Shown here piece after piece: positions 1 through 64,000 of a stretch of 64,000 nt of DNA. The DNA is from Gemmatimonadota bacterium (GTDB lineage: Bacteria > Gemmatimonadota > Gemmatimonadetes > Gemmatimonadales > GWC2-71-9). How positions within the stretch are numbered: the stretch's first letter is position 1; every line of letters starts with the position of its first letter. Under the pieces are notes generated by a model, which was given only the letters and a program-made list of their open reading frames with translations, was not told the DNA's origin and did no database searches. Both the position numbers and the translations under genes were made by a program. The DNA is taken from positions 1 through 64,000 of the forward strand of contig JANYKV010000151.1 of NCBI GenBank assembly GCA_025358055.1. The letters run 5' to 3'.

Positions 1-460
1 CCGAGGGCTTCTCTACGATGCGAGTCATGTAACCCTCCGCATCGGTGACCACCACCCCGAACCGTTGATAGTCTTCGACTTCCTTGGCCCAGATGATGCC
101 ATCCCCTTTGGCCCGTTGGATGAGCGAGAGGTCGGCCTCGAACACCGTGTCGACAAACACGATAAGGACCGGCTCTCGGATGAACGGGCGCGCCAGATTG
201 ACCGCCCCGGCCGTACCGTCCTGCACGGTCTGTTCAATGTACCGGCAGGGATAGCCATAGCGTCCAGTGGCGTAGGCCTCCACCTGCTCCTTGAGATGAC
301 CGGTGATGAAAATGAGCTCCGTGACATCGAGCCCGCGGAGTCGGTCCATCACCCAGTCCATGACCGGGCGGCCGGCGACCTTGAGCATCGGCTTCGGCAC
401 GAGGTGGGTGTGGGGCCGGAGCCGGGTGCCCTTCCCTGCCAAGGGAATGATGACTTGCAC
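1..460 (-). CDS. NDP-sugar nucleotidyltransferase (glucose-1-phosphate thymidylyl/uridylyltransferase-like), 3' end outside window
   Basis: Reverse-strand translation from a GTG: VQVIIPLAGKGTRLRPHTHLVPKPMLKVAGRPVMDWV..., the classical GxGTRLRP...KPML signature; runs off the window edge. Confidence 0.85.
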   Translation of the reverse strand, partial: MQVIIPLAGKGTRLRPHTHLVPKPMLKVAGRPVMDWVMDRLRGLDVTELIFITGHLKEQVEAYATGRYGYPCRYIEQTVQDGTAGAVNLARPFIREPVLIVFVDTVFEADLSLIQRAKGDGIIWAKEVEDYQRFGVVVTDAEGYMTRIVEKPS

Positions 461-462
461 GA

Positions 463-813
463 TCAGCTCCTCCCGTATCGGTCGTTGATCCGGACCAGGT
501 CGTCGAGCTCCGGCGTGGAGGCCTCCAGCACGTCGCTATCGACGATCGCTTCGATTTGGTGAATCAACTTCGCGGGAATATGCACCGAGTCTCCCGCCTT
601 GAAGGAACGGTCGACCAGCTTGTCCCCCGGTTGGGTGCGCAAGATGAGCTCGCCGCGGAGCACATGCATGGTCTCATCTTTGAAGTTGTGATATTGACAC
701 GACAGCACGTGGCCGGCCTTCACGTGCAGGATTTTGCCGACGTAGCGATCCGTCCGAGCCCAAATGAGTTCATAGCCCCAGGGCTTCTCTACCCGATATG
801 GAACATCGGCCAT
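463..813 (-). CDS. Cupin protein, mannose-6-phosphate isomerase type II-like
   Basis: MADVPYRVEKPWGYELIWARTDRYVGKILHVKAGHVLSCQYHNFKDETMHVLRGEL; the longer 463..1095 ORF call overlaps the ferredoxin gene, so the internal ATG at 813 is preferred. Confidence 0.8.
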   Translation of the reverse strand: MADVPYRVEKPWGYELIWARTDRYVGKILHVKAGHVLSCQYHNFKDETMHVLRGELILRTQPGDKLVDRSFKAGDSVHIPAKLIHQIEAIVDSDVLEASTPELDDLVRINDRYGRS

Positions 814-1385
814 CAACCCTCCGCTGCGCGTAGTTCGAATGAAGGAGGCGAGGTAATGCAGGCCCGCACGCACACTCCGCATCCCACGCACCCTTCGCGT
901 TTGAGCACCGGATGCCCCGCACTGTCCATCTCGAGCGCCGTGGGACCAACCGGGCACGCTTCCGCGCACACCGCGCAGGTCGTACCGTGAAATGTCACGC
1001 ACCGCTCGGCCAGGAACTCCAACTGCCCCAAACGGTAGCCCGCCCAGAGGTCGGAAGGAAGGCTGAGAGCCCCGGTTGGACAGGCTCTGGTGCATGGCAT
1101 ATCAGCGCACACGATGCACGGTTGCGTTTGGGGCTCGATATAGGGTGTCCCCGCGGCCAGGCCACCACTCGGTGGCACTTTGAGAATTGCCTGGACGGGA
1201 CAGACCGGCATGCAATCGCCGCACCGAGTACAGGTAGCGAGGAAGGCGACCTCGGTAATCGCGCCGGGGGGGCGGAAATACCGCTGGTGCACCAGCCGCT
1301 CCTCGGTTTGTTCGAGGATGCGACCGAACCAATGCCCCATGCTGTCGCGGAAGAAATCGCGCCGGTCCGTCTCACCAAATCGCAT
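813..1385 (-). CDS. 4Fe-4S ferredoxin-type protein, NapF/NapG-like
   Basis: Multiple CxxCxxCxxxCP motifs (CTRCGDCMPVCP, CIVCADMPCTRACP, CAVCAEACP, CVGCGVCVRAC). Confidence 0.8.
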   Translation of the reverse strand: MRFGETDRRDFFRDSMGHWFGRILEQTEERLVHQRYFRPPGAITEVAFLATCTRCGDCMPVCPVQAILKVPPSGGLAAGTPYIEPQTQPCIVCADMPCTRACPTGALSLPSDLWAGYRLGQLEFLAERCVTFHGTTCAVCAEACPVGPTALEMDSAGHPVLKREGCVGCGVCVRACITSPPSFELRAAEG

Positions 1386-1391
1386 AGGCGG

Positions 1392-2576
1392 TCACGGCGC
1401 AAATAGCGGAAATACGGTCGCGGTCAGTTGCTTCAGAAGCCCGTCGAAAATCACGCCAAAGTCCGGATGACCCGGGCCCTCATCCGGCGGCGCCGAATTG
1501 AATACGGCAATGACGCCGGTTCGCGACTCGGGGTGTATGTAAAAGAAAGAGCGAAAGCCGCGCTGGCTCCCAGTGTGCCCAAAGAATCGGCGGCCGTCCC
1601 GTTTCAACGTAAAGAAGATGAGACCGATGGAGCCCTCCTCTCCGACGGGAAGGACCGGCCGCCACATCTCCTCGAGCGAAGATCGCTTGAGAACAACGAT
1701 CGGCCCTTTGGCACCCGGACCGTTCCCGAGAAGAAACTGGAGGTACCGCTCCATGTCTGGAAGAGGTGCATTGAGGCCACCGTTCGACACCGTGATCCCG
1801 GTGTCGAAATCGAGTCCGTTCGCGACCGCCTTCCCATCCACGACAGTGTAGTTATTGGAGCGGTCTGAGAGCAGATGGTATGGAGTGACGTCGAAATAAC
1901 TCTTGTACATTCCCAGCGGCTTGAGAATGTTCTTGTCGATGTAGACCTCGAAATCGTCTCCGGTCAACTTCTCGATCACCCGTCCCAGAAAAATAATCCC
2001 AGGATTGGAGTAGCTGAATTTCGAGCCGGGTGGAAACAGGATTTCGGTGTAGGGCATCATCGCAACCAATTGCGACCACTCATGGGGCTCGAAGGGCTGC
2101 CAGGGCTTGTCGCCTCCCCACGGCCAGGTCGGGTTGCGGAATCCGGACGAGTGCGACATGAGCTGGCGGATAGTGATGGCTTCCATTTTCCCGAACGGAT
2201 TGTGGACCGCCATGAGTTCGGGCACGTATCTCACGATGGGATCATCGAGCGAGAGGAGGCCTCGATCCCGGAGCTGCATAATCGCAATGCCGGTGAGCGT
2301 CTTGGTAATCGACGCCCAATGGTAGATGGTGTTCGCATCGACTTTCCGGTGCTCCGCCACATCGGCGTCGCCATGGAATTCTCGCGATAAGACCGAATCG
2401 GCGGTGAGAAATACGAGGCTCCCCCCGACCACGCCCTCCCGACCCAGGAGGTCGTGAAAGGTGGTGCGAACCTCGGCCCAAGCGGGTTCGAACCCGGCGG
2501 GCCGCTGCCCAGCCACGGGCGCAATGGCCAGGCAGAGCGACCCGATCACGAAGAGGGGTCTCTGAGGCAGTCGCAT
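1392..2576 (-). CDS. Serine hydrolase, beta-lactamase family (class C/PBP-like)
   Basis: SxxK (SITK), YSN (SYSNPG), HTGSQRG; signal peptide begins at MRLPQRPLFVIGSLCLAIAPVAGQ, so the start is placed downstream of the ORF-track start. Confidence 0.85.
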   Translation of the reverse strand: MRLPQRPLFVIGSLCLAIAPVAGQRPAGFEPAWAEVRTTFHDLLGREGVVGGSLVFLTADSVLSREFHGDADVAEHRKVDANTIYHWASITKTLTGIAIMQLRDRGLLSLDDPIVRYVPELMAVHNPFGKMEAITIRQLMSHSSGFRNPTWPWGGDKPWQPFEPHEWSQLVAMMPYTEILFPPGSKFSYSNPGIIFLGRVIEKLTGDDFEVYIDKNILKPLGMYKSYFDVTPYHLLSDRSNNYTVVDGKAVANGLDFDTGITVSNGGLNAPLPDMERYLQFLLGNGPGAKGPIVVLKRSSLEEMWRPVLPVGEEGSIGLIFFTLKRDGRRFFGHTGSQRGFRSFFYIHPESRTGVIAVFNSAPPDEGPGHPDFGVIFDGLLKQLTATVFPLFAP

Positions 2577-2616
2577 CACCCGCGTCCTCTCGCCGACGAC
2601 GTGGAACGGTTTGTCC

Positions 2617-3408
2617 TCATAGCAATGAACGGATCCATCCGCCATCGACCGCGATCGAGCTACCGGTGATGTAACTGGCGCGTTCGGACACCAAGAAAGC
2701 CGCAAGCGCCGCGAACTCACGAGGGTCACCGATGCGCCGCATGGGGATTTGCATCTCCCAGCGTGCTTTGGCCTCTTCTGGGCTGATGGAATCGCGTTTC
2801 GCAACCGCCTCGGCCAATTCTTCCACCCGCTCGGTGAGCGTGTAGCCCGGCAAAATGTTATTCACCGTGATGCCGAGAGTTGCCACCTCGTTCGCGAGAG
2901 TACGGGCAAATCCGGTGACCGCAGCGCGGATGCTATTGGATAGAATCAGGTGTTCGACCGGCTGTTTGACTGCGATGGAGGTGATGTTGAGAATGCGCCC
3001 CCACCGACGTTCTTTCATCCCCGGCAGAACCCCTCGAGTAAACTCCAAGACGCTGTTGAGAAGCAACTTCGTCGCGTCCTCCCACTGCTCCGGGGTGGTT
3101 GCTTCGAAAGGGCCCGACGGCGGCCCTCCCGAGTTGGTGACCAGAATGTCGATGGAACCAACCGCCTTCCGGCCTTCCTCAATAACGCGCGTTGCTTCTC
3201 CGCGCACGGAGACGTCGGCTGCAATCGCGTGGACCGGCACGCCATATCGTGAACGGAGGCCGGAGGCGACCTCGCGCAACGTGTCGGCCCCGCGAGCGCA
3301 CAGGATGAGTGAGGCGCCCTCCGCCGCCAACTCCTCGGCGACCGCACGCCCCAACCCTTTGCTCGATGCGGCTACCAACGCCACTTTGGCTTTAAGTCCA
3401 AGATCCAT
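2617..3408 (-). CDS. SDR family oxidoreductase
   Basis: Rossmann AASSKGLGRAVAEELA, NSGGPPSGPFE, C-terminal YITGSSIAVDGGW. Confidence 0.88.
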   Translation of the reverse strand: MDLGLKAKVALVAASSKGLGRAVAEELAAEGASLILCARGADTLREVASGLRSRYGVPVHAIAADVSVRGEATRVIEEGRKAVGSIDILVTNSGGPPSGPFEATTPEQWEDATKLLLNSVLEFTRGVLPGMKERRWGRILNITSIAVKQPVEHLILSNSIRAAVTGFARTLANEVATLGITVNNILPGYTLTERVEELAEAVAKRDSISPEEAKARWEMQIPMRRIGDPREFAALAAFLVSERASYITGSSIAVDGGWIRSLL

Positions 3409-3411
3409 GGG

Positions 3412-3786
3412 TCACTTCTGTCGGAGGTAGTTATCGGTCTTGGCCAACCAATCCGCGCGCGGCGGGCAAAAAATATCGACGTCGATGCAGTCCTCGAGCG
3501 CCTCCGCTTGGTGCGGCACGTTGCTCGGGATGACCAGCACCTCTCCGGCACGCACATCGACCGTTTCTTCGAGATTCTCACCGATCCAGAAGCGCAGCGA
3601 TCCCGACAGGATATAGGCGAGTTGTTCGTTCTCATGTGAGTGCTTTGGAACGACACAGCCCTTGTCGAGAAAGATCTGGGCGATCATCATCCGGTCGCCG
3701 GTGACGATGCGGCGCGTGAGCTTATCGTTCAAGCGCTCTTTCGGCATGTCGTCCCAGCGGTATCGTTGGGCCTTGGTCAATGACAT
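3412..3786 (-). CDS. Cupin domain protein
   Basis: MSLTKAQRYRWDD...VPKHSHENEQLAYILSGSLRFWI...GEVLVIPSNVPHQAEAL; internal start relative to the 3412..4005 ORF. Confidence 0.8.
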   Translation of the reverse strand: MSLTKAQRYRWDDMPKERLNDKLTRRIVTGDRMMIAQIFLDKGCVVPKHSHENEQLAYILSGSLRFWIGENLEETVDVRAGEVLVIPSNVPHQAEALEDCIDVDIFCPPRADWLAKTDNYLRQK

Positions 3787-3844
3787 CGAAACTCCGTTGC
3801 AGTGTGTGAGTTGTCCGGCTTCAGCGTGTCGCTCCTCACGGGTC

Positions 3845-6016
3845 CTACTTGAGCCAGTGTTCGAACCACTGCCGCAATCGCCCCAGCCGATCCACCAGCA
3901 ACCACGGCTCGCCGCTGCGCGAGAGCTCATGGGTCGAGCGGGGATAGCGCACGAACTCGACCGGCACGCCACGCTTCTGGAGCGCCATGAACCACTGCTC
4001 GGCATCCGGTATCGGCGCGCGGTAGTCTTCCTCGGACTGCACCAGGAGGGTCGGGGTCCGAACCCGGCTCACATGATGCATCGGGGAAAGGCTGTCATAG
4101 ATCGCCGGATTCTCCCAGGGTTTGCCGTAGAATTCGAATTCCGTGAGACCCTGTGCATCCGACCCTCCATACCATGACCACCAGTTACTGATCATTCGGT
4201 CGGATTGGGCCGCTTTGAACCGGTTCGTCTTGGTGGTAATCCAGGCGGTCATGAACCCACCATAGGATCCGCCGGCAACTCCCAAGCGAGCGGAATCAAC
4301 GCCCGGGCGCTGGACCGCTTGGTCCACCGCTTTCATCAGATCCTCGTAGTCCTCGGCGCCCCATCGGCCCCGCGTCGCATATGTGAAGTCCGCACCATAC
4401 CCACTCGACCCTCTGGGGTTTGTGAACAGGACCCACATCCCGGCGGCCGCGAGGTTCTGAAATTCGTCGAACCAGTTTTCGCCGTACGCCGCGTGGGGAC
4501 CCCCGTGAATATAGAGCACCAGGGGGTACTTCTTCCCCGCAACATAGCCAAAAGGCCTCATCAGCCACGCTTCGATCTCGAGGTTGCCAACGGACCGATA
4601 GGTAAAGCGTTCGGCGTCCGACCAGGCGATTTCGCTATTCACCTTGTCGTTGAAATGAGACACCTGGCGCTCGCCCGAGCCGTCCGCGCTGGCAACGAAG
4701 AGTTCCGTCGGCTGAGTGAGGCTGGTGACGACGAACGCCAGTTTCCGTCCCTCGGCGTCCGCGGTGGTCCCGCCGAGGCGACGACGCCCCCCGACGATTT
4801 CCCGAATGTCGCGAGAGCGCGGGTCGAGGGCAAAGATTGCAGTCCGGCCGCCGACGGCGGCCGCGAACAGAATTTGTCCCGAGGGCTGCCAGGTGTACCA
4901 CTCCGGCTCATAGGTCCAAGACCCAAGCAAGTTGATCGGCTTCGCCCCGTCCGCCGACACCGAAAACAATCGGGCGGACGAGGTACGCGTCAGCCGTGCG
5001 ATGAAGGTGAGCGCGGAGCCATCCGGCGACCATTCCAGGTTGGTTTCGTCTCCGGCCTGGGAGGTGAGGCGACGGGGCTCCCCGCCCGCGCTGGAGAGGA
5101 CAAAGATGTCGGACTCGTTGCGTGGGGTCTCGTCCCGCTTTGCGTCGTAGGGCAACCGCGCCAACGAGTCTCGTTCGGCCTGGACGACCGAATCCGGGCG
5201 AAGCGCCGGGTCAGCGGTGAAAGCGATCCACCCTCCATCGGGCGACACGGCGACCTGAGCGTGGGAGTACCGAGTGTCCGTCAGCTGCTTCTTGCTCCCC
5301 CCATCCAAAGCGCGGAGCCAAAGCTGCCGAGCTTTCCAGCTCCGTTGAACTCGGGGGCCGGGCAGATACCCCTGGTCGTTGGACTTGTATGTCATTTCCG
5401 TAATGTGGCGTCCGTCGAACCGCGCCGGATCGAGGGGTCGGGTGATGGCGTTGAGTGGGGGTCGAGCCATCGGGACCATCTTGTCATATGGCCCCTTGGA
5501 CAGACTATCGACGGTCGCCGACTCCATGGTGTCCGACCATACGACGACCCGGCTCTTCCGCGCATACGACCCGACCGGCAAACTGTCCACCTCCATCGCT
5601 TCGCCACTCGGCTTGTCCATCCGAAGGGCCCACGTTTTCCCCTTGCTCCCAGGCCGTGCGGAGGTGAAGAGGAGGAGGTTGCCATCCGGCGACCATCGCG
5701 GGCTGGAACTCTCAAGACTCGGCGACGTAAAACGCATCGGCTCCCCGCCATCCGTCGCTGCCACCCAGATCTCGGAATGCCGCTTGTTCTCCGCCTCACG
5801 GACAGTCGTCACCGTCATCGCCACCCACCGACCGTCGGGAGACAGCGCCGCCCCGCTTACCGTCGTGAGGTGATACCAATCGCTCAGGGCGAAGGCACGG
5901 CCCAGCTGCGCGTTCGCCAGCCGCGGCAAACCCAGAATAATGGTCGCTAGGAATCCGATTGCGGAACACCGGCGGAAAACATCGCGGGGCCACAACGAAA
6001 GGACGAACGTAGGCAT
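3845..6016 (-). CDS. S9 family peptidase (prolyl oligopeptidase/acylaminoacyl-peptidase-like)
   Basis: N-terminal WD40-like beta-propeller repeats (WSPDG), GGSYGGFMTAW nucleophile elbow, C-terminal catalytic His region (YPRSTHELSRSGEPWLLVDRL). Confidence 0.92.
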   Translation of the reverse strand: MPTFVLSLWPRDVFRRCSAIGFLATIILGLPRLANAQLGRAFALSDWYHLTTVSGAALSPDGRWVAMTVTTVREAENKRHSEIWVAATDGGEPMRFTSPSLESSSPRWSPDGNLLLFTSARPGSKGKTWALRMDKPSGEAMEVDSLPVGSYARKSRVVVWSDTMESATVDSLSKGPYDKMVPMARPPLNAITRPLDPARFDGRHITEMTYKSNDQGYLPGPRVQRSWKARQLWLRALDGGSKKQLTDTRYSHAQVAVSPDGGWIAFTADPALRPDSVVQAERDSLARLPYDAKRDETPRNESDIFVLSSAGGEPRRLTSQAGDETNLEWSPDGSALTFIARLTRTSSARLFSVSADGAKPINLLGSWTYEPEWYTWQPSGQILFAAAVGGRTAIFALDPRSRDIREIVGGRRRLGGTTADAEGRKLAFVVTSLTQPTELFVASADGSGERQVSHFNDKVNSEIAWSDAERFTYRSVGNLEIEAWLMRPFGYVAGKKYPLVLYIHGGPHAAYGENWFDEFQNLAAAGMWVLFTNPRGSSGYGADFTYATRGRWGAEDYEDLMKAVDQAVQRPGVDSARLGVAGGSYGGFMTAWITTKTNRFKAAQSDRMISNWWSWYGGSDAQGLTEFEFYGKPWENPAIYDSLSPMHHVSRVRTPTLLVQSEEDYRAPIPDAEQWFMALQKRGVPVEFVRYPRSTHELSRSGEPWLLVDRLGRLRQWFEHWLK

Positions 6017-6024
6017 GATAAGTC

Positions 6025-6413
6025 CTAAAAGGATGGAGAAACGCTAATCACGGACTTGCAGCCTGGGGAGACAGGTGTGGCTGCTTGCCCCTGGATCCGC
6101 ACCCGGCCCACATGATTGAAGTCGTAGTCCGGATCTTTGAGGTCGTTGAAACGGTGCCGGCGCTCCGCATTGTCTACCGCCGCCCGGCGCGAGCCAGGAC
6201 GGAATGCGTGAGGTACAGATGAAGCGCAAACTGCCCGAGGGGGTCCTGTGAGTTATTTCGATGGACCACACGCTCCACACCACTCAGCATGCTGCTGGGT
6301 TCGTCTAAGGATGCGGTGATGACGTACGCTACCCTCTGCTGCCGGTACCCCGGCTCGGAGGGCGGCGCGGTTTGAACGGCAGCGAGAATCGTGAGCATGA
6401 CGCTCGGGTGCAT
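6025..6413 (-). pseudogene. Truncated, frameshifted N-terminal remnant of an M1-family metallopeptidase
   Basis: Frame 1: YVITASLDEPSSMLSGVERVVHRNNSQDPLGQFALHLYL; frame 2 continues as FRPGSRRAAVDNAERRHRFNDLKDPDYDFNHVGRVRIQGQAATPVSPG then stops. One missing A in ctcAacgcattccgt restores the expected HLYLNAFRPGS. Confidence 0.7.
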
Positions 6414-6525
6414 CCTGATCTCGGTCGAGGTAAGGAAAGGGGGTGCGCGACACCAGAGCGAAACTTACTGGAATCTTGGGCGTCCGGCACCAGCACCGGC
6501 AACCGGTTCGATGGAGGGAAACGGC

Positions 6526-6553
6526 GCGGGCCCATCCCGAAGGATGGGCCCGC
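6526..6553 (-). terminator. Hairpin downstream of atpH
   Basis: Perfect 12-bp inverted repeat gcgggcccatcc-cgaa-ggatgggcccgc immediately 3' of atpH; no strong T-tract. Confidence 0.65.
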
Positions 6554-6575
6554 GGGAATCAACCCGTCCCCCGGT

Positions 6576-7112
6576 TCAACGCGCCAACAGCTGCCACCGA
6601 AGCCGGGCCATCCGGCGGCGCAACGAGCCATCCAAAATCCGGTCTCCAACCCGAACGATTGCCCCGCCCAAAATCTCAGGGTCGACATCGAAACCGGGAA
6701 TGACTTCCTTCCCCATAACTCGGGTCAACGCCCCCGCAATGCTCCCCCGCAAAGATTCGTCCGGCTCGCGGGCGAGGACGACCGAGGCCCGAAGTCGTCT
6801 AAACTTCACGTCCAGTAAACCGATATAGGCCTTCGCCATCTCCGGAAACAACCCTTGCCGGCCCCGCTTTACTACAGCCTGAAGGAAACCGACGAACTCC
6901 GCGGGTGCCCCCGGAAGGGCGTGCCGCAATAACTGGGCTTTTTCCGCCTTGGTAATCCGGGGTGACATGAGCACGGATTGCACGCGCGGTGAGCCTTGCA
7001 CCGCGACGGCGACCGCATCCATCAGGTCGCCGAAGAGCTCAGCCTTGCCACGTCGTTCACCCAGTTCGAACAACGCTTCGGCGTAATTCAATGCAATGGA
7101 TTCGGCTCTCAA
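6576..7112 (-). CDS. atpH: F-type ATP synthase subunit delta
   Basis: YAEALFELGERRGKAELFGDLM...; position after atpF; ATGA-type overlap. Confidence 0.88.
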   Translation of the reverse strand: MRAESIALNYAEALFELGERRGKAELFGDLMDAVAVAVQGSPRVQSVLMSPRITKAEKAQLLRHALPGAPAEFVGFLQAVVKRGRQGLFPEMAKAYIGLLDVKFRRLRASVVLAREPDESLRGSIAGALTRVMGKEVIPGFDVDPEILGGAIVRVGDRILDGSLRRRMARLRWQLLAR

Positions 7113-7657
7113 TGCGACGTCTCGACTGATCGCAGGTAGTCTTCCACGATCTGACGGTCTTGTGCCGTGTCAAGACGCGTGCTGAGGAGTTTGCCGGCGG
7201 CCGCGAGAGAGAGATCGACGGTGTGCTTGCGGAGATCCGCGATGGCCTTCTCGCGTTCCGCGGCGATTTCCTTTCGGGCGCGCTCAAGCAACGCGTCTTG
7301 CTCTGCCTTCACGCGTTCCATTACGGACGAATGCTCCTTCTCGGCCGCCGCACGGGCTTCAACGAGAAGAGTTTGCGCGAACGCCCTTGCTTCAGAAGTC
7401 GCCTTTTGTTGCGATTCCAGCGCGGCTCGCGCATCCGTATTCATCTTTTCCGCTTCCGCCAGCTGCCGCGCGATCTTCTGTTCCCGCTCTTCCATCGATT
7501 TGATCAGCCGAGGAAACGCGAATTTCCAGAGGAGAAACAGGAGCGTGCCAAAAACGAGCCAGGTCCAGAAAATCAGCCCGAACTCAACCGTGAATGGGCT
7601 TGCTGGCGCACCTTCTCCGCCTTCGGGTACGCGGAGCGCGAACCACGCGATGGTCAT
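7109..7657 (-). CDS. atpF: F-type ATP synthase subunit b
   Basis: Single N-terminal TM helix followed by long Ala/Glu/Lys/Arg-rich coiled coil; operon position. Confidence 0.92.
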   Translation of the reverse strand: MTIAWFALRVPEGGEGAPASPFTVEFGLIFWTWLVFGTLLFLLWKFAFPRLIKSMEEREQKIARQLAEAEKMNTDARAALESQQKATSEARAFAQTLLVEARAAAEKEHSSVMERVKAEQDALLERARKEIAAEREKAIADLRKHTVDLSLAAAGKLLSTRLDTAQDRQIVEDYLRSVETSH

Positions 7658-7667
7658 GGTCGGTGGC

Positions 7668-7952
7668 TCATTTAATCAATTTGAACAACAGCGCGAAGAC
7701 GAGGCCGATGATCGTGGTGCCCTCGAGCAAGATCGCGAAAATGAACGGCCGGCTGGCAATTTCCGCTGCCGCTTCCGGCTGACGGGCGACACCCTCGGCG
7801 ACCGCGCCACCGATCCGGCCCATACCGAGACCGAGGCCCAGAATGGACAGGCCGATGCCGATACCGGCACCGAGAAGGGCGTTGGTGTTCCTCGCCACGG
7901 TCGCCGCGTCCGCACCCGTGGCCTGAAAGAACGCGAGCATGCTGTGAATCAT
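7668..7952 (-). CDS. atpE: F-type ATP synthase subunit c
   Basis: Two TM hairpin with GIGIGLSILGLGLGMGRIGGAVAEGVARQPEAAAEIASRPFIFAILLEGTTIIGLVFALLF. Confidence 0.95.
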   Translation of the reverse strand: MIHSMLAFFQATGADAATVARNTNALLGAGIGIGLSILGLGLGMGRIGGAVAEGVARQPEAAAEIASRPFIFAILLEGTTIIGLVFALLFKLIK

Positions 7953-8207
7953 TGGTCCGTCCTCAATCAAAGTGGAGATTGTCGTTGAGTCGCGCTTCCC
8001 GTGGTCGAGACCACCTCTCCGGAGCGGTCTTCCCAGCGGTCACCCGCCTTCGGCCATCGAGGCCAGCGGATTTTCCCGGCCATTCGTCCGGGTACTCGGG
8101 TGTGTCGCGAAGCACTCTCGCCACACCGATGGCGCAACCTACGCGCCGAGACCTCCATCGCGTCTTCATTGCCGCCGTCATCGACCCGCGGGTCGGGCCA
8201 CCGTTGC

Positions 8208-9074
8208 TCAATGCTCGTGTTGCATCAACCCGATAAATACCGCCGAGAGCAGCGCGAACACATAGGCTTGCAGAACGGCAACAAATAGCTCGAGAGCCAT
8301 GATCGCGACCACGAGTGCCGCCGTGACAACCCCGATGGCCCAATTCCAGACCACGAGGTGACCGAAGAGGAAAATGATCCCGAAGAGTGAGAGAATGACG
8401 AAATGCCCCGCCACCATATTCCCGAACAATCGAACGGCCAGGGCGAACGGCTTCACGAGCTTGCTCATGATCTCAATCGGGATCATCGCGATCGATATGG
8501 CGACGGCGCCCGGGCCGTGCATCCCGGGGATGGAAGGACAGATCGTATGCCAGTAGCCCTTCGGGCCGAGTTTCACGAGCCCGCCGATTTCGACCGCCGC
8601 CATGACAAGGAGCGCCAGCGCCCCCGTAACGGCCAGATTGCTCATCGGCGCGGCACCCCACGGTACCAGACCCAGGAGATTCGCAAAAAGAATGAGGAAA
8701 AACAGCGACATGATGAAGGGAGCGAATTTGGCCCCGGCCGGGCCGATGTTCGCGATGGCGATGTCGTTCCGGACGAAGAGAACCAGCGCCTCGATTGCGT
8801 TGGCAAACCCCTTCGGGGCCTGCTGATGCGCCTTTTGTCGCTCGAGGCTCTTTCCGGCAGACCACATGACGAGGAAGACGAGTGCCGCAGCCAGCGTTAG
8901 GAAGACGACGTGCTTGGTGGGCGTCAAGTTGACCGTCAACGGACCGAGATGCGTATCGGGCCAGCGCTGCCACGAATAGCTCCAAAACGGCTCGAAGCCA
9001 ATCGTATAGGCGTCCGCGCTGTGATGAAGGACGAGTTCGCCGACGTCAACTTCGGGTGTTTGCATCAGCATCAT
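8208..9074 (-). CDS. atpB: F-type ATP synthase subunit a
   Basis: Multi-TM; LVKPFALAVRLFGNMVAGHFVI (conserved Arg helix). Confidence 0.95.
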   Translation of the reverse strand: MMLMQTPEVDVGELVLHHSADAYTIGFEPFWSYSWQRWPDTHLGPLTVNLTPTKHVVFLTLAAALVFLVMWSAGKSLERQKAHQQAPKGFANAIEALVLFVRNDIAIANIGPAGAKFAPFIMSLFFLILFANLLGLVPWGAAPMSNLAVTGALALLVMAAVEIGGLVKLGPKGYWHTICPSIPGMHGPGAVAISIAMIPIEIMSKLVKPFALAVRLFGNMVAGHFVILSLFGIIFLFGHLVVWNWAIGVVTAALVVAIMALELFVAVLQAYVFALLSAVFIGLMQHEH

Positions 9075-9412
9075 CGGACCGGCTGAAGCTCCGAGAAAAG
9101 GAGTGGAATCAATACGCCGAGAAATCCGAACGCCGTAGGGAGCGGCGGGAAAACGCTAGGATCGACCGAAACCGCCACGGCAATGAGCAGGATACCCAAC
9201 ATCCGAAGTCCCATCCCATATGCCCATCGGCGAGCAAACGCTTCAAATTGGGCGGGCCGAACTCCCCGAACAAGCCAGCGAGCAAGCGTCTGCAGCGCGG
9301 TCGCCAACAGCCCGAACAGACCCGCTGCGACCAACGCACCGCTTCCCCACACCAGCACCAGCACGGCGGTCACTCCTGCCGTGAGCACGAGACCCAACCG
9401 AATTGATTTCAC
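9071..9412 (-). CDS. Small membrane protein, ATP synthase subunit I-like
   Basis: Four hydrophobic segments; ATGA overlap with atpB; conserved operon position. Confidence 0.55.
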   Translation of the reverse strand: MKSIRLGLVLTAGVTAVLVLVWGSGALVAAGLFGLLATALQTLARWLVRGVRPAQFEAFARRWAYGMGLRMLGILLIAVAVSVDPSVFPPLPTAFGFLGVLIPLLFSELQPVR

Positions 9413-9660
9413 GGAGGACCCTGAGCCCGGCTCTTTGCTTTCGCGGCATCGGCCATGAGTTCGCGATACACGCTAACACAACTCACCGTCGCGCCGCCCA
9501 ACGTGCCCAGGATGGTTAGGACCGGTGTCAGACCCAAGAGCCGGTCGAGCCCGAAACCGGCCATCAAGAATAACATGATGCCACCAGCAAACTTAAGGGC
9601 CAGGGAAAAGTACTTTTGCCCGGCCGCTATGCCGGCGCCGATATCATCCTGGGGTGCCAT
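9409..9660 (-). CDS. AtpZ/AtpI family protein
   Basis: MAPQDDIGAGIAAGQKYFSLALKFAGGIMLFLMAGFGLDRLLGLTPVLTILGTLGGATVSCVSVYREL; two TM segments. Confidence 0.75.
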   Translation of the reverse strand: MAPQDDIGAGIAAGQKYFSLALKFAGGIMLFLMAGFGLDRLLGLTPVLTILGTLGGATVSCVSVYRELMADAAKAKSRAQGPP

Positions 9661-9682
9661 GACCGCGCACAAGCTAGTTGCT

Positions 9683-9698
9683 TGTGAAATATTTCGCA
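9683..9698. promoter_or_regulatory. CRP/FNR-superfamily-like palindrome upstream of the atp operon
   Basis: tgtga-aatatt-tcgca, one mismatch from TGTGA-N6-TCACA; 23-38 nt upstream of the preferred atpZ start. Confidence 0.4.
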
Positions 9699-9811
9699 AG
9701 CAAGAACCTCACGCCGTTCTGACAGGCTGCTGGCTTCAGCTCGGCCCCTCCTCCGACTAAGTTCCCGGCGCCATCAGCGTTGTATCCAATTCATTCCGGG
9801 CCCGAGGAACC

Positions 9812-10840
9812 ATGTCCGCTGCCCCCCCCGTCCCTCTTTCCCCACCGGACGACATCCAACAGCTGTCGGGGCTCGCCGATGCGGTAACCTCGCTTCGCGC
9901 GCAGGTGGCCCAGCGCATCGTCGGCCAGTCGGAAGTTGTGGATGGCGTATTGATCGCGATCCTGGCCGGCGGACACGCCCTATTGATCGGGGTCCCCGGG
10001 CTAGCAAAGACGCTCCTCGTGTCCACCATCGCGGAGGCGCTGGCGCTCACCTTTAACCGGGTTCAGTTCACCCCGGACTTGATGCCCGGCGACATCACGG
10101 GAACCGAAATCGTGGAAGAGGATCCGGCCACCGGGCGCCGAGGCTTTCGATTCGTCCAGGGCCCGATCTTCGCGAACGTGGTTCTGGCGGACGAGATCAA
10201 TCGCACCCCGCCCAAGACCCAAGCCGCCTTGCTGCAAGCGATGCAGGAGCACAAAGTCACCGCCGCTGGAACCACCTATTCGCTCCCCAATCCCTTCTTC
10301 GTATTGGCCACGCAGAACCCGATCGAACAAGAGGGCACCTACCCGCTACCCGAAGCCCAGTTGGACCGCTTCATGTTTGAACTCCGCGTAGGCTATCCGA
10401 GCCGGAGCGAGGAGGAGGCCATCGTCGAGCAGACCACGGGGACCCGCGAAGTGCGAATGTCACCGGTGATCGACGCGGCTCGACTCCTTGGGCTCCAGGC
10501 TCTGGTCCGGCGCATTCCCGTGTCCCGCGGATTGATCCGTTCAGCGGTGTCTCTGACCCGAATGACCCGACCGGCCGACGCCGAGGCTCCACCGTTCATT
10601 CGAGAGTATGTCGAATGGGGTGCAGGGCCGCGGGCCTCGCAATACCTGGTGTTGGGCGCCAAGGCCCGGGCCGCGATCGATGGCCGCCCGCTCGCCGACC
10701 TAGAGGACGTGAGGGCCGTGGCGATGTCGGTCTTGCGACATCGAGTAGTGACCAATTTCGCGGCCGAGGCTGCAGACCGGACCAGCGAGGACCTGGTCCG
10801 GGAGCTCGTGAACGGCAAAGGATGGTTCACCGACCGATAG
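9812..10840 (+). CDS. MoxR family AAA+ ATPase
   Basis: GQSEVVDGVLIAILAGGHALLIGVPGLAKTLL, VVLADEINRTPPKTQAALLQAMQE, ATQNPIEQEGTYPLPEAQLDRFM. Confidence 0.95.
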   Translation: MSAAPPVPLSPPDDIQQLSGLADAVTSLRAQVAQRIVGQSEVVDGVLIAILAGGHALLIGVPGLAKTLLVSTIAEALALTFNRVQFTPDLMPGDITGTEIVEEDPATGRRGFRFVQGPIFANVVLADEINRTPPKTQAALLQAMQEHKVTAAGTTYSLPNPFFVLATQNPIEQEGTYPLPEAQLDRFMFELRVGYPSRSEEEAIVEQTTGTREVRMSPVIDAARLLGLQALVRRIPVSRGLIRSAVSLTRMTRPADAEAPPFIREYVEWGAGPRASQYLVLGAKARAAIDGRPLADLEDVRAVAMSVLRHRVVTNFAAEAADRTSEDLVRELVNGKGWFTDR

Positions 10841-10908
10841 CCCACTGTTGGTACCCTCGAACCCCGCCCCGAACTAGCGCGTATCCGTCCCGTGCGGTAC
10901 GATAGCGA

Positions 10909-13900
10909 ATGCCCAACATGACAAACCATCAACAACAGCTGCTCACGTCTACCGTGCGCGTTGACGATTCGTTGACCCTTCGACCACATCTGGTAAGCTC
11001 CCTCGAACATGGCGATCCGATGCCGGCCGTCTTTTACCTCAAGTGCCTCGGGGTCCCGGAGCTTCACGGTTCGGATGGAAAGCCCATTCGCATGCGAGTG
11101 CGAAAGCATTTCGGGCTGCTGATCTATTTGGCGATGGAGTACGACCGAGTTCACCGGCGGGAGCGACTAGCCGATTTCTTCTGGCCCCGGGCGGACCAGA
11201 CGCAAGGTCGTCATTCGCTCGCAACAGCCTTGTCCGAAATCCGTCGGATCTTTGGGCAGGTCGCGATTGACGCGGACCGAGACCACGTTCGTTTCAAGCC
11301 GGAGCGATTGACGATTGATGTCGATGCCCTGATCGGCGGGAAGATCCTCGGCGACGAAACCACGCCTCCGATCGAAGTCGATGGCTTCCTCGCCGGGTTC
11401 GAGCTCGCGGATGCGCCGGAGTTCATGCACTGGCGAGAGCGGCGTCACGCCGATTTACTCCCCGCAATCCATGCCGGATTGCTCATCGGCATCGATCATT
11501 GCCGGCGGACTGGGGATAGCCGGCTAATCGCCCGGTATGCCGACCGCCTCTTGGCGATCGATGACATTGCAGAGGAAGGCATCCGGGCGAAAATGGAAGC
11601 ATTCGCCTTCGCGGGAGAGCGGCTCCTCGCGCTTAAGGTGTTCGAAGAGTGGAAGGAACGCCTGGAGGTCGAACTGGCGGCCACCCCGTCCCAACTTTTG
11701 GAAGGCATGGCGATACGGCTTCGACGCCGGGGATTAGAGCGGACCACCACGATCGACATCCCCTCGGTCCCCATGGAGCAGTGGAAAGGACGGGTGTTTG
11801 TTGGACGAAGCGAGGAGTATCGCATCCTTTATGAGGCGTGGGAAAGTGCGCAGCGCGCCCACGCATGCCACGTGCTCATCATGGGCGACAGTGGGGTCGG
11901 AAAGACCACCCTGGTCGAGCGATTGGCGACGGCGGCAGGACTGCAGGGAGCGAGTGAGAGCCGGGTGCAGTGTTACGAACTGGAGCGCGACATTCCCTAC
12001 GCCGCCTTGGCGGGCCTCATCCTCGGCCTCCTCGACCGGCCGGGAGTTTCGGCGACCGCGCCCGAGGCGCTCGCCGGGCTGGGGCGGATCGTGCCCAAGG
12101 TGCGGGAACGGTTTCCTCAGCTCCCAAGGGCCGCGGAGGTCCACGGCGAGTCGGCGCGGTTGCACCTGGCGGAGAGTACCTGGGAACTGTTCACCGCAGT
12201 CATGGACGAGCATCCGCTGGTTCTGATCATCGACGACTACCACTTGGCTGATGAGGCCAGTCTCGCCGTGCTGCACCACCTTCTGCGCCGGATGCAGGAT
12301 CGTCAGGTCATGGTCCTCTTGACCGCGCGGCCCGTGGAGTTCGCCGAGGAATCCGGCGCGGCGCGGATCCGGGATGCCGGAGATTACCTCCGCCTCCGGC
12401 GCTTGGACCTGAAGCCCTTGAGCTCGGAGGACAGCGCAGAGCTGCTGCGGCACCTGCTCTTGCCCGGGGAGGCTCCCACCGCTCAAGAGCGTCGGGCTTT
12501 ACTCACGGCGGCCGGCGGGTTCCCGATGGTGCTCGAACTCTTGGTCGAGGATTGGCGCCGGCACGGGACGGCCAGCTTGGCCTTGTCGATCAACGCCATG
12601 ACGCCGGAGTTGGCGCGGGAAGCGGCCCTCGAAGGCGCCTATCGACGAGTTGTGAATCGCATCACACGAGATCTGGATTCGGGCACCCAGATGGTTCTTC
12701 ACCTAGCGACGATCCTTGGCTCCCAGCTGAATAACTTGGAAATGTATAGCATCGTGGACCTCACCCGTGGCCAGGTGGTGACCGGCCTTTCCGAACTCAC
12801 TCGGCGGCGGATCTTGCGTGATTCGGGACGGGGCCTCGAGTTCGCGAATGAACTCCTTCGTGCCGAGGTGTATGTCGAGTTGACCCCGACGGTTCGTCGG
12901 CATCTCCATGGGGCCATCGCGGATCGACTCCTCAGCGCCTACGCGAGCGGCGTACATGTGCCCGGGCTCGAAATCGCCTGGCATTGCACCCGGGCGAACC
13001 GGACTTCGGAGGCGGCGCCTCATTTGTTGCGCGGGGCACGGGAGGCGGTGCGGGAGGGTGCGCCCCATGAAGCGGAGCGGGCCCTGGTTACTGGACTACC
13101 CAGCCTACCGGCGGAGAGCAACGCGGAAGGACGGTTGGCACTGGCCGAGGTATACCAAGGCTCTGACAGGTTCAACGAATCCTTAGAAATGATCAACTCA
13201 ATTGTCAATACGCAGACCAAGGCTCAGACGGAGCTCCTGGCCGTGCTCAAGATGCGTGCAGTGGCTTGTACGGCGACCCTGTCCGAAGTAGAAAGGACCG
13301 AACTGTCTGATCTGGCTCGGGGAAGCCGCTGCCGGAACCGAGGAACCGAGCGTCAGAGTAGTCGCCATCCAAACGCTGACAGCTTTGGTGGGCCTCTTTA
13401 ACGATGAGGGAAGTCGACAAAAGGCCTTGACAGCAATCGAAGAGGCGACAGGCCGCGGCCTCGGGAGAGAGGATCGCGCGGTGTCCCTCCTAGCTCTGTC
13501 AAAAGCGTCTTTCTAGGCTCGCAAAATGGAAGCAAGCCACGCTCAGTTAATTGAGGCCGTAACCCTTCTGACTGAAGCGAACCGCAAGGATTCAATCTTG
13601 GCGGAGGCATACAACGGTTTGTCAGTGTTCGCTTCAAAACACGGTGACTACGCAGCATGTGCAGAGCTTGCTAAGAAGGGGTACGCGTATGCGACCGAGG
13701 TGGACAACGAACGAATCGCCTCAGTCGCTGCGTGCAACATCGCACTGTCGCTCGGTCGCCTAGGGTCGTACGCGCAACAGATACAATGGGCACAGACTGC
13801 GATCAATCTCAACACGAGATACCGATATCCACACTCGCTTGTTGATGCGGCGACGCAATTGATGCTTGGGTTGGCAATGACGAACGACTCAGATGGTGTT

Positions 13901-14350
13901 CTTAAGGTCGTCTCGCAGTACGATCAACCAATCCGATCGAGTCATCAACCATCAGCAATCCAATCGTGGATTCTTAGTTGTGCGGATGCACATCAGATAC
14001 TTGGACGTCCCAAATTTGCGCTATCCCTCGGTACCGAGGCCACGGTGGGACAATACGACACGCCTCTGAACCTGAGTTTTGCCGGACGATTTGCGCGATG
14101 GGTGGCACTGGTCGAGTTGAAGCGAGACGCAAAGAACCAAGGGTCGGAGAGAATAAGGCACGTTCTCACTGCAATGCAAGAGTTAGACAAGATCGACCAG
14201 TTGGAGATTGCTTGTGCTGCACGACTACTCGCTGAAGCGGGAAGCAATTTCGGTGAGCAAGCAGGGGGGTCCATCCCCCAACTTCTGGCAGGGTTCTCAC
14301 CCTTTGTCACGGACCAACTGAGACGACTGGGATTCTCAATGGTGCTATGA
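10909..14350 (+). pseudogene. BTAD (SARP-like)/AAA ATPase/TPR transcriptional regulator, disrupted
   Basis: Part 1 10909..13401 has a winged-helix/BTAD N-terminus and Walker A GDSGVGKTTL. At GGGG 13319-13322 a one-base shift leads into EAAAGTEEPSVRVVAIQTLTALVGLFNDEGSRQKALTAIEEATGRGLGREDRAVSLLALSKASF, then TAG (13514-13516), then the same frame continues ARKMEASHAQLIEAVTLLTEANRK (ORF 13526..14350, TPR-like). Confidence 0.7.
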
Positions 14351-14407
14351 AGCACAATCCGTCATGCAACCCCGGAATGGGCACCCCACTAGTCAGCGCA
14401 ATCGGTA

Positions 14408-15868
14408 TTATCGAGAGATAGTTCGAATCCCGTCTAGGAAACTTCGTTGCGAGCGAAGGGGATCGCTCTGGCGCGACTTGGTTCGGGCGACTGAACGCCT
14501 ATGCGCTTCTTCCACCAAAAAGCCGGGTTCGGAAACCAAACGCCTTACTGTCACGGAATTCACTGTGACATCAACGAGGGCGGGATCGAACTGCACTCCC
14601 TTGTACTTTATGAGCTCAGCGACAACAGCCTCGAACGTCAGGGCCTTGCGATAAGGTCGATCTGTTGTCATCGCGTCAATCGTGTCAGAAATCATAATGA
14701 CTCTGGCCCCAAGTGGAATTGCATCCGCCACGACCCCATCGGGATAACCCTTGCCGTCCCATCGCTCATGGTGATGCTTCACGGCGCGTTCAACATTACC
14801 TCGAAAACTGGCAAACATGGCGACGAGTTCGGCGCTCTTGCCGGCGTGGGTCTTCATCACTTCCCACTCCTCCTGGGTCAGGCGGCCCTCTTTTTGGAGG
14901 AGCGGGGCGAACTCCGCGTGAATTTTTCCCACATCGTGCAGCAGCGCAGCGTTCTCTATTTCTTCAACGTGATCTAGATTCAAACCGTATTCGGTTGCAA
15001 TGGCTTGAGACATGGCGGCGACGCGACGACTGTGGCCCGAGGTATAGGGATCACGTGCCTCGATGGCTTTGACCATCATTGCGAGTTGCTCGCGAACGTT
15101 TTGTTCAAGACGTTCATGAGCCCTGTCCAACTCATCATACAGACTTTGGAGCTGATTCAGTTTCGCGTAGAATCGTTTCGCTGCGATAACGGGGACAAAA
15201 ACACCCAGAAACCCGAACCTCCCAGCCCCACCAAGTTCGTTGAACCTGATGTAAAGCCAAGCTACGACAATTGCGAGCGTACTGGAGAACACGTCATACC
15301 CGAGAACCCAAAGGGTGTTGGTACGCCACACCTCTCGGAAGCGCTTATCTGACGAAATCGCTATCGCCCCACTCACCATGAGCGAATTCGCCATAAAAAA
15401 TGTAAACGACCCAAGGAAGAAAGCCGGAACCTCAGGCAATACAGATCGAAGCGAGAACTCCGAACCCCCCAGGAGGTAGTGTGGGGGAGTGGTACCTCCG
15501 AGAGTTTTGTAGACCAAACTGGCAACAACAATAGAGATGATACTTTGCGACACGTTGAAGAGAAACTTGATGGCTGGTTTCCTGCGCAGAACCTGTGATA
15601 AAATGCTTGCAATCCCTGCCACGATCCCGGCCCAAAAAGCTCCGAACAGTAGGCCACCTGCAATGTGTGAGAGGAAAGCCAACGAACCGTCGGACTCCCC
15701 CCCACGCAGGCGAGTGCTCGCCAGCTCGAGGAGGAACGTAAGGGCAACTAACGCAGCAAGCCCCCAGAAGTCCGGTACTGGCGAGGCGATGGAGCTGGCA
15801 TACGCCAGCGCACAGCCAGCGCCCAACAGACTCAGCCACACGTAGAATTGTATGCGACGTTCTTTTGT
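14408..15868 (-). CDS. Membrane-anchored HD-GYP domain phosphodiesterase
   Basis: N-terminal multi-TM region; ALLHDVGKI, VKHHHERWDGKGYPDG; start at MTKERRIQFYVW. Confidence 0.9.
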   Translation of the reverse strand, partial: TKERRIQFYVWLSLLGAGCALAYASSIASPVPDFWGLAALVALTFLLELASTRLRGGESDGSLAFLSHIAGGLLFGAFWAGIVAGIASILSQVLRRKPAIKFLFNVSQSIISIVVASLVYKTLGGTTPPHYLLGGSEFSLRSVLPEVPAFFLGSFTFFMANSLMVSGAIAISSDKRFREVWRTNTLWVLGYDVFSSTLAIVVAWLYIRFNELGGAGRFGFLGVFVPVIAAKRFYAKLNQLQSLYDELDRAHERLEQNVREQLAMMVKAIEARDPYTSGHSRRVAAMSQAIATEYGLNLDHVEEIENAALLHDVGKIHAEFAPLLQKEGRLTQEEWEVMKTHAGKSAELVAMFASFRGNVERAVKHHHERWDGKGYPDGVVADAIPLGARVIMISDTIDAMTTDRPYRKALTFEAVVAELIKYKGVQFDPALVDVTVNSVTVRRLVSEPGFLVEEAHRRSVARTKSRQSDPLRSQRSFLDGIRTISR

Positions 15869-15905
15869 CATCGAGATCGGATTGGAGGAGCCCCGGCCCA
15901 AACAT

Positions 15906-15977
15906 TTACCAGTCTTGCTTCTCACCAAGGAAAATATTCGCAAGAATGTGAATGGCTGCTGCGAGCATTCTGATCAT
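15906..15977 (-). CDS. Putative 23-aa hydrophobic small ORF (leader peptide?)
   Basis: ATG...TAA encodes MIRMLAAAIHILANIFLGEKQDW, preceded by ttggaggggggtgacgctcATG (strong purine-rich SD); absent from the ORF track because of size. Confidence 0.35.
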   Translation of the reverse strand: MIRMLAAAIHILANIFLGEKQDW

Positions 15978-16172
15978 GAGCGTCACCCCCCTCCAAGTCA
16001 TACCTAACTACGGGAAGTGATAAGCCTCGCTATGGCCTATCAGACGCTCCGCTCAGTTTTTTTTCCGCTCAATCTTCGCTCTCCTACGAAGACCGGGGCC
16101 CCCTCCCTTGTATCCTTTCTCCTTAGCCATGTCGTTCGAGTGCCCTGAACTCCCCACCCGACTCACAATCCC

Positions 16173-16922
16173 TTACGCCGGCCGACGCGCCTCCGTCCAC
16201 CGGTTGGTCGCATCTAAGACCGCGAACACCGCTGCTCGCTCCGGACTCTCGCGCATCTCCGCCGTCCCGGTGAGCAAATGGGACTCCCGCCCACCCACGC
16301 CCTGAATGGCCACAAAGACCACCGTCCGGTCAAACGCCTCCACAATCTTGGCGCCTTCGAGCGCCACAGAATGCTTCTCCAGCAAACGATCCAGCACCCC
16401 AACCGCCGAGCGGGCCGCTGCCTCGACCCGACCGCGCAACGTGTCGGGAGCCTCCTCCTCAGCCGTCTCCATTCGCCCGTTGCAGGAGAGCGTCACGGCC
16501 ACCTGGACGCGCTGTGGTCGCCGCCCCGGACCGAGCGTGAGATTCTCGAACAAGACCTGCCGTTGCATCGCCTTTTCTCGCACGGCACCCCTCTCGAGCG
16601 TCTCGATCGGCCGTACTTCCGCGGTTTGGGCAATGCTGATCTTTCGATGATCCACTTTGAGGCCGAGATGCGCCAGCAACGCCGATTCAATGTTCCGAAC
16701 CAGCTGCTTCGGCGCCAGCCCGGATTGGGCCAGAATGTGAATTTCGCTCACCTCACCGAGTGGTGTCGTCACCACCCGAGCGGAAAGGATCCCTTCGAGG
16801 GTCGTGAGCAGATTCTCCGCACGACGAACACCCCAGGGATCCGGCATAGCATCCGGCATGGCCCCAGAGGGCCGAGGGGGCGGCGCTGAATCTTGCGGTC
16901 GTACGGGGGTCGGTCCGCTCAC
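16173..16922 (-). CDS. Conserved-looking hypothetical protein, no family recognised
   Basis: 249-aa ORF directly downstream of the GGDEF fusion gene, same strand, coding-like composition. Confidence 0.65.
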   Translation of the reverse strand: MSGPTPVRPQDSAPPPRPSGAMPDAMPDPWGVRRAENLLTTLEGILSARVVTTPLGEVSEIHILAQSGLAPKQLVRNIESALLAHLGLKVDHRKISIAQTAEVRPIETLERGAVREKAMQRQVLFENLTLGPGRRPQRVQVAVTLSCNGRMETAEEEAPDTLRGRVEAAARSAVGVLDRLLEKHSVALEGAKIVEAFDRTVVFVAIQGVGGRESHLLTGTAEMRESPERAAVFAVLDATNRWTEARRPA

Positions 16923-16958
16923 GATGCCTCTTCCTCGCCTTGAGAAGTCACGTACCGG

Positions 16959-18644
16959 TCACGCCACTGTGTTCCGGCCTGCTGCCTTCGCCTTGTACAA
17001 GGCGCGATCCGCATTCACCAACAGGTCGCCCGCTGTGGGTTGTGCGGGATCGTACTCCGCGATCCCGATGCTCACCGTCACCACACCCTCCGGATGCCCA
17101 AGGCGACGCCCCACGTGTTCAATCGCCGACCGCAGCACCTCAGCCACCCGCTCGGCACCGCTGTAATCGGTCCGGGTGAGGATCACCACGAATTCATCCC
17201 CACCATACCGCGCCGCGAGATCCGAGGCACGCACCGCCGTCCTGATCTCCGCAGCGCAGGCCCTCAGAACCTCGTTACCCGCCTCATGGCCGAACCGATC
17301 ATTCACTTCCTTGAGCCGATCCAGATCGAGAAAGAGGACCGTAAACCGGTCGTTGCTGCGCTTACTGCGTTCGACCTCGTGCGCCAGCCGATCCCGAAGC
17401 ACTCGAAAAGTCGCCAGCCCGGTCAGCAGATCCGTCGCGGCTGCGCGCTGGGATTCCTCCGCGCGGCGTGCTTGGTACGGCGAACACTGACGAAGGGAGG
17501 CCCGACCCTGTGCCGCCGCGCCCGCGAAATCGGCGCAGGTGGCGTACCCGCACGCCCGGCAGTCCCATGGCCGTCCATTCGGCCCCGGCCCGATCGTTTC
17601 CAGTAGGCCGGCCACCGCGGCGGGGTCCGCCGTGCTCTTGCGCGGGCGAATGTCGAACACCGCCCCAACGCTCATCACCACCCGTGCATCGACCACCGGC
17701 TGCCGGCTACGCGGCGGCTCGGTGCTCTGCACCAATGCCCGCCGCCAATACAGTTCCTCTCGCGGACCCGACAAGGGATGATCGAGCGACCCTTCGTAGG
17801 AAAGGATGTCGACGAACCCAAGGTCGAGTCGGTCGCCCGCTACGGCGCGCGATAGCGCTTTCAGGGCTTCCAATCCCCGGACCTTTCGGAAACGCCGGCT
17901 CGAGTACCTGGCTTCCTCAAGCATGGCCAGCGGAAGTCCGCCAGCCGCACTCACGTGGCGTCGTCGCTCTTCCGGAATCCGCGTATAGACGTTCGGCTGG
18001 GTCAGTGGATTCACATCCTTCAGCCTGAAAATTTCCGCAAGATCCTCGAAGGTCAACGATCCATCCACCTCACGGGGCCCGCCCATGGGACAAAGACCCG
18101 CATAGACGATCTTCAGCCTATCTCCGTATAGGCTACGCAGATAGCGTGCCTCGGCAACCACCGGAATCGTCACCGGAGCAAGGTAGGGGACCAACTCCGG
18201 ATAGTCGGTTCGGATTGCATCCACCACCACTGAGTCAGTGGAGCGAATCAAGGTGCCCCACGCCCGATCCGCCCAAAGGCGAAGGTACTCCATCGCGACC
18301 AATTCATCCCCGATGATGCCCCGGGTTACCATGGTGAAACCCGCGCTGTAACAGGCGTTCACGACCTGCTCAGGCGTCGCCGGATAGAAATGAGCCGCGG
18401 CCTCAGTGCCTAAAATTAGGACACCGCAGCCACTCTCAGCCACCGCAAGGGCCCGGCCGAGCTCCCCGGAGACCTCAATCGCATCATGCGGACACGAAGG
18501 AACACACAGGCCGCATTTGATGCATGAGTCCTCCAGGATCCGCACGACCGCGGCATCGGGGGAGACGGCGATCGCTTCTGCCGGGCATACCCGTGCACAG
18601 GCGAGGCAGGCCACACAGCGCTGCACGTCTACGACAAAATTCAA
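16959..18644 (-). CDS. Ferredoxin / [FeFe]-hydrogenase-like (degenerate H-domain) / 4Fe-4S (CxxCGYxxC) / GGDEF diguanylate cyclase fusion
   Basis: CVACLACARVCP and CIKCGLCVPSCP; hydrogenase large-subunit-like YPELVPYLAPVTIPVVAEARYLRSLYGDRLKIVYAGLCPMGGPREVDGSLTFEDL; DCRACGYATCADFAGAAAQGRASLRQC; C-terminal RASDLAARYGGDEFVVIL. Confidence 0.85.
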   Translation of the reverse strand: MNFVVDVQRCVACLACARVCPAEAIAVSPDAAVVRILEDSCIKCGLCVPSCPHDAIEVSGELGRALAVAESGCGVLILGTEAAAHFYPATPEQVVNACYSAGFTMVTRGIIGDELVAMEYLRLWADRAWGTLIRSTDSVVVDAIRTDYPELVPYLAPVTIPVVAEARYLRSLYGDRLKIVYAGLCPMGGPREVDGSLTFEDLAEIFRLKDVNPLTQPNVYTRIPEERRRHVSAAGGLPLAMLEEARYSSRRFRKVRGLEALKALSRAVAGDRLDLGFVDILSYEGSLDHPLSGPREELYWRRALVQSTEPPRSRQPVVDARVVMSVGAVFDIRPRKSTADPAAVAGLLETIGPGPNGRPWDCRACGYATCADFAGAAAQGRASLRQCSPYQARRAEESQRAAATDLLTGLATFRVLRDRLAHEVERSKRSNDRFTVLFLDLDRLKEVNDRFGHEAGNEVLRACAAEIRTAVRASDLAARYGGDEFVVILTRTDYSGAERVAEVLRSAIEHVGRRLGHPEGVVTVSIGIAEYDPAQPTAGDLLVNADRALYKAKAAGRNTVA

Positions 18645-18663
18645 GCGGCCTCGCCCTGCCTAC

Positions 18664-18676
18664 CTATCGGTGATAG
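18664..18676. repeat. Small inverted repeat in the 5' region of the GGDEF fusion gene
   Basis: ctatc-ggt-gatag, shares TATC/GATA with the 18716-18734 palindrome. Confidence 0.35.
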
Positions 18677-18679
18677 CCT

Positions 18680-18708
18680 AATATTCCCCTCCGCACTCAG
18701 GCTGTCAA
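18680..18708 (-). promoter_or_regulatory. Candidate sigma70-type promoter for the GGDEF fusion gene
   Basis: Minus strand TTGACA - 17 bp - AATATT; the -10 match is weak. Confidence 0.35.
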
Positions 18709-18715
18709 GCATGAG

Positions 18716-18734
18716 CTGTATCATTTTGATACAG
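18716..18734. promoter_or_regulatory. Perfect palindrome, candidate operator
   Basis: ctgtatca-ttt-tgatacag (8-bp arms) just upstream of the candidate -35. Confidence 0.5.
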
Positions 18735-18745
18735 TAAGACGATTC

Positions 18746-20251
18746 TCAGGCCAAATTGTACTCTTTGATCTTCCGATAGAGGGTGCGCTCCCCGATTCCC
18801 AGCTTCTGGGCAGCCTGCCGGCGGTTTCCTCGGCACTCTTGCAAAACAGCAGAGATTGCTGCCTTTTCCACTTCTGCCATTGTCATGCCAGGTCGGTAAA
18901 CCACGCTTACGGGTACCGAAACCTCGGGCTCAAAGTCATCGGCCGAGATGGCGTGGACTTCCGGGACCTCGAGCACCTGCACCCGATTCGGCCGATCATC
19001 GAATCGACGGCGCAGCTCCTCGACCTGAAGCCGGAGATCCATCAGGCTTCGCAGGATGAACTCGAGTTCTTGCGTTGACGTCTCACGACCGGGCCGGCTT
19101 ACCAAAACCGGGAGCACCCCCGGCGAACCTTCGACGATGTCGGCCGGGATGTCCGAAGCCCGAATCTCCGTCCCGGGGGCCAACACTACCATCGACTCGA
19201 CGAGGTTCCGCAATTGGCGGACGTTCCCAGGCCACGGTGCATCAACCAAACGCTGAAGCGCTTCAGCCGTTATCCCCCGGAACGGGCGATCATGCAATTG
19301 GGCGAATTCCCGGATGAACCGCCGGAGCAGCAGGGGTATGTCTTCTTTCCGCTCTCGCAACGGCGGCAGATAGATCGACAGGACGTTTAGTCGGTAGTAC
19401 AGGTCGTTCCGAAACTCGCCGAGGGCGACCGACTCCCGAAGCGGCCGATTGGTTGCTGCCACCACCCGCACGTCCACTTTGATCGGCTGGCTGCCTCCAA
19501 CCCGGAAGAAGGTACGGCTTTCGAGCACCCGAAGTAGCTTCACCTGCGTACTCAGAGGAATCTCCCCGATCTCATCCAGGAAGATTGTGCCGCCGTCCGC
19601 CAATTCGAACCGTCCTAGCCGGCGCTCAGCAGCGCCGGTAAAGGCGCCCTTCTCGTGCCCAAAGAGTTCCGACTCCAGCAAGGTTTCGGGTAGCGCGGCG
19701 CAGGTAACGGCGATAAAAGCTTTCCCCCGGCGCGGGGAGAGGTCGTGCATTGCCTTGGCAACGAGCTCCTTCCCGGTTCCCGATTCCCCTTGGATGAGCA
19801 CTGTGCTCGTGACCGGGGCCATCAATTCGATCTTGACCAACACTTCCTGAATCGCCGAGCTTTGGCCACTGATGCCGGTTTGCTGTTGAAGACGGCGCCG
19901 GTCGGCCAAACGCCGCACCGTGGCGACGCCATCCTCGGGAGAAACCGGCTTCATCATTACCTGCGTCGCACCGAGCCGGTCGAGACGTTCCGTCCGTTCG
20001 GAGTCGGTAGGTTCGATCAAGGCGAGGGTGGAGATCTCGGCGTCATGAGCGTAGGCAGCGAGTTGAAACGCGAGCGGTTCATGTACGGCGCCCGTCAACA
20101 CCACCACGTCAGGATGCTCCCGGCGCACCGCAGCACGTTGGTCATCGAGGGGTGAAACGACGGCCGTCGTGAACCCCGCCGCTTCCAACGCCGCATTGAG
20201 CGGCACGGCCGTTTCGAGGTCGGCAAGCGTGAGGAGAATCTGTGCCGTCAC
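18746..20251 (-). CDS. Sigma54-interacting transcriptional regulator, NtrC family, with degenerate receiver-like N-terminus
   Basis: [30 protein letters not shown], Fis-type HTH (RGNRRQAAQKLGIGERTLYRKIKEYNL); the phosphoacceptor position reads VVVLTGA. Confidence 0.92.
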   Translation of the reverse strand: MTAQILLTLADLETAVPLNAALEAAGFTTAVVSPLDDQRAAVRREHPDVVVLTGAVHEPLAFQLAAYAHDAEISTLALIEPTDSERTERLDRLGATQVMMKPVSPEDGVATVRRLADRRRLQQQTGISGQSSAIQEVLVKIELMAPVTSTVLIQGESGTGKELVAKAMHDLSPRRGKAFIAVTCAALPETLLESELFGHEKGAFTGAAERRLGRFELADGGTIFLDEIGEIPLSTQVKLLRVLESRTFFRVGGSQPIKVDVRVVAATNRPLRESVALGEFRNDLYYRLNVLSIYLPPLRERKEDIPLLLRRFIREFAQLHDRPFRGITAEALQRLVDAPWPGNVRQLRNLVESMVVLAPGTEIRASDIPADIVEGSPGVLPVLVSRPGRETSTQELEFILRSLMDLRLQVEELRRRFDDRPNRVQVLEVPEVHAISADDFEPEVSVPVSVVYRPGMTMAEVEKAAISAVLQECRGNRRQAAQKLGIGERTLYRKIKEYNLA

Positions 20252-20742
20252 GGAGCACCATGTCCGGTCCGCCGACCCCGAACGAGATCAACCGCGTGTT
20301 CCACGAAAACCCCCAGAGCCTCCAAACCATCCTGAACCCCGCTGAGACTGCCAGGGAGGTTCACGATGAGAGTCTGGCCGCGAGTGCCGGCCGTGCCGCG
20401 CGAAAGCGCCGCCCGGGGAAACCGTGGCGTCGCCGCATTGCGCAACGCCTCGGCGATCCCTGGCGCCTCCTTGTCCAGCACGGCGCGCATCGCCTCGGGG
20501 GTGACGTCCCGCTCGGTGAGTCCGGTGCCGCCGGTGGTGAGGATGAGATCCGCAAGATCTTGGTCGGCCCAGGTGAGCAGCGCCCGAACGATATCGCCGG
20601 TGTCGTCCGGAACCGTCGATCGCGCGACCACGCGGTGCCCATTCGTTTCGACCCAGTGAGTGATCTGGTCGCCCGATGTGTCCGCGCGTTTGCCGCGAGC
20701 GCCCGCGTCCGAAATCGTCAAGACCGCGACCCGAATTGTCAT
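20248..20742 (-). CDS. MogA/MoaB family molybdopterin adenylyltransferase
   Basis: VAVLTISDAGARGKRADTSGDQI, LTTGGTGLTERDVTPEA, NLPGSLSGVQDGLEAL; internal start at MTIRVAV. Confidence 0.9.
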   Translation of the reverse strand: MTIRVAVLTISDAGARGKRADTSGDQITHWVETNGHRVVARSTVPDDTGDIVRALLTWADQDLADLILTTGGTGLTERDVTPEAMRAVLDKEAPGIAEALRNAATPRFPRAALSRGTAGTRGQTLIVNLPGSLSGVQDGLEALGVFVEHAVDLVRGRRTGHGAP

Positions 20743-20759
20743 CGACCCGGGGAAGCTCT

Positions 20760-21869
20760 CTAGCCTTTTCGAACGCTGCCGTGCGTCCAGAAGGGTCGCC
20801 GAACCACCTCGGCTGGAATTCGTTCCCCACGGCACTCTACCTCGAACCGGGTTTCAATTTTCGCGGCCGCCGCCGGAAGCATCGTGGTTCCGATCGGCGT
20901 ATTCAGGGACGGACTCATCCCGCCGCTCCGAACGATGTCCACCTGACGACCGTCAAGCCAGACGGGATACTCGTGGCGCGGGAGGCCTCGGCCGAGGAGT
21001 TTGAATCCAACGGTTTTCCGGGTGACGCCCCGCTCCTTCTGCGCGCGGAGCGCGGCCAGACCCGTGAACGTGCAGCCTTTGTCGAGCCGAACGATCCACC
21101 CTAAGCCAGCCTCGAGTGGTGTGATGGTAGCATCGATTTCCTGGCCGTAGAGAGCGTATCCCATTTCCAGGCGCAAGGAGTCGCGGGCGCCAAGGCCGAT
21201 CGGCACCGCTCCCACTTTGAGGGCCGCTTCCCACAGAGGAACTACGTCGCGACCCCGGCAGTACAGCTCAAAACCATCTTCTCCGGTGTAACCAGTTCGG
21301 GAGACGAAACAGTCGATGCCCGCGATTCGGGCGGTGGTGACTCGATAGTACCCGATCGAGGCGAGGGGGATGTCGGAGAGCGGTTGCATGGCCGCCTCAG
21401 CCTTCGGGCCCTGGACCGCGAGCAGGCCGACGTCATCGGAAATGTTCTTGAGGCGGACATTGGCGCCGCCCTTCTGGGCCACAATGTGCTCCCAGGCCTT
21501 CGCCGTGTTGGAGGCATTCACCACGATCATCAGCTTGTCGTCAAAGCGGTAAACCGTGCAGTCGTCAACGAACGTCCCCTCCTCGTTGAGAATCGCCGAG
21601 TATTGAACGCCGCCGGGCGGCAGGGCGGCCACATCGTTGCAAGTGACCCGATTGACAAAGGCATTCCGATCCGGCCCGGTTACTTCGAACTCGCCCATAT
21701 GGGACACGTCGAAGACCCCGAGGCCCTTCCGTACCGCCTGATGCTCCGCCATGATGCCCGTCGGGTACTGCACCGGCATTTGGTATCCCGCGAAAGGAAC
21801 CATCTTCGCTCCGAGGGCAACGTGGGCCTCGTAGAGTGGGGTACGCAGTATCGTGGTGGAGTCGGTCAT
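20760..21869 (-). CDS. gcvT: Glycine cleavage system aminomethyltransferase (T protein)
   Basis: [64 protein letters not shown]. Confidence 0.95.
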
Positions 21870-21886
21870 GCAGGTGCCTCCGCAAA

Positions 21887-22786
21887 TCAACTCATCAGGG
21901 TAGCGAGTAGCGCTTTCTGAACATGGAGTCGGTTTTCCGCTTCATCCCACACCCGCGACTGCGGGCCTTCGATCACCTCATCACTTACTTCTTCGCCTCG
22001 GTGCGCCGGGAGGCAATGCAAAAAAATGGCGGACGGCTGGGCCAGCTGCATCAGCTTCTCATCCACGAGGTACCCCTGAAACGCTTGTCGGCGCACCTCG
22101 GCCTCTTCTTCTTGACCCATGGAGGCCCAAACATCCGTGGTGACCACGTGGGCCCCGGTGGCCGCTTCATCCGGGTCCTCGGTAATCGAGATTTTAGTGA
22201 GCTTGGCATTGCGCTCAAAGATTTCATGGTTGGGTTCGTACCCCTCCGGACAGGCCAATCGCAGCTCGAAGCCAAGTGATCCAGCGGCGTTCAGCCAGCT
22301 GTTCGCCATGTTGTTTCCATCGCCGATCCAAGCAATCACCTTGCCTTCCCACGTCCCGAGACTCTCCCGAAGCGTCTGAAGATCGGCGAGGATTTGACAA
22401 GGATGCAAGAGATCGGTTAAGCCGTTGATGACGGGAATGCTCGCATAGCGTGCCAGCTCCTCCACATCAGCATGGGCGAAGGTCCGAATCATGATCCCAT
22501 CGAGGTACCTGGAAAGCACCCGTGCGGTGTCGCGGATCGGCTCTCCCCGCCCCAGCTGGATGTCGCGGGCGGACAGGAAGAGCGCATGGCCGCCGAGTTG
22601 AAACATGCCAACTTCGAAGGATACTCGGGTTCGCGTGGAACTTTTCGCGAAAACCAATCCCAGGGTCTTACCCGCTAATGGGCGTTTGGTATACCCACCC
22701 CGCTTCATCTCCTGGGCTAGATCGAGGAGCTGTACGAGTTCGGCTCGTGAAAAGTCAGGGATGGCAAGAAAATCACGTTTGGGCAT
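21887..22786 (-). CDS. argF: Ornithine carbamoyltransferase
   Basis: FAKSSTRTRVSFEVGM, HPCQILADLQT, FLHCLPAHRGEEV. Confidence 0.95.
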   Translation of the reverse strand: MPKRDFLAIPDFSRAELVQLLDLAQEMKRGGYTKRPLAGKTLGLVFAKSSTRTRVSFEVGMFQLGGHALFLSARDIQLGRGEPIRDTARVLSRYLDGIMIRTFAHADVEELARYASIPVINGLTDLLHPCQILADLQTLRESLGTWEGKVIAWIGDGNNMANSWLNAAGSLGFELRLACPEGYEPNHEIFERNAKLTKISITEDPDEAATGAHVVTTDVWASMGQEEEAEVRRQAFQGYLVDEKLMQLAQPSAIFLHCLPAHRGEEVSDEVIEGPQSRVWDEAENRLHVQKALLATLMS

Positions 22787-22877
22787 ACGTAGGTCGGGGT
22801 CGGGGGAGTGTCATTTTGGCAGGCGGATCATAGCCTAGCCGATACGGTCTCGGCAAGCCAACACCACCCGAGAAGGC

Positions 22878-24332
22878 CTACAAGATATACCGCCGAAGGT
22901 CATCGTCATTGACAACTTTGGCAAGCCGTTCCCGCACGGCCGCACCATCGAATTGGACCCGTTTCGCAGACGTCCCCGGTAATTCGAACAGAAGGTCTTC
23001 CATCAACATGGCCATCACGGTATGGAGGCGACGGGCCCCGATATTTTCCATCCGGTCGTTGGCCAGGGCGGCGATCCTGGCCACCTCGGCGACGCCGTCG
23101 GGCGTCAGCTCGAATTCGACGCCTTCAGCAGCGACGAGCGCCTGGTACTGTTTAGTGAGCGCGTTCTCCGGTTCGGTCATGATCCGGATAAAGTCCTGTT
23201 CGGTGAGCGGCTGCAGCTCCACCCGGATCGGGAACCGACCCTGGAGCTCAGGAATCAGGTCCGAGGGTTTCGAAACGTGGAACGCTCCGGCTGCAATGAA
23301 GAGGATATGATCGGTGCGAACGTACCCGTACCGAGTTTGCACCGTCGACCCCTCCACGATTGGAAGCAGATCGCGTTGCACTCCTTCGCGAGAGACGTCG
23401 GGTCCGCTGGTTCCTCGTTCGCCCGCGATTTTGTCGATTTCATCGATAAAAATGATGCCGTGGTTCTCGACTCGGTCGAGCGCCTCATTGACGACATCGT
23501 CCATGTCCACCATCCGCTTCAGCTCCTCATCCACGAGGATGCGTCGAGCCTCGGGCACGCGCACGGTCCGGCGTTTCTTCCGTTTGGGCAGCATTTCCTG
23601 CAGCCATTCGGTGAAGTTGATTTCAGTCCCCTCCATGCCTTGAGGCGGCTGCATCATTTCCAGCCCCGGATACCCCTGTGGCGTCACCTCGATGTCGACC
23701 TCCCGGTCGTCCAATTTCCCATCCGTGAGAAGCTGACGCAGCTTTTCTCGGGACCGGCCCCGCCGTGCATCGTCGTCGGAATCGCGGGTGACGGCACCCT
23801 CCGGCGACACCACAAACACCCCGGCGTCTGGTTTCGCCGCGGGCGGCGGCGGTGCAGCCGGCAGGAGAAGATCCAACAACCGCTCATCCGCACGCTGCTC
23901 CGCTTGCGGCAACACCTCGTCCTCGCGCTCCGTGCGAGCCAGGCTAATGGCGGCATCGACCAAGTCGCGCACCATCGATTCAGCGTCCCGGCCGACATAG
24001 CCCACCTCGGTGAATTTGGACGCTTCGACTTTCACGAAAGGCGCTCCAGCCAACCGCGCGAGACGCCTTGCGACTTCGGTTTTGCCGACGCCCGTGGGGC
24101 CGATCAGGATGATGTTGGACGGGGTAATCTCGTCCCGGATCTGGTCTGGGGCCTGAGCGCGCCGCCACCGATTGCGCACGGCGATGGCGATTGCCTTCTT
24201 CGCGGCATCCTGTCCCACGATGTAGCGGTCCAACTCCGCGACGATTTGTTTCGGGGGCATTTCCTCAAGCCACGGCAGCGGTTCGGTCGTGCTGACGGCC
24301 GGCGGGGCGGGTGCGGTGATCGGTTCGGTCAT
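22878..24332 (-). CDS. hslU: HslU ATPase subunit of the HslUV protease
   Basis: ELDRYIVGQDAAKKAIAIAVRNRWRR, GPTGVGKTEVARRLA, C-terminal DDLRRYIL. Confidence 0.97.
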   Translation of the reverse strand: MTEPITAPAPPAVSTTEPLPWLEEMPPKQIVAELDRYIVGQDAAKKAIAIAVRNRWRRAQAPDQIRDEITPSNIILIGPTGVGKTEVARRLARLAGAPFVKVEASKFTEVGYVGRDAESMVRDLVDAAISLARTEREDEVLPQAEQRADERLLDLLLPAAPPPPAAKPDAGVFVVSPEGAVTRDSDDDARRGRSREKLRQLLTDGKLDDREVDIEVTPQGYPGLEMMQPPQGMEGTEINFTEWLQEMLPKRKKRRTVRVPEARRILVDEELKRMVDMDDVVNEALDRVENHGIIFIDEIDKIAGERGTSGPDVSREGVQRDLLPIVEGSTVQTRYGYVRTDHILFIAAGAFHVSKPSDLIPELQGRFPIRVELQPLTEQDFIRIMTEPENALTKQYQALVAAEGVEFELTPDGVAEVARIAALANDRMENIGARRLHTVMAMLMEDLLFELPGTSAKRVQFDGAAVRERLAKVVNDDDLRRYIL

Positions 24333-24338
24333 GCCCGC

Positions 24339-24872
24339 TCAGAGTTCCAGGATGGTGAGATTGCGATTGGTGAAGACGCAAATGTCGGCGGCAATATCGA
24401 GCGCTCGTTGGGCGATATCGCGGGCGGAGACACCCGGATCGGCCATGAGGGCCCGGGCCGCCGCCAAAGCATAATTTCCCCCGGAGCCGATCGCGACGAT
24501 GCCGTCGTCCGGTTCTATGAGCTCGCCGGTCCCGCTGATCAAGAAGCTGTGCTCAACATCGGCGACCACGAGCAGCGCCTCCAGCCGTCGCAGCACCCGA
24601 TCCCCTCGCCAATCCTTGGCCAGCTCAACGGAGGCCCGAGGTAGGTTACCAGGGTATCGGTCCAACTTCTCCTCGAACCGCTCGTAGAGGTTGAGCCCAT
24701 CCGCCACGGACCCCGCAAAGCCCGCCAACACCCGGCCGCCTTTGAGGGTCCGCACTTTGCTCGCACGCGCCTTGACGACCGTATCACCCATGGTGACCTG
24801 GCCATCGCCCCCGAGAGCCACCCGCCCCGCTTTCCGGACGGCGAGAATGGTCGTTCCGTGAAACACCGTCAT
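24339..24872 (-). CDS. hslV: HslV peptidase subunit
   Basis: [39 protein letters not shown]-terminal Thr after processing. Confidence 0.96.
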
Positions 24873-24913
24873 ATCAAGCCATCCCTCTGCATCCGGCACC
24901 CAGGCTCGTTGCC

Positions 24914-25837
24914 CTAGGCTCGCGGATGCGCCTGTTTGTAAACCTGTTTGAGTCGTTCCACGCTGGTGTGCGTGTAGATCTGCGTCGTACTCAGCGACGC
25001 ATGGCCCAACAGCTCTTGCACGGCCCGGAGGTCGGCTCCGGCGTCCATCAAGTGGGTCGCAAACGTGTGTCGAAGCGAGTGCACTCGCTGGGTGTTTTCG
25101 CCGATCCGATCGAAAAGGCGATGCATCCGCCTTTGGATGGTGACCGGTCCCAGCCGCCGTCCTCGGTGATTCAGAAATACCGCCTCGCGCTCGGCGCCGG
25201 GCAATCGAACCACTGCCTCCCGCGCTGCAAGATACCGCCGGAGCGCCTGAACGGCGCGTGAGCCGACCGGAACGATCCGCTCTTTCCGACCCTTCCCACG
25301 CACCTTCGCTTGATCGGACAAGAGATCAAGCTCACGAAGGTTGAGGCCCCGAAGCTCCGACAGTCGAATGCCGCTCGAGTAGAACAGTTCCAGGATCGCC
25401 AAGTCGCGAAGCGCCACAAAATCATCCGTCGCCGCGAGCGCTTCGGCCTGCTCGAAGAGCGCATCGGTCTCCTCCCGCCGAAAATGGGTCGGCAGGCGCT
25501 TCTCCAGCTTTGGCATCCGCGCCGCCCGCACCAGATTCACCGTCACCCCATGGTGAATTTTGAGATAGCGATAGAAACTGCGCACTGCGGAGAGCGCCCG
25601 CGCGGCCGAACGCCGGGACAGCCCCCGCCGCTCAAAATCTCCCAGAAACCCTCGAAGGCCGAGCCGATCGACCGCCTGCCAGCTCCACGAGCCATAGTAA
25701 CCGGTACAGAACGCGGCAAAGGTGTCGAGATCCCGCTGGTAGGCCTTGAGCGTATGCGGAGATTGATCCCGCTCTTTCTCGAGGTGGAGGAGGAACTCGA
25801 CGACGAGAGGATCCCGGACTACAGAGTTGCGAGCCAC
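24914..25837 (-). CDS. xerC: Tyrosine recombinase XerC/XerD
   Basis: [49 protein letters not shown]; upstream of hslVU as in codV-clpQY loci. Confidence 0.92.
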
Positions 25838-27117
25838 GCCGTCCAGTCCCTCTGCGCGCGGGCGACGAGCGCGAATCGTTGATCGGCCTTCTTCACTCTG
25901 GGAACGAGAGGATCCAGCAGGCCGAAATTGGCGTTCATTGGCTGAAAATGGCGGGGGTTTGCCTCCGCGAGGTAGCGGTACAGGCCGCCCAACATCGTCG
26001 TGGGTGGGGGAACGGTCGGGAGCCGACCCTCCAGAACCCGCGCGAGATTAATCCCAGCCAGGATTCCGGTCCCGAGGGACTCGGTGTACCCCTCTACGCC
26101 GGTGATCTGCCCCGCGAAAAAAACCGTGGGTTCTTCCCGCGTGGCGAGGGCCACCCCCAATGTCGCTGGGCTGTTGATGTACGCATTCCGATGAATGCTC
26201 CCGTAACGCAGAAACTCCGCCTCGGCCAATCCGGGAATGCTCCGAAACACTCGCTGTTGTTCCGGAATTCGGAGCCGGGTTTGAAACCCAACCAAATTCC
26301 ACATCTGGCCTGCGCGGTCCTCGCGTCGGAGCTGCACGACCGCATACGGCACCCGGCCGGAACGCGGATCTGCCAGGCCAACCGATTTCATCGGCCCAAA
26401 TCGCAGTGTTTCGCGTCCTCGAGCCGCCATCTCTTCCACTGGCAAACAGGCTTCGAAGTACGGGACCTCGTCGAATTCATGCCCATGGAATTGGTCCGCG
26501 CTGCTGAGGGCACTGATGAACGTTTCGTATTCCTCGTGGGTGAGGGGAGCATTGAGGTAGTCGTCGCCCTCGCCTTTGCCGTACCGAGATCGAGCATACA
26601 AGACACCCTGATCCAACGAATCCCGGGCAACGATCGGGGCGATGGCGTCGTAGAAGGCAAGCGCCGACACCCCAAGCCGAGTGGCGATAGCACCCGCCAA
26701 CGCATTGGAGGTGAGGGGTCCCGTCGCAACGATCCCAAATTCTGGAAGAGTCGTCACCTCCCCGGTGACCACCGCGATGCGGGGGTGGGATCGAATCCGA
26801 TCGTCGACGATGGTCGAGAAGATCTCCCGGTCCACCACCAAAGCCGCACCGCCTGGTACCCGGGCTTCGTCGGCACACGGGAGAAGGAGGCTGCCCAATG
26901 CCCGAAGCTCGGACTTGAGCAAACCGTGTGCGTTGACCAACTCAATGGATTTGAAGGAGTTGCTACAGACTAACTCCGCCAATCGAGCGGTTTGGTGCGC
27001 GGCGGTCTGGAGAACCGGGCGCATCTCATGCAGAGTGACTTGGAAACCACGTTCAGCTAGTGCCCACGCGGCTTCCGAGCCGGCCAGCCCGCCTCCCACC
27101 ACTACGATCGTTCGCAT
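25819..27117 (-). CDS. trmFO: Methylenetetrahydrofolate--tRNA-(uracil-5-)-methyltransferase
   Basis: MRTIVVVGGGLAGSEAAWALAERGFQVTLHEMRP, AELVCSNSFKS, GQITGVEGYTESLGTGILAG. Confidence 0.96.
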   Translation of the reverse strand: MRTIVVVGGGLAGSEAAWALAERGFQVTLHEMRPVLQTAAHQTARLAELVCSNSFKSIELVNAHGLLKSELRALGSLLLPCADEARVPGGAALVVDREIFSTIVDDRIRSHPRIAVVTGEVTTLPEFGIVATGPLTSNALAGAIATRLGVSALAFYDAIAPIVARDSLDQGVLYARSRYGKGEGDDYLNAPLTHEEYETFISALSSADQFHGHEFDEVPYFEACLPVEEMAARGRETLRFGPMKSVGLADPRSGRVPYAVVQLRREDRAGQMWNLVGFQTRLRIPEQQRVFRSIPGLAEAEFLRYGSIHRNAYINSPATLGVALATREEPTVFFAGQITGVEGYTESLGTGILAGINLARVLEGRLPTVPPPTTMLGGLYRYLAEANPRHFQPMNANFGLLDPLVPRVKKADQRFALVARAQRDWTAWLATL

Positions 27118-27159
27118 GTCGCTGAACATAATCGGCCGGAGCGGGGGTCGCCTTCTGGC

Positions 27160-27684
27160 TCACTCCACAGAGTCGGCATAGCAGCGAAGGGCCGCCACGA
27201 CCGCTTCGGCCACGATTTCTGGAGAGCCTCTTTCGGCATCAACCACAATTTCCGCCGTTCGGTATGAGGCCTCTCTCTCGTTCAGGAGGTGGCGAAGCTC
27301 CTGAAGCAGATCCTTACCGGTAAGGAGTGGTCGACTGTGGTCCGCAGCCAACCGGGCTGCGGCAATTTCGGGCGTGACGGAGAGATATGCCAACACCGAC
27401 CCCGTCTTTGCGCCGTCCCGGTTACCGGGCACCGCGGCCCATCCCCCGCCCGGCGCAATCACGCCGGCCGCCTTCCGGAGGATCTCCCGCATCAAATCTC
27501 GTTCTTGCACCCGAAAACTCGCCTCGCCGAGCTCTTGAAAAATTTGAGAGACGGAGCGCCCCATCCGTTCCTCGACGACGGTATCCACATCGGTAAAGTC
27601 GCATCGCAACTGGCGGGCAACCAATCGCCCGACCGTCGATTTTCCAGCGCCCGGAAGTCCCACCAGAATGAGGTGCTGTCTCAC
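27160..27684 (-). CDS. aroK: Shikimate kinase
   Basis: LVGLPGAGKSTVGRLVARQL, FTDVDTVVEERMG. Confidence 0.92.
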   Translation of the reverse strand: MRQHLILVGLPGAGKSTVGRLVARQLRCDFTDVDTVVEERMGRSVSQIFQELGEASFRVQERDLMREILRKAAGVIAPGGGWAAVPGNRDGAKTGSVLAYLSVTPEIAAARLAADHSRPLLTGKDLLQELRHLLNEREASYRTAEIVVDAERGSPEIVAEAVVAALRCYADSVE

Positions 27685-28910
27685 GCGTCGGGCGGGAGCG
27701 TGCTCCCCTCCGAGGAGGAGTCCACGGCGCGCCAGCGCGACCCGAGCGACTGGACGTAGCCGTGATAGTTCCGGCGCATCTCGCCAAGCGAATCGCCGCC
27801 AAACTTCTCGAGCATGGCGTCGGCGAGGACGATCGCGACGAGGGCCTCCGCGATGACTCCCATCGCAGGAACCGCTGTGACGTCCGAGCGCTCGCTTTGT
27901 GCCTTCGCCGGTTGGTGCGAGGTCAAGTCCACGGTCGGCAACGGCGACATGAGGGTGGAAATCGGTTTCATCGCCACTCGAACTACGATCGGCTCTCCGG
28001 TCGTCATGCCACCTTCCAGCCCGCCGGCGTTGTTGGTTCGTCGGCGAAACCCGCCCGTCGTTGCGTTGTCCGCTTCGGCGTCGATCGGATCATGGACGGC
28101 CGAGCCCGGGCGCCGCGCCGCTTCGAATCCGAGTCCAATCTCCACACCTTTCACCGCCGGGATCGACATCAACAGCCCTGCCAGCCGTCCGTCCAGTTTT
28201 CGATCCCAGCTCACGTGGCTACCGAGGCCAAGGACCACGCCGCGGGCCACGACCTCAATTTCCCCGCCCAGGGTGTCACCAGCGCGCTTCGCCTGATCGA
28301 TCCGGTCTCGAATCGGCCCCTCGACAGTGGCATCGATCACCCGGACCTCGGAGCGATCCGAAACGGCGTTGAGCGGCGCAGGAAGGGGCAACACCGACGT
28401 TGTGCGCACACCACCGAGCGAAACCACGTGACTTCCGATCTCGACCCCAAACTCCTCGAGAAGCCGGCGTGCAAGGGTGCCGGCGGCCACCCGTGCGGCG
28501 GTTTCTCGAGCCGACGCCCGCTCGAGCACGTCACGGGCATCGAGCCGATCGTATTTCAGCACGCCGACCAAGTCCGCATGTCCGGGCCGGGGCCGAGTCA
28601 CCCGGCGGCGGCGAAGGTCACCCGGGGAGCCCTCAGCGGCCATGATTTCTTGCCAGTTGACCCAGTCGCGATTGGGAATGAGGAGGGAAATAGGTGATCC
28701 AATGGTCTCCCCCGCCCGGAGTCCGGAGAGCCACTCTATCCGGTCGCTTTCGATCTTCATCCGGGCCCCGCGCCCATATCCCTGCATCCGTCGCTGGAGC
28801 TCGTGGTTCACGAACTCCGCGGTGATCGGAAGCCCCGCGGGTAGGCCTTCCACCACGACGAGCAGGCCCTTCCCGTGGGACTCGCCGGCGGTGGTAAACT
28901 TGAAATGCAT
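27681..28910 (-). CDS. aroC: Chorismate synthase
   Basis: FTTAGESHGKGLLVVVEGLPAG, RPRPGHADLVGVLKY, ERASARETAARVAAG, GGMTTGEPIVVRVAMKP. Confidence 0.97.
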   Translation of the reverse strand: MHFKFTTAGESHGKGLLVVVEGLPAGLPITAEFVNHELQRRMQGYGRGARMKIESDRIEWLSGLRAGETIGSPISLLIPNRDWVNWQEIMAAEGSPGDLRRRRVTRPRPGHADLVGVLKYDRLDARDVLERASARETAARVAAGTLARRLLEEFGVEIGSHVVSLGGVRTTSVLPLPAPLNAVSDRSEVRVIDATVEGPIRDRIDQAKRAGDTLGGEIEVVARGVVLGLGSHVSWDRKLDGRLAGLLMSIPAVKGVEIGLGFEAARRPGSAVHDPIDAEADNATTGGFRRRTNNAGGLEGGMTTGEPIVVRVAMKPISTLMSPLPTVDLTSHQPAKAQSERSDVTAVPAMGVIAEALVAIVLADAMLEKFGGDSLGEMRRNYHGYVQSLGSRWRAVDSSSEGSTLPPDA

Positions 28911-28964
28911 CGGGCTCTCCCCCTCACGCCGCAAACGGTTCTTGGACAGACGCCCCAAAAGTAA

Positions 28965-28989
28965 CGAGCCCGGCGGGAAGCCGGGCTCG
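28965..28989 (-). terminator. Hairpin terminator downstream of pilQ
   Basis: cgagcccggc-gggaa-gccgggctcg, 10-bp perfect stem, followed on the minus strand by ttactttt. Confidence 0.75.
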
Positions 28990-29014
28990 CGGTACAGCAG
29001 GGGGACAAGTGATC

Positions 29015-30811
29015 TCAGTTTTCGGGGACGCCCGAGTCGTCGAGAATCCGTGGAGTGACCATGATGATCAGATCCTTGCGCTCCTCGACCGTGCTGTTGA
29101 ATGAGAAGAGGCTGCCGATGAGGGGTAGGCTCGAGAGCAGCGGCATTCCGGACCGGGCCTTGGTCACTGTGGTCACGGTGAGTCCGCCGATCACGGCGGT
29201 TTCGCCGTCCGACACGAGCTGCTGCGTCTCCGCCTTCTGGATATCGATGATGAAGCCGAGGTCTGCGGCCGCGACGGTGCGGATATCCGATCGCTCGACC
29301 GAGATCGTCATCAGCACCTGCCGGTTATTGGTGACGTGTGGCGTCGCGGTGAGCCGGATGCCGGTTGTCTTGAACGAGACCGTCGCACGGGGCGGTTGCC
29401 CCGCGCCGGTTCCGGAGCTGAGGTCGATGACTCGCACCGGGGTTTCGGACCCGACCAGGATTTCGGCCCGCTTGTTGTCGATTGTCGTGGTCAGCGGCTC
29501 GGCTTGCACATCGGCGAGTTCCACCTTCTCGAGGGCGCTGAGGAAGCTCGTCAACTTGAATCGTCCAATCGCAGTGGAGAACATGAGCTCCAGAGCCGAG
29601 GAGGGCACGAGCGCATCGGCATTGCCGACCGCGGACAGTGAGTTGCCTCCGAGGTTGACGATGTTGATGCCGGGGAGGTATGGCTGGTTAGCCTTCGTCG
29701 GATCGGGGCGCTGCACCACCTTATTGAAGAACTGATCGCTCGAGCCCAAGTCGTACTTCAGTCCGAGCTGCTCGGTCTGGGTCCGATCGACAAAGACCAG
29801 CTTGGCCTGAATGGAGACCGACGGAGTCCGGATGTCGAGGCCCCGAGCGAAGTCCACGATCGAATTGATCCGTGACTTAGTGTCGGTCAGGATCAGCGAG
29901 TTGGAGGCCGTATCGGGGATGACCTTGCCCCGGCCCTTCGTAAGAATCCCTTCCAACGATTTGCCCAACTCAGCGGCGCGGGCATAGTTGACCCGGACCA
30001 CATGCGTCTCAAGCGGCTCGAGAGAGTCGATTTCCGCCAGTGTCTTCGGGGCATCGACCCGAATGATTCCTCCGGGCCCTTCTTGGGCGGAGAGGCCCTG
30101 CGCGGCGAGAATGGCCTGGAAGGCTAGCGGCCATGGCTTGTCTTTGATTTCGGCGGAGACCTCGCCTTTAACGTCTTTGCCGACGATGATCGTCCGGCCA
30201 CTGACGGCAGCGAAGCCCGCGACGACTTCTTGGATACTGGCCCGATCCCAGGTCACCGAAATCCGCGGCTCCGCCGCATTTGGTGTGGCGAGATCCCGGT
30301 CAGCCTTGGGCGGAACCACCTCGGGCGCCCGACGGGCGGATTGCGGTGCCGCAGGCGACGGCGCGAACGCCGACAGTTCCCCCGTGGGGGTGGACGACCA
30401 GGCGAGGAAGCTCTGGTCGGTGCCGAACGACACTCGAATCGTCTCGGCCCCCCGCTCGATACGATAGTCGCGGATGCGATCGAGGTTGAGCACCACTCGA
30501 ACCACGTTGGGCGAGAACTGGCGGATCTTGATGTTCTGCACCCCGCCGCGGCTCACGCCGTCATAGCCGACATCGCCGCCGGAGGCCAAAGTGGCCCCCT
30601 TCACGTCGAGCACGAGACGCGGGGGATCTCCGAGCGTGAAGTCTTTCACTTCGACCGCGCCTCGGATTTGGATGACAAGCTCCGCACGCCCATTGCTGGG
30701 CACGAGACTGACGGCCATCACTTGGCCCTCAGGCTCTGCGGTGGCGCGGAGTGGCATCGCGGCGCCGAGCATCACAGCGCTTGCGAGCAACAGTCGGGAA
30801 GTACTTCTCAT
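29015..30811 (-). CDS. pilQ: Type IV pilus secretin PilQ
   Basis: AMIN domain (LGDPPRLVLDVKGA), secretin N domains, C-terminal SDGETAVIGGLTVTTVTKARSGMPLLSSLPLIGSLF. Confidence 0.93.
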   Translation of the reverse strand: MRSTSRLLLASAVMLGAAMPLRATAEPEGQVMAVSLVPSNGRAELVIQIRGAVEVKDFTLGDPPRLVLDVKGATLASGGDVGYDGVSRGGVQNIKIRQFSPNVVRVVLNLDRIRDYRIERGAETIRVSFGTDQSFLAWSSTPTGELSAFAPSPAAPQSARRAPEVVPPKADRDLATPNAAEPRISVTWDRASIQEVVAGFAAVSGRTIIVGKDVKGEVSAEIKDKPWPLAFQAILAAQGLSAQEGPGGIIRVDAPKTLAEIDSLEPLETHVVRVNYARAAELGKSLEGILTKGRGKVIPDTASNSLILTDTKSRINSIVDFARGLDIRTPSVSIQAKLVFVDRTQTEQLGLKYDLGSSDQFFNKVVQRPDPTKANQPYLPGINIVNLGGNSLSAVGNADALVPSSALELMFSTAIGRFKLTSFLSALEKVELADVQAEPLTTTIDNKRAEILVGSETPVRVIDLSSGTGAGQPPRATVSFKTTGIRLTATPHVTNNRQVLMTISVERSDIRTVAAADLGFIIDIQKAETQQLVSDGETAVIGGLTVTTVTKARSGMPLLSSLPLIGSLFSFNSTVEERKDLIIMVTPRILDDSGVPEN

Positions 30812-31356
30812 GGCCTCTCATCCTCCTGCTTGCGGAGTGTGAGCGTCTCTTGACGCTGCACCCCGAAATCATCGAGCGTGAACGTGATGTCCTTTGGGCG
30901 GATCTCCGCCACTCTCATGCGACCCAGCCGCTCGCCCGGACGGACATTGTACCGGCGTCCGGTAACCTTCTCGCGCAGCACGGCCACGGTGCTCGAAGCG
31001 GATCGTTCGTTGTAGTAGATCGCCACGAGCTGCAGGTCCGGAAGCTCCGGGCCATTGTGGGCCGAGGTCAAGAGTGAGATGAAGGGATCTCGAGCTCCGC
31101 GCGCGTAGGTGAAGGTTTCCCGGACGATCGTCGTGTCAAGGATGATTTCGCCGGTGTCGGCCGCCGCTTTCCCGGCCCGGGTGGCTCCGGCCTTGCCTTT
31201 GCCGGCCACGCGTTTGACGCCGGCGTTCTGTGCGGGCGCGCCTTCTTCCAGTGCCGCGTCCAGCGCCGTTTTGGCTGGTTTCGCGGCGGCGTCCTTGCCC
31301 CCGCAGGCGGCGAGGCTCACGAGGCACAGGCCGAGGATGACAGACTTAGGTACCAC
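30808..31356 (-). CDS. pilP: Type IV pilus lipoprotein PilP
   Basis: Lipobox SLAACGG, C-terminal PilP-like domain; operon position between pilO and pilQ. Confidence 0.8.
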   Translation of the reverse strand: MVPKSVILGLCLVSLAACGGKDAAAKPAKTALDAALEEGAPAQNAGVKRVAGKGKAGATRAGKAAADTGEIILDTTIVRETFTYARGARDPFISLLTSAHNGPELPDLQLVAIYYNERSASSTVAVLREKVTGRRYNVRPGERLGRMRVAEIRPKDITFTLDDFGVQRQETLTLRKQEDERP

Positions 31357-31978
31357 TCGGCGACCCTCCCGTCCCGCTGGATTTCACGAACGTACGAATT
31401 TGGAAGCTCGCCTCGAGCATGGCGCCACTCGTATCACCCAGCGCCTTGGCCGAGCTGGCCTGGGCCGCAATGAGCTTTAGATCGAAGGGGACGATGATAC
31501 GACGGAGGCTTGCGATGTCGGACAAGAACTCGCCGACCTGATCGAAATGGCCGACGACGGACATCTTGTAGCTATACGTGTCGAACGGCGCGGGTCCGGC
31601 CTCGACCGGTTGAGGAACGACCTGGGAGAGATTGACCCCGCGAATCTTGGCCCGCGTGGAGATGTCATCGAGCAGATTGGGCACTTCGTTGCGCTCGGGA
31701 ACGAACTGGCGCAATAGGCTGAGGGTCGACTTGTAGCCCTCGATCCGTTTGTGCAGCAACTCTACCTTGCCGTTGGCCACATCCCGCTTCACACTGTCGG
31801 TTTGGGAGGTGAGTCGAGTGATGGAATCGCGGAGTGCTTCCACTCGCACTTGTCGCTCTTGGAGGCCCGGCAGTCCCACCATCTTGATGCCGTCACCGGA
31901 ATACCCCATGTACCCAATGGCGACGCCGATGAGCCCAAGGAGGCCGAACTTCATGCTGGGGTTATCGAGAAGTGCCAT
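31346..31978 (-). CDS. pilO: Type IV pilus inner membrane protein PilO
   Basis: Single TM and coiled coil, LSLLRQFVPERNEVPNLLDDISTRAKIRGVNL. Confidence 0.9.
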   Translation of the reverse strand: MALLDNPSMKFGLLGLIGVAIGYMGYSGDGIKMVGLPGLQERQVRVEALRDSITRLTSQTDSVKRDVANGKVELLHKRIEGYKSTLSLLRQFVPERNEVPNLLDDISTRAKIRGVNLSQVVPQPVEAGPAPFDTYSYKMSVVGHFDQVGEFLSDIASLRRIIVPFDLKLIAAQASSAKALGDTSGAMLEASFQIRTFVKSSGTGGSPSGT

Positions 31979-31981
31979 TTG

Positions 31982-32680
31982 TTACCTCTCAGCGCCGGCG
32001 ACGATGGACTTGACGACCGGCACGTTTCGGCTGTAGGCCGAGTCCGCGCGGGTGAAGATGCCCCGGAGGACAAAGGCGGTCACCGCATGATTCTGTTCCA
32101 CGATGGTATTCGCGGACACCGCGGTCACTTCCCCAAGCCACGGTGAATCCTCGAGTTGTCGGAGGAACCGGGTATAACCTTGAATATCGGTCGTCCGGCC
32201 CGTGATCTGGAATTGAACTGGGGCGGGGGCATGTTCCGTCGAGTCGTTGACTGCTGGCGCCGGCGCCGGGACCATGGTGAGATCGACCAACCACGTATAG
32301 GGCGGGAGGGCACGCGAGACCTCGTCCAGAATATGGCCGAGCACGTAGCGATCGCCGTCAACCCGGCGAATGGTGACGATTTGCGCGGCCAAAGAGTCGC
32401 GAATCTTCTCTTCTTTGCGCATTTGCGTAAGCACGCTCTTGAACCGGCGATTCTCGTTACGCGCCGACTCGAGCTTCGGCTCGAGCTGGTTCAACTGCGA
32501 GGAGGTCGTGAAAAAAACATAGCCCAAGAACCCGAGGGCGCCGACCCACACCAGCGCGGCAGCCAAAGGCAGCGGATTTTTGAGCTTCGCGGCGACCTGG
32601 CGCAACGACGCGAGGCTGTTCCCCATGGTGGGGCCGCTTTTCGGTCGCTTGGAGCCGGGTCGCAGGTTGATCGTGATCAT
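31982..32680 (-). CDS. pilN: Type IV pilus assembly protein PilN
   Basis: MITINLRPGS N-terminus, one TM, operon position. Confidence 0.88.
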   Translation of the reverse strand: MITINLRPGSKRPKSGPTMGNSLASLRQVAAKLKNPLPLAAALVWVGALGFLGYVFFTTSSQLNQLEPKLESARNENRRFKSVLTQMRKEEKIRDSLAAQIVTIRRVDGDRYVLGHILDEVSRALPPYTWLVDLTMVPAPAPAVNDSTEHAPAPVQFQITGRTTDIQGYTRFLRQLEDSPWLGEVTAVSANTIVEQNHAVTAFVLRGIFTRADSAYSRNVPVVKSIVAGAER

Positions 32681-32707
32681 GGCAGCGTCAGGACCTCGAA
32701 GCGGGGT

Positions 32708-33751
32708 TCATGCCGCGGTCCGTAGGGCCAACCCCACGGGCAACATCAGCAACGGCGCAACTTCGTCGATGTTCATCGAATCGAAGACCCCGTCGGCCAC
32801 CCGCAGCCGCTCCAATGGGGTCGCGATCTGGACCGGAAGCTTGAGACGCTCGGCGAGTGCCTTGGTGAGCCCCGGGATTCGCGCGCCTCCGCCGGAAACG
32901 AACAACCGCGACAAACCGGCAGCCGACCGGCTCGCCGTCTGCAGGAAGGCTGCGGCCCGTTCAATCCCGACGGCCAGCTCCTCACCCCGCGTCTGGAGGA
33001 AGGGGCCAAGCATTTCCGTAGTTTCGAAACCCTGCAGGTGCTTATCAGCTTCTTCCGCCGACATGCCCCGCTCTCGTTGCATGTCCTCGCGGAACCGGCG
33101 CGTTCCTACCGGCAAATCGCGGGTGAGGACGGGCACGCCGTCATCGAGGATGTTCACATTGGTCATTTCATGACCGATGTTCACCAGCCCCACAACACCG
33201 CGCATCCCATCCGGGTAGTTCAACTCGAAGGCGTTATGCAGAGCAAACGAATCCACGTCGATGACGCTCGGCTGCACTCCAACCTCGGAAAGCAGGGCCA
33301 TTTTCGTCTCGACCAATTCGCGTTTGGCAACCACGAGCAGGACGGACATCTGCAAGCCGTCGCCTTCGGGATCCAGAATCTGGAAATCGAGTTCGACGTT
33401 ATCCATATCAAAGGGGACATGTTGCTGCGCATCCCAACGGATGATGTCGCGAGCTTCCCCCTCTTTCATGCGGTCCATGCTGATTTTCTTGATGATGACA
33501 TCGCGCCCGCCCACGGCGGTCACCACCTGCTTCGGCTTGATCCCCGCCGTCGCAAAGAGGCCCTTCACCGCGTTTGCGACGATCCCGGAGTCCATGACCT
33601 CGCCCTCGACAATGACATCGTCGACGAGCGGGGTGAAGGCGACTTTGGTCAACACAGGTTCACCGGTGCCGTGGGATACCACGACGAGCTTGATCAGGCC
33701 GCTTCCGATGTCGAGCCCCACCGTGGTCCGTACCCGACCGAACAGTGCCAT
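32708..33751 (-). CDS. pilM: Type IV pilus assembly ATPase-like protein PilM
   Basis: Actin-like fold: TTVGLDIGSGLIKLVVV, LVNIGHEMTNVNIL, LFVSGGGARIPGL. Confidence 0.95.
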   Translation of the reverse strand: MALFGRVRTTVGLDIGSGLIKLVVVSHGTGEPVLTKVAFTPLVDDVIVEGEVMDSGIVANAVKGLFATAGIKPKQVVTAVGGRDVIIKKISMDRMKEGEARDIIRWDAQQHVPFDMDNVELDFQILDPEGDGLQMSVLLVVAKRELVETKMALLSEVGVQPSVIDVDSFALHNAFELNYPDGMRGVVGLVNIGHEMTNVNILDDGVPVLTRDLPVGTRRFREDMQRERGMSAEEADKHLQGFETTEMLGPFLQTRGEELAVGIERAAAFLQTASRSAAGLSRLFVSGGGARIPGLTKALAERLKLPVQIATPLERLRVADGVFDSMNIDEVAPLLMLPVGLALRTAA

Positions 33752-34115
33752 ATTTGCCCAGTTTTCTCTGGATTGTTAAGCTACGCTACTACCACGACCA
33801 CCGTTTGTCAAGCTTCCAATGTGCTTGAGGTGACAACGCGTAAAGCTTTTTCTAATAGTCACTTATACGACTGTGAAAGGCACTTCGCGACCCGAGGACC
33901 AGCGCAAGAGAATATCGGGCGCGCCAGGGTGCGGGCTTCCCTGGGGCAACGGCTATGCCAATCTCCGTTAGAACACTATCAAAGTATTGCCATCCAACGG
34001 CTTAGCGCAACACACCCAAATGCTCCATGCCGGGGTCATCCAGCCGTAGCTACCGGATGTTTCGCAAGAAATCTCTCGGTCTGCATCATGTTTTGCAGTA
34101 GGACCAGTCGAGTGT

Positions 34116-34592
34116 CTAATCTGGAAGCGGCGCCCAAGCCCTCTCAGCCAGGGGATGGGCCCCGCCAGGGGTCAATGGGTCCACTCGGACCCAGGCCCCA
34201 ACCAGTGACCGAGCCTCGAGATTTCCGCCCGCATCCTCCATCAAACCATCGGACCGGATCCAGTAGAGCGACCCCGTGAGCCGGACCACCGAGACCACAT
34301 ACGATGCCCCGGTCGAAGTGGAACCGGAGGGGAGGGTCTGGACACCTCCTGGGGACAAAAGACCCAGGGACGGCGCCCAATTCGAGAGCAAAGCTGCCAA
34401 TCCCGCTTCTGCCGCCTCGCGGGCCTCGATCGAGGCCCGAAAGGCGCGCGCAGCCCTTCGTTCGCTGGTCGCCGCAACGAACGCAGTGTTGAGGATGAGG
34501 CCAAGCATCGCGAAAGCGAACAAAACGAGAAGCAATGCAGCCCCTCGTTGGCCGTCACCCCCTGTCGTAGGCAGGTCGGCGGGTCCGTTCAT
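34116..34592 (-). CDS. PilX/GspK-like minor pilin
   Basis: Prepilin-type N-terminus QRG|AALLLVLFAFAMLGLILNTAF lacking Glu at +5. Confidence 0.65.
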   Translation of the reverse strand: MNGPADLPTTGGDGQRGAALLLVLFAFAMLGLILNTAFVAATSERRAARAFRASIEAREAAEAGLAALLSNWAPSLGLLSPGGVQTLPSGSTSTGASYVVSVVRLTGSLYWIRSDGLMEDAGGNLEARSLVGAWVRVDPLTPGGAHPLAERAWAPLPD

Positions 34593-35449
34593 CGCGAGTT
34601 CTTCAGGAAGACCACTCGCGAGATGCTGTCTGAGACCGGAGAGGGGGATGAACCGAACCCCGCTCCGGAGGTTCGATCGGTGATTCCTCGAAAAATGATT
34701 CGGACCGCAGCCACGTCGTTGGGTCTCATCGCGGTGGTACCCAAGGAATCGAGATAGCCCAACTCGAACCCGTTGCTCAGGAGCGGGCCAAGGACCGGTT
34801 GAATGACCTCATGAGCTGAAAGGGAATGGACACCGAGCCAGTACTGCCCACTACTCGAGTAGAGGGCCAACCTCATGACCTCGAATGTTCGAAGCGGGGC
34901 GGGAAGCGATAGCGCCGCGAGGGGAACGGCCACGGTATCGACCACGGTTGGCAAATTTAACGCGGCACCCCCACTGGGACACATGGTGGTGGTTGGCGGC
35001 CCCAAAAGCGGAAGGGCTACCCACCGGTCGTCTGCTGCAATCGTCGAATCTCCTTCCACGAACACCAGGATACTGTCTCGCCCCGGTGCTGGGACTCGCA
35101 AAGCGAACCAGAAAGCACTGTCGGCCGTCACCACGACATCGGATGGGGTGATCTGGCAGACTAGCCCCGTTGCGCGAGTGGCGCGATAGCTCACATCCGA
35201 CGAGCCCGTCACTAGAAGGTCCGACGAGATACCGCGATGAACCGCGACATTCCCCAGTTCGGTACCCACCAACTGAGCGGCGACCCGCAGTTCACTGTGA
35301 AGCCCATGGCGTTCGCTTTGACCGCGAGCCACCCGGGGGGCCTGAGTCAGAATTTGGGAGATCAGGCCAACCACGACCAGGAGAAGGACGACAGCCACCA
35401 ACAGTTCAACGAGCGTTGCGCCCCGCCGCCCCGGGAGGTTCAGGGACAT
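34589..35449 (-). CDS. PilW-like prepilin
   Basis: GRRG|ATLVELLVAVVLLLVVVGLISQ; tightly linked to neighbours. Confidence 0.75.
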   Translation of the reverse strand: MSLNLPGRRGATLVELLVAVVLLLVVVGLISQILTQAPRVARGQSERHGLHSELRVAAQLVGTELGNVAVHRGISSDLLVTGSSDVSYRATRATGLVCQITPSDVVVTADSAFWFALRVPAPGRDSILVFVEGDSTIAADDRWVALPLLGPPTTTMCPSGGAALNLPTVVDTVAVPLAALSLPAPLRTFEVMRLALYSSSGQYWLGVHSLSAHEVIQPVLGPLLSNGFELGYLDSLGTTAMRPNDVAAVRIIFRGITDRTSGAGFGSSPSPVSDSISRVVFLKNSR

Positions 35450-35799
35450 GCGATGACCGTCGAGAGGGTTTCGGCGGCGGTCGAACCCGACCGAGGATAC
35501 TGGACCACGACTTCAGCCGAGAAGCCGTTACCCAAAATGCTGCTCCGCCATAGCTCCACGAAACCACCAGGATGCGCCGCGCCACCGTTGGCCGGACCGA
35601 CACAGCTCGGCCGCGAGAGCGTGCCGAGGCGAATTTGTTCGAGGCGATCCTCCGCGATGAGTACCGCCCGTGATTCCGCGCGCGCGTGCGCCACCATGCG
35701 TTCGGTGGCTTGGGCGCCACCCAAGATCACGAGGATGCCCATCGCGAGGAGGACCAACGCAATCATGACTTCGATAAGGGCAAGGCCGGCGCGAGACAT
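35440..35799 (-). CDS. PilV-like prepilin
   Basis: SRAG|LALIEVMIALVLLAMGILVILGGAQA. Confidence 0.75.
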   Translation of the reverse strand: MSRAGLALIEVMIALVLLAMGILVILGGAQATERMVAHARAESRAVLIAEDRLEQIRLGTLSRPSCVGPANGGAAHPGGFVELWRSSILGNGFSAEVVVQYPRSGSTAAETLSTVIACP

Positions 35800-35895
35800 G
35801 GCGTCAAAATGGGCAGCGGTTGCTATCCCGGGTAACCAATGTGTCGCGGTGCAAGAACGAATGTACGCAGGAGACTAAGCGGTGCAGCGGAAATG

Positions 35896-37233
35896 CTATT
35901 CGAGCTCGTAACGTCGAAGTTTGTAGAACAGGGTCCGGAGGCTCACTCCCAGGAGGGTCGCCGCCTCTCGGCGGTTCCCACCGGAGGTGGCAAGGGCTCG
36001 CGCAATTACCTCTCTCTCGAGCGCCTCAACCTGTGGTTTGAGCTCCAGCTTTCCGCTGCCGTGTTCGCCGGAACGGCCGGAGCCCATCGGGAATTGGAAA
36101 TCGGCGCGATCGAGGCGACCGCTCGTGCTCAAGACCGCGGCACGCTCGATGAGCTGTTTGAGCTCGCGAACATTGCCGGGCCATGTGTGCGTCATCAAGG
36201 CCCCTAACGCCTGGGGACTGATGCTCATCGGTCGGGACGTTTTCCGGGAAGCTTGCTGGACAAAATGGGTAACCAGCGCCGCCAGATCCTCGGCCCGTTC
36301 GCGAAGCGGCGGCAGATGGAGACTGAAGCTCGAGAAGCGGCGTAGGAGGTCGGCATTGAACGAGCCGCCGTCCGACGGCGCGTGCAGGTCCACCGTGGTG
36401 GTCGCGATGACTCGTACGTCAGGAGACCGCAAGTGAGCACTACCATTCCCATTCGAGTTGCCGTGCGACGGAGCGGCTTGGGCTAGGACCGACAAGAGCC
36501 GCGCCTGGAGGCGAGGCGAGAGCGCACCGACCTCTTGGAGCACCAGAGTCCCGCCGTCTCCCGCCCGCAATACGTTTTCCCGATCTGCCCCCGGCGTACC
36601 GAAAAGCTCAGCTTCGAGGAGAGATTCCGGAAGTGCGGCGCAATCGAGGCTGATGAACGACGCCTCGCTGCGCGAGCTGTGCCGATGAATGGCGCGGGCC
36701 AATGTTTCCTTGCCGGTCCCCCGCTCACCACTGATCAGGGCGGGCTCGTCGTACGCCGCGGCTCGGGCAGCCAACTCTAAGGCGCTCCGCATCGCAACGC
36801 TTTCGGCGATGACCGCGCTCTCGAGTCCTCTGGCTCCAAGTGAAGCCCGTAGGACGGCGACCTCATGCCGCAGCCGCTCCCGTTCCTCGGCCTTCCGAAG
36901 GATGAGCAAGACTTGTTCGAGGAGAAATGGCTTGTGGACATAGTCGTAGGCCCCTTCTCGCATCGCCGCGAGCGCCTCTGACTCCGAACCGAAGGCGCTC
37001 ATCATGATCAGCAGGGCGGTGCCGCCTTCGGCGCGGTACGATCGAAGAAACCCAAGTCCATCGAGGCGCGGCATGTTCACGTCGCACAGGATGACGCGGA
37101 ACTCCTCGTTCAGCGCCTGCACCAGACCGGACTCACCATCTTCCGCACACGCCACCTGGTAGCCAGCTTCTTCGAGCTGGCGGGCCAAGGGGCGCCGGAG
37201 ATCGGCATCGTCGTCAAGGATGAGCAGGCGCAT
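35896..37233 (-). CDS. NtrC-family response regulator with degenerate sigma54-interaction domain
   Basis: Receiver intact (ILDDDAD, ILCDVNMPRLDG, KPF); Walker A GERGTGKET; no GAFTGA (ELFGTPGADRENVLRAGDGGTLVLQEVG); Fis HTH intact. Confidence 0.9.
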   Translation of the reverse strand: MRLLILDDDADLRRPLARQLEEAGYQVACAEDGESGLVQALNEEFRVILCDVNMPRLDGLGFLRSYRAEGGTALLIMMSAFGSESEALAAMREGAYDYVHKPFLLEQVLLILRKAEERERLRHEVAVLRASLGARGLESAVIAESVAMRSALELAARAAAYDEPALISGERGTGKETLARAIHRHSSRSEASFISLDCAALPESLLEAELFGTPGADRENVLRAGDGGTLVLQEVGALSPRLQARLLSVLAQAAPSHGNSNGNGSAHLRSPDVRVIATTTVDLHAPSDGGSFNADLLRRFSSFSLHLPPLRERAEDLAALVTHFVQQASRKTSRPMSISPQALGALMTHTWPGNVRELKQLIERAAVLSTSGRLDRADFQFPMGSGRSGEHGSGKLELKPQVEALEREVIARALATSGGNRREAATLLGVSLRTLFYKLRRYELE

Positions 37234-37319
37234 GCGGGCGGCCGGTTTGCTGGAAGCGAAATGGGGCACGACCGGTTGTGGTACCCGGGCCCGCGCCCCA
37301 GTCAGCCAAGACTTCGGCT

Positions 37320-37712
37320 TTAGGGACAGACAATCACTCCATCGACCGTCGAAGAAGACGCGGCACTGCCTACACCAACATGGCAGGTTTTCGTAGCCGA
37401 GACGATCGTCACATTCTGAATCTGGATCGAATACCCGGTAGAGTTCCCGGCACTCGCGAGCACGCTGTTGCCGGAGCTCGGCGTGTAGTTCGTGGAGGTC
37501 GCAATCGTCGCGGCATCCGTGTACGTGCTGTTGTCGGCGAGGTAGCCCTCTTCCGCCGTCATGTAGTTGCGGATGTCGGTCCGGATCGAGGCCATCTTTG
37601 ACTTGTCTTTCGTCGATTCGAACTTCGGGATGGCGATGGCGGCCAGAATCCCGATGATCACGACCACGATCAGCAGCTCAATGAGCGTGAAACCGGATTT
37701 CGAGTGCCGCAT
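37320..37712 (-). CDS. Type IV major-type pilin, second copy
   Basis: SKSG|FTLIELLIVVVIIGILAAIAIPKFESTKDKSKMASIRTDIRNYMTAEE; C-terminal Cys pair. Confidence 0.93.
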   Translation of the reverse strand: MRHSKSGFTLIELLIVVVIIGILAAIAIPKFESTKDKSKMASIRTDIRNYMTAEEGYLADNSTYTDAATIATSTNYTPSSGNSVLASAGNSTGYSIQIQNVTIVSATKTCHVGVGSAASSSTVDGVIVCP

Positions 37713-37752
37713 AGAAGTTCGCCTCATCCCTCTTGGAATTGGGGGGGAAGGA

Positions 37753-37773
37753 GCGGCGGCACCGTGCCGCCGC
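37753..37773. terminator. Hairpin between the two pilin genes (possible attenuator)
   Basis: gcggcggcac-c-gtgccgccgc, 10-nt perfect arms; no T-tract. Confidence 0.5.
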
Positions 37774-37792
37774 CCGTCTCCGTCCACCTAGT

Positions 37793-38182
37793 TCACGGGC
37801 ACTTGATGACGCCGTCAAGCGTCGACGAGGAAGCCGCCGACCCGACGCCAACCTGACAGCTACCCGTACCAGTGCTGATCGAGAGGTTCTGAACCTGGAG
37901 CGACCAACCAGAAGCCGTCGCCGCGCCACCAACGAAGGTGTTACCGGACGACAGGGTGAAGTTCGAGGCCAACACGACGTTCGCGCTCGAGCCGTACGCG
38001 GCGTAATCGGAGAAATACGCCTCTTCTGCGGTCATGTAGTTCCGAAGATCCGTCTTCAACGAGGCCAACTTGGCCTTGTCTTTGGTCGCCGCAAACTTCG
38101 GAATCGCGATGGCGGCCAAAATGCCGATGATGACAACCACGATCAACAACTCGATCAACGTGAAGCCCTTACGATTCGACAT
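37793..38182 (-). CDS. pilA: Type IV pilin PilA
   Basis: MSNRKG|FTLIELLIVVVIIGILAAIAIPKFAATKDKAKLASLKTDLRNYMTAEEAYF; C-terminal disulfide-type Cys pair. Confidence 0.95.
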   Translation of the reverse strand: MSNRKGFTLIELLIVVVIIGILAAIAIPKFAATKDKAKLASLKTDLRNYMTAEEAYFSDYAAYGSSANVVLASNFTLSSGNTFVGGAATASGWSLQVQNLSISTGTGSCQVGVGSAASSSTLDGVIKCP

Positions 38183-38264
38183 ACTCTCTGTCCTCCCTCG
38201 AGGTGAACCTACCTAGTATAACTTCGGGCACCGACTACACTGCGATCGTCCCGAGAGGGAGAAG

Positions 38265-38280
38265 AGCAACGATGATGCCA
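38265..38280 (-). promoter_or_regulatory. Candidate sigma54 (-24/-12) promoter of pilA
   Basis: Minus strand aaaTGGCAT-catcg-TTGCTc: GG-N10-GC spacing, about 84 nt upstream of the pilA start, AT-rich upstream region. Confidence 0.6.
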
Positions 38281-38394
38281 TTTGCGATGCGATTTTGTAA
38301 TCGATTGCTACATAACCACTTAACAACACATTGCATGGCATTATTCCGCTCCTCCTCCTCCCGACGACTCGGGGATTTTGCGATAGTCAGACTT

Positions 38395-38409
38395 GGCACC
38401 ATTCCAGCC
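38395..38409 (+). promoter_or_regulatory. Weak sigma54-like element upstream of the first TMTC-like gene
   Basis: ttGGCAC-cattc-caGC: full TTGGCAC -24 element and GG-N10-GC spacing, but -12 is CAGC not TTGC. Confidence 0.3.
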
Positions 38410-38483
38410 CGCGCGCCCCGACTTCTTGAGCCCCCCAGTCCGCAGCACTACCATTCCCGCCGAGCGCGTTCCCGCTCGCATTC

Positions 38484-40223
38484 TTGGTGCCCCTTCATAG
38501 ATCGGCTATCGTGACTTCTCCGCCCCTTGCTCGGGACCTTGGACCAGCCTCCACGCCGCGGTTACCCCCATCCGCTCCAGTGTTGGCGCTGGTCCTCCTG
38601 TCTTTAGCGGCCTCGGTGACCAATCTCGGCAATCTCTACACCTACGACGACATCCCGATTATCCGGGATAACGTCTCGATTCACAGTCTGGCTGCGCCAT
38701 GGCACTTCTTCGCCGAGGGATACTGGCCTCCGCCTTTTGACCCCAGCGTGTACCGGCCGCTCGCGATATTCGAGTTCGCTATCCAATGGGCAATCGGCCA
38801 CGGATCCCCGATCGTCTTTCACGCGGTGAGCGTCCTACTCCACCTCGGCCTGGTCTTGGCTGGGTTCTGGGTGGCGCGGGCCCTACTGCCATTGGGTGCC
38901 GCCTGGGTGGTCGGGGCCTTCTTGAGCGTGGACCCTGTGCATGTGGAGGCGGTGGCCATCGGAGTCGGACAACCTGAGCTCCGAGTCACGATGCTGACCG
39001 CGATAGCCGTTGCGTTATATGTACGGTGGCGACGGGAGTCGGGACCTGGCCTCACCTGGTCCCGTCGGGCGGCGCTCGGCGGCCTCTATCTGGCCGCCTG
39101 CCTCACCAAGGAGCAGGGCTTCATGTTGGCTCCCCTCCTCATCGCGGCCGAGTGGCTCCTCGTGACGGACGATCGTCCTTGGACCAAGCGGGCTGCGGAA
39201 CTGCGGCCCACCTATTTGTGGTTGGCCCTTGTTGGGGTGCTGGTCCTCACCGTCCGCATGAAGGTCCTGGAAGGATCTTTCGCCGGCGGGGATCCGGCGC
39301 CGATCCTGCAGGGGATCACCACGGGAAGACGCCTCCTTACAATGTTAGGGGTTGTGCCCGTGTGGGCGCGCTTGCTCTGGTGGCCCGCCCATTTGCAGAC
39401 GGACTACAATGCGAGCGAAATCGTCGCGGCCACCGGATGGGGCGTCGGGCAGGGCGTCGGGACGGTCATTCTGTCGCTCGCGGTGTATCTAACGGTCCGG
39501 ACCCATCGAGCCCGACCCGCCGTCAGTTTCGGACTCATCTGGATTGGCCTGGCACTGCTTCCGGTGAGCAATGTCCTCGTACCGACCGGGATCATCGTTG
39601 CCGAGCGCGCGATGGTTCTTCCCAGCATTGGTGCGGCGCTGGTCGTGGGAGGGTTGGTGCCGGATCTCGGGAGCGCGCTCGGCCGCCTGCCCCGCATCGC
39701 AACCCTCCTGACGGTGGCCCTGTTCGGGGCCCTTCTGGTTTCCGCTGCGGCGTTCAGTGCCTCCCGGCAACGGGTTTTTTACAACCAGATCACGTTGTTC
39801 CAGGACATGCTGATCAACGCACCCAAGAGCTACCGATCATATTGGGGATATGGTGAACTCCTCGCGAAGGCGGGAAACGCATCAGATGCGGAAGCAACGC
39901 TCCGGCGAGCCCTTTTCTTTTGGCCAAAGGACCCTAGGGTCTACGCGACCCTAGGAGACCTCTATCGCAACCGCGGACTTTGCCGCCCCGCGATTGGGGA
40001 GTACCGCAAAGGACTGGCGCTGGCACCCGGCCGCCAGGAAATCCGGGGTCCACTGGTAGTATGTCTACTGTATGAGGGCGAGTATGCGAACGCGAGCGCG
40101 CTCGCCCGGGGCGGAGTTGCGGTGGGACTGGATGCGCCGAAATTCGTGTACCTCAAGCGGCTTGCTGATAGCGCCCTCACGGTGCTCGCCCCTCCACATG
40201 CGGTGAAAGTAGCCCTTCGATAG
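38484..40223 (+). CDS. GT-C type multi-pass membrane protein with C-terminal TPR region, TMTC-like (copy 1)
   Basis: Extracytoplasmic loop 1 motif YTYDDIPIIRDN, ~10 TM segments, C-terminal TPRs. Start uncertain (TTG 38484 or GTG 38511). Confidence 0.75.
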   Translation: MVPLHRSAIVTSPPLARDLGPASTPRLPPSAPVLALVLLSLAASVTNLGNLYTYDDIPIIRDNVSIHSLAAPWHFFAEGYWPPPFDPSVYRPLAIFEFAIQWAIGHGSPIVFHAVSVLLHLGLVLAGFWVARALLPLGAAWVVGAFLSVDPVHVEAVAIGVGQPELRVTMLTAIAVALYVRWRRESGPGLTWSRRAALGGLYLAACLTKEQGFMLAPLLIAAEWLLVTDDRPWTKRAAELRPTYLWLALVGVLVLTVRMKVLEGSFAGGDPAPILQGITTGRRLLTMLGVVPVWARLLWWPAHLQTDYNASEIVAATGWGVGQGVGTVILSLAVYLTVRTHRARPAVSFGLIWIGLALLPVSNVLVPTGIIVAERAMVLPSIGAALVVGGLVPDLGSALGRLPRIATLLTVALFGALLVSAAAFSASRQRVFYNQITLFQDMLINAPKSYRSYWGYGELLAKAGNASDAEATLRRALFFWPKDPRVYATLGDLYRNRGLCRPAIGEYRKGLALAPGRQEIRGPLVVCLLYEGEYANASALARGGVAVGLDAPKFVYLKRLADSALTVLAPPHAVKVALR

Positions 40224-40224
40224 C

Positions 40225-41853
40225 ATGAAGAATTCACGGTCGCGGCTACTGCTTCTGTTGGTCGGGGTGCTCGCGATCGCGAGCACTGCGTCGAGCCTGC
40301 GGAACGGGTTTGCCTACGACGACGTACTGATCGTTGAGACCAATGCCCATGTTCACACTCTCGCCTCACCCTTGGCGTATCTGCATCAAAGTTATTGGCC
40401 TGCGGAGAGTGGCCCGGCCGGATACCGACCGCTGACGATTTATGCGCTGGCGATTCAATGGTGGATGGGGCACGGATCGCCAACCATCTTCCACGCGACG
40501 AACGTCCTCCTCCACGTTGCCGTGACCTGGGTCTTCTTGTTGTTGTGCTTGGAATTGATTCCGATCGGACCGGCCGGAATCGCCGCGGCGGTCTATGCCG
40601 TGCACCCGATCCACTCCGAGGCCGTGGGTAACGTTGTGGGACAAGGCGAAGAGTGGATGGCCCTCATCACCAGCGTGGCGGTTTTGGTATATCTGCGCGG
40701 GCGGGCGCGGGGCAGGCTTTCTTGGAGGACCCAAGCGATTGTGATCGGATGTGCCGTCCTCGCTCCCCTCGCCAAGGAGCAGGGCCTCATGTTGCTCGGT
40801 GTGCTGGTGGCGGCTGAATGCACCGTTGTCACCGACAGTAGGCCGCTTGCGACCCGGTTTCGAGAATTGCGCCCCTTGGGACTCTGGCTGATCATGGCGA
40901 CGGGACTCGTCGGACTGCAACGAGACTCGGTGGTCCATGGCCTCGCCTCCGGTCCACCAGCGTCGGTATTCCGTGACGTGGGGTTCCTCGAACGACTCCG
41001 GGTCATGTTGGGAATCGTCCCCCAATGGGGTCGGTTGTTGGTATGGCCCGAACGACTGCTCTCGGTCTATAGCCCCCCGGCGTTCGGGGGGGAACCCGGC
41101 TTCGGGGGGCCGCAGATGCTCGGGGTGGCACTCCTCTTTTGTGGCGCCGCTGTGTTCGCGGTGACTTGGCGGCGAAGGCCGGTGATTGCGTTCGGAATCA
41201 GTTGGGCCGCGATCAGTTTGCTCCCCGTCGCAAACATCCTATTTCCTTCTGGATTTCTGATCGCCGAAAGGACCTTCTACCTACCGACCGCCGGCGTGTT
41301 CATTGCCTTCGGGGCGGGAATTGATTGGATCGCGACGAGGCTGGCCGACCGGCGGAGAAGGGGCCTGCTAGTGTTGGCCTCTATCGCGATGGCTGCGTTG
41401 ATCATCATCGGCGCGGTACGGAGTTCAAGCCGAATGTGGGTTTGGAAGAACAGCGGCACCTTGTTCGCCACCACCGTGAAGGACTCCCCGAACAGCTTCA
41501 TGGCCCATTGGGATTACGGTCGCTATCTCGCGATGTCCGGTCGGGAACGCCAGGGACTCAACGAGATGCGAATCGCCGACTCCCTCATCTCCGATCATCC
41601 CCGGCTGGTTGAGGAGCTGAGCCTCTGGGTTCGCAAACTGGATGGGTGCGAGGCGGCCCTGCCTTATTTCCGCCGCGAGGTACAGCTGGAGGGAGAATGG
41701 CCGGTGGGTCGAAGCCGCTTGGTATTCTGCCTTCTGGAATTGGGCCGGGCGGAAGAGGCGAGCGCGGTGGCGCACGAGGGGGTAGCGCGCGGACTGCCGG
41801 CGTTTGCCCCGCTGGCAAAGAGGGCGGATAGTCTGCTCCAACGACCGCAGTAG
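40225..41853 (+). CDS. GT-C type multi-pass membrane protein with C-terminal TPR-like region, TMTC-like (copy 2)
   Basis: FAYDDVLIVETN; YRPLTIYALAIQWWMGHGSPTIFHATNVLLHVAV parallels copy 1 YRPLAIFEFAIQWAIGHGSPIVFHAVSVLLHLGL; 1 bp between genes. Confidence 0.75.
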   Translation: MKNSRSRLLLLLVGVLAIASTASSLRNGFAYDDVLIVETNAHVHTLASPLAYLHQSYWPAESGPAGYRPLTIYALAIQWWMGHGSPTIFHATNVLLHVAVTWVFLLLCLELIPIGPAGIAAAVYAVHPIHSEAVGNVVGQGEEWMALITSVAVLVYLRGRARGRLSWRTQAIVIGCAVLAPLAKEQGLMLLGVLVAAECTVVTDSRPLATRFRELRPLGLWLIMATGLVGLQRDSVVHGLASGPPASVFRDVGFLERLRVMLGIVPQWGRLLVWPERLLSVYSPPAFGGEPGFGGPQMLGVALLFCGAAVFAVTWRRRPVIAFGISWAAISLLPVANILFPSGFLIAERTFYLPTAGVFIAFGAGIDWIATRLADRRRRGLLVLASIAMAALIIIGAVRSSSRMWVWKNSGTLFATTVKDSPNSFMAHWDYGRYLAMSGRERQGLNEMRIADSLISDHPRLVEELSLWVRKLDGCEAALPYFRREVQLEGEWPVGRSRLVFCLLELGRAEEASAVAHEGVARGLPAFAPLAKRADSLLQRPQ

Positions 41854-41874
41854 CTAGCACCCACCCGGGAGCGC

Positions 41875-43773
41875 TTACCTCCAAAGGGCTATGACTCCGT
41901 CTCGCCAGACCAAGGTCATCGCGGTGAGGGGTGGCGGCGGTCGCCGGTCGCGAGGCTGCTCGATCGCGAGGTATGCGCAAGGAGGGCCAGGCACAGTCGC
42001 CGGAAGCCAATCCCGCGATGCATTCTCCACTTGCACATGCTGGAACTGTACGTTGAGGCCGCGCGATCGGACCAGAGCCCAAAGCGGGTACTCGGCTGAA
42101 TCGTATCCCGACTTCAGCGCAACGAACCGGCAACCTGCCTGCGCGAGGTCATCCGCCGCCCGTTGGTATGACGCCTCCAAGCTGGGGCGGGCGGCAAAGT
42201 ACTGGTCCTCACGGGAGGCAAGGAACACACGCGGAACCCGCCGACTTTGCTTCGCGGCCACCGGCAACATCGGCCTCGTTTCGTTCGTCAACAATGCCGG
42301 TACGGCTGCCAAAGCGATCGAGAGGAGCAAGATGATTCGGGCGCGGGGGGCCGGCCCGAGCAGGCTCAGGGCAACGGCCGGACTCAGGAGCACGAGCGTC
42401 GGTAGTTGAAACCGTGCCGCGAAGGGTTGCCAACGAACCATCATAGCGAGGAGGAGGTACCCGAGCCACACCGCGGCGAGATACCGCAGCAGACGAGGAT
42501 GTTTGCGCCGTTGAAGGACGACCACGCCAGTGGCCACCAACCCCAACAGGAAGTGGAGCGGGCTTCCAGCGACATCCTCATGCACGCTGAGCGGGATGAT
42601 CCGAAACCCGCCAAAGTAGGGGTAGAGTTGCCGGAGGTCGATGTCGAGCACGGAAGCGTGAAGCGCGGCGATCGCCTGCATCACAAAATGATTCACCGCC
42701 TGCCAAGGCGTTGCGAGCTGCAGGGACGCGTGGACTATGAGACTGGAGATGGCGGTCCCAACAGTCAGTGGGGATAGCCGAAGCAGCCGTTGGGTAACCG
42801 GACTTCCAAACGGGTTGTGATAGACGGCGAGGTTTCTGTAGAGTTGACCGGCATTCAGCACGAGAAAGCAAGCACCGATGACCCCAACGGCGCGCAGCGT
42901 GAAGCCCCATCGCTTCTCGCGAAGAGCTGGGCCCAGGAAGACCAGGATCCACCACGGCACGAAAAAATACGCGGTGCCTTTGGCGCTCACCGCGAGCCCA
43001 GTAGCCAGCCCCAGCCAGATCATTGATCGCCAGCCCCATGATGGCACTCGGACTTGGCGAAGCGCGAGAGCGACACCGCACGTGATCCAGAATGTGGCGA
43101 CGAGGTCGGTTTGAGTCGAAGTCGATTGAACTATCGCAGTCGGCATGCAGGCCACGAGGAGTGCCGCGAAGAGGGCGTGCCGAAGGGTTCCACCCAACGA
43201 GCACGTCACGTCGGCAACCGCCACCAGGCTCCCGACGTACCCAAGCCATTGAACCATGTTGGCGAGCCGGTCTGCCCCGAAATCGAGCAGTTGTAAATGC
43301 AGGACGAGAAACTCGCTCCACGGGTTGAGCCAAAGCTGGCGATCGATATTGGTCGCGTACGGCGCGAGAGTCTGATCCGACATCCAATGCGTCACCCGGC
43401 TCATATGATATGTCATACCGTCCCATGTATTTGGGGCGGATACGATGGCAATGATGGCGGTGAGAATCACGGGAACGGATATGGCGCCGAGCAGCACCCC
43501 CTCCCGGAGATCGAAGGTCGGGCGGCGGCGGACCACCCCCGCGGACCTCAGGCGCCACCACTGGACGGCGACACCGGCGAGGACACCGAGCCAGAGGATC
43601 AGAACCGGTACTATTTCTAAAGCACTCATGGCAGAGAGTGCCTCGGTGCCGAGAGCGACCACGACCCCAAACAACAAAGCACCGCGAAGAACCGACTCGC
43701 GAACGCTGGCCCCTCCGCGGTGGAGCACTAGAATGAGACCGCCCAGGGCAATCAGCGGCAGGATACCCATCAA
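41875..43773 (-). CDS. GT39-like integral membrane glycosyltransferase
   Basis: Multi-TM; WDGMTYHMSRVTHWMSDQ...NPWSEFLVLHLQLL loop characteristic of polyprenyl-P-sugar GT-C enzymes. Confidence 0.7.
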   Translation of the reverse strand: MMGILPLIALGGLILVLHRGGASVRESVLRGALLFGVVVALGTEALSAMSALEIVPVLILWLGVLAGVAVQWWRLRSAGVVRRRPTFDLREGVLLGAISVPVILTAIIAIVSAPNTWDGMTYHMSRVTHWMSDQTLAPYATNIDRQLWLNPWSEFLVLHLQLLDFGADRLANMVQWLGYVGSLVAVADVTCSLGGTLRHALFAALLVACMPTAIVQSTSTQTDLVATFWITCGVALALRQVRVPSWGWRSMIWLGLATGLAVSAKGTAYFFVPWWILVFLGPALREKRWGFTLRAVGVIGACFLVLNAGQLYRNLAVYHNPFGSPVTQRLLRLSPLTVGTAISSLIVHASLQLATPWQAVNHFVMQAIAALHASVLDIDLRQLYPYFGGFRIIPLSVHEDVAGSPLHFLLGLVATGVVVLQRRKHPRLLRYLAAVWLGYLLLAMMVRWQPFAARFQLPTLVLLSPAVALSLLGPAPRARIILLLSIALAAVPALLTNETRPMLPVAAKQSRRVPRVFLASREDQYFAARPSLEASYQRAADDLAQAGCRFVALKSGYDSAEYPLWALVRSRGLNVQFQHVQVENASRDWLPATVPGPPCAYLAIEQPRDRRPPPPLTAMTLVWRDGVIALWR

Positions 43774-45788
43774 TGGAGCGCCAGCAGAGAATCGCGGGAG
43801 ATGGCAACGAAGGCGAGGTGGCGGTTCTTGCCCGTTCGGATCTCGGTGAGCAGGTAGGTGGGCCGGCGCGGGTACTCCATAACGAGTTTCGCGTTTCGCT
43901 CGTGGAGGTCACGCGCGTAGACGTTGTTTCCCCTGCGCGCGAGGAGAATCGGAAGGAGTAGCGCATAGCCGGCGCGATCTTCGTTCACCCGTCGGGTACA
44001 CCGCTCCGAGTACGTGCTCCCGGGCAGAAAGCGCTCCGTGCCATCGGGCGAGAACGGACTGGGCACCAACCGTGCGGAGTCGGCCTCTAGAGGTCCGAAC
44101 GCGTCGTTCAAAGCGCTTACGGATTGCTTCGGCTGATTCTCCAGCGCTCCCAGTTGGGTTTCGATCGCGCACGCATCGGTAAAATGATAGATCCGTTCGG
44201 CCTGGCTCCGAGGAATCCCGAGCACCCACATGCGCGCGAGCAATTGCGCTCCCCAGCTTTCGCGGACGAACACCAGGGCGTCCCGAACATCGTCCTTCGC
44301 AGCCAGGCTATCGATCGGCCACCGACTCTGGGGCAGAAGCGCGGCATTCTGCGCCACTCGAATCGGGAAAAGGGTAGTCACGCCGAGCGCGATCGCAGTG
44401 ACCGCTCCGAACGTGGCGGTCCGTCCCATGAGTGGGGCCGGGAACCGCTCACGGAGGGCGCCCAAGCTCCGGGCGGTGAGCAGCGCCAAGAGCGGCGCGA
44501 TGGGATATAGAAATCGCGGCCCGAGGTAAAACCCGTCGTGCCAGTACATGAAGTAAAGGATCACGAGCAAGGAGCCGGCCCACAGGAGGTAGCGCTCCAC
44601 GGCGGAGAACCGTCGCGCGAATCCCAAAGTGATCATGGCGGGGACGAGGGATGGAATGGGTAACTCGAACAGATACGTCTGCAGCCTGATGAGGTACAGG
44701 TTGATGAGGAGGAGTCCTCGAAGTGGCGTGTGGGGCTCGCCCCATGGGGTCCGATGAAAGCCAATGCCCATGCTCTTACCCCACAGCAACACGTACCCGA
44801 GGAGGAGGGGGTCGCCAGTGGTGCGTGCGTTGACCCACAGGAACGCCGCCATGGGAATCGCGATACCAACTCCCGCGGCGACCAGATCCCGGATTCGGCG
44901 ACGATCTCGCACGCCGTTCCAGAGCAACCACACTCCGGCAGGAAGGGCAAACGCGAGGGCGTCGGAGGGTCTGGTGGCGCCCGCGGCCCCAAAACCAATC
45001 CCTCCCAGAAATGCGGCCCACATGCGGGGACTCGACGCGCGAGCGGACCGAACCGCTCCAAGCGACCCGAGCAACAGCCACATAAGCGCCGAGACGTGAT
45101 TCATGTGGGTGCCGGACATGAACACTACCCAGGGAGCCAGGGCGAAGAGCAACAGGGCGGCAAAACGCACGGTCGCGGGGAGGTCAGTTTCCCGCAGTAG
45201 CAACCCGAACAGAAGCACGGATATCGCCCCGACCACGGGGTTGATCAGCCAAGGTGAACCAAATAACTCGCCAAGGGCGAGCAGTGCGGAATGGCCGGGG
45301 GGAAATTGAGAAAAGACTTTGTCGGCGGTGACAACCACGTTCGGCACACTAAAGAATTCAGGATATCGGGAGGCCGGTTCGTACAGGTGGCCTAGGGCAT
45401 AGGTGCGAGCCTGAAGCGCTTGCACCATCTCATCCAGATGGAGCGCGCGCGCGTCGAACACCCACAGCGCCACCGCGACGTAGCATCCGAGGGCGAGCAA
45501 CGACGCCAGCCAGAGCATCCAGGAGCTCGGCATGGGGGTCAGTTGTTGGAATCGGTTCAACGCTCCGTCTCGCCACAACCACGGGAGCCAACGAGAAAGA
45601 ATGGCGAGAACAACCCCGAAGCCCACGACGATCGCAGAACCGCTGAGCCATCCCGAAACCACGGAGGCATACCATGCCGCGGCGAGAAGGCTGGGGACGA
45701 TGTTGATGAAAGGAATGAACCCCAACAGCAGAAGAACGAGCGCCGCGACACGGGCAAGAATCGGCCTCGGCAACCCGGGGCCGTTCAC
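43770..45788 (-). CDS. GT39/GT83-like integral membrane glycosyltransferase
   Basis: Multi-TM; HLDEMVQALQARTYALGHLYEPA...FSQFPPGHSALLALGELFG. GTG 45788 placed just after the upstream stop (TAGcGTG); the ORF track starts at 45854. Confidence 0.7.
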   Translation of the reverse strand: MNGPGLPRPILARVAALVLLLLGFIPFINIVPSLLAAAWYASVVSGWLSGSAIVVGFGVVLAILSRWLPWLWRDGALNRFQQLTPMPSSWMLWLASLLALGCYVAVALWVFDARALHLDEMVQALQARTYALGHLYEPASRYPEFFSVPNVVVTADKVFSQFPPGHSALLALGELFGSPWLINPVVGAISVLLFGLLLRETDLPATVRFAALLLFALAPWVVFMSGTHMNHVSALMWLLLGSLGAVRSARASSPRMWAAFLGGIGFGAAGATRPSDALAFALPAGVWLLWNGVRDRRRIRDLVAAGVGIAIPMAAFLWVNARTTGDPLLLGYVLLWGKSMGIGFHRTPWGEPHTPLRGLLLINLYLIRLQTYLFELPIPSLVPAMITLGFARRFSAVERYLLWAGSLLVILYFMYWHDGFYLGPRFLYPIAPLLALLTARSLGALRERFPAPLMGRTATFGAVTAIALGVTTLFPIRVAQNAALLPQSRWPIDSLAAKDDVRDALVFVRESWGAQLLARMWVLGIPRSQAERIYHFTDACAIETQLGALENQPKQSVSALNDAFGPLEADSARLVPSPFSPDGTERFLPGSTYSERCTRRVNEDRAGYALLLPILLARRGNNVYARDLHERNAKLVMEYPRRPTYLLTEIRTGKNRHLAFVAISRDSLLALH

Positions 45789-45789
45789 G

Positions 45790-46506
45790 CTAAGAGGACC
45801 GGCGTCGAGGCGGGAACATGTTGAACCGGAGGATGTGAACGAACGCGGCGACACCGTCCTTCCATCCGATTTTCTTGCCTTCGGCGTAGGTGCGTCCGGA
45901 GTAGGAGATGGGCACCTCCCAGACCCTGGCTTGCGCTTGGGCCAGGCGGGCGGTGATTTCCGGCTCGAACCCGAACCGATCCGTAGTGAAAATGAGGGAC
46001 TTCATCAGGGGTCCCCGGACCATTTTGTAGCAGGTCTCCATATCCGTGAGGTTCAAATTCGTGAACATGTTGGAGAGCGTGGTGAGGGCGCGATTTCCCA
46101 AGGAATGCCAGTAGTAGAGAACGCGATGATCCCCGCCGAGGAACCGGGAGCCAAATACGGCATCCGCTTTGCCTTCCATGATAGGGCCGAGCATCCGCCC
46201 GAATTCGTGGGGGTCGTATTCTAAGTCCGCATCTTGAACGACGATCACATCGCCCGTGGCGTGCTGAATTCCGGTCCGAATGGCTGCGCCTTTCCCACGG
46301 TTTTGAGGGTGGTGCACCACCACGTCCACCAGGCCTTCGGCCTTGAACCTATCGAGGATGGCCCCGCTGGAATCGACCGAGCAATCATTGACCGCGATCA
46401 CCTCCATCGGGAGCGGGACGCTTCGGAGCACCGTGAGAATCTTCTGGAGGGTGCGCTCCTCGTTGTAAACCGGGATCAGGACGGAGAGGCGCGGGATATC
46501 AGTCAT
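45790..46506 (-). CDS. GT2 family polyprenyl-phosphate glycosyltransferase (DPM1-like)
   Basis: [51 protein letters not shown]. Confidence 0.9.
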
Positions 46507-47228
46507 GGCACCGTCCCGACCGCGATCAGAGACTGGCCGAACGGCAGGGGGATAAAACGTTCAAATCGGAGCAAAGGGACCAATGAGTCGAACGAGCGCA
46601 ATTGGGCCAAAGGAATTCGCTTTTGTTGGCGCACGCAGGCGTTGATCCACCACCCGATCGTGCCGATCCGATTGAACCAGGTCAGGCGTTCGAGCTGAAG
46701 CCCCGCAGAATCGAAGGCCCGCGCGAGGCGCTCTCGGCTGTAGCGCCGGAAGTGTCCAAGCTCTACGTCGAGGGACCCATAGACGGACTCGAGGGCAGGC
46801 ACCAGGATCACAACTCGACCGCCGGAACCCATCAGAGCCCCCATCGCGATGAGCGATTCGACATCGTTCTCGATATGCTCGAGGACGTTGAGTGCAACCA
46901 CGGTGTCTAGTCGATAGGGGCTGAATCGTTCGGCGGCGGAGTGATCCGGTAGGACGAGGGACTCCACGACGAGGTCCGGACGACTCCCAAACCGGATGCG
47001 CAGCTGGTCGCGATACCAAGGATCCATATCGGTGAGAACGAGGAGTTCGATCGGCCCCCCGAGCAGGTGCTCCGACATGTTGCCGATCCCGGAACCCACC
47101 TCCAAGATCCGTCGGCCGAGAAAGGGGGCAATTCGCTCGTACTGCCAGGCGTTGTAGCGCGGGGCGGCGGACATGATCTCGAGCGTTTCAGCGCCGGCGG
47201 CATCTCCCGGCAGCGTAGCATCGGTCAT
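46503..47228 (-). CDS. Class I SAM-dependent methyltransferase
   Basis: [36 protein letters not shown]. Confidence 0.88.
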
Positions 47229-48598
47229 GCGACGGGCTGTTCTTCGTACCGGCTGAGTTTGCGATAGAGCGTCGACGGATCGATTCCGAGCACCTCGGCG
47301 GCCCGGGTCTTGTTGCCTCCTTCCGATTGGAGCACCCACATGATATAGGCGCGTTCAATGACGTCGAGCGCCGGATTGATCGAGGAGCGCTCGGCCACGA
47401 GCGGCTCCTTGCGGCGTCTCGTGATTCGTTCCGGCAGTGCCTGCGGCTCGATCAGATCACCCTTGCTCAGCACCACCGCATGTTCCAGCGCGTTCTGGAG
47501 TTCGCGGACGTTGCCGGGCCAATCGTACACCATGACGGCATCCAGTGCGTCGGATGACAGTGCTTTCGGGGTCGTGGATCGTTCGGAAGCCAATTCCTGG
47601 AGAAACGCGTCGATCAACAGGATCAGATCGTCGCGCCGCTCCCGGAGGGCCGGGAGTTCGAGCGCAATCACGTTGAGGCGATAGAACAGGTCGGATCGGA
47701 AATTCCCCCGCCGGACTTCTTCCTCGAGATCTCGATTGGTCGCCGCGATGATACGCACATCCACCGGAATCGTTTCCGTAGCGCCAACCGGAATGACCTC
47801 ACGTTCCTGGATCACCCGAAGCAGCTTGATCTGCAGCGAGGGGGGCATCTCACCGACTTCGTCCAGAAAGAAGGTGCCGCCTCGTGCCGCCGCAAATAGG
47901 CCCTGCTTGTCTCGCACTGCGCCCGTAAATGACCCCTTGACGTGCCCAAACAGCTCGCTTTCCAACAGATTCTCCGGGAGCGCTCCACAATTGATTGAGA
48001 GGAAGGGTCCGTCGACTCGGTTGGAGAGATTGTGAACATACCGCGCGATGACCTCTTTGCCGGTTCCGCTCTCACCTTGGATAAGCAAGGTAGATCCTGT
48101 GGGGGAAACGACTTCTGCCAGCCGAAGCACGTCCATAAATTTCTTGGATTTGCCGATGGGGCGCTGGACCGAGGTCTTCTCCCGCCGCCGGATGTCCTGT
48201 TTGAGTTGTTTGTTTTCGACCCGAATCAGGCGATACTCGCACGCGCGGCGGAGAATGACCAGTAACTCGTCGTTTGAGAACGGTTTCTGGATGTAGTAGA
48301 ACGCGCCCTGATTCACGGCTTGAATCGCGGTTTGCAGCGAGGCTTGTGCCGTCATCAAAATGACGGGCGTCATCGGATCCTGCTCCTTGGCCGCCTGCAA
48401 AATATCCAGTCCGGTCACCTGCGGCATCCGGACATCGGTCAGGATGATGTCGTGATTGCCCGTCCGGATCTGTTCCAGTCCGGCCTTCCCCCCTTGGGCA
48501 GTCGTGGCCTCGAATCCTTCCTTGCGGAGAAGGATTCTGAGGGTGTCCAGAATACCGGACTCATCGTCGACCACAAGGATCGAGGCTGGTTGCGTCAT
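47225..48598 (-). CDS. Sigma54-dependent response regulator, PilR/AtoC-like
   Basis: [47 protein letters not shown], Fis HTH. Confidence 0.93.
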
Positions 48599-50316
48599 TC
48601 GGTGTCCTCCGAAGGCCACTTCGAATGGAGGTAAATTGTAAACGTAGTCCCCTGGTCAGGGGCAGAGTCGACGAGCACCAACCCGCGGTGCGCCTCGACC
48701 GCCCGCTGCACGATTGCCAATCCTAGCCCGCTCCCACCCGGCCGGCCCGACACGAACGGCTGAAACAACCGCTCTCGCAATTCGGGCTCGATCCCGGGTC
48801 CGTTGTCCTGGACCCGAAGGCGCACCGGTTGTTCAAACTCGCTGCCATTGGGCAACTCATTCGGGGAAGGGGTGTCAACGGTTACGACGACCCGTCCCTT
48901 CCCCTTCTCCCCCATGGCCTGGACCGCGTTGAGTACGAGATTGCTCACGACTCGATGGATCAAATCTTCGTCAGCATCGAGAATCGTGCGCTCGCCGATC
49001 ACCTGGACCTCGACCCCCTCGACGCACTCCGGGTGTTCGCGCACCAGGCGCACCGCATCGACCGCCAGCGTATACAGATTCACCGCCTTGAAATTCGTAG
49101 CTCGGACCCGGGAAAAATCGAGGAATTCGTTGAGGAGCCGAGTCAAACGATCGCTCTCCCGAATGACGAGTTGGCCGAGGAATCGTTCGTCGGCATCGGC
49201 ATGCGGGGAGCGACCGAGCTGCTCCACCGAACTCCGGATCGATGCCAACGGATTCCGAATTTCGTGCGCCAAAGAGGCCGAAAGGGCTGCGACCGCCTCG
49301 AGCCGCTCGGCTCGAAGATGCAGCTCCTGCATTTGCTGAAGGTCTGATATGTCCGTAAAGATAGCCGTGACCGACGGTTGAAGCTCGGATTCCCGTGCAA
49401 AAGTGGTGGTACTGAGTCCGATCGGGAACTGCTTGCCGTTGGACCGGAGGACTGATCCCTCGGCCCGATTGACGCGACGCCCTTTGCGAATGCCTTCGAC
49501 GATCGCGTGCCACAGCTCTCGCGATCGCGCCTCGAGTTGATCCAGGACGGGCCGCCCCATCAGCCCCTGGCCCGAGAGGTCGAGCAGCCGTTCGGCCGTC
49601 GGGTTGATGAAGGCAAGGCGCCCTTGTCCGTCGACCGTTATGACCCCGGACCGAATGTTCTTGAGGATCTCATCGGCCTCCAACCGAACTCGGCGGAGCT
49701 CCGTGGCCAACTCCGATTGTTCGGCTGCGGCGGCGCGCAGTCGTTGGCCCAGGAAGGCCACGACAACGAACACAAAGCTGAATACTGTGACCTGGCCCCA
49801 GAAACCCGCGTCTGGAACCGCCGAACGAGCCAAGATCGCCTCGCCCAGGTACAATCCCGAAGCCATGAGCGCCGTCAGAATTCCGGCCCGCAGGGGCAAG
49901 AGTAGCGCGTAAGCCGCGATGACCAACACGTACAACGCGGCCACCCCGCCTCCGTGCGGGCCGGAGAGGTGGACCAGTAAGGTCACCAGCCCCAAGTCCG
50001 CCAGAGATTGGACGTAGAGAAACCCAATTCCGGCGTCGATACTTCGAATTAGGGTGTGATAGGCACCATATGCCGTGATGAGGAACGCAAACAGCACCCC
50101 GATGCTCACGATGAACGACACATCGGGAGTTTGGGTCCACACGAGGGCAGCCCGAATGAGTGTTGCGACGGCGAGGGCAACCCGGCCGACGAAGAGCCAG
50201 GTGAGGAGTGTACGCTGGTCGGGAAGCCCGAACCGCACCGTCCGAGAGGGGATCGAAGGGCGTGATACGGGGAGCGGCAGCGGAGAACCCGTCTGCGTCA
50301 ATTCAGCCATCAGCAC
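48595..50316 (-). CDS. PAS-containing membrane histidine kinase, PilS/NtrB-like
   Basis: N-terminal six-TM-like region, PAS (NIRSGVITVDGQGRLAFINPTAERLL), H-box SLAHEIRNPLASI, N/G boxes; ATGA overlap with the regulator. Confidence 0.9.
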   Translation of the reverse strand: MLMAELTQTGSPLPLPVSRPSIPSRTVRFGLPDQRTLLTWLFVGRVALAVATLIRAALVWTQTPDVSFIVSIGVLFAFLITAYGAYHTLIRSIDAGIGFLYVQSLADLGLVTLLVHLSGPHGGGVAALYVLVIAAYALLLPLRAGILTALMASGLYLGEAILARSAVPDAGFWGQVTVFSFVFVVVAFLGQRLRAAAAEQSELATELRRVRLEADEILKNIRSGVITVDGQGRLAFINPTAERLLDLSGQGLMGRPVLDQLEARSRELWHAIVEGIRKGRRVNRAEGSVLRSNGKQFPIGLSTTTFARESELQPSVTAIFTDISDLQQMQELHLRAERLEAVAALSASLAHEIRNPLASIRSSVEQLGRSPHADADERFLGQLVIRESDRLTRLLNEFLDFSRVRATNFKAVNLYTLAVDAVRLVREHPECVEGVEVQVIGERTILDADEDLIHRVVSNLVLNAVQAMGEKGKGRVVVTVDTPSPNELPNGSEFEQPVRLRVQDNGPGIEPELRERLFQPFVSGRPGGSGLGLAIVQRAVEAHRGLVLVDSAPDQGTTFTIYLHSKWPSEDTE

Positions 50317-50370
50317 CGCGGTGAGGGTTGTGCCCGAAGCAAACCTAACGGGCTGAAGTTAATATCGGTC

Positions 50371-50805
50371 ATGGGGAAATCGAGACCACAGCAGTCCTCA
50401 GAGACATCCTCACTCGGACCCGCAGAACCGGTGCGCTTGGACAAGTGGCTCTGGGCCGCCCGATTCTTCAAGACTCGCGCGCTGGCGGCGGAGGCGATCG
50501 AAGGTGGCAAGGTAGAGCTAAACGAAGAGAAGCCCAAGCGCTCTCGGGACGTTCGGCCGGGTGACCGCATCCGGATCCGCCAGGGGCCTCTCGAACACCT
50601 GATCACGGTTCGGACCGCATCCAATCGCAGAGGCCCCGCGCGAGAGGCCGCAGCGCTTTACGAGGAGGAGGAATCGGTTCAAAAACGCCGGGAGGAAATC
50701 AGGCAGCGACTTCGAGCGGAGGCCGCGGTCTTCCGCTTCGGGGAGGGACGCCCGTCCAAGAAGGAACGGCGCGATATCACCCGGCTCAAGGGGAAGGACG
50801 ACTAG
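50371..50805 (+). CDS. hslR: S4 domain RNA-binding protein (heat shock protein 15-like)
   Basis: VRLDKWLWAARFFKTRALAAEAIEGGKVELNEEKPKRSRDVRPGDRIRI. Confidence 0.88.
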   Translation: MGKSRPQQSSETSSLGPAEPVRLDKWLWAARFFKTRALAAEAIEGGKVELNEEKPKRSRDVRPGDRIRIRQGPLEHLITVRTASNRRGPAREAAALYEEEESVQKRREEIRQRLRAEAAVFRFGEGRPSKKERRDITRLKGKDD

Positions 50806-50917
50806 CGGCGCCCTAGCCGAGCTATTCGTGCCGGGCTGCTGGCTCCGAGAAAACGGCACTACCCGCTAGACGGCGCCGCCACGACCTGCTCCCCGTGCAA
50901 GAGGTCGGCCCCAGAAT

Positions 50918-52045
50918 CTAGTCCGCAGATCCGAGACCCAGTGCGTGGACGGCGATGCGTTCGGTGTACTCATCGGGCATCCCGAACGCGAACTGATTGT
51001 GTTTGGCACGCTTGAGGTGCAGGTGAAGATCATACTCCCAGGTGAACCCAATTCCTCCATGCGCTTGAAGGCTCACGACACAGGCGTGTCGGTACGATTC
51101 GGCGGCCGCCAGACGCGCAAGCGCAACCGCCCCGGATCGATCGCTGGACTGTTGGTCGACCGTCCACGCGGCGTAGTGGTACACGGAGCGGGCGCTTTCG
51201 ATTTCGGCGAAGAGATTCGCGAGCGGGTGCTGGACGGCTTGAAAGGTCCCAATCGGCACGCCAAATTGGGTTCGGGTCTTCACGTATTCGACCACTTGGT
51301 TGAGCACGGCCTCACTGGCGGCCACGCACTGCGCCGCAAGGCCGACGTTGGCGAATTCGAGCAGCCGCTCCGTCAGCTCCGCGCCGCCCAGCCGAGCATC
51401 AACGGCTACCTGGACCTGATCCAATCGCAAAGAAGCCGATCGACTCGTGCTATCCGTCAAGCTTACCGCTTCGATCGTGACCCCCGGCGCGTTCGTCTCA
51501 ACCGCGAATAGCGCTCGTTCGCCGGAAAGATCCGCAAGGACCACCACGAGGGTCGCCCCCACGAGGTCGGGCACAAATACCTTCCGACCGGTGAGCCGGA
51601 AGCCGGCCTCATTGGCCACCGCCCGCGTATCGAGGGCACAATCCGGAGAGGGAAGCGAAGCATCCTCCAACGCGGCGAGTGTTGCCCGTCCCGACCCATC
51701 AAGGAGGGCGCCCAGGTGCCGCTCCCGCACGCCATCACTCGTGCCCAACGCTATCGCGGGCACGCCGAGCGCCGCAGCACTGAAGAACGGTACCGGCGCC
51801 AGGGCCCGTCCGAAGTTTTCCAATACGATGCCCAACTCGTTGAATCCCAACCCGGGGCCCCCAAGCGATGCGGGGACCAGAATCCCGAGCCAGCCTTGAT
51901 CCGCGATGGCCGACCATACGAAACCCAGGTCATGGGTGGGATCCGAGATCATTTGCCGAACCCGCTCAATGGAAAAATGTTCCGCGCAGAACGCAGCCGC
52001 GGCCGCGTGGAGCATCTTTTGCTCACTCGTCAACCCGAGATTCAT
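50918..52045 (-). CDS. Acyl-CoA dehydrogenase family protein (second of pair)
   Basis: MNLGLTSEQKMLHAAAAAFC..., RTQFGVPIGTFQAVQHPLANL, QAHGGIGFTWEYDLHLHLKRAK; ATGA overlap with the upstream acyl-CoA dehydrogenase. Confidence 0.9.
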   Translation of the reverse strand: MNLGLTSEQKMLHAAAAAFCAEHFSIERVRQMISDPTHDLGFVWSAIADQGWLGILVPASLGGPGLGFNELGIVLENFGRALAPVPFFSAAALGVPAIALGTSDGVRERHLGALLDGSGRATLAALEDASLPSPDCALDTRAVANEAGFRLTGRKVFVPDLVGATLVVVLADLSGERALFAVETNAPGVTIEAVSLTDSTSRSASLRLDQVQVAVDARLGGAELTERLLEFANVGLAAQCVAASEAVLNQVVEYVKTRTQFGVPIGTFQAVQHPLANLFAEIESARSVYHYAAWTVDQQSSDRSGAVALARLAAAESYRHACVVSLQAHGGIGFTWEYDLHLHLKRAKHNQFAFGMPDEYTERIAVHALGLGSAD

Positions 52046-53268
52046 TTGGCAACCCTCGCCGTGTCCCGGGTTGGGGCGCGGCCGAGTCCGAGAACTCGTT
52101 CCGCGATGATGTTTCGCAGAATTTCCGAGGTTCCCCCTTCGATCGAGTTGCCAAGCGAACGGAAATACCGTTTGAGCCATAAACCTGACCCCGCCCGGCC
52201 CCCGTCCGGCCCGTCGAGCAATTCCGCATAGGGTCCCAGGAGGTCAACTGGGAGCTCGAGAAGCGCCTGATTGGTTGTGGCCCAGATCAGCTTGAAAATG
52301 GACCCGATCGGACCGGGGTCATCCGCCGCGGTGGTGCCGGCCCGCATTCGGAGGTTGCTCAGGCGCAAGCTTTCCACCACCGAATAGGCCCGCACCAGGC
52401 GCTGGCGGACTTCTGGCACCGCCGAGAGTGGACGCCCCCGGTGTTGAGTCCGTTTCGTCAACGCGACGACCTCTCGTAGATCACGCCGAATCTGGGTGTA
52501 TACGAGTGCCGCAATGTTTACCCGTTCGTGCATCAGGGTGGAAATGGCGACGCGCCACCCATCGTTCTCCTGGCCGAGCAGGTTACTTCTGGGCACCCGC
52601 AAATTGGTGAAGAAGAGTTCGCTGAACTCGGCATCCCCGGTGATCTGGCGAATCGGGCGCACCTCGATCCCGGGCGATCGCATATCGACCAGAAGGCAAC
52701 TCAGCCCCTTGTGTTTCGCGACGGCGGTATCGGTGCGTACTTGGAGGAGACACCAGTCAGCGATCGGGCCGAACGACGTCCATATCTTTTGGCCGTTGAC
52801 GACGTAATGGTCGCCATCGAGAACCGCCGTGGTCTTGAGGGCCGCGAGGTCGCTCCCCGCATCCGGTTCGGAAAACCCCTGACACCAGATCTGCTCCCCC
52901 GAGAGAATCTTGCGAAGATGGGCTTCCTTCTGGTCGCCTCGACCAAAAGCCATAATGGTGGGACCGACCATTCCTACGCCGATGACGCTGATGGGCCCCG
53001 GCGTTCGGTAGGTGGCAATCTCCTCGAGGAACAAGAACTGTTCCACTGGTGTCGCCCCGCGCCCGCCATACTCCTTCGGCCAGGTCACCCCCGCCCAACC
53101 CCCGTCATAGAGTTTTTGCGTCCACTCGCGCATCACTCGATAGCGTTCGCGATCCTCCAGAGGTTCCGGCCACCCCGCGGAGCCGTAGTCGCACGGCACG
53201 TTGGCGCTTACCCAGGCTCGCACCTGGCCGCGGAAGGCAACCTCTTCGTTCGAAAGACTGAAATCCAC
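52042..53268 (-). CDS. Acyl-CoA dehydrogenase (first of pair)
   Basis: QGFSEPDAGSDLAALKTTAV, VNGQKIWTSF, EGGTSEILRNIIAERVLGLGR. Confidence 0.93.
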   Translation of the reverse strand: MDFSLSNEEVAFRGQVRAWVSANVPCDYGSAGWPEPLEDRERYRVMREWTQKLYDGGWAGVTWPKEYGGRGATPVEQFLFLEEIATYRTPGPISVIGVGMVGPTIMAFGRGDQKEAHLRKILSGEQIWCQGFSEPDAGSDLAALKTTAVLDGDHYVVNGQKIWTSFGPIADWCLLQVRTDTAVAKHKGLSCLLVDMRSPGIEVRPIRQITGDAEFSELFFTNLRVPRSNLLGQENDGWRVAISTLMHERVNIAALVYTQIRRDLREVVALTKRTQHRGRPLSAVPEVRQRLVRAYSVVESLRLSNLRMRAGTTAADDPGPIGSIFKLIWATTNQALLELPVDLLGPYAELLDGPDGGRAGSGLWLKRYFRSLGNSIEGGTSEILRNIIAERVLGLGRAPTRDTARVAK

Positions 53269-54090
53269 TTAGTATCCTCCGCCGCAAACCAGCACTTGGC
53301 CGGTGATATAGTCGGACTCGGGAATGCAGAACAGGAAGACGGAACCGGCGGCTTCTTCCGGCGTACCCAAACGACCGAGCGGCACGAGGCGTCGGAGCGC
53401 ATCGATAGCCTCGGGCTGCACGCCAATCTTGATTTGGCGGCCATCGACCTCAATGTGGGCCGCTTCAGAGGTGAGCGGCTGGGAAAGGCGTGTCATGATG
53501 TACCCGAAGGCTACACAGTTCACGTTCACATTGTACCGGCCCCACTCCTTGGCCATCGATTTTGTGAACCCGGTGATCCCCGCCTTGGCCGCGCCGTAGT
53601 TGGCCTGGCCGGCGTTCCCGTATAGCCCGGAAACCGAGGAAATGTTGACGACTTTGCGATGCACCAACGACCCGGCCTGACTCTCACGTTTCGCCGCACT
53701 TCGGATGAACTCGGAAGCCGCTCGAAGAATGCGGAACGGAGCGCCTAGGTGCACGTCCAAGATGGCGTGCCATTGCTCATCGGACATCTTCTGAATCACG
53801 TTGTCCCAAGTGTACCCCGCATTGTTGACGATGATGTCGATCCCGCCAAACGATTCCAGGGCGGTATCGATGAACCGCTGCGGAAAATCGGCGGACACCA
53901 CGCTTCCCACGCACATCGCGGCTTCTCCGCCCGCGGAGCGGATCCGCGTCGCGGTCTCCTCCGCAGGCACCGCGTCGAGATCATTGATGACGACTCGGGC
54001 ACCTTCGGAAGCGAGTTTGATGGCGATAGCTTGACCAATGCCTCGCCCAGCACCGGTAACAAGCGCCACTTTGCGATCGAGTTTGCTCAT
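53269..54090 (-). CDS. SDR family oxidoreductase (FabG-like)
   Basis: VALVTGAGRGIGQAIAIKLA, NNAGYTWDNVIQKMSDEQWHAILDVHL, YGAAKAGITGFTKSMAKE. Confidence 0.93.
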   Translation of the reverse strand: MSKLDRKVALVTGAGRGIGQAIAIKLASEGARVVINDLDAVPAEETATRIRSAGGEAAMCVGSVVSADFPQRFIDTALESFGGIDIIVNNAGYTWDNVIQKMSDEQWHAILDVHLGAPFRILRAASEFIRSAAKRESQAGSLVHRKVVNISSVSGLYGNAGQANYGAAKAGITGFTKSMAKEWGRYNVNVNCVAFGYIMTRLSQPLTSEAAHIEVDGRQIKIGVQPEAIDALRRLVPLGRLGTPEEAAGSVFLFCIPESDYITGQVLVCGGGY

Positions 54091-54243
54091 GGGGATGTCC
54101 GTGTGATGGAAACGAAACGGTCCAGCGGCCAGAGGAAGTCGCTGGCTGGAATTCTCAAGTATGCAGACACCGCGGCGAGCCCAAGTTTGAATCGGGGACG
54201 CGCTCAGGCACGAGAAGAGCTCGGGAGTCCGGCCCCAATTCGT

Positions 54244-55524
54244 TCAGACGCTCACACTGCGCGAAGCGCGGACGCCGTCCCGAGGCGTGGCATCGATCCC
54301 CAACCACAGCAAAGCGCCGATGATGCCGAGCACCCCTGCGCTCGAGAGTGTAGCAACCCATCCAAAGCGTTGGTTGAGACTCGGGAGGAGCGTCGTGGAC
54401 AGAAACCCGCCGATATTTCCCGCCGTGTTGAGAATCCCGGCGACGGCGCCTCGGTTTGCCCCGCCAATGTCATTGGTCACAGCCCACCAACACGGCTCCG
54501 CGAAGCCCAAGAGCCCCATCGCCATCGCCAAACAACCGACGGCGACGAACGGATTCGGGACCCAGGCACCGATAACAAGGAAGAGTGCGGTTCCGGCCAG
54601 CCCAATCATGGCGGGGCGGCGACGACCGATCTTGTGGCCGGCTTTTCGACTCCAGCGGTCGGAGGCCATCCCCCCGAGCGGCATCCCCACGGCCGCCGCC
54701 AGCCAAGGCAAGGCCCCGAAAAAACCACCCTTGAGTATGGTGAAGCCGCGCACGTCCGTGAGATAGGTATACAGCCAGAAAATGAAGATGAAGAGCACAT
54801 ACCCCTGGGCGATATAGCTCAGGCAGAGTAGCAGTACGTCTCGATCAGCCACGAGGCGGCCCCATTCGCGCCAAGTGAGCGACGGTGGCCGGCTCACGGC
54901 ACTCCGGGTTGGGCCACGACCTTTGGGAACCATCCAGAACCAACACAGCGCGCCGATCCCGGCGCATGCGGAGGCAACGTAGAACGACGCTCTCCACCCA
55001 AACTGGGTCATGAGCCAAGCCACGCCATACGATGCGGAGGCGGCACCGAGCATCGAAGCCCCGATGAAGATGCCGTTCGCTCTCCCCCGATACGCGTCGG
55101 GCACCGACTCGGCAACCGCCAACGTCCCGACCGGGTACGTCGCCGCCTCGAAGATGCCGAGCCAACCGCGCGCCATCGCCAGCGCGATCAAGGCGGCCAT
55201 TGAACCCATCCCGACCGTGCCGGGAAGGAATCCAGTGAGCCCCGTGGTCACGGCCCAACCGAGGACCGCAATAGTGAGAACGCCGCGGCTCCCAAAACGG
55301 TCGCCCAGCGAGCCCGCGGGAGACTGGAATAGCATGTAGGTCAACTGGAAACTGCCGAACACCCAGGCCATGTCGGCGTCCGTGAGCCCGAGGTCGGGCA
55401 TCATGAGCTGCTTCGCGACTCCGATGTTGGTCCGGAGCGCATACGCCAGGAAACTCAGTAGAGCGAGGAGAGCGACGGTCGTGGCAGCGCGATCGCGACC
55501 CGACCGCTCAGCATCAAGGGACAC
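54244..55524 (-). CDS. MFS transporter
   Basis: 12-TM pattern; GDRFGSRGVLTI motif A-like loop, second half ASDRWSRKAGHKIGRR. Confidence 0.9.
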   Translation of the reverse strand: MSLDAERSGRDRAATTVALLALLSFLAYALRTNIGVAKQLMMPDLGLTDADMAWVFGSFQLTYMLFQSPAGSLGDRFGSRGVLTIAVLGWAVTTGLTGFLPGTVGMGSMAALIALAMARGWLGIFEAATYPVGTLAVAESVPDAYRGRANGIFIGASMLGAASASYGVAWLMTQFGWRASFYVASACAGIGALCWFWMVPKGRGPTRSAVSRPPSLTWREWGRLVADRDVLLLCLSYIAQGYVLFIFIFWLYTYLTDVRGFTILKGGFFGALPWLAAAVGMPLGGMASDRWSRKAGHKIGRRRPAMIGLAGTALFLVIGAWVPNPFVAVGCLAMAMGLLGFAEPCWWAVTNDIGGANRGAVAGILNTAGNIGGFLSTTLLPSLNQRFGWVATLSSAGVLGIIGALLWLGIDATPRDGVRASRSVSV

Positions 55525-55563
55525 AAGGCCCTCCTGGGCGGTCGGGCGCGTGGGAAGAAAAGA

Positions 55564-56259
55564 TCAAGCTAAGTACATGTACGTTAGCCCAGCCTTTTGG
55601 GCTTTGTCGATTGCGACCACCATCCCCGGCACCAAGACCACTCCGGGCAAGGTATTGGCCAAGAGGTCCTTCCGGACAGCTTCTTGCGTGCTCCCGGCGG
55701 CCTGGGCAATGGCCCTGGACCAGAAGTTTGTTGCGTTATTGCAGAGGATGAAGAGGGCGCCTTTTTTTTGCAACGCTTCAATGGAAGAATCGAAAAACCC
55801 CGCCGCGAAGTTGTCGCCTTCCTGCGGATGAGCGAACATGTTGCGGGTTAGTGGCACCTTCTTCGCGTCCATGACGCCGATCGTCGCACCAAACTTGTAT
55901 TTGGCCCACATCGAGTCGTTGAAGGCGCAGAGCGTACTCTTCCCGTACAGAGTGCCAACCGTATTGATCTCCTTCTCGGCGACTCCATAGGCGTCGTGAT
56001 ACGTCGCGTAATAGTTTCTGATGTGCAACTGGGGGAAACCGGTACCGGGATCTGGCATGTCGAACAATTGACGATGCTTTCCCGTGAGACCCGCCAACCA
56101 CTTGTCCGAAGTATCCTGCGCATCCGAATCGGACCGGCGTATACTTGCGCTCACCGAAGTGCTGCCGGCCGCTTCGGCGGCCACGACGGCGACAGCCGCC
56201 GCCGCGATTCGCCCCAGGAAACCGCGGCGGTGGGTCTGACCAAACCCGTCCTCGAACAT
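55564..56259 (-). CDS. Tat-exported DsrE-like protein
   Basis: Tat signal HRRGFLGRIAAAAVAVVAAEAAG; C-terminal KKGALFILCNNAT...LLANTLPGVVLVPGMVVAIDKAQKAGLTYMYLA, DsrE/F-like. Confidence 0.65.
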   Translation of the reverse strand: MFEDGFGQTHRRGFLGRIAAAAVAVVAAEAAGSTSVSASIRRSDSDAQDTSDKWLAGLTGKHRQLFDMPDPGTGFPQLHIRNYYATYHDAYGVAEKEINTVGTLYGKSTLCAFNDSMWAKYKFGATIGVMDAKKVPLTRNMFAHPQEGDNFAAGFFDSSIEALQKKGALFILCNNATNFWSRAIAQAAGSTQEAVRKDLLANTLPGVVLVPGMVVAIDKAQKAGLTYMYLA

Positions 56260-56262
56260 CGG

Positions 56263-57180
56263 CTACCTCCTAGAGGGTGTGGGAGTACGTGGAGCACTCG
56301 CAGGCTTGGCCTTGATGACCGAGGCCCGCGTGGGATAAGCAACATCAGGTGGAGGGTCGCCGTTGGGCCAGTCGTTTTCCTTCCCCTTGAAGTCGGGACG
56401 GGGATGCGACAGGACGAAACCCGCGACGTCGAACGCCTGCTGATCGGTGAGAACCACCGCGCGATCATTCGGCATGTTGTACCGGATGAATGGGGCGGCC
56501 GTGCGCAATCGCGCCATCCCGGCCCCGATATTAAACGAGTGGGGTCCCCACAACGGCTTGGCGAGCACGGTACCTTCACCATTGGGCCCATGGCACCGCA
56601 CGCAGGTCTCTGCGAAGATCGTCTGGCCGCGGGCCGGGTCCGCCCGAAGCGGAGTCATGTTGGAGACGTTGGCGCCCAGGACCATGCCGGGCGGGGCGAC
56701 CCCGCGAGAAAGAAATGCCATATAAGAAATCAGGTCCCGCATGTCGCGCCCGTCGCGAGGGAGGACCGTGCCATTCATGCTGCGCTCAAAGCAGTCATTG
56801 ACTCGGTCCTCGATCAGATTGACGAGGCCGTTCCGAGACCGATATTGCGGAAACCGTGAGTACACGCCGATCAACGAGAGGCCGTTCGCCCTGGTGCCAA
56901 GATCGAGGTGGCAACTCACACACCGAAGATGGTTGCCGACGTGATCGGGCAGGCTGTCCTTGGTGTCCACTAGGAGGGCCCGGCCGCGCCGGATCGACGC
57001 CCCGACGGCGTCTTTCGGAATTTCACTGTCGGCGGGGACCCGGTAGACCGATCCACTCGTTCGCGCGACCAAGGAATCGCGAACGACCGCGCTCCCGGAG
57101 CTCCCGCCCCGCGGCTCGCAGGCCCCGAAGCCAAAGGCGATCAGAAGGGCGAGAGAATCCAGCGATGTGAGTCGACGCAT
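56263..57180 (-). CDS. Diheme cytochrome c, thiosulfate dehydrogenase (TsdA)-like
   Basis: Two CxxCH motifs (CVSCH, CVRCH); IGVYSRFPQYRSRNGLVNLIEDRVNDCFERSMNG. Confidence 0.75.
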   Translation of the reverse strand: MRRLTSLDSLALLIAFGFGACEPRGGSSGSAVVRDSLVARTSGSVYRVPADSEIPKDAVGASIRRGRALLVDTKDSLPDHVGNHLRCVSCHLDLGTRANGLSLIGVYSRFPQYRSRNGLVNLIEDRVNDCFERSMNGTVLPRDGRDMRDLISYMAFLSRGVAPPGMVLGANVSNMTPLRADPARGQTIFAETCVRCHGPNGEGTVLAKPLWGPHSFNIGAGMARLRTAAPFIRYNMPNDRAVVLTDQQAFDVAGFVLSHPRPDFKGKENDWPNGDPPPDVAYPTRASVIKAKPASAPRTPTPSRR

Positions 57181-57270
57181 CGAAGCCCCAGTATACGAAG
57201 CCCGTTTAGCGACGGCAAGCGGGGCGAGCCCCGCATTGCTTCGCCATTTATCGGGAAGCGATTCTAGGCC

Positions 57271-58233
57271 TCAGTTCCACTTGAGGTTCCTGAGTTGGGC
57301 GAAATCCAGGTTGCCACCGCTCAGGACACAAACGACCCGTGATTTCGGCGGGAGTTTCACCAACCCGTGTAGTAGGGCCCCAACTGGCGCCGCAGCCGCC
57401 CCCTCGACCACCAATTTGCACCGCTCCATCACCCAGAGCATGGCCTCGAAGATGTCTTGATCCGGAAGGGTGACGATCTCATCAACGAATTTCTGAACCA
57501 CCGCAAACGTATACTCCCCCACTCGTTTCACCCGCAAACCGTCGATGACGGTGTCGACCCGGTCCAACGTCACCAAATGGCCCGCTTGGATGCTACGTTG
57601 CATCGCCGGCCCGTCGGATGATTCAACTCCGATCACCCGAATCCGTGGGTTAAGGCCCTTCACGGCCTGCGCGACGCCCGAGATCAGTCCGCCGCCCCCA
57701 ATCGGAACCACCACAGCATCCACCTCGCTCCAATCTTGAAAGATTTCGAGACCGACCGTACCCTGCCCGGCAACGAGTTGAGGATCGTCGAACGGGTGGA
57801 TGTAGGTGAGCCCCTGCTCCTCCACGAGCCGCTTCGCCACCTCGTTGGCCTCATCCCAAATCGACCCGTGGAGCACTACTTCCGCGCCATAGGCCTTGGT
57901 CGCTTCCACCTTCGAGGGCGTGGCATTGGCGGCCATACACACCACGGCTCGAATCCCGTGGATCTTTGCCGCTAGAGCCACCCCCTGCGCGTGGTTTCCG
58001 GCCGAGGAACACACGACCCCTCGACGTTTCTGTTCCTCGGAGAGAAAGGTGAATTTGTTCAATGGACCCCGGATCTTGTAGGACCCGACCCTTTGGAATA
58101 GTTCGGCCTTCAAGCGCACGTCAAAACCGGTGCGATCGCTCAACTGACGCGACGTCAAAAGAGGCGTATGATGAATGTGAGGCCCGATTCGCGCGTGGGC
58201 GGCTTCAAAATCCATCGGGGTCAAGAATTCCAT
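57271..58233 (-). CDS. Threonine dehydratase (PLP fold II)
   Basis: MEFLTPMDFEAAHARIGPHIHHTPLLTSRQLSD, SYKIRGPLNKF, SSAGNHAQGVA, PIGGGGLISGVA; the 770-aa track ORF is an N-terminal over-extension. Confidence 0.93.
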   Translation of the reverse strand: MEFLTPMDFEAAHARIGPHIHHTPLLTSRQLSDRTGFDVRLKAELFQRVGSYKIRGPLNKFTFLSEEQKRRGVVCSSAGNHAQGVALAAKIHGIRAVVCMAANATPSKVEATKAYGAEVVLHGSIWDEANEVAKRLVEEQGLTYIHPFDDPQLVAGQGTVGLEIFQDWSEVDAVVVPIGGGGLISGVAQAVKGLNPRIRVIGVESSDGPAMQRSIQAGHLVTLDRVDTVIDGLRVKRVGEYTFAVVQKFVDEIVTLPDQDIFEAMLWVMERCKLVVEGAAAAPVGALLHGLVKLPPKSRVVCVLSGGNLDFAQLRNLKWN

Positions 58234-58344
58234 GTTCCGACTCTCCTCGGAGTGGCCTGCTTGTGCGATTGACACAGCGCCCATACACTCGGGTGGTCCG
58301 GCTGGATAGTACCGAACCTTCGATTCCCCCGGTAGGAGCGACAA

Positions 58345-58770
58345 ATGGAACGCAAAGGAAGCGCCGTCTGGAAAGGCGGACTCAAGGATGGCAGTGGCGC
58401 GGTCTCGACTGAAAGCGGCGCCCTGCAGGAGAAGCCGTACAACTTTTCGGCTCGCTTTGAGAACGGCCGCGGCACCAACCCCGAGGAACTTCTGGCCGCG
58501 GCTCACGCCGGCTGCTTCAGTATGGCGCTGGCCGCACAGCTGGGCTCGGCCAGCCTGACGCCCGCCCAGATTCGAACGCAGGCGACGGTAACGCTCGAAA
58601 AGGCGGCTGACGGATTCAAGATTACCAAGGTCCACTTGGACGTCGAAGCGGCGGTACCCGGCGCTTCGGCCCAGCAATTCGACGCCCTTGCGAGCACCGC
58701 GAAAGCGGGGTGCCCGGTCTCCCGGCTGTTCAACGCAGAGATCACCATGACCGCCAAGCTCCGGGGGTAA
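58345..58770 (+). CDS. OsmC family peroxiredoxin
   Basis: NPEELLAAAHAGCFSMALA and GCPVSRLF, both redox Cys present. Confidence 0.93.
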   Translation: MERKGSAVWKGGLKDGSGAVSTESGALQEKPYNFSARFENGRGTNPEELLAAAHAGCFSMALAAQLGSASLTPAQIRTQATVTLEKAADGFKITKVHLDVEAAVPGASAQQFDALASTAKAGCPVSRLFNAEITMTAKLRG

Positions 58771-58848
58771 GCGGCAGAGGTGAAACCTTTTGCGGCTGCT
58801 CCCCGTACCGGGGACAGACCGCAATTCTACACCTCCCCGGGAGGGGCC

Positions 58849-59562
58849 ATGAAGACTTACTGGATCCGCATCGGAATCGTGGCAGTCATTGTCTTCGCCC
58901 TTGGTATGACAGGAGTTACCGCCGCCCGCCGTGGAAAACAGAAGCTGAAGGAACTGGTGACCAACGGGAGACTGTTCAACATCCCGGCGGACATAATCCC
59001 ATTCCAATTCGAAGGCCAGCCGATCGGAAGTATTCGCGGCATGGACCTTTCCGGCCGGAACGGCAACCGCGAGCGCCCCCTCAACCTCGTGGTTCATCTC
59101 GACCAGAACCTCGCCGTGACTCTCAAACAAGCAGCGGCCATCGGCCGTCTTAAGGACTGCCAGCTTACCGCGGACTCCTTCCGCGGCATGGGGCAACACT
59201 CGAGCTTCCATTGCGCCAACGACAGCGAAATCGCGTCCCGCCAGTTGGTGGTCGTGGGACAGGTGCGGTTCGAACCAAACGCCATCGTCCGCGACCTCTT
59301 GATTCCACAAGAAGACGCTCGGCAGTTGCGATTCCGAAACCATGGCGACAAAGATGTTTCGTTCCAACTCAACGCGGATTCCGGCGGGGCCTTTATGCGG
59401 GTCCGGGATCGGAACGGCAATGAGTTGTTCCGGCTTTCCGCCGGGAACGGCGGTGTGGTAATCAAAGCCCACGATGAGAAGGGCCAGGAGGTCGTGAACA
59501 TCACCGCCGACTCGAGTGGCGCCTCCGTGAAAGTGAAGAAGGACTCCGAACACATCCGGTAG
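58849..59562 (+). CDS. Hypothetical membrane-anchored/secreted protein
   Basis: MKTYWIRIGIVAVIVFALGMTGVTAARR N-terminal TM; repetitive C-terminus (FRLSAGNGGVVIKAHDEKGQEVVNITADSSGASVKV). Confidence 0.65.
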   Translation: MKTYWIRIGIVAVIVFALGMTGVTAARRGKQKLKELVTNGRLFNIPADIIPFQFEGQPIGSIRGMDLSGRNGNRERPLNLVVHLDQNLAVTLKQAAAIGRLKDCQLTADSFRGMGQHSSFHCANDSEIASRQLVVVGQVRFEPNAIVRDLLIPQEDARQLRFRNHGDKDVSFQLNADSGGAFMRVRDRNGNELFRLSAGNGGVVIKAHDEKGQEVVNITADSSGASVKVKKDSEHIR

Positions 59563-59598
59563 GGCTGGGAGCGGTCGGATCAATCAGCTCGGCAAGAT

Positions 59599-59626
59599 GG
59601 GGAACGACAGGTTCGTTCCCCTTTCT
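59599..59626. terminator. Bidirectional terminator between convergent genes
   Basis: ggggaacga-caggt-tcgttcccc then tttctt on the + strand. Confidence 0.75.
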
Positions 59627-61896
59627 TATCTGGTTAGATCGAACTGCTTGGTGAACTTGATGATCAAGGCCCGCTGCAACGGTCCCTCCTGCTCCTCGCG
59701 CAAGACGGATCCCGGCACTCGTTTGATCCGATGGGAGTCGTTCAGAACCACAAAAAACCCTGTTCCTGCCGGACCCTGCCACCCGAAGCGGACATTTCCC
59801 GAGAAATTATCCTCTATGTTGTTGTATTGGAGGAGCGACTGGAGATAGGTTCGTGCGGTAAACGCGTAGGCCAGTCGAAACCCAAGCACCGCCTCGTCAA
59901 ATTTGCCTTCCTTGAGCGTCACATGCTGGTAATTCGCCCGGAGTAAGGCTGTCACCCTAGGGCTCGGCCGGGTGGTGAGCGTAAGGGTGTAGCCCTGGAG
60001 ATGCCCAGTGTAAAAGCCGCCTAGGGCTAACTGCCCGCTCACGGAAATCGGCGCACTTTCGTTGGTGTTGAAGGCCGAGACAAATTGAAAGTTGTCGTAG
60101 ACCCCAGGCGGAATTTTGACCCCGCGCACGATCTCGAAGGTTTCGGTCAGCCCCTCCCGGGTGAAATTGAGTCCCGGTGCTTCAAAGAAGGCCCCATTCT
60201 GGAACAGGTTGTGACTATCGACGTGAATGAGTCGGGATTGAATGGCTCCGTTGAGATCGTCGAATTGACGGAACGTGATGTGCGGTCGGGTTTCCCGAAA
60301 CCAAGGAAGCCAGGGGGTGCGCAAATGCCGCAGAATTCGAAAACTATAGAATCGGAACGCGGTTCGTTCGAGGAAGCCCACTTCCGGATTGAAGGCTTCG
60401 TCGACTTGGCGTAGGGCGGCCCCGAGCTCCCACTGTCGCGTCGTGTAGCTGCCGCTCAGGTTGTAGGCCCCAGAGTGACCGTTAAGGCCGGGGGTCTTGG
60501 TACCCGCCCAGTAGCCCTCGATCGTCACTCGATCACCGATGCCAAGACGGCCGTCGACCCCGTAGGTGAGGTTGTAATCGGCGCTGCTGTCGGTGTCCAG
60601 GCGACTCACGAGGATGAGACCAAGCCGTGACCGGTTGGGAAATTCCTGAAACACGCGCCCGATCGAGTAGTTGTTGTGAGGAATTCTGGCGCCCAAAGTA
60701 TCCACGGCGGATTTGGTTTGGAGATCGAGGAAGCCCATGGTCAGCCCGCCCACTTTCCCGGTCAGACGGCCTCCACCGGCGAGAGGCACCTGCGACCCGT
60801 CCGGATTGATGCCGATCCGGCGGCTGAAGAAAAGTTCGACCGATTCCGGGGTGCCAACCGCGAATGTGCCGGCGTTTTCCAAGAAGAACAGACGCTTTTC
60901 GGGAAAGAATAGGTTGAAGCGGGTGAGGTTGACCTGTTCTTCATCAACCTCGACCTGAGCGAAATCCGTATTGTACGTGAGGTCGAGGGTCAGGTTCGGA
61001 GTCACCCCGATTTTGGCGTCGCCGCCGAAAACCAACTTCGCGTCACTCTTGGTGGCTTTTAGGTAATCGCGAGACACCGAACCCAGAGTGTACGGCGAGA
61101 AATAGACCGAGCGTTGGGATGGGGCTTCGAGACCATCCAACGTTCCGGCCAGTGACACTCGGTAGAGGGAGAATTGACGCGGGACTGGGGCCCAGAAAAT
61201 TTGTTCGTTCCGGCGACGAATGAAACGGCCGATGTTGAGTCCCCAGGACCGGCCCGGACCGCCGGCATATTGCAGCGTGGCGAAGGGGATTTTGATTTCA
61301 GCCACCCAACCCAGACTGTCCACGCTCGTGGAGACAAACCAGGTTCCATCCCAGTTCAGATTAGGCGCCGCCGTGATCCCGCCAGGCCGCGTGCTCGGCC
61401 CTCCAAAACTGCCTTCCCCTTCCTTCGTGATTTGCCCGTCGTAAATGATGCCGGCGGGTGTCGTGCCGAAGACGAAGCCGTTTTGACGGTCGTGGTACGT
61501 GTCCAGCACAAGAATGAACGCATCCATGTCCTTGAGGTCGATGTCCTTCTTGGCCTCCCCCCGGACGATTCCCGCGGGCTCCCGATCATACATCCGGGCC
61601 CCAACGTAGACCGCTTCGGAATCGAACAGAATACGAACCTCGGTGCGCTCACTGGGGGTGTGACCATCAAGCGGTTCGTGCTGGACGAACTCGGTGATGG
61701 CTGGCGCCTGCTGCCAAGAAGGATCATCGAGCTTCCCATCGATGGTAGGCGGGCAGGTGGTGCGAACGGCGTGAGCGATCGGCGCCCCGTTTTCACCCTT
61801 CACCCCGGGCGCTCTGGCGGCCTGGGCGCGCGCGACAACGGGAAGAAGGGTCGCGGCCGACAAGAGTGCAGAGCAAACCCAAGCAATTCGGGGCAC
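59626..61896 (-). CDS. DUF5916/CBM9-like domain outer-membrane-type protein
   Basis: CPPTIDGKLDDPSWQQAPAITEFVQHEPLDGHTPSERTEVRILFDSEAVYVGARMYD; C-terminal beta-barrel-like strands. GTG start at 61896 before a signal peptide preferred over 62058. Confidence 0.82.
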   Translation of the reverse strand: MPRIAWVCSALLSAATLLPVVARAQAARAPGVKGENGAPIAHAVRTTCPPTIDGKLDDPSWQQAPAITEFVQHEPLDGHTPSERTEVRILFDSEAVYVGARMYDREPAGIVRGEAKKDIDLKDMDAFILVLDTYHDRQNGFVFGTTPAGIIYDGQITKEGEGSFGGPSTRPGGITAAPNLNWDGTWFVSTSVDSLGWVAEIKIPFATLQYAGGPGRSWGLNIGRFIRRRNEQIFWAPVPRQFSLYRVSLAGTLDGLEAPSQRSVYFSPYTLGSVSRDYLKATKSDAKLVFGGDAKIGVTPNLTLDLTYNTDFAQVEVDEEQVNLTRFNLFFPEKRLFFLENAGTFAVGTPESVELFFSRRIGINPDGSQVPLAGGGRLTGKVGGLTMGFLDLQTKSAVDTLGARIPHNNYSIGRVFQEFPNRSRLGLILVSRLDTDSSADYNLTYGVDGRLGIGDRVTIEGYWAGTKTPGLNGHSGAYNLSGSYTTRQWELGAALRQVDEAFNPEVGFLERTAFRFYSFRILRHLRTPWLPWFRETRPHITFRQFDDLNGAIQSRLIHVDSHNLFQNGAFFEAPGLNFTREGLTETFEIVRGVKIPPGVYDNFQFVSAFNTNESAPISVSGQLALGGFYTGHLQGYTLTLTTRPSPRVTALLRANYQHVTLKEGKFDEAVLGFRLAYAFTARTYLQSLLQYNNIEDNFSGNVRFGWQGPAGTGFFVVLNDSHRIKRVPGSVLREEQEGPLQRALIIKFTKQFDLTR

Positions 61897-62084
61897 TGGC
61901 GAGCCTCGGACTTTGCGAGATTGGCAGAACCGGTTGTATCCGTCGTTGAAAGTAATCTGGGCTACCCACGGCCCCCAGGGTCCTTTCACGGCGCGAAAAG
62001 CAGAGCAGCAGGGTAATATCCTCCGACCGGGATGCACCCGGCGCTGAACGTCATTCACCCGCTTACCGATACCGGTGACAGATC

Positions 62085-63782
62085 GTGGAACGAATCAGCA
62101 CCTCCACTCGAATCGCGTGTTTGGTCGCGCTCGCTGGACTATGGGCGCCGAGCGTACTCGTGTCGCAAATGGTACGAGCTCGAGTAACGGAGGCTCCGTC
62201 GGGTAAAGCCGTCGAAGGCGCCCTGGTTTCTCTTCGTACCACCAGAAATCAAACCGTGAGGCAAGCGCTGTCCGACTTCACGGGTCGGGCCACCCTTCCC
62301 GTGCCGCGGTCGGAATACTATCGCCTGCGGGCCGATCGCATCGGTTTCGTCGGCGCAATGAGCGACTCGTTCTTCGTCGGGGTCGCGGACACCATCGCTG
62401 TCGTTCTCACCGTTCCGAGCGACCGCGTCATGCTCCCGGAATTGGCCGTGGTCGCACGGTCCAAGCCTGAATGCAAACTAGATCCAGAGTCGGGATCGGT
62501 GATCGCGCGATTGTGGGATGAAGCCCGAAAAACGCTGTCGACCACGGTGCTTTCCCGGGCGAATGTCGCGGCCTCGGTCGAAGCAACAACTTACCGGCGC
62601 GAACTCGACCGAAGCTTTCGCGTCATCAAACAGACGTCATCCACCCAACCCATGTTCTCCGGGCGTCCTTTCATCACGGCGCCTCCCGAATTCATCTCCG
62701 AACACGGCTACGTTCAGCGCGGAGAAGATGAATCAACATACTTCGCCCCGGATGAGCAGGTCTTGCTTTCGGATCTTTTCCTCCAACAACACTGTTTCGA
62801 TCTCAAGGCCGGCTTCGGCGAAACAGCGGGGATGCTCGGCCTGGGGTTTAAGCCGGTGCGGTCGCGCGAAGTGTCCGAGATCGAAGGCGTGCTTTGGTTG
62901 GACCAGGAAAGCGCCGAGCTGCGAAGCGTGGACTTTCATTTCGTGAACGTGGATTTGGCCGGGGCTGGAGATCGCAGCGGGGGTCACCTTCAGTTCGCGA
63001 AGCTGGGGAACGGGAGCTGGGTGGTCGGCCGATGGCAGCTTCGCACGCCGATTATCGGAACTATTATCACCAATCGGACTCGACTTGCACCAAAGGAACG
63101 GCTGGACACGTTGATGGGATTCGTGGAAGCCGGGGGTGAAGTACTCCAACCGCTCTCCGCTACTGGTCGGCCGATTCTTTCCGGCATCGCCTACGACAGC
63201 TCGAGCGGCAGGCCGCTCGCCGGCGTCGGGGTTGCGATCAGAGGAACTGAGGTGCGCACCATCACGGATTCGAACGGGGCCTACCGCTTGGAGCTCTCGG
63301 AACCCGGCGACTATGAAGCCACCTTCGACCATCCGCAAATTCGGCTGCTATTGGGCACGGCTTCAACTTCCGTACATGTAGGCCGCGACCGAGTGTCGCA
63401 CGCCGATGTCGCCATCGGGCCGGGCCGGCGGCTGTTACACAGCCTTTGTCCATCCGCTGGCCCAACGGCGGGCGAGTTCGGGCTGATCACGGGGCGTGTC
63501 GTCGACGGTGCCACCAAGCAACCGATTCCCCAAGCCATGATTTCGGTCAACCTGCGATCGAAAGCCACGCTCCGACCCGGGAGGCCGGCCGAGGTTGGCC
63601 CGCGAGGGATTTCCTACACGGTCTCGGCGAGCGGGGAGGGGATCTACCGGGTGTGTGGCCTCCGGTTGAATGAGGAGGTTAGGCTGACTCCTGAGAGGGG
63701 CACCAAGCTAGGCCCGTCAGCCACACTTGTGGTTACTGCGGATCAAGTCGTCGTGGTGAAGGACCTCGAGGTACCGCGCTAG
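62085..63782 (+). CDS. Secreted protein with carboxypeptidase regulatory-like domains
   Basis: Signal peptide; repeated GIAYDSSSGRPLAGVGVAIRGTEVRTITDSNGAYRLEL and GRVVDGATKQPIPQAMISV segments. Confidence 0.75.
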   Translation: MERISTSTRIACLVALAGLWAPSVLVSQMVRARVTEAPSGKAVEGALVSLRTTRNQTVRQALSDFTGRATLPVPRSEYYRLRADRIGFVGAMSDSFFVGVADTIAVVLTVPSDRVMLPELAVVARSKPECKLDPESGSVIARLWDEARKTLSTTVLSRANVAASVEATTYRRELDRSFRVIKQTSSTQPMFSGRPFITAPPEFISEHGYVQRGEDESTYFAPDEQVLLSDLFLQQHCFDLKAGFGETAGMLGLGFKPVRSREVSEIEGVLWLDQESAELRSVDFHFVNVDLAGAGDRSGGHLQFAKLGNGSWVVGRWQLRTPIIGTIITNRTRLAPKERLDTLMGFVEAGGEVLQPLSATGRPILSGIAYDSSSGRPLAGVGVAIRGTEVRTITDSNGAYRLELSEPGDYEATFDHPQIRLLLGTASTSVHVGRDRVSHADVAIGPGRRLLHSLCPSAGPTAGEFGLITGRVVDGATKQPIPQAMISVNLRSKATLRPGRPAEVGPRGISYTVSASGEGIYRVCGLRLNEEVRLTPERGTKLGPSATLVVTADQVVVVKDLEVPR

Positions 63783-63803
63783 CAATTCCGATTCACCAGT
63801 CCG

Positions 63804-64000
63804 TCACCCTGAGGAGCCCTCCCCGGCCATCAATCCGCGCGCGGTTCGAAAAACCGAGTGCCACATTTCGCGCGTGAGCCGCCCGGTGTTGGTGTTCTGG
63901 CGGCTCGGATGATATGAGGCGATCAGATAGGTGCCATCGGAGAGGGTGCTCACCGCGGCGTGCCGAGTGTCAGGCCGCTGTCTGGGAGGAAGGCTCGCCC
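63804..64000 (-). CDS. Type-5 uracil-DNA glycosylase, C-terminal fragment (5' end outside window)
   Basis: Reverse-strand translation ...LSDGTYLIASYHPSRQNTNTGRLTREMWHSVFRTARGLMAGEGSSG*; SYHPSxQNTxTGRLT signature. Confidence 0.8.
   Translation of the reverse strand, partial: ASLPPRQRPDTRHAAVSTLSDGTYLIASYHPSRQNTNTGRLTREMWHSVFRTARGLMAGEGSSG

Follow-up and report, generated by a model that had tools for sequence, protein, structure and literature searches.

The window, by which we mean the whole 64,000-nucleotide stretch of Gemmatimonadota DNA analysed here, carries a single open reading frame that fills positions 16959-18644 of the minus strand, begins with TTG and encodes a protein of 561 amino acids (P0001). 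Its parts and its conserved neighbours are as follows.

16959..18644, minus strand: P0001, Fer4x2 - H-domain - FeS - GGDEF protein, 561 aa (ORF, Pfam, AlphaFold model)
18474..18620, minus strand: two 4Fe-4S ferredoxin motifs, residues 9-57; Cys 10, 13, 16, 20, 41, 44, 47 and 51 (Pfam Fer4)
17802..18383, minus strand: [FeFe]-hydrogenase-like H-domain, residues 88-281 (PF02906, fold match to 9f46_B, domain-only profile)
18234..18236, minus strand: Asp137, at the first H-cluster Cys position (TSCxP); Cys in four-Cys orthologues, Ser in families f7 and f9
18090..18092, minus strand: Cys185, at the Cys position of MPCxxK, the motif lysine missing (alignment with HydA)
17787..17798, minus strand: Tyr283-Glu-Gly-Ser286, at the last two H-cluster Cys positions; PCEGC in four-Cys orthologues
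17478..17564, minus strand: C-terminal Fe-S module C362-x2-C365-x4-C370-x16-C387 (PF04060, residues 361-389)
16971..17441, minus strand: GGDEF diguanylate cyclase domain, residues 402-558 (PF00990, E 5.7e-43)
17190..17231, minus strand: I-site R472xxD475 and RYGGDEF 479-485 (conservation in 38 homologues)
16173..16922, minus strand: orf249, conserved partner gene, 249 aa, 36 bp downstream of P0001 (synteny in f1, f7 and f9)
18746..20251, minus strand: sigma-54 activator (AAA and Fis HTH), the gene upstream of P0001 (domain search, synteny)
14408..15943, minus strand: candidate c-di-GMP phosphodiesterase of the MASE9-HD-GYP type (conserved neighbour in f1)

An initial annotation, made from the letters alone, had read this frame as two N-terminal 4Fe-4S motifs, a hydrogenase-like region, a CxxCGYxxC...C Fe-S module and a GGDEF domain with an RxxD motif. 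Profile searches agree with it part by part. Pfam finds both Fer4 motifs and assigns the Cx2Cx4Cx16C module to PF04060. The cyclase domain has the GG[DE]EF signature, the metal Asp, DxLTGL and RxxD, with R472xxD475 lying five residues before GGDEF at 481-485; D405, D440, N448, D449, R472, D475 and GGDE are invariant in 38 homologues.

The middle region belongs to the Fe_hyd_lg_C fold family by both score and fold. PF02906 scores 37.8 bits against a gathering cut-off of 22.1 (E 2.2e-9), and residues 15-281 resemble [FeFe]-hydrogenase group B1 in NCBIfam at E 2.7e-21, well below that model's own cut-off. A profile built from the H-domain only (residues 72-330) picked up sensory hydrogenases from other lineages with E-values between 6e-6 and 4e-30, and a canonical HydA at E 0.011; none of 160 shuffled control sequences matched, which rules out a chance resemblance. 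An AlphaFold model built from 38 homologues has a mean pLDDT of 86.8 and a pTM of 0.61, so that the placement of the domains relative to each other is less certain. In Foldseek it matches the apo-[FeFe]-hydrogenase CbA5H (9f46_B) over 396 columns (E 1.1e-11, probability 1.00), with a TM-score of 0.44 by the length of a query that includes the GGDEF domain too. A sequence search of the PDB with the sensor profile returned mostly ferredoxins. In the model, a single short helix (388-403) connects the FeS module to the GGDEF domain.

What kind of hydrogenase scaffold is this? Group C/D sensory [FeFe]-hydrogenases share the motif Cx2Cx4Cx16C after the H-domain (PMC8163306), and the order Fer4x2 - H-domain - Cx2Cx4Cx16C is found in the putative sensory enzymes of both groups, C (M2f) and D (M2e) (PMC8163306, PMC13104023). 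P0001 has this order, with the spacing of C362, C365, C370 and C387 exact. Its hydrogenase scaffold is that of the group C/D enzymes, although the PAS domain that follows the FeS module in group C is missing and GGDEF starts directly at residue 402.

The initial annotation also held that the ligands of the H-cluster are lost, and alignment with true HydA and with sensory enzymes of the same phylum confirms it. The three stretches quoted there, RSTDSV, GLCPMGG and VDILSYEGSLDHP, line up with TSCxP, MPCxxK and CxGGC of a genuine HydA. The corresponding sites read TSCSP / MPCTAKK / TCPGGC in HydA, TTCP or TSCP / GPCIAKK / CCNGC in the sensory enzymes of family f10, and RSTDS / GLCPMGG / SYEGS in the window protein. 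One of four cysteine ligands is left. The lysine of PCxxK at the [2Fe] site is missing in P0001 and in its four-Cys orthologues alike, and is kept in HydA and in HydS of L102. The last motif is one residue shorter than that of HydA in most of the aligned proteins, and the pairing of its cysteines with HydA ligands is therefore uncertain by one position. Judged by the defining ligands in this alignment, P0001 is not an [FeFe]-hydrogenase.

The loss is shared. A genome scan, in which many of the genomes are MAGs, recovered 29 orthologues, all from Gemmatimonadota, 28 of them full length, at 56-75% identity. The sensor profile matched in 47 of the 55 genomes sampled from the window's family and, elsewhere in the phylum, in 10 genomes of f7 and f9, 17 of f2 (H-domain only) and two of f10. 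In the first set of orthologues, 13 have four cysteines (RSTCP, GVCxT, PCEGC) but no lysine, and 17 rows, the window's included, have Asp. In a tree of 62 rows, every Asp row falls in one clade of 27 that includes the window (support 100/100) and within which Asp137 is invariant; the four-Cys rows are paraphyletic, and Ser occupies position 137 in rows from the two other families, f7 and f9. At least two state changes are needed at this position. A private sequencing error or pseudogene can be rejected, since the Asp is common to 27 rows in one clade. Loss of the H-cluster ligands is specific to a clade, other orthologues having four Cys; in f7 and f9 the H-site has been lost too, with Ser in the place of Asp. 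The far outgroup f10 has Cys at the site, and the tree by itself does not separate gain from loss.

The f2 relatives (L105-L126; for example L107:5494-6801, L111:6114-7436 and L105:4773-6467) have no ferredoxin, FeS or GGDEF domain. They carry CSCPxV ... GxCPGA ... GCxC followed by a Pro/Arg-rich stretch, at most two to a genome; in L105 and L111 this stretch ends in a likely transmembrane tail.

While the H-site cysteines were lost in the window's clade, the eight ferredoxin and four FeS cysteines were retained. The eight ferredoxin cysteines are intact in the window protein and in 48 of 57 homologues, a count without the truncated L024 and the degenerate L101. Of 59 rows, 46 have the full set of twelve cluster cysteines; the exceptions mostly have one or two changes and are mainly four-Cys rows. 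Such family-wide conservation, with Fe-S and GGDEF residues intact, points to the sensor with c-di-GMP output that the initial annotation had proposed. Nine four-Cys orthologues (L025, L026, L036, L080, L082, L090, L092, L130 and L133) miss one ferredoxin Cys, 13 or 44, and some of them the first FeS Cys too; these might hold 3Fe-4S or labile clusters. The f7 cyclase L101:5677-7413 retains its H-domain and GGDEF domain and has lost most of its Fe-S cysteines, so the clusters are not strictly required in every lineage.

P0001 is the only PF02906 match in the window genome (93% complete), in which neither HydG nor a [NiFe]-hydrogenase was matched. Among 249 genomes of the phylum, credible HydG occurs only in G001 and G009, both of f10; the match in G104 is below cut-off, and G104 is without the cyclase. 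No sampled genome that carries the cyclase has a credible HydG. Nor does the cyclase track H2 metabolism, because in 29 of 46 genomes from the window's family no [NiFe]-hydrogenase was matched. Besides HydA-type genes, G001 and G009 have a sensory hydrogenase linked to a kinase. At both loci (L102:1380-7321 and L104) a HydA-type gene is directly followed by a sensor of the form Fer4-H-domain-FeS-HisKA-HATPase, whose ligands are canonical; HydG is nearby.

Across the window's family the gene order HslU-ArgF-GcvT-MogA-sigma54 activator (NtrC)-cyclase-orf249-HD-GYP is kept, and the cyclase-orf249 pair is also retained in five f7/f9 loci. The orf249 product, the most widely retained neighbour, matched nothing in Pfam or NCBIfam; the C-terminal half of its predicted model has a fold similar to the LeuA regulatory domain, a weak clue. 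The N-terminal part of the sigma-54 activator gave no Response_reg match.

From the domains, the ligand loss, the conservation, the synteny and the missing hydrogenase machinery observed here we infer a signal and an activity. With a probability of roughly 0.6, P0001 is an exapted, H2-blind diguanylate cyclase that responds to Fe-S redox state or O2 and whose ancestor was a sensory [FeFe]-hydrogenase similar to those of groups C and D. It is probably a cytosolic one-protein sensor. The broader proposal, on which we are evenly divided, is that H2-blind 'ex-hydrogenase' sensors form a class specific to this lineage, in which the H-cluster was lost stepwise and the scaffold became an Fe-S redox/O2 sensor driving c-di-GMP in Gemmatimonadota. 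The [2Fe] site would have been lost first and the cubane then lost separately, with Asp or Ser in its place.

How might a change at a cluster reach the cyclase? GGDEF domains work as dimers, and RxxD confers product inhibition on GGDEF enzymes. Three [4Fe-4S] clusters would assemble in P0001, and their redox state, or their damage by O2, would shift helix 388-403. Since the junction of FeS module and GGDEF domain is this one short helix, the shift would alter the geometry of a presumed GGDEF dimer and so switch c-di-GMP synthesis. Product inhibition through RxxD and removal of c-di-GMP by the adjoining HD-GYP protein would act as the counterweight. A signalling role of the C-terminal cluster is unproven, because in TamHydS H2 did not change the redox state of this cluster, and its alteration had little effect on catalysis (PMC13104023).

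The same clusters could serve other ends. It is unlikely that P0001 senses Fe-S or iron supply, with cluster occupancy, not redox state, switching the cyclase. The cluster ligands are indeed the conserved cofactor-binding features of the protein, and the conserved neighbourhood shows no specific electron partner; yet it holds no iron-regulation genes either, and the ferredoxin pairs are typical ones suited to electron transfer. We doubt still more that the clusters are structural or vestigial and that the H-domain binds a protein, such as the orf249 product, or a metabolite that sets the cyclase. The wide retention of orf249, with its LeuA-like predicted fold, and the loss of cluster Cys in L101 would suit that arrangement, but retention of all twelve in 46 of 59 members across large divergence argues against it. 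Very improbable, finally, is a metal site in the H-domain that still detects H2 or CO. The initial annotation had entertained gas sensing, and the homology to putative H2 sensors, the invariant Asp137 and the retained C185 would favour it; but three of four ligand cysteines and the [2Fe]-site lysine are gone, and the window genome lacks HydG and any hydrogenase, so we set H2 sensing aside.

The redox/O2-responsive cyclase that we favour differs from each known system that it resembles. Group C (M2f) proteins of the TmHydS type share its order, Fer4x2 - H-domain - Cx2Cx4Cx16C FeS - signalling output; P0001 lacks their H-cluster ligands and maturation gene, and GGDEF replaces the PAS, kinase, MCP or phosphatase of HydDB classes C1-C3 (PMC5037454). 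TamHydS of group D (M2e) shares the Fe-S/H-domain order and an Asp beside the first FeS Cys, but its H-cluster is functional and no output domain is fused to it. In HydDB, group C comes with kinase, chemotaxis and phosphatase outputs, and a cyclase appears only under [NiFe] group 2c (PMC5037454). That putative diguanylate cyclase-linked group is likewise a hydrogenase-type sensor with a proposed role in c-di-GMP control, although its [NiFe] fold is unrelated and its proposed input is H2. The eukaryotic Nar1/IOP1/CIAO3 is also hydrogenase-like without a [2Fe]H site and has O2-sensitive clusters (PMC12621388); unlike P0001 it works in Fe-S trafficking, has two conserved [4Fe-4S] sites and lacks GGDEF, and in the window's clade the cubane ligands are lost as well.

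The N-terminal module with interchangeable outputs is already known; what sets this variant apart is its coupling to c-di-GMP and its missing H-site. That known module, the clade-specific loss and the exact group C/D motif go beyond the initial annotation, which had suggested a survey of the architecture. We found the GGDEF form in Gemmatimonadota. In the phyla of a Desulfuromonadales, a Lachnospiraceae and an Acidobacteria locus, sensor homologues matched in 28 of 297, 146 of 300 and 28 of 247 genomes, respectively, and none of 89 homologues examined there, taken from among the best, has GGDEF. A widespread sensor-GGDEF architecture is thus not borne out; rare fusions elsewhere are possible, since 247-300 genomes per phylum were sampled and only the best-scoring homologues considered. 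The outputs found on homologues were kinase, sigma-54 activator, MCP or PAS. The open-access literature, outside which most subscription journals lie, yielded no protein joining GGDEF or a diguanylate cyclase to an [FeFe]-hydrogenase, and no c-di-GMP enzyme with an Fe-S redox input.

How sensory [FeFe]-hydrogenases relay their signal is an open question; one proposal, itself disputed, makes the C-terminal cluster the link (PMC13104023). The P0001 family offers a natural experiment, one scaffold with and without the H-cluster site and with an easily assayed c-di-GMP output. If our reading holds, signalling by accessory Fe-S clusters could be tested without H2 chemistry, and Fe-S redox input would be added to c-di-GMP signalling.

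Some further homologues deserve mention. In L141:166-2481 (Desulfuromonadales) a sensory hydrogenase module is fused to a sigma-54 activator with a Fis HTH; this protein is possibly a one-component transcription factor, an output outside HydDB classes C1-C3. L146, L147, L148, L149, L152 and L153 have four H-site cysteines and no [2Fe]-site lysine (TPCLAHM, TPCMAQ and similar), with a kinase output in L146 and L149, the two that were checked, and may be a further cubane-only sensor group.
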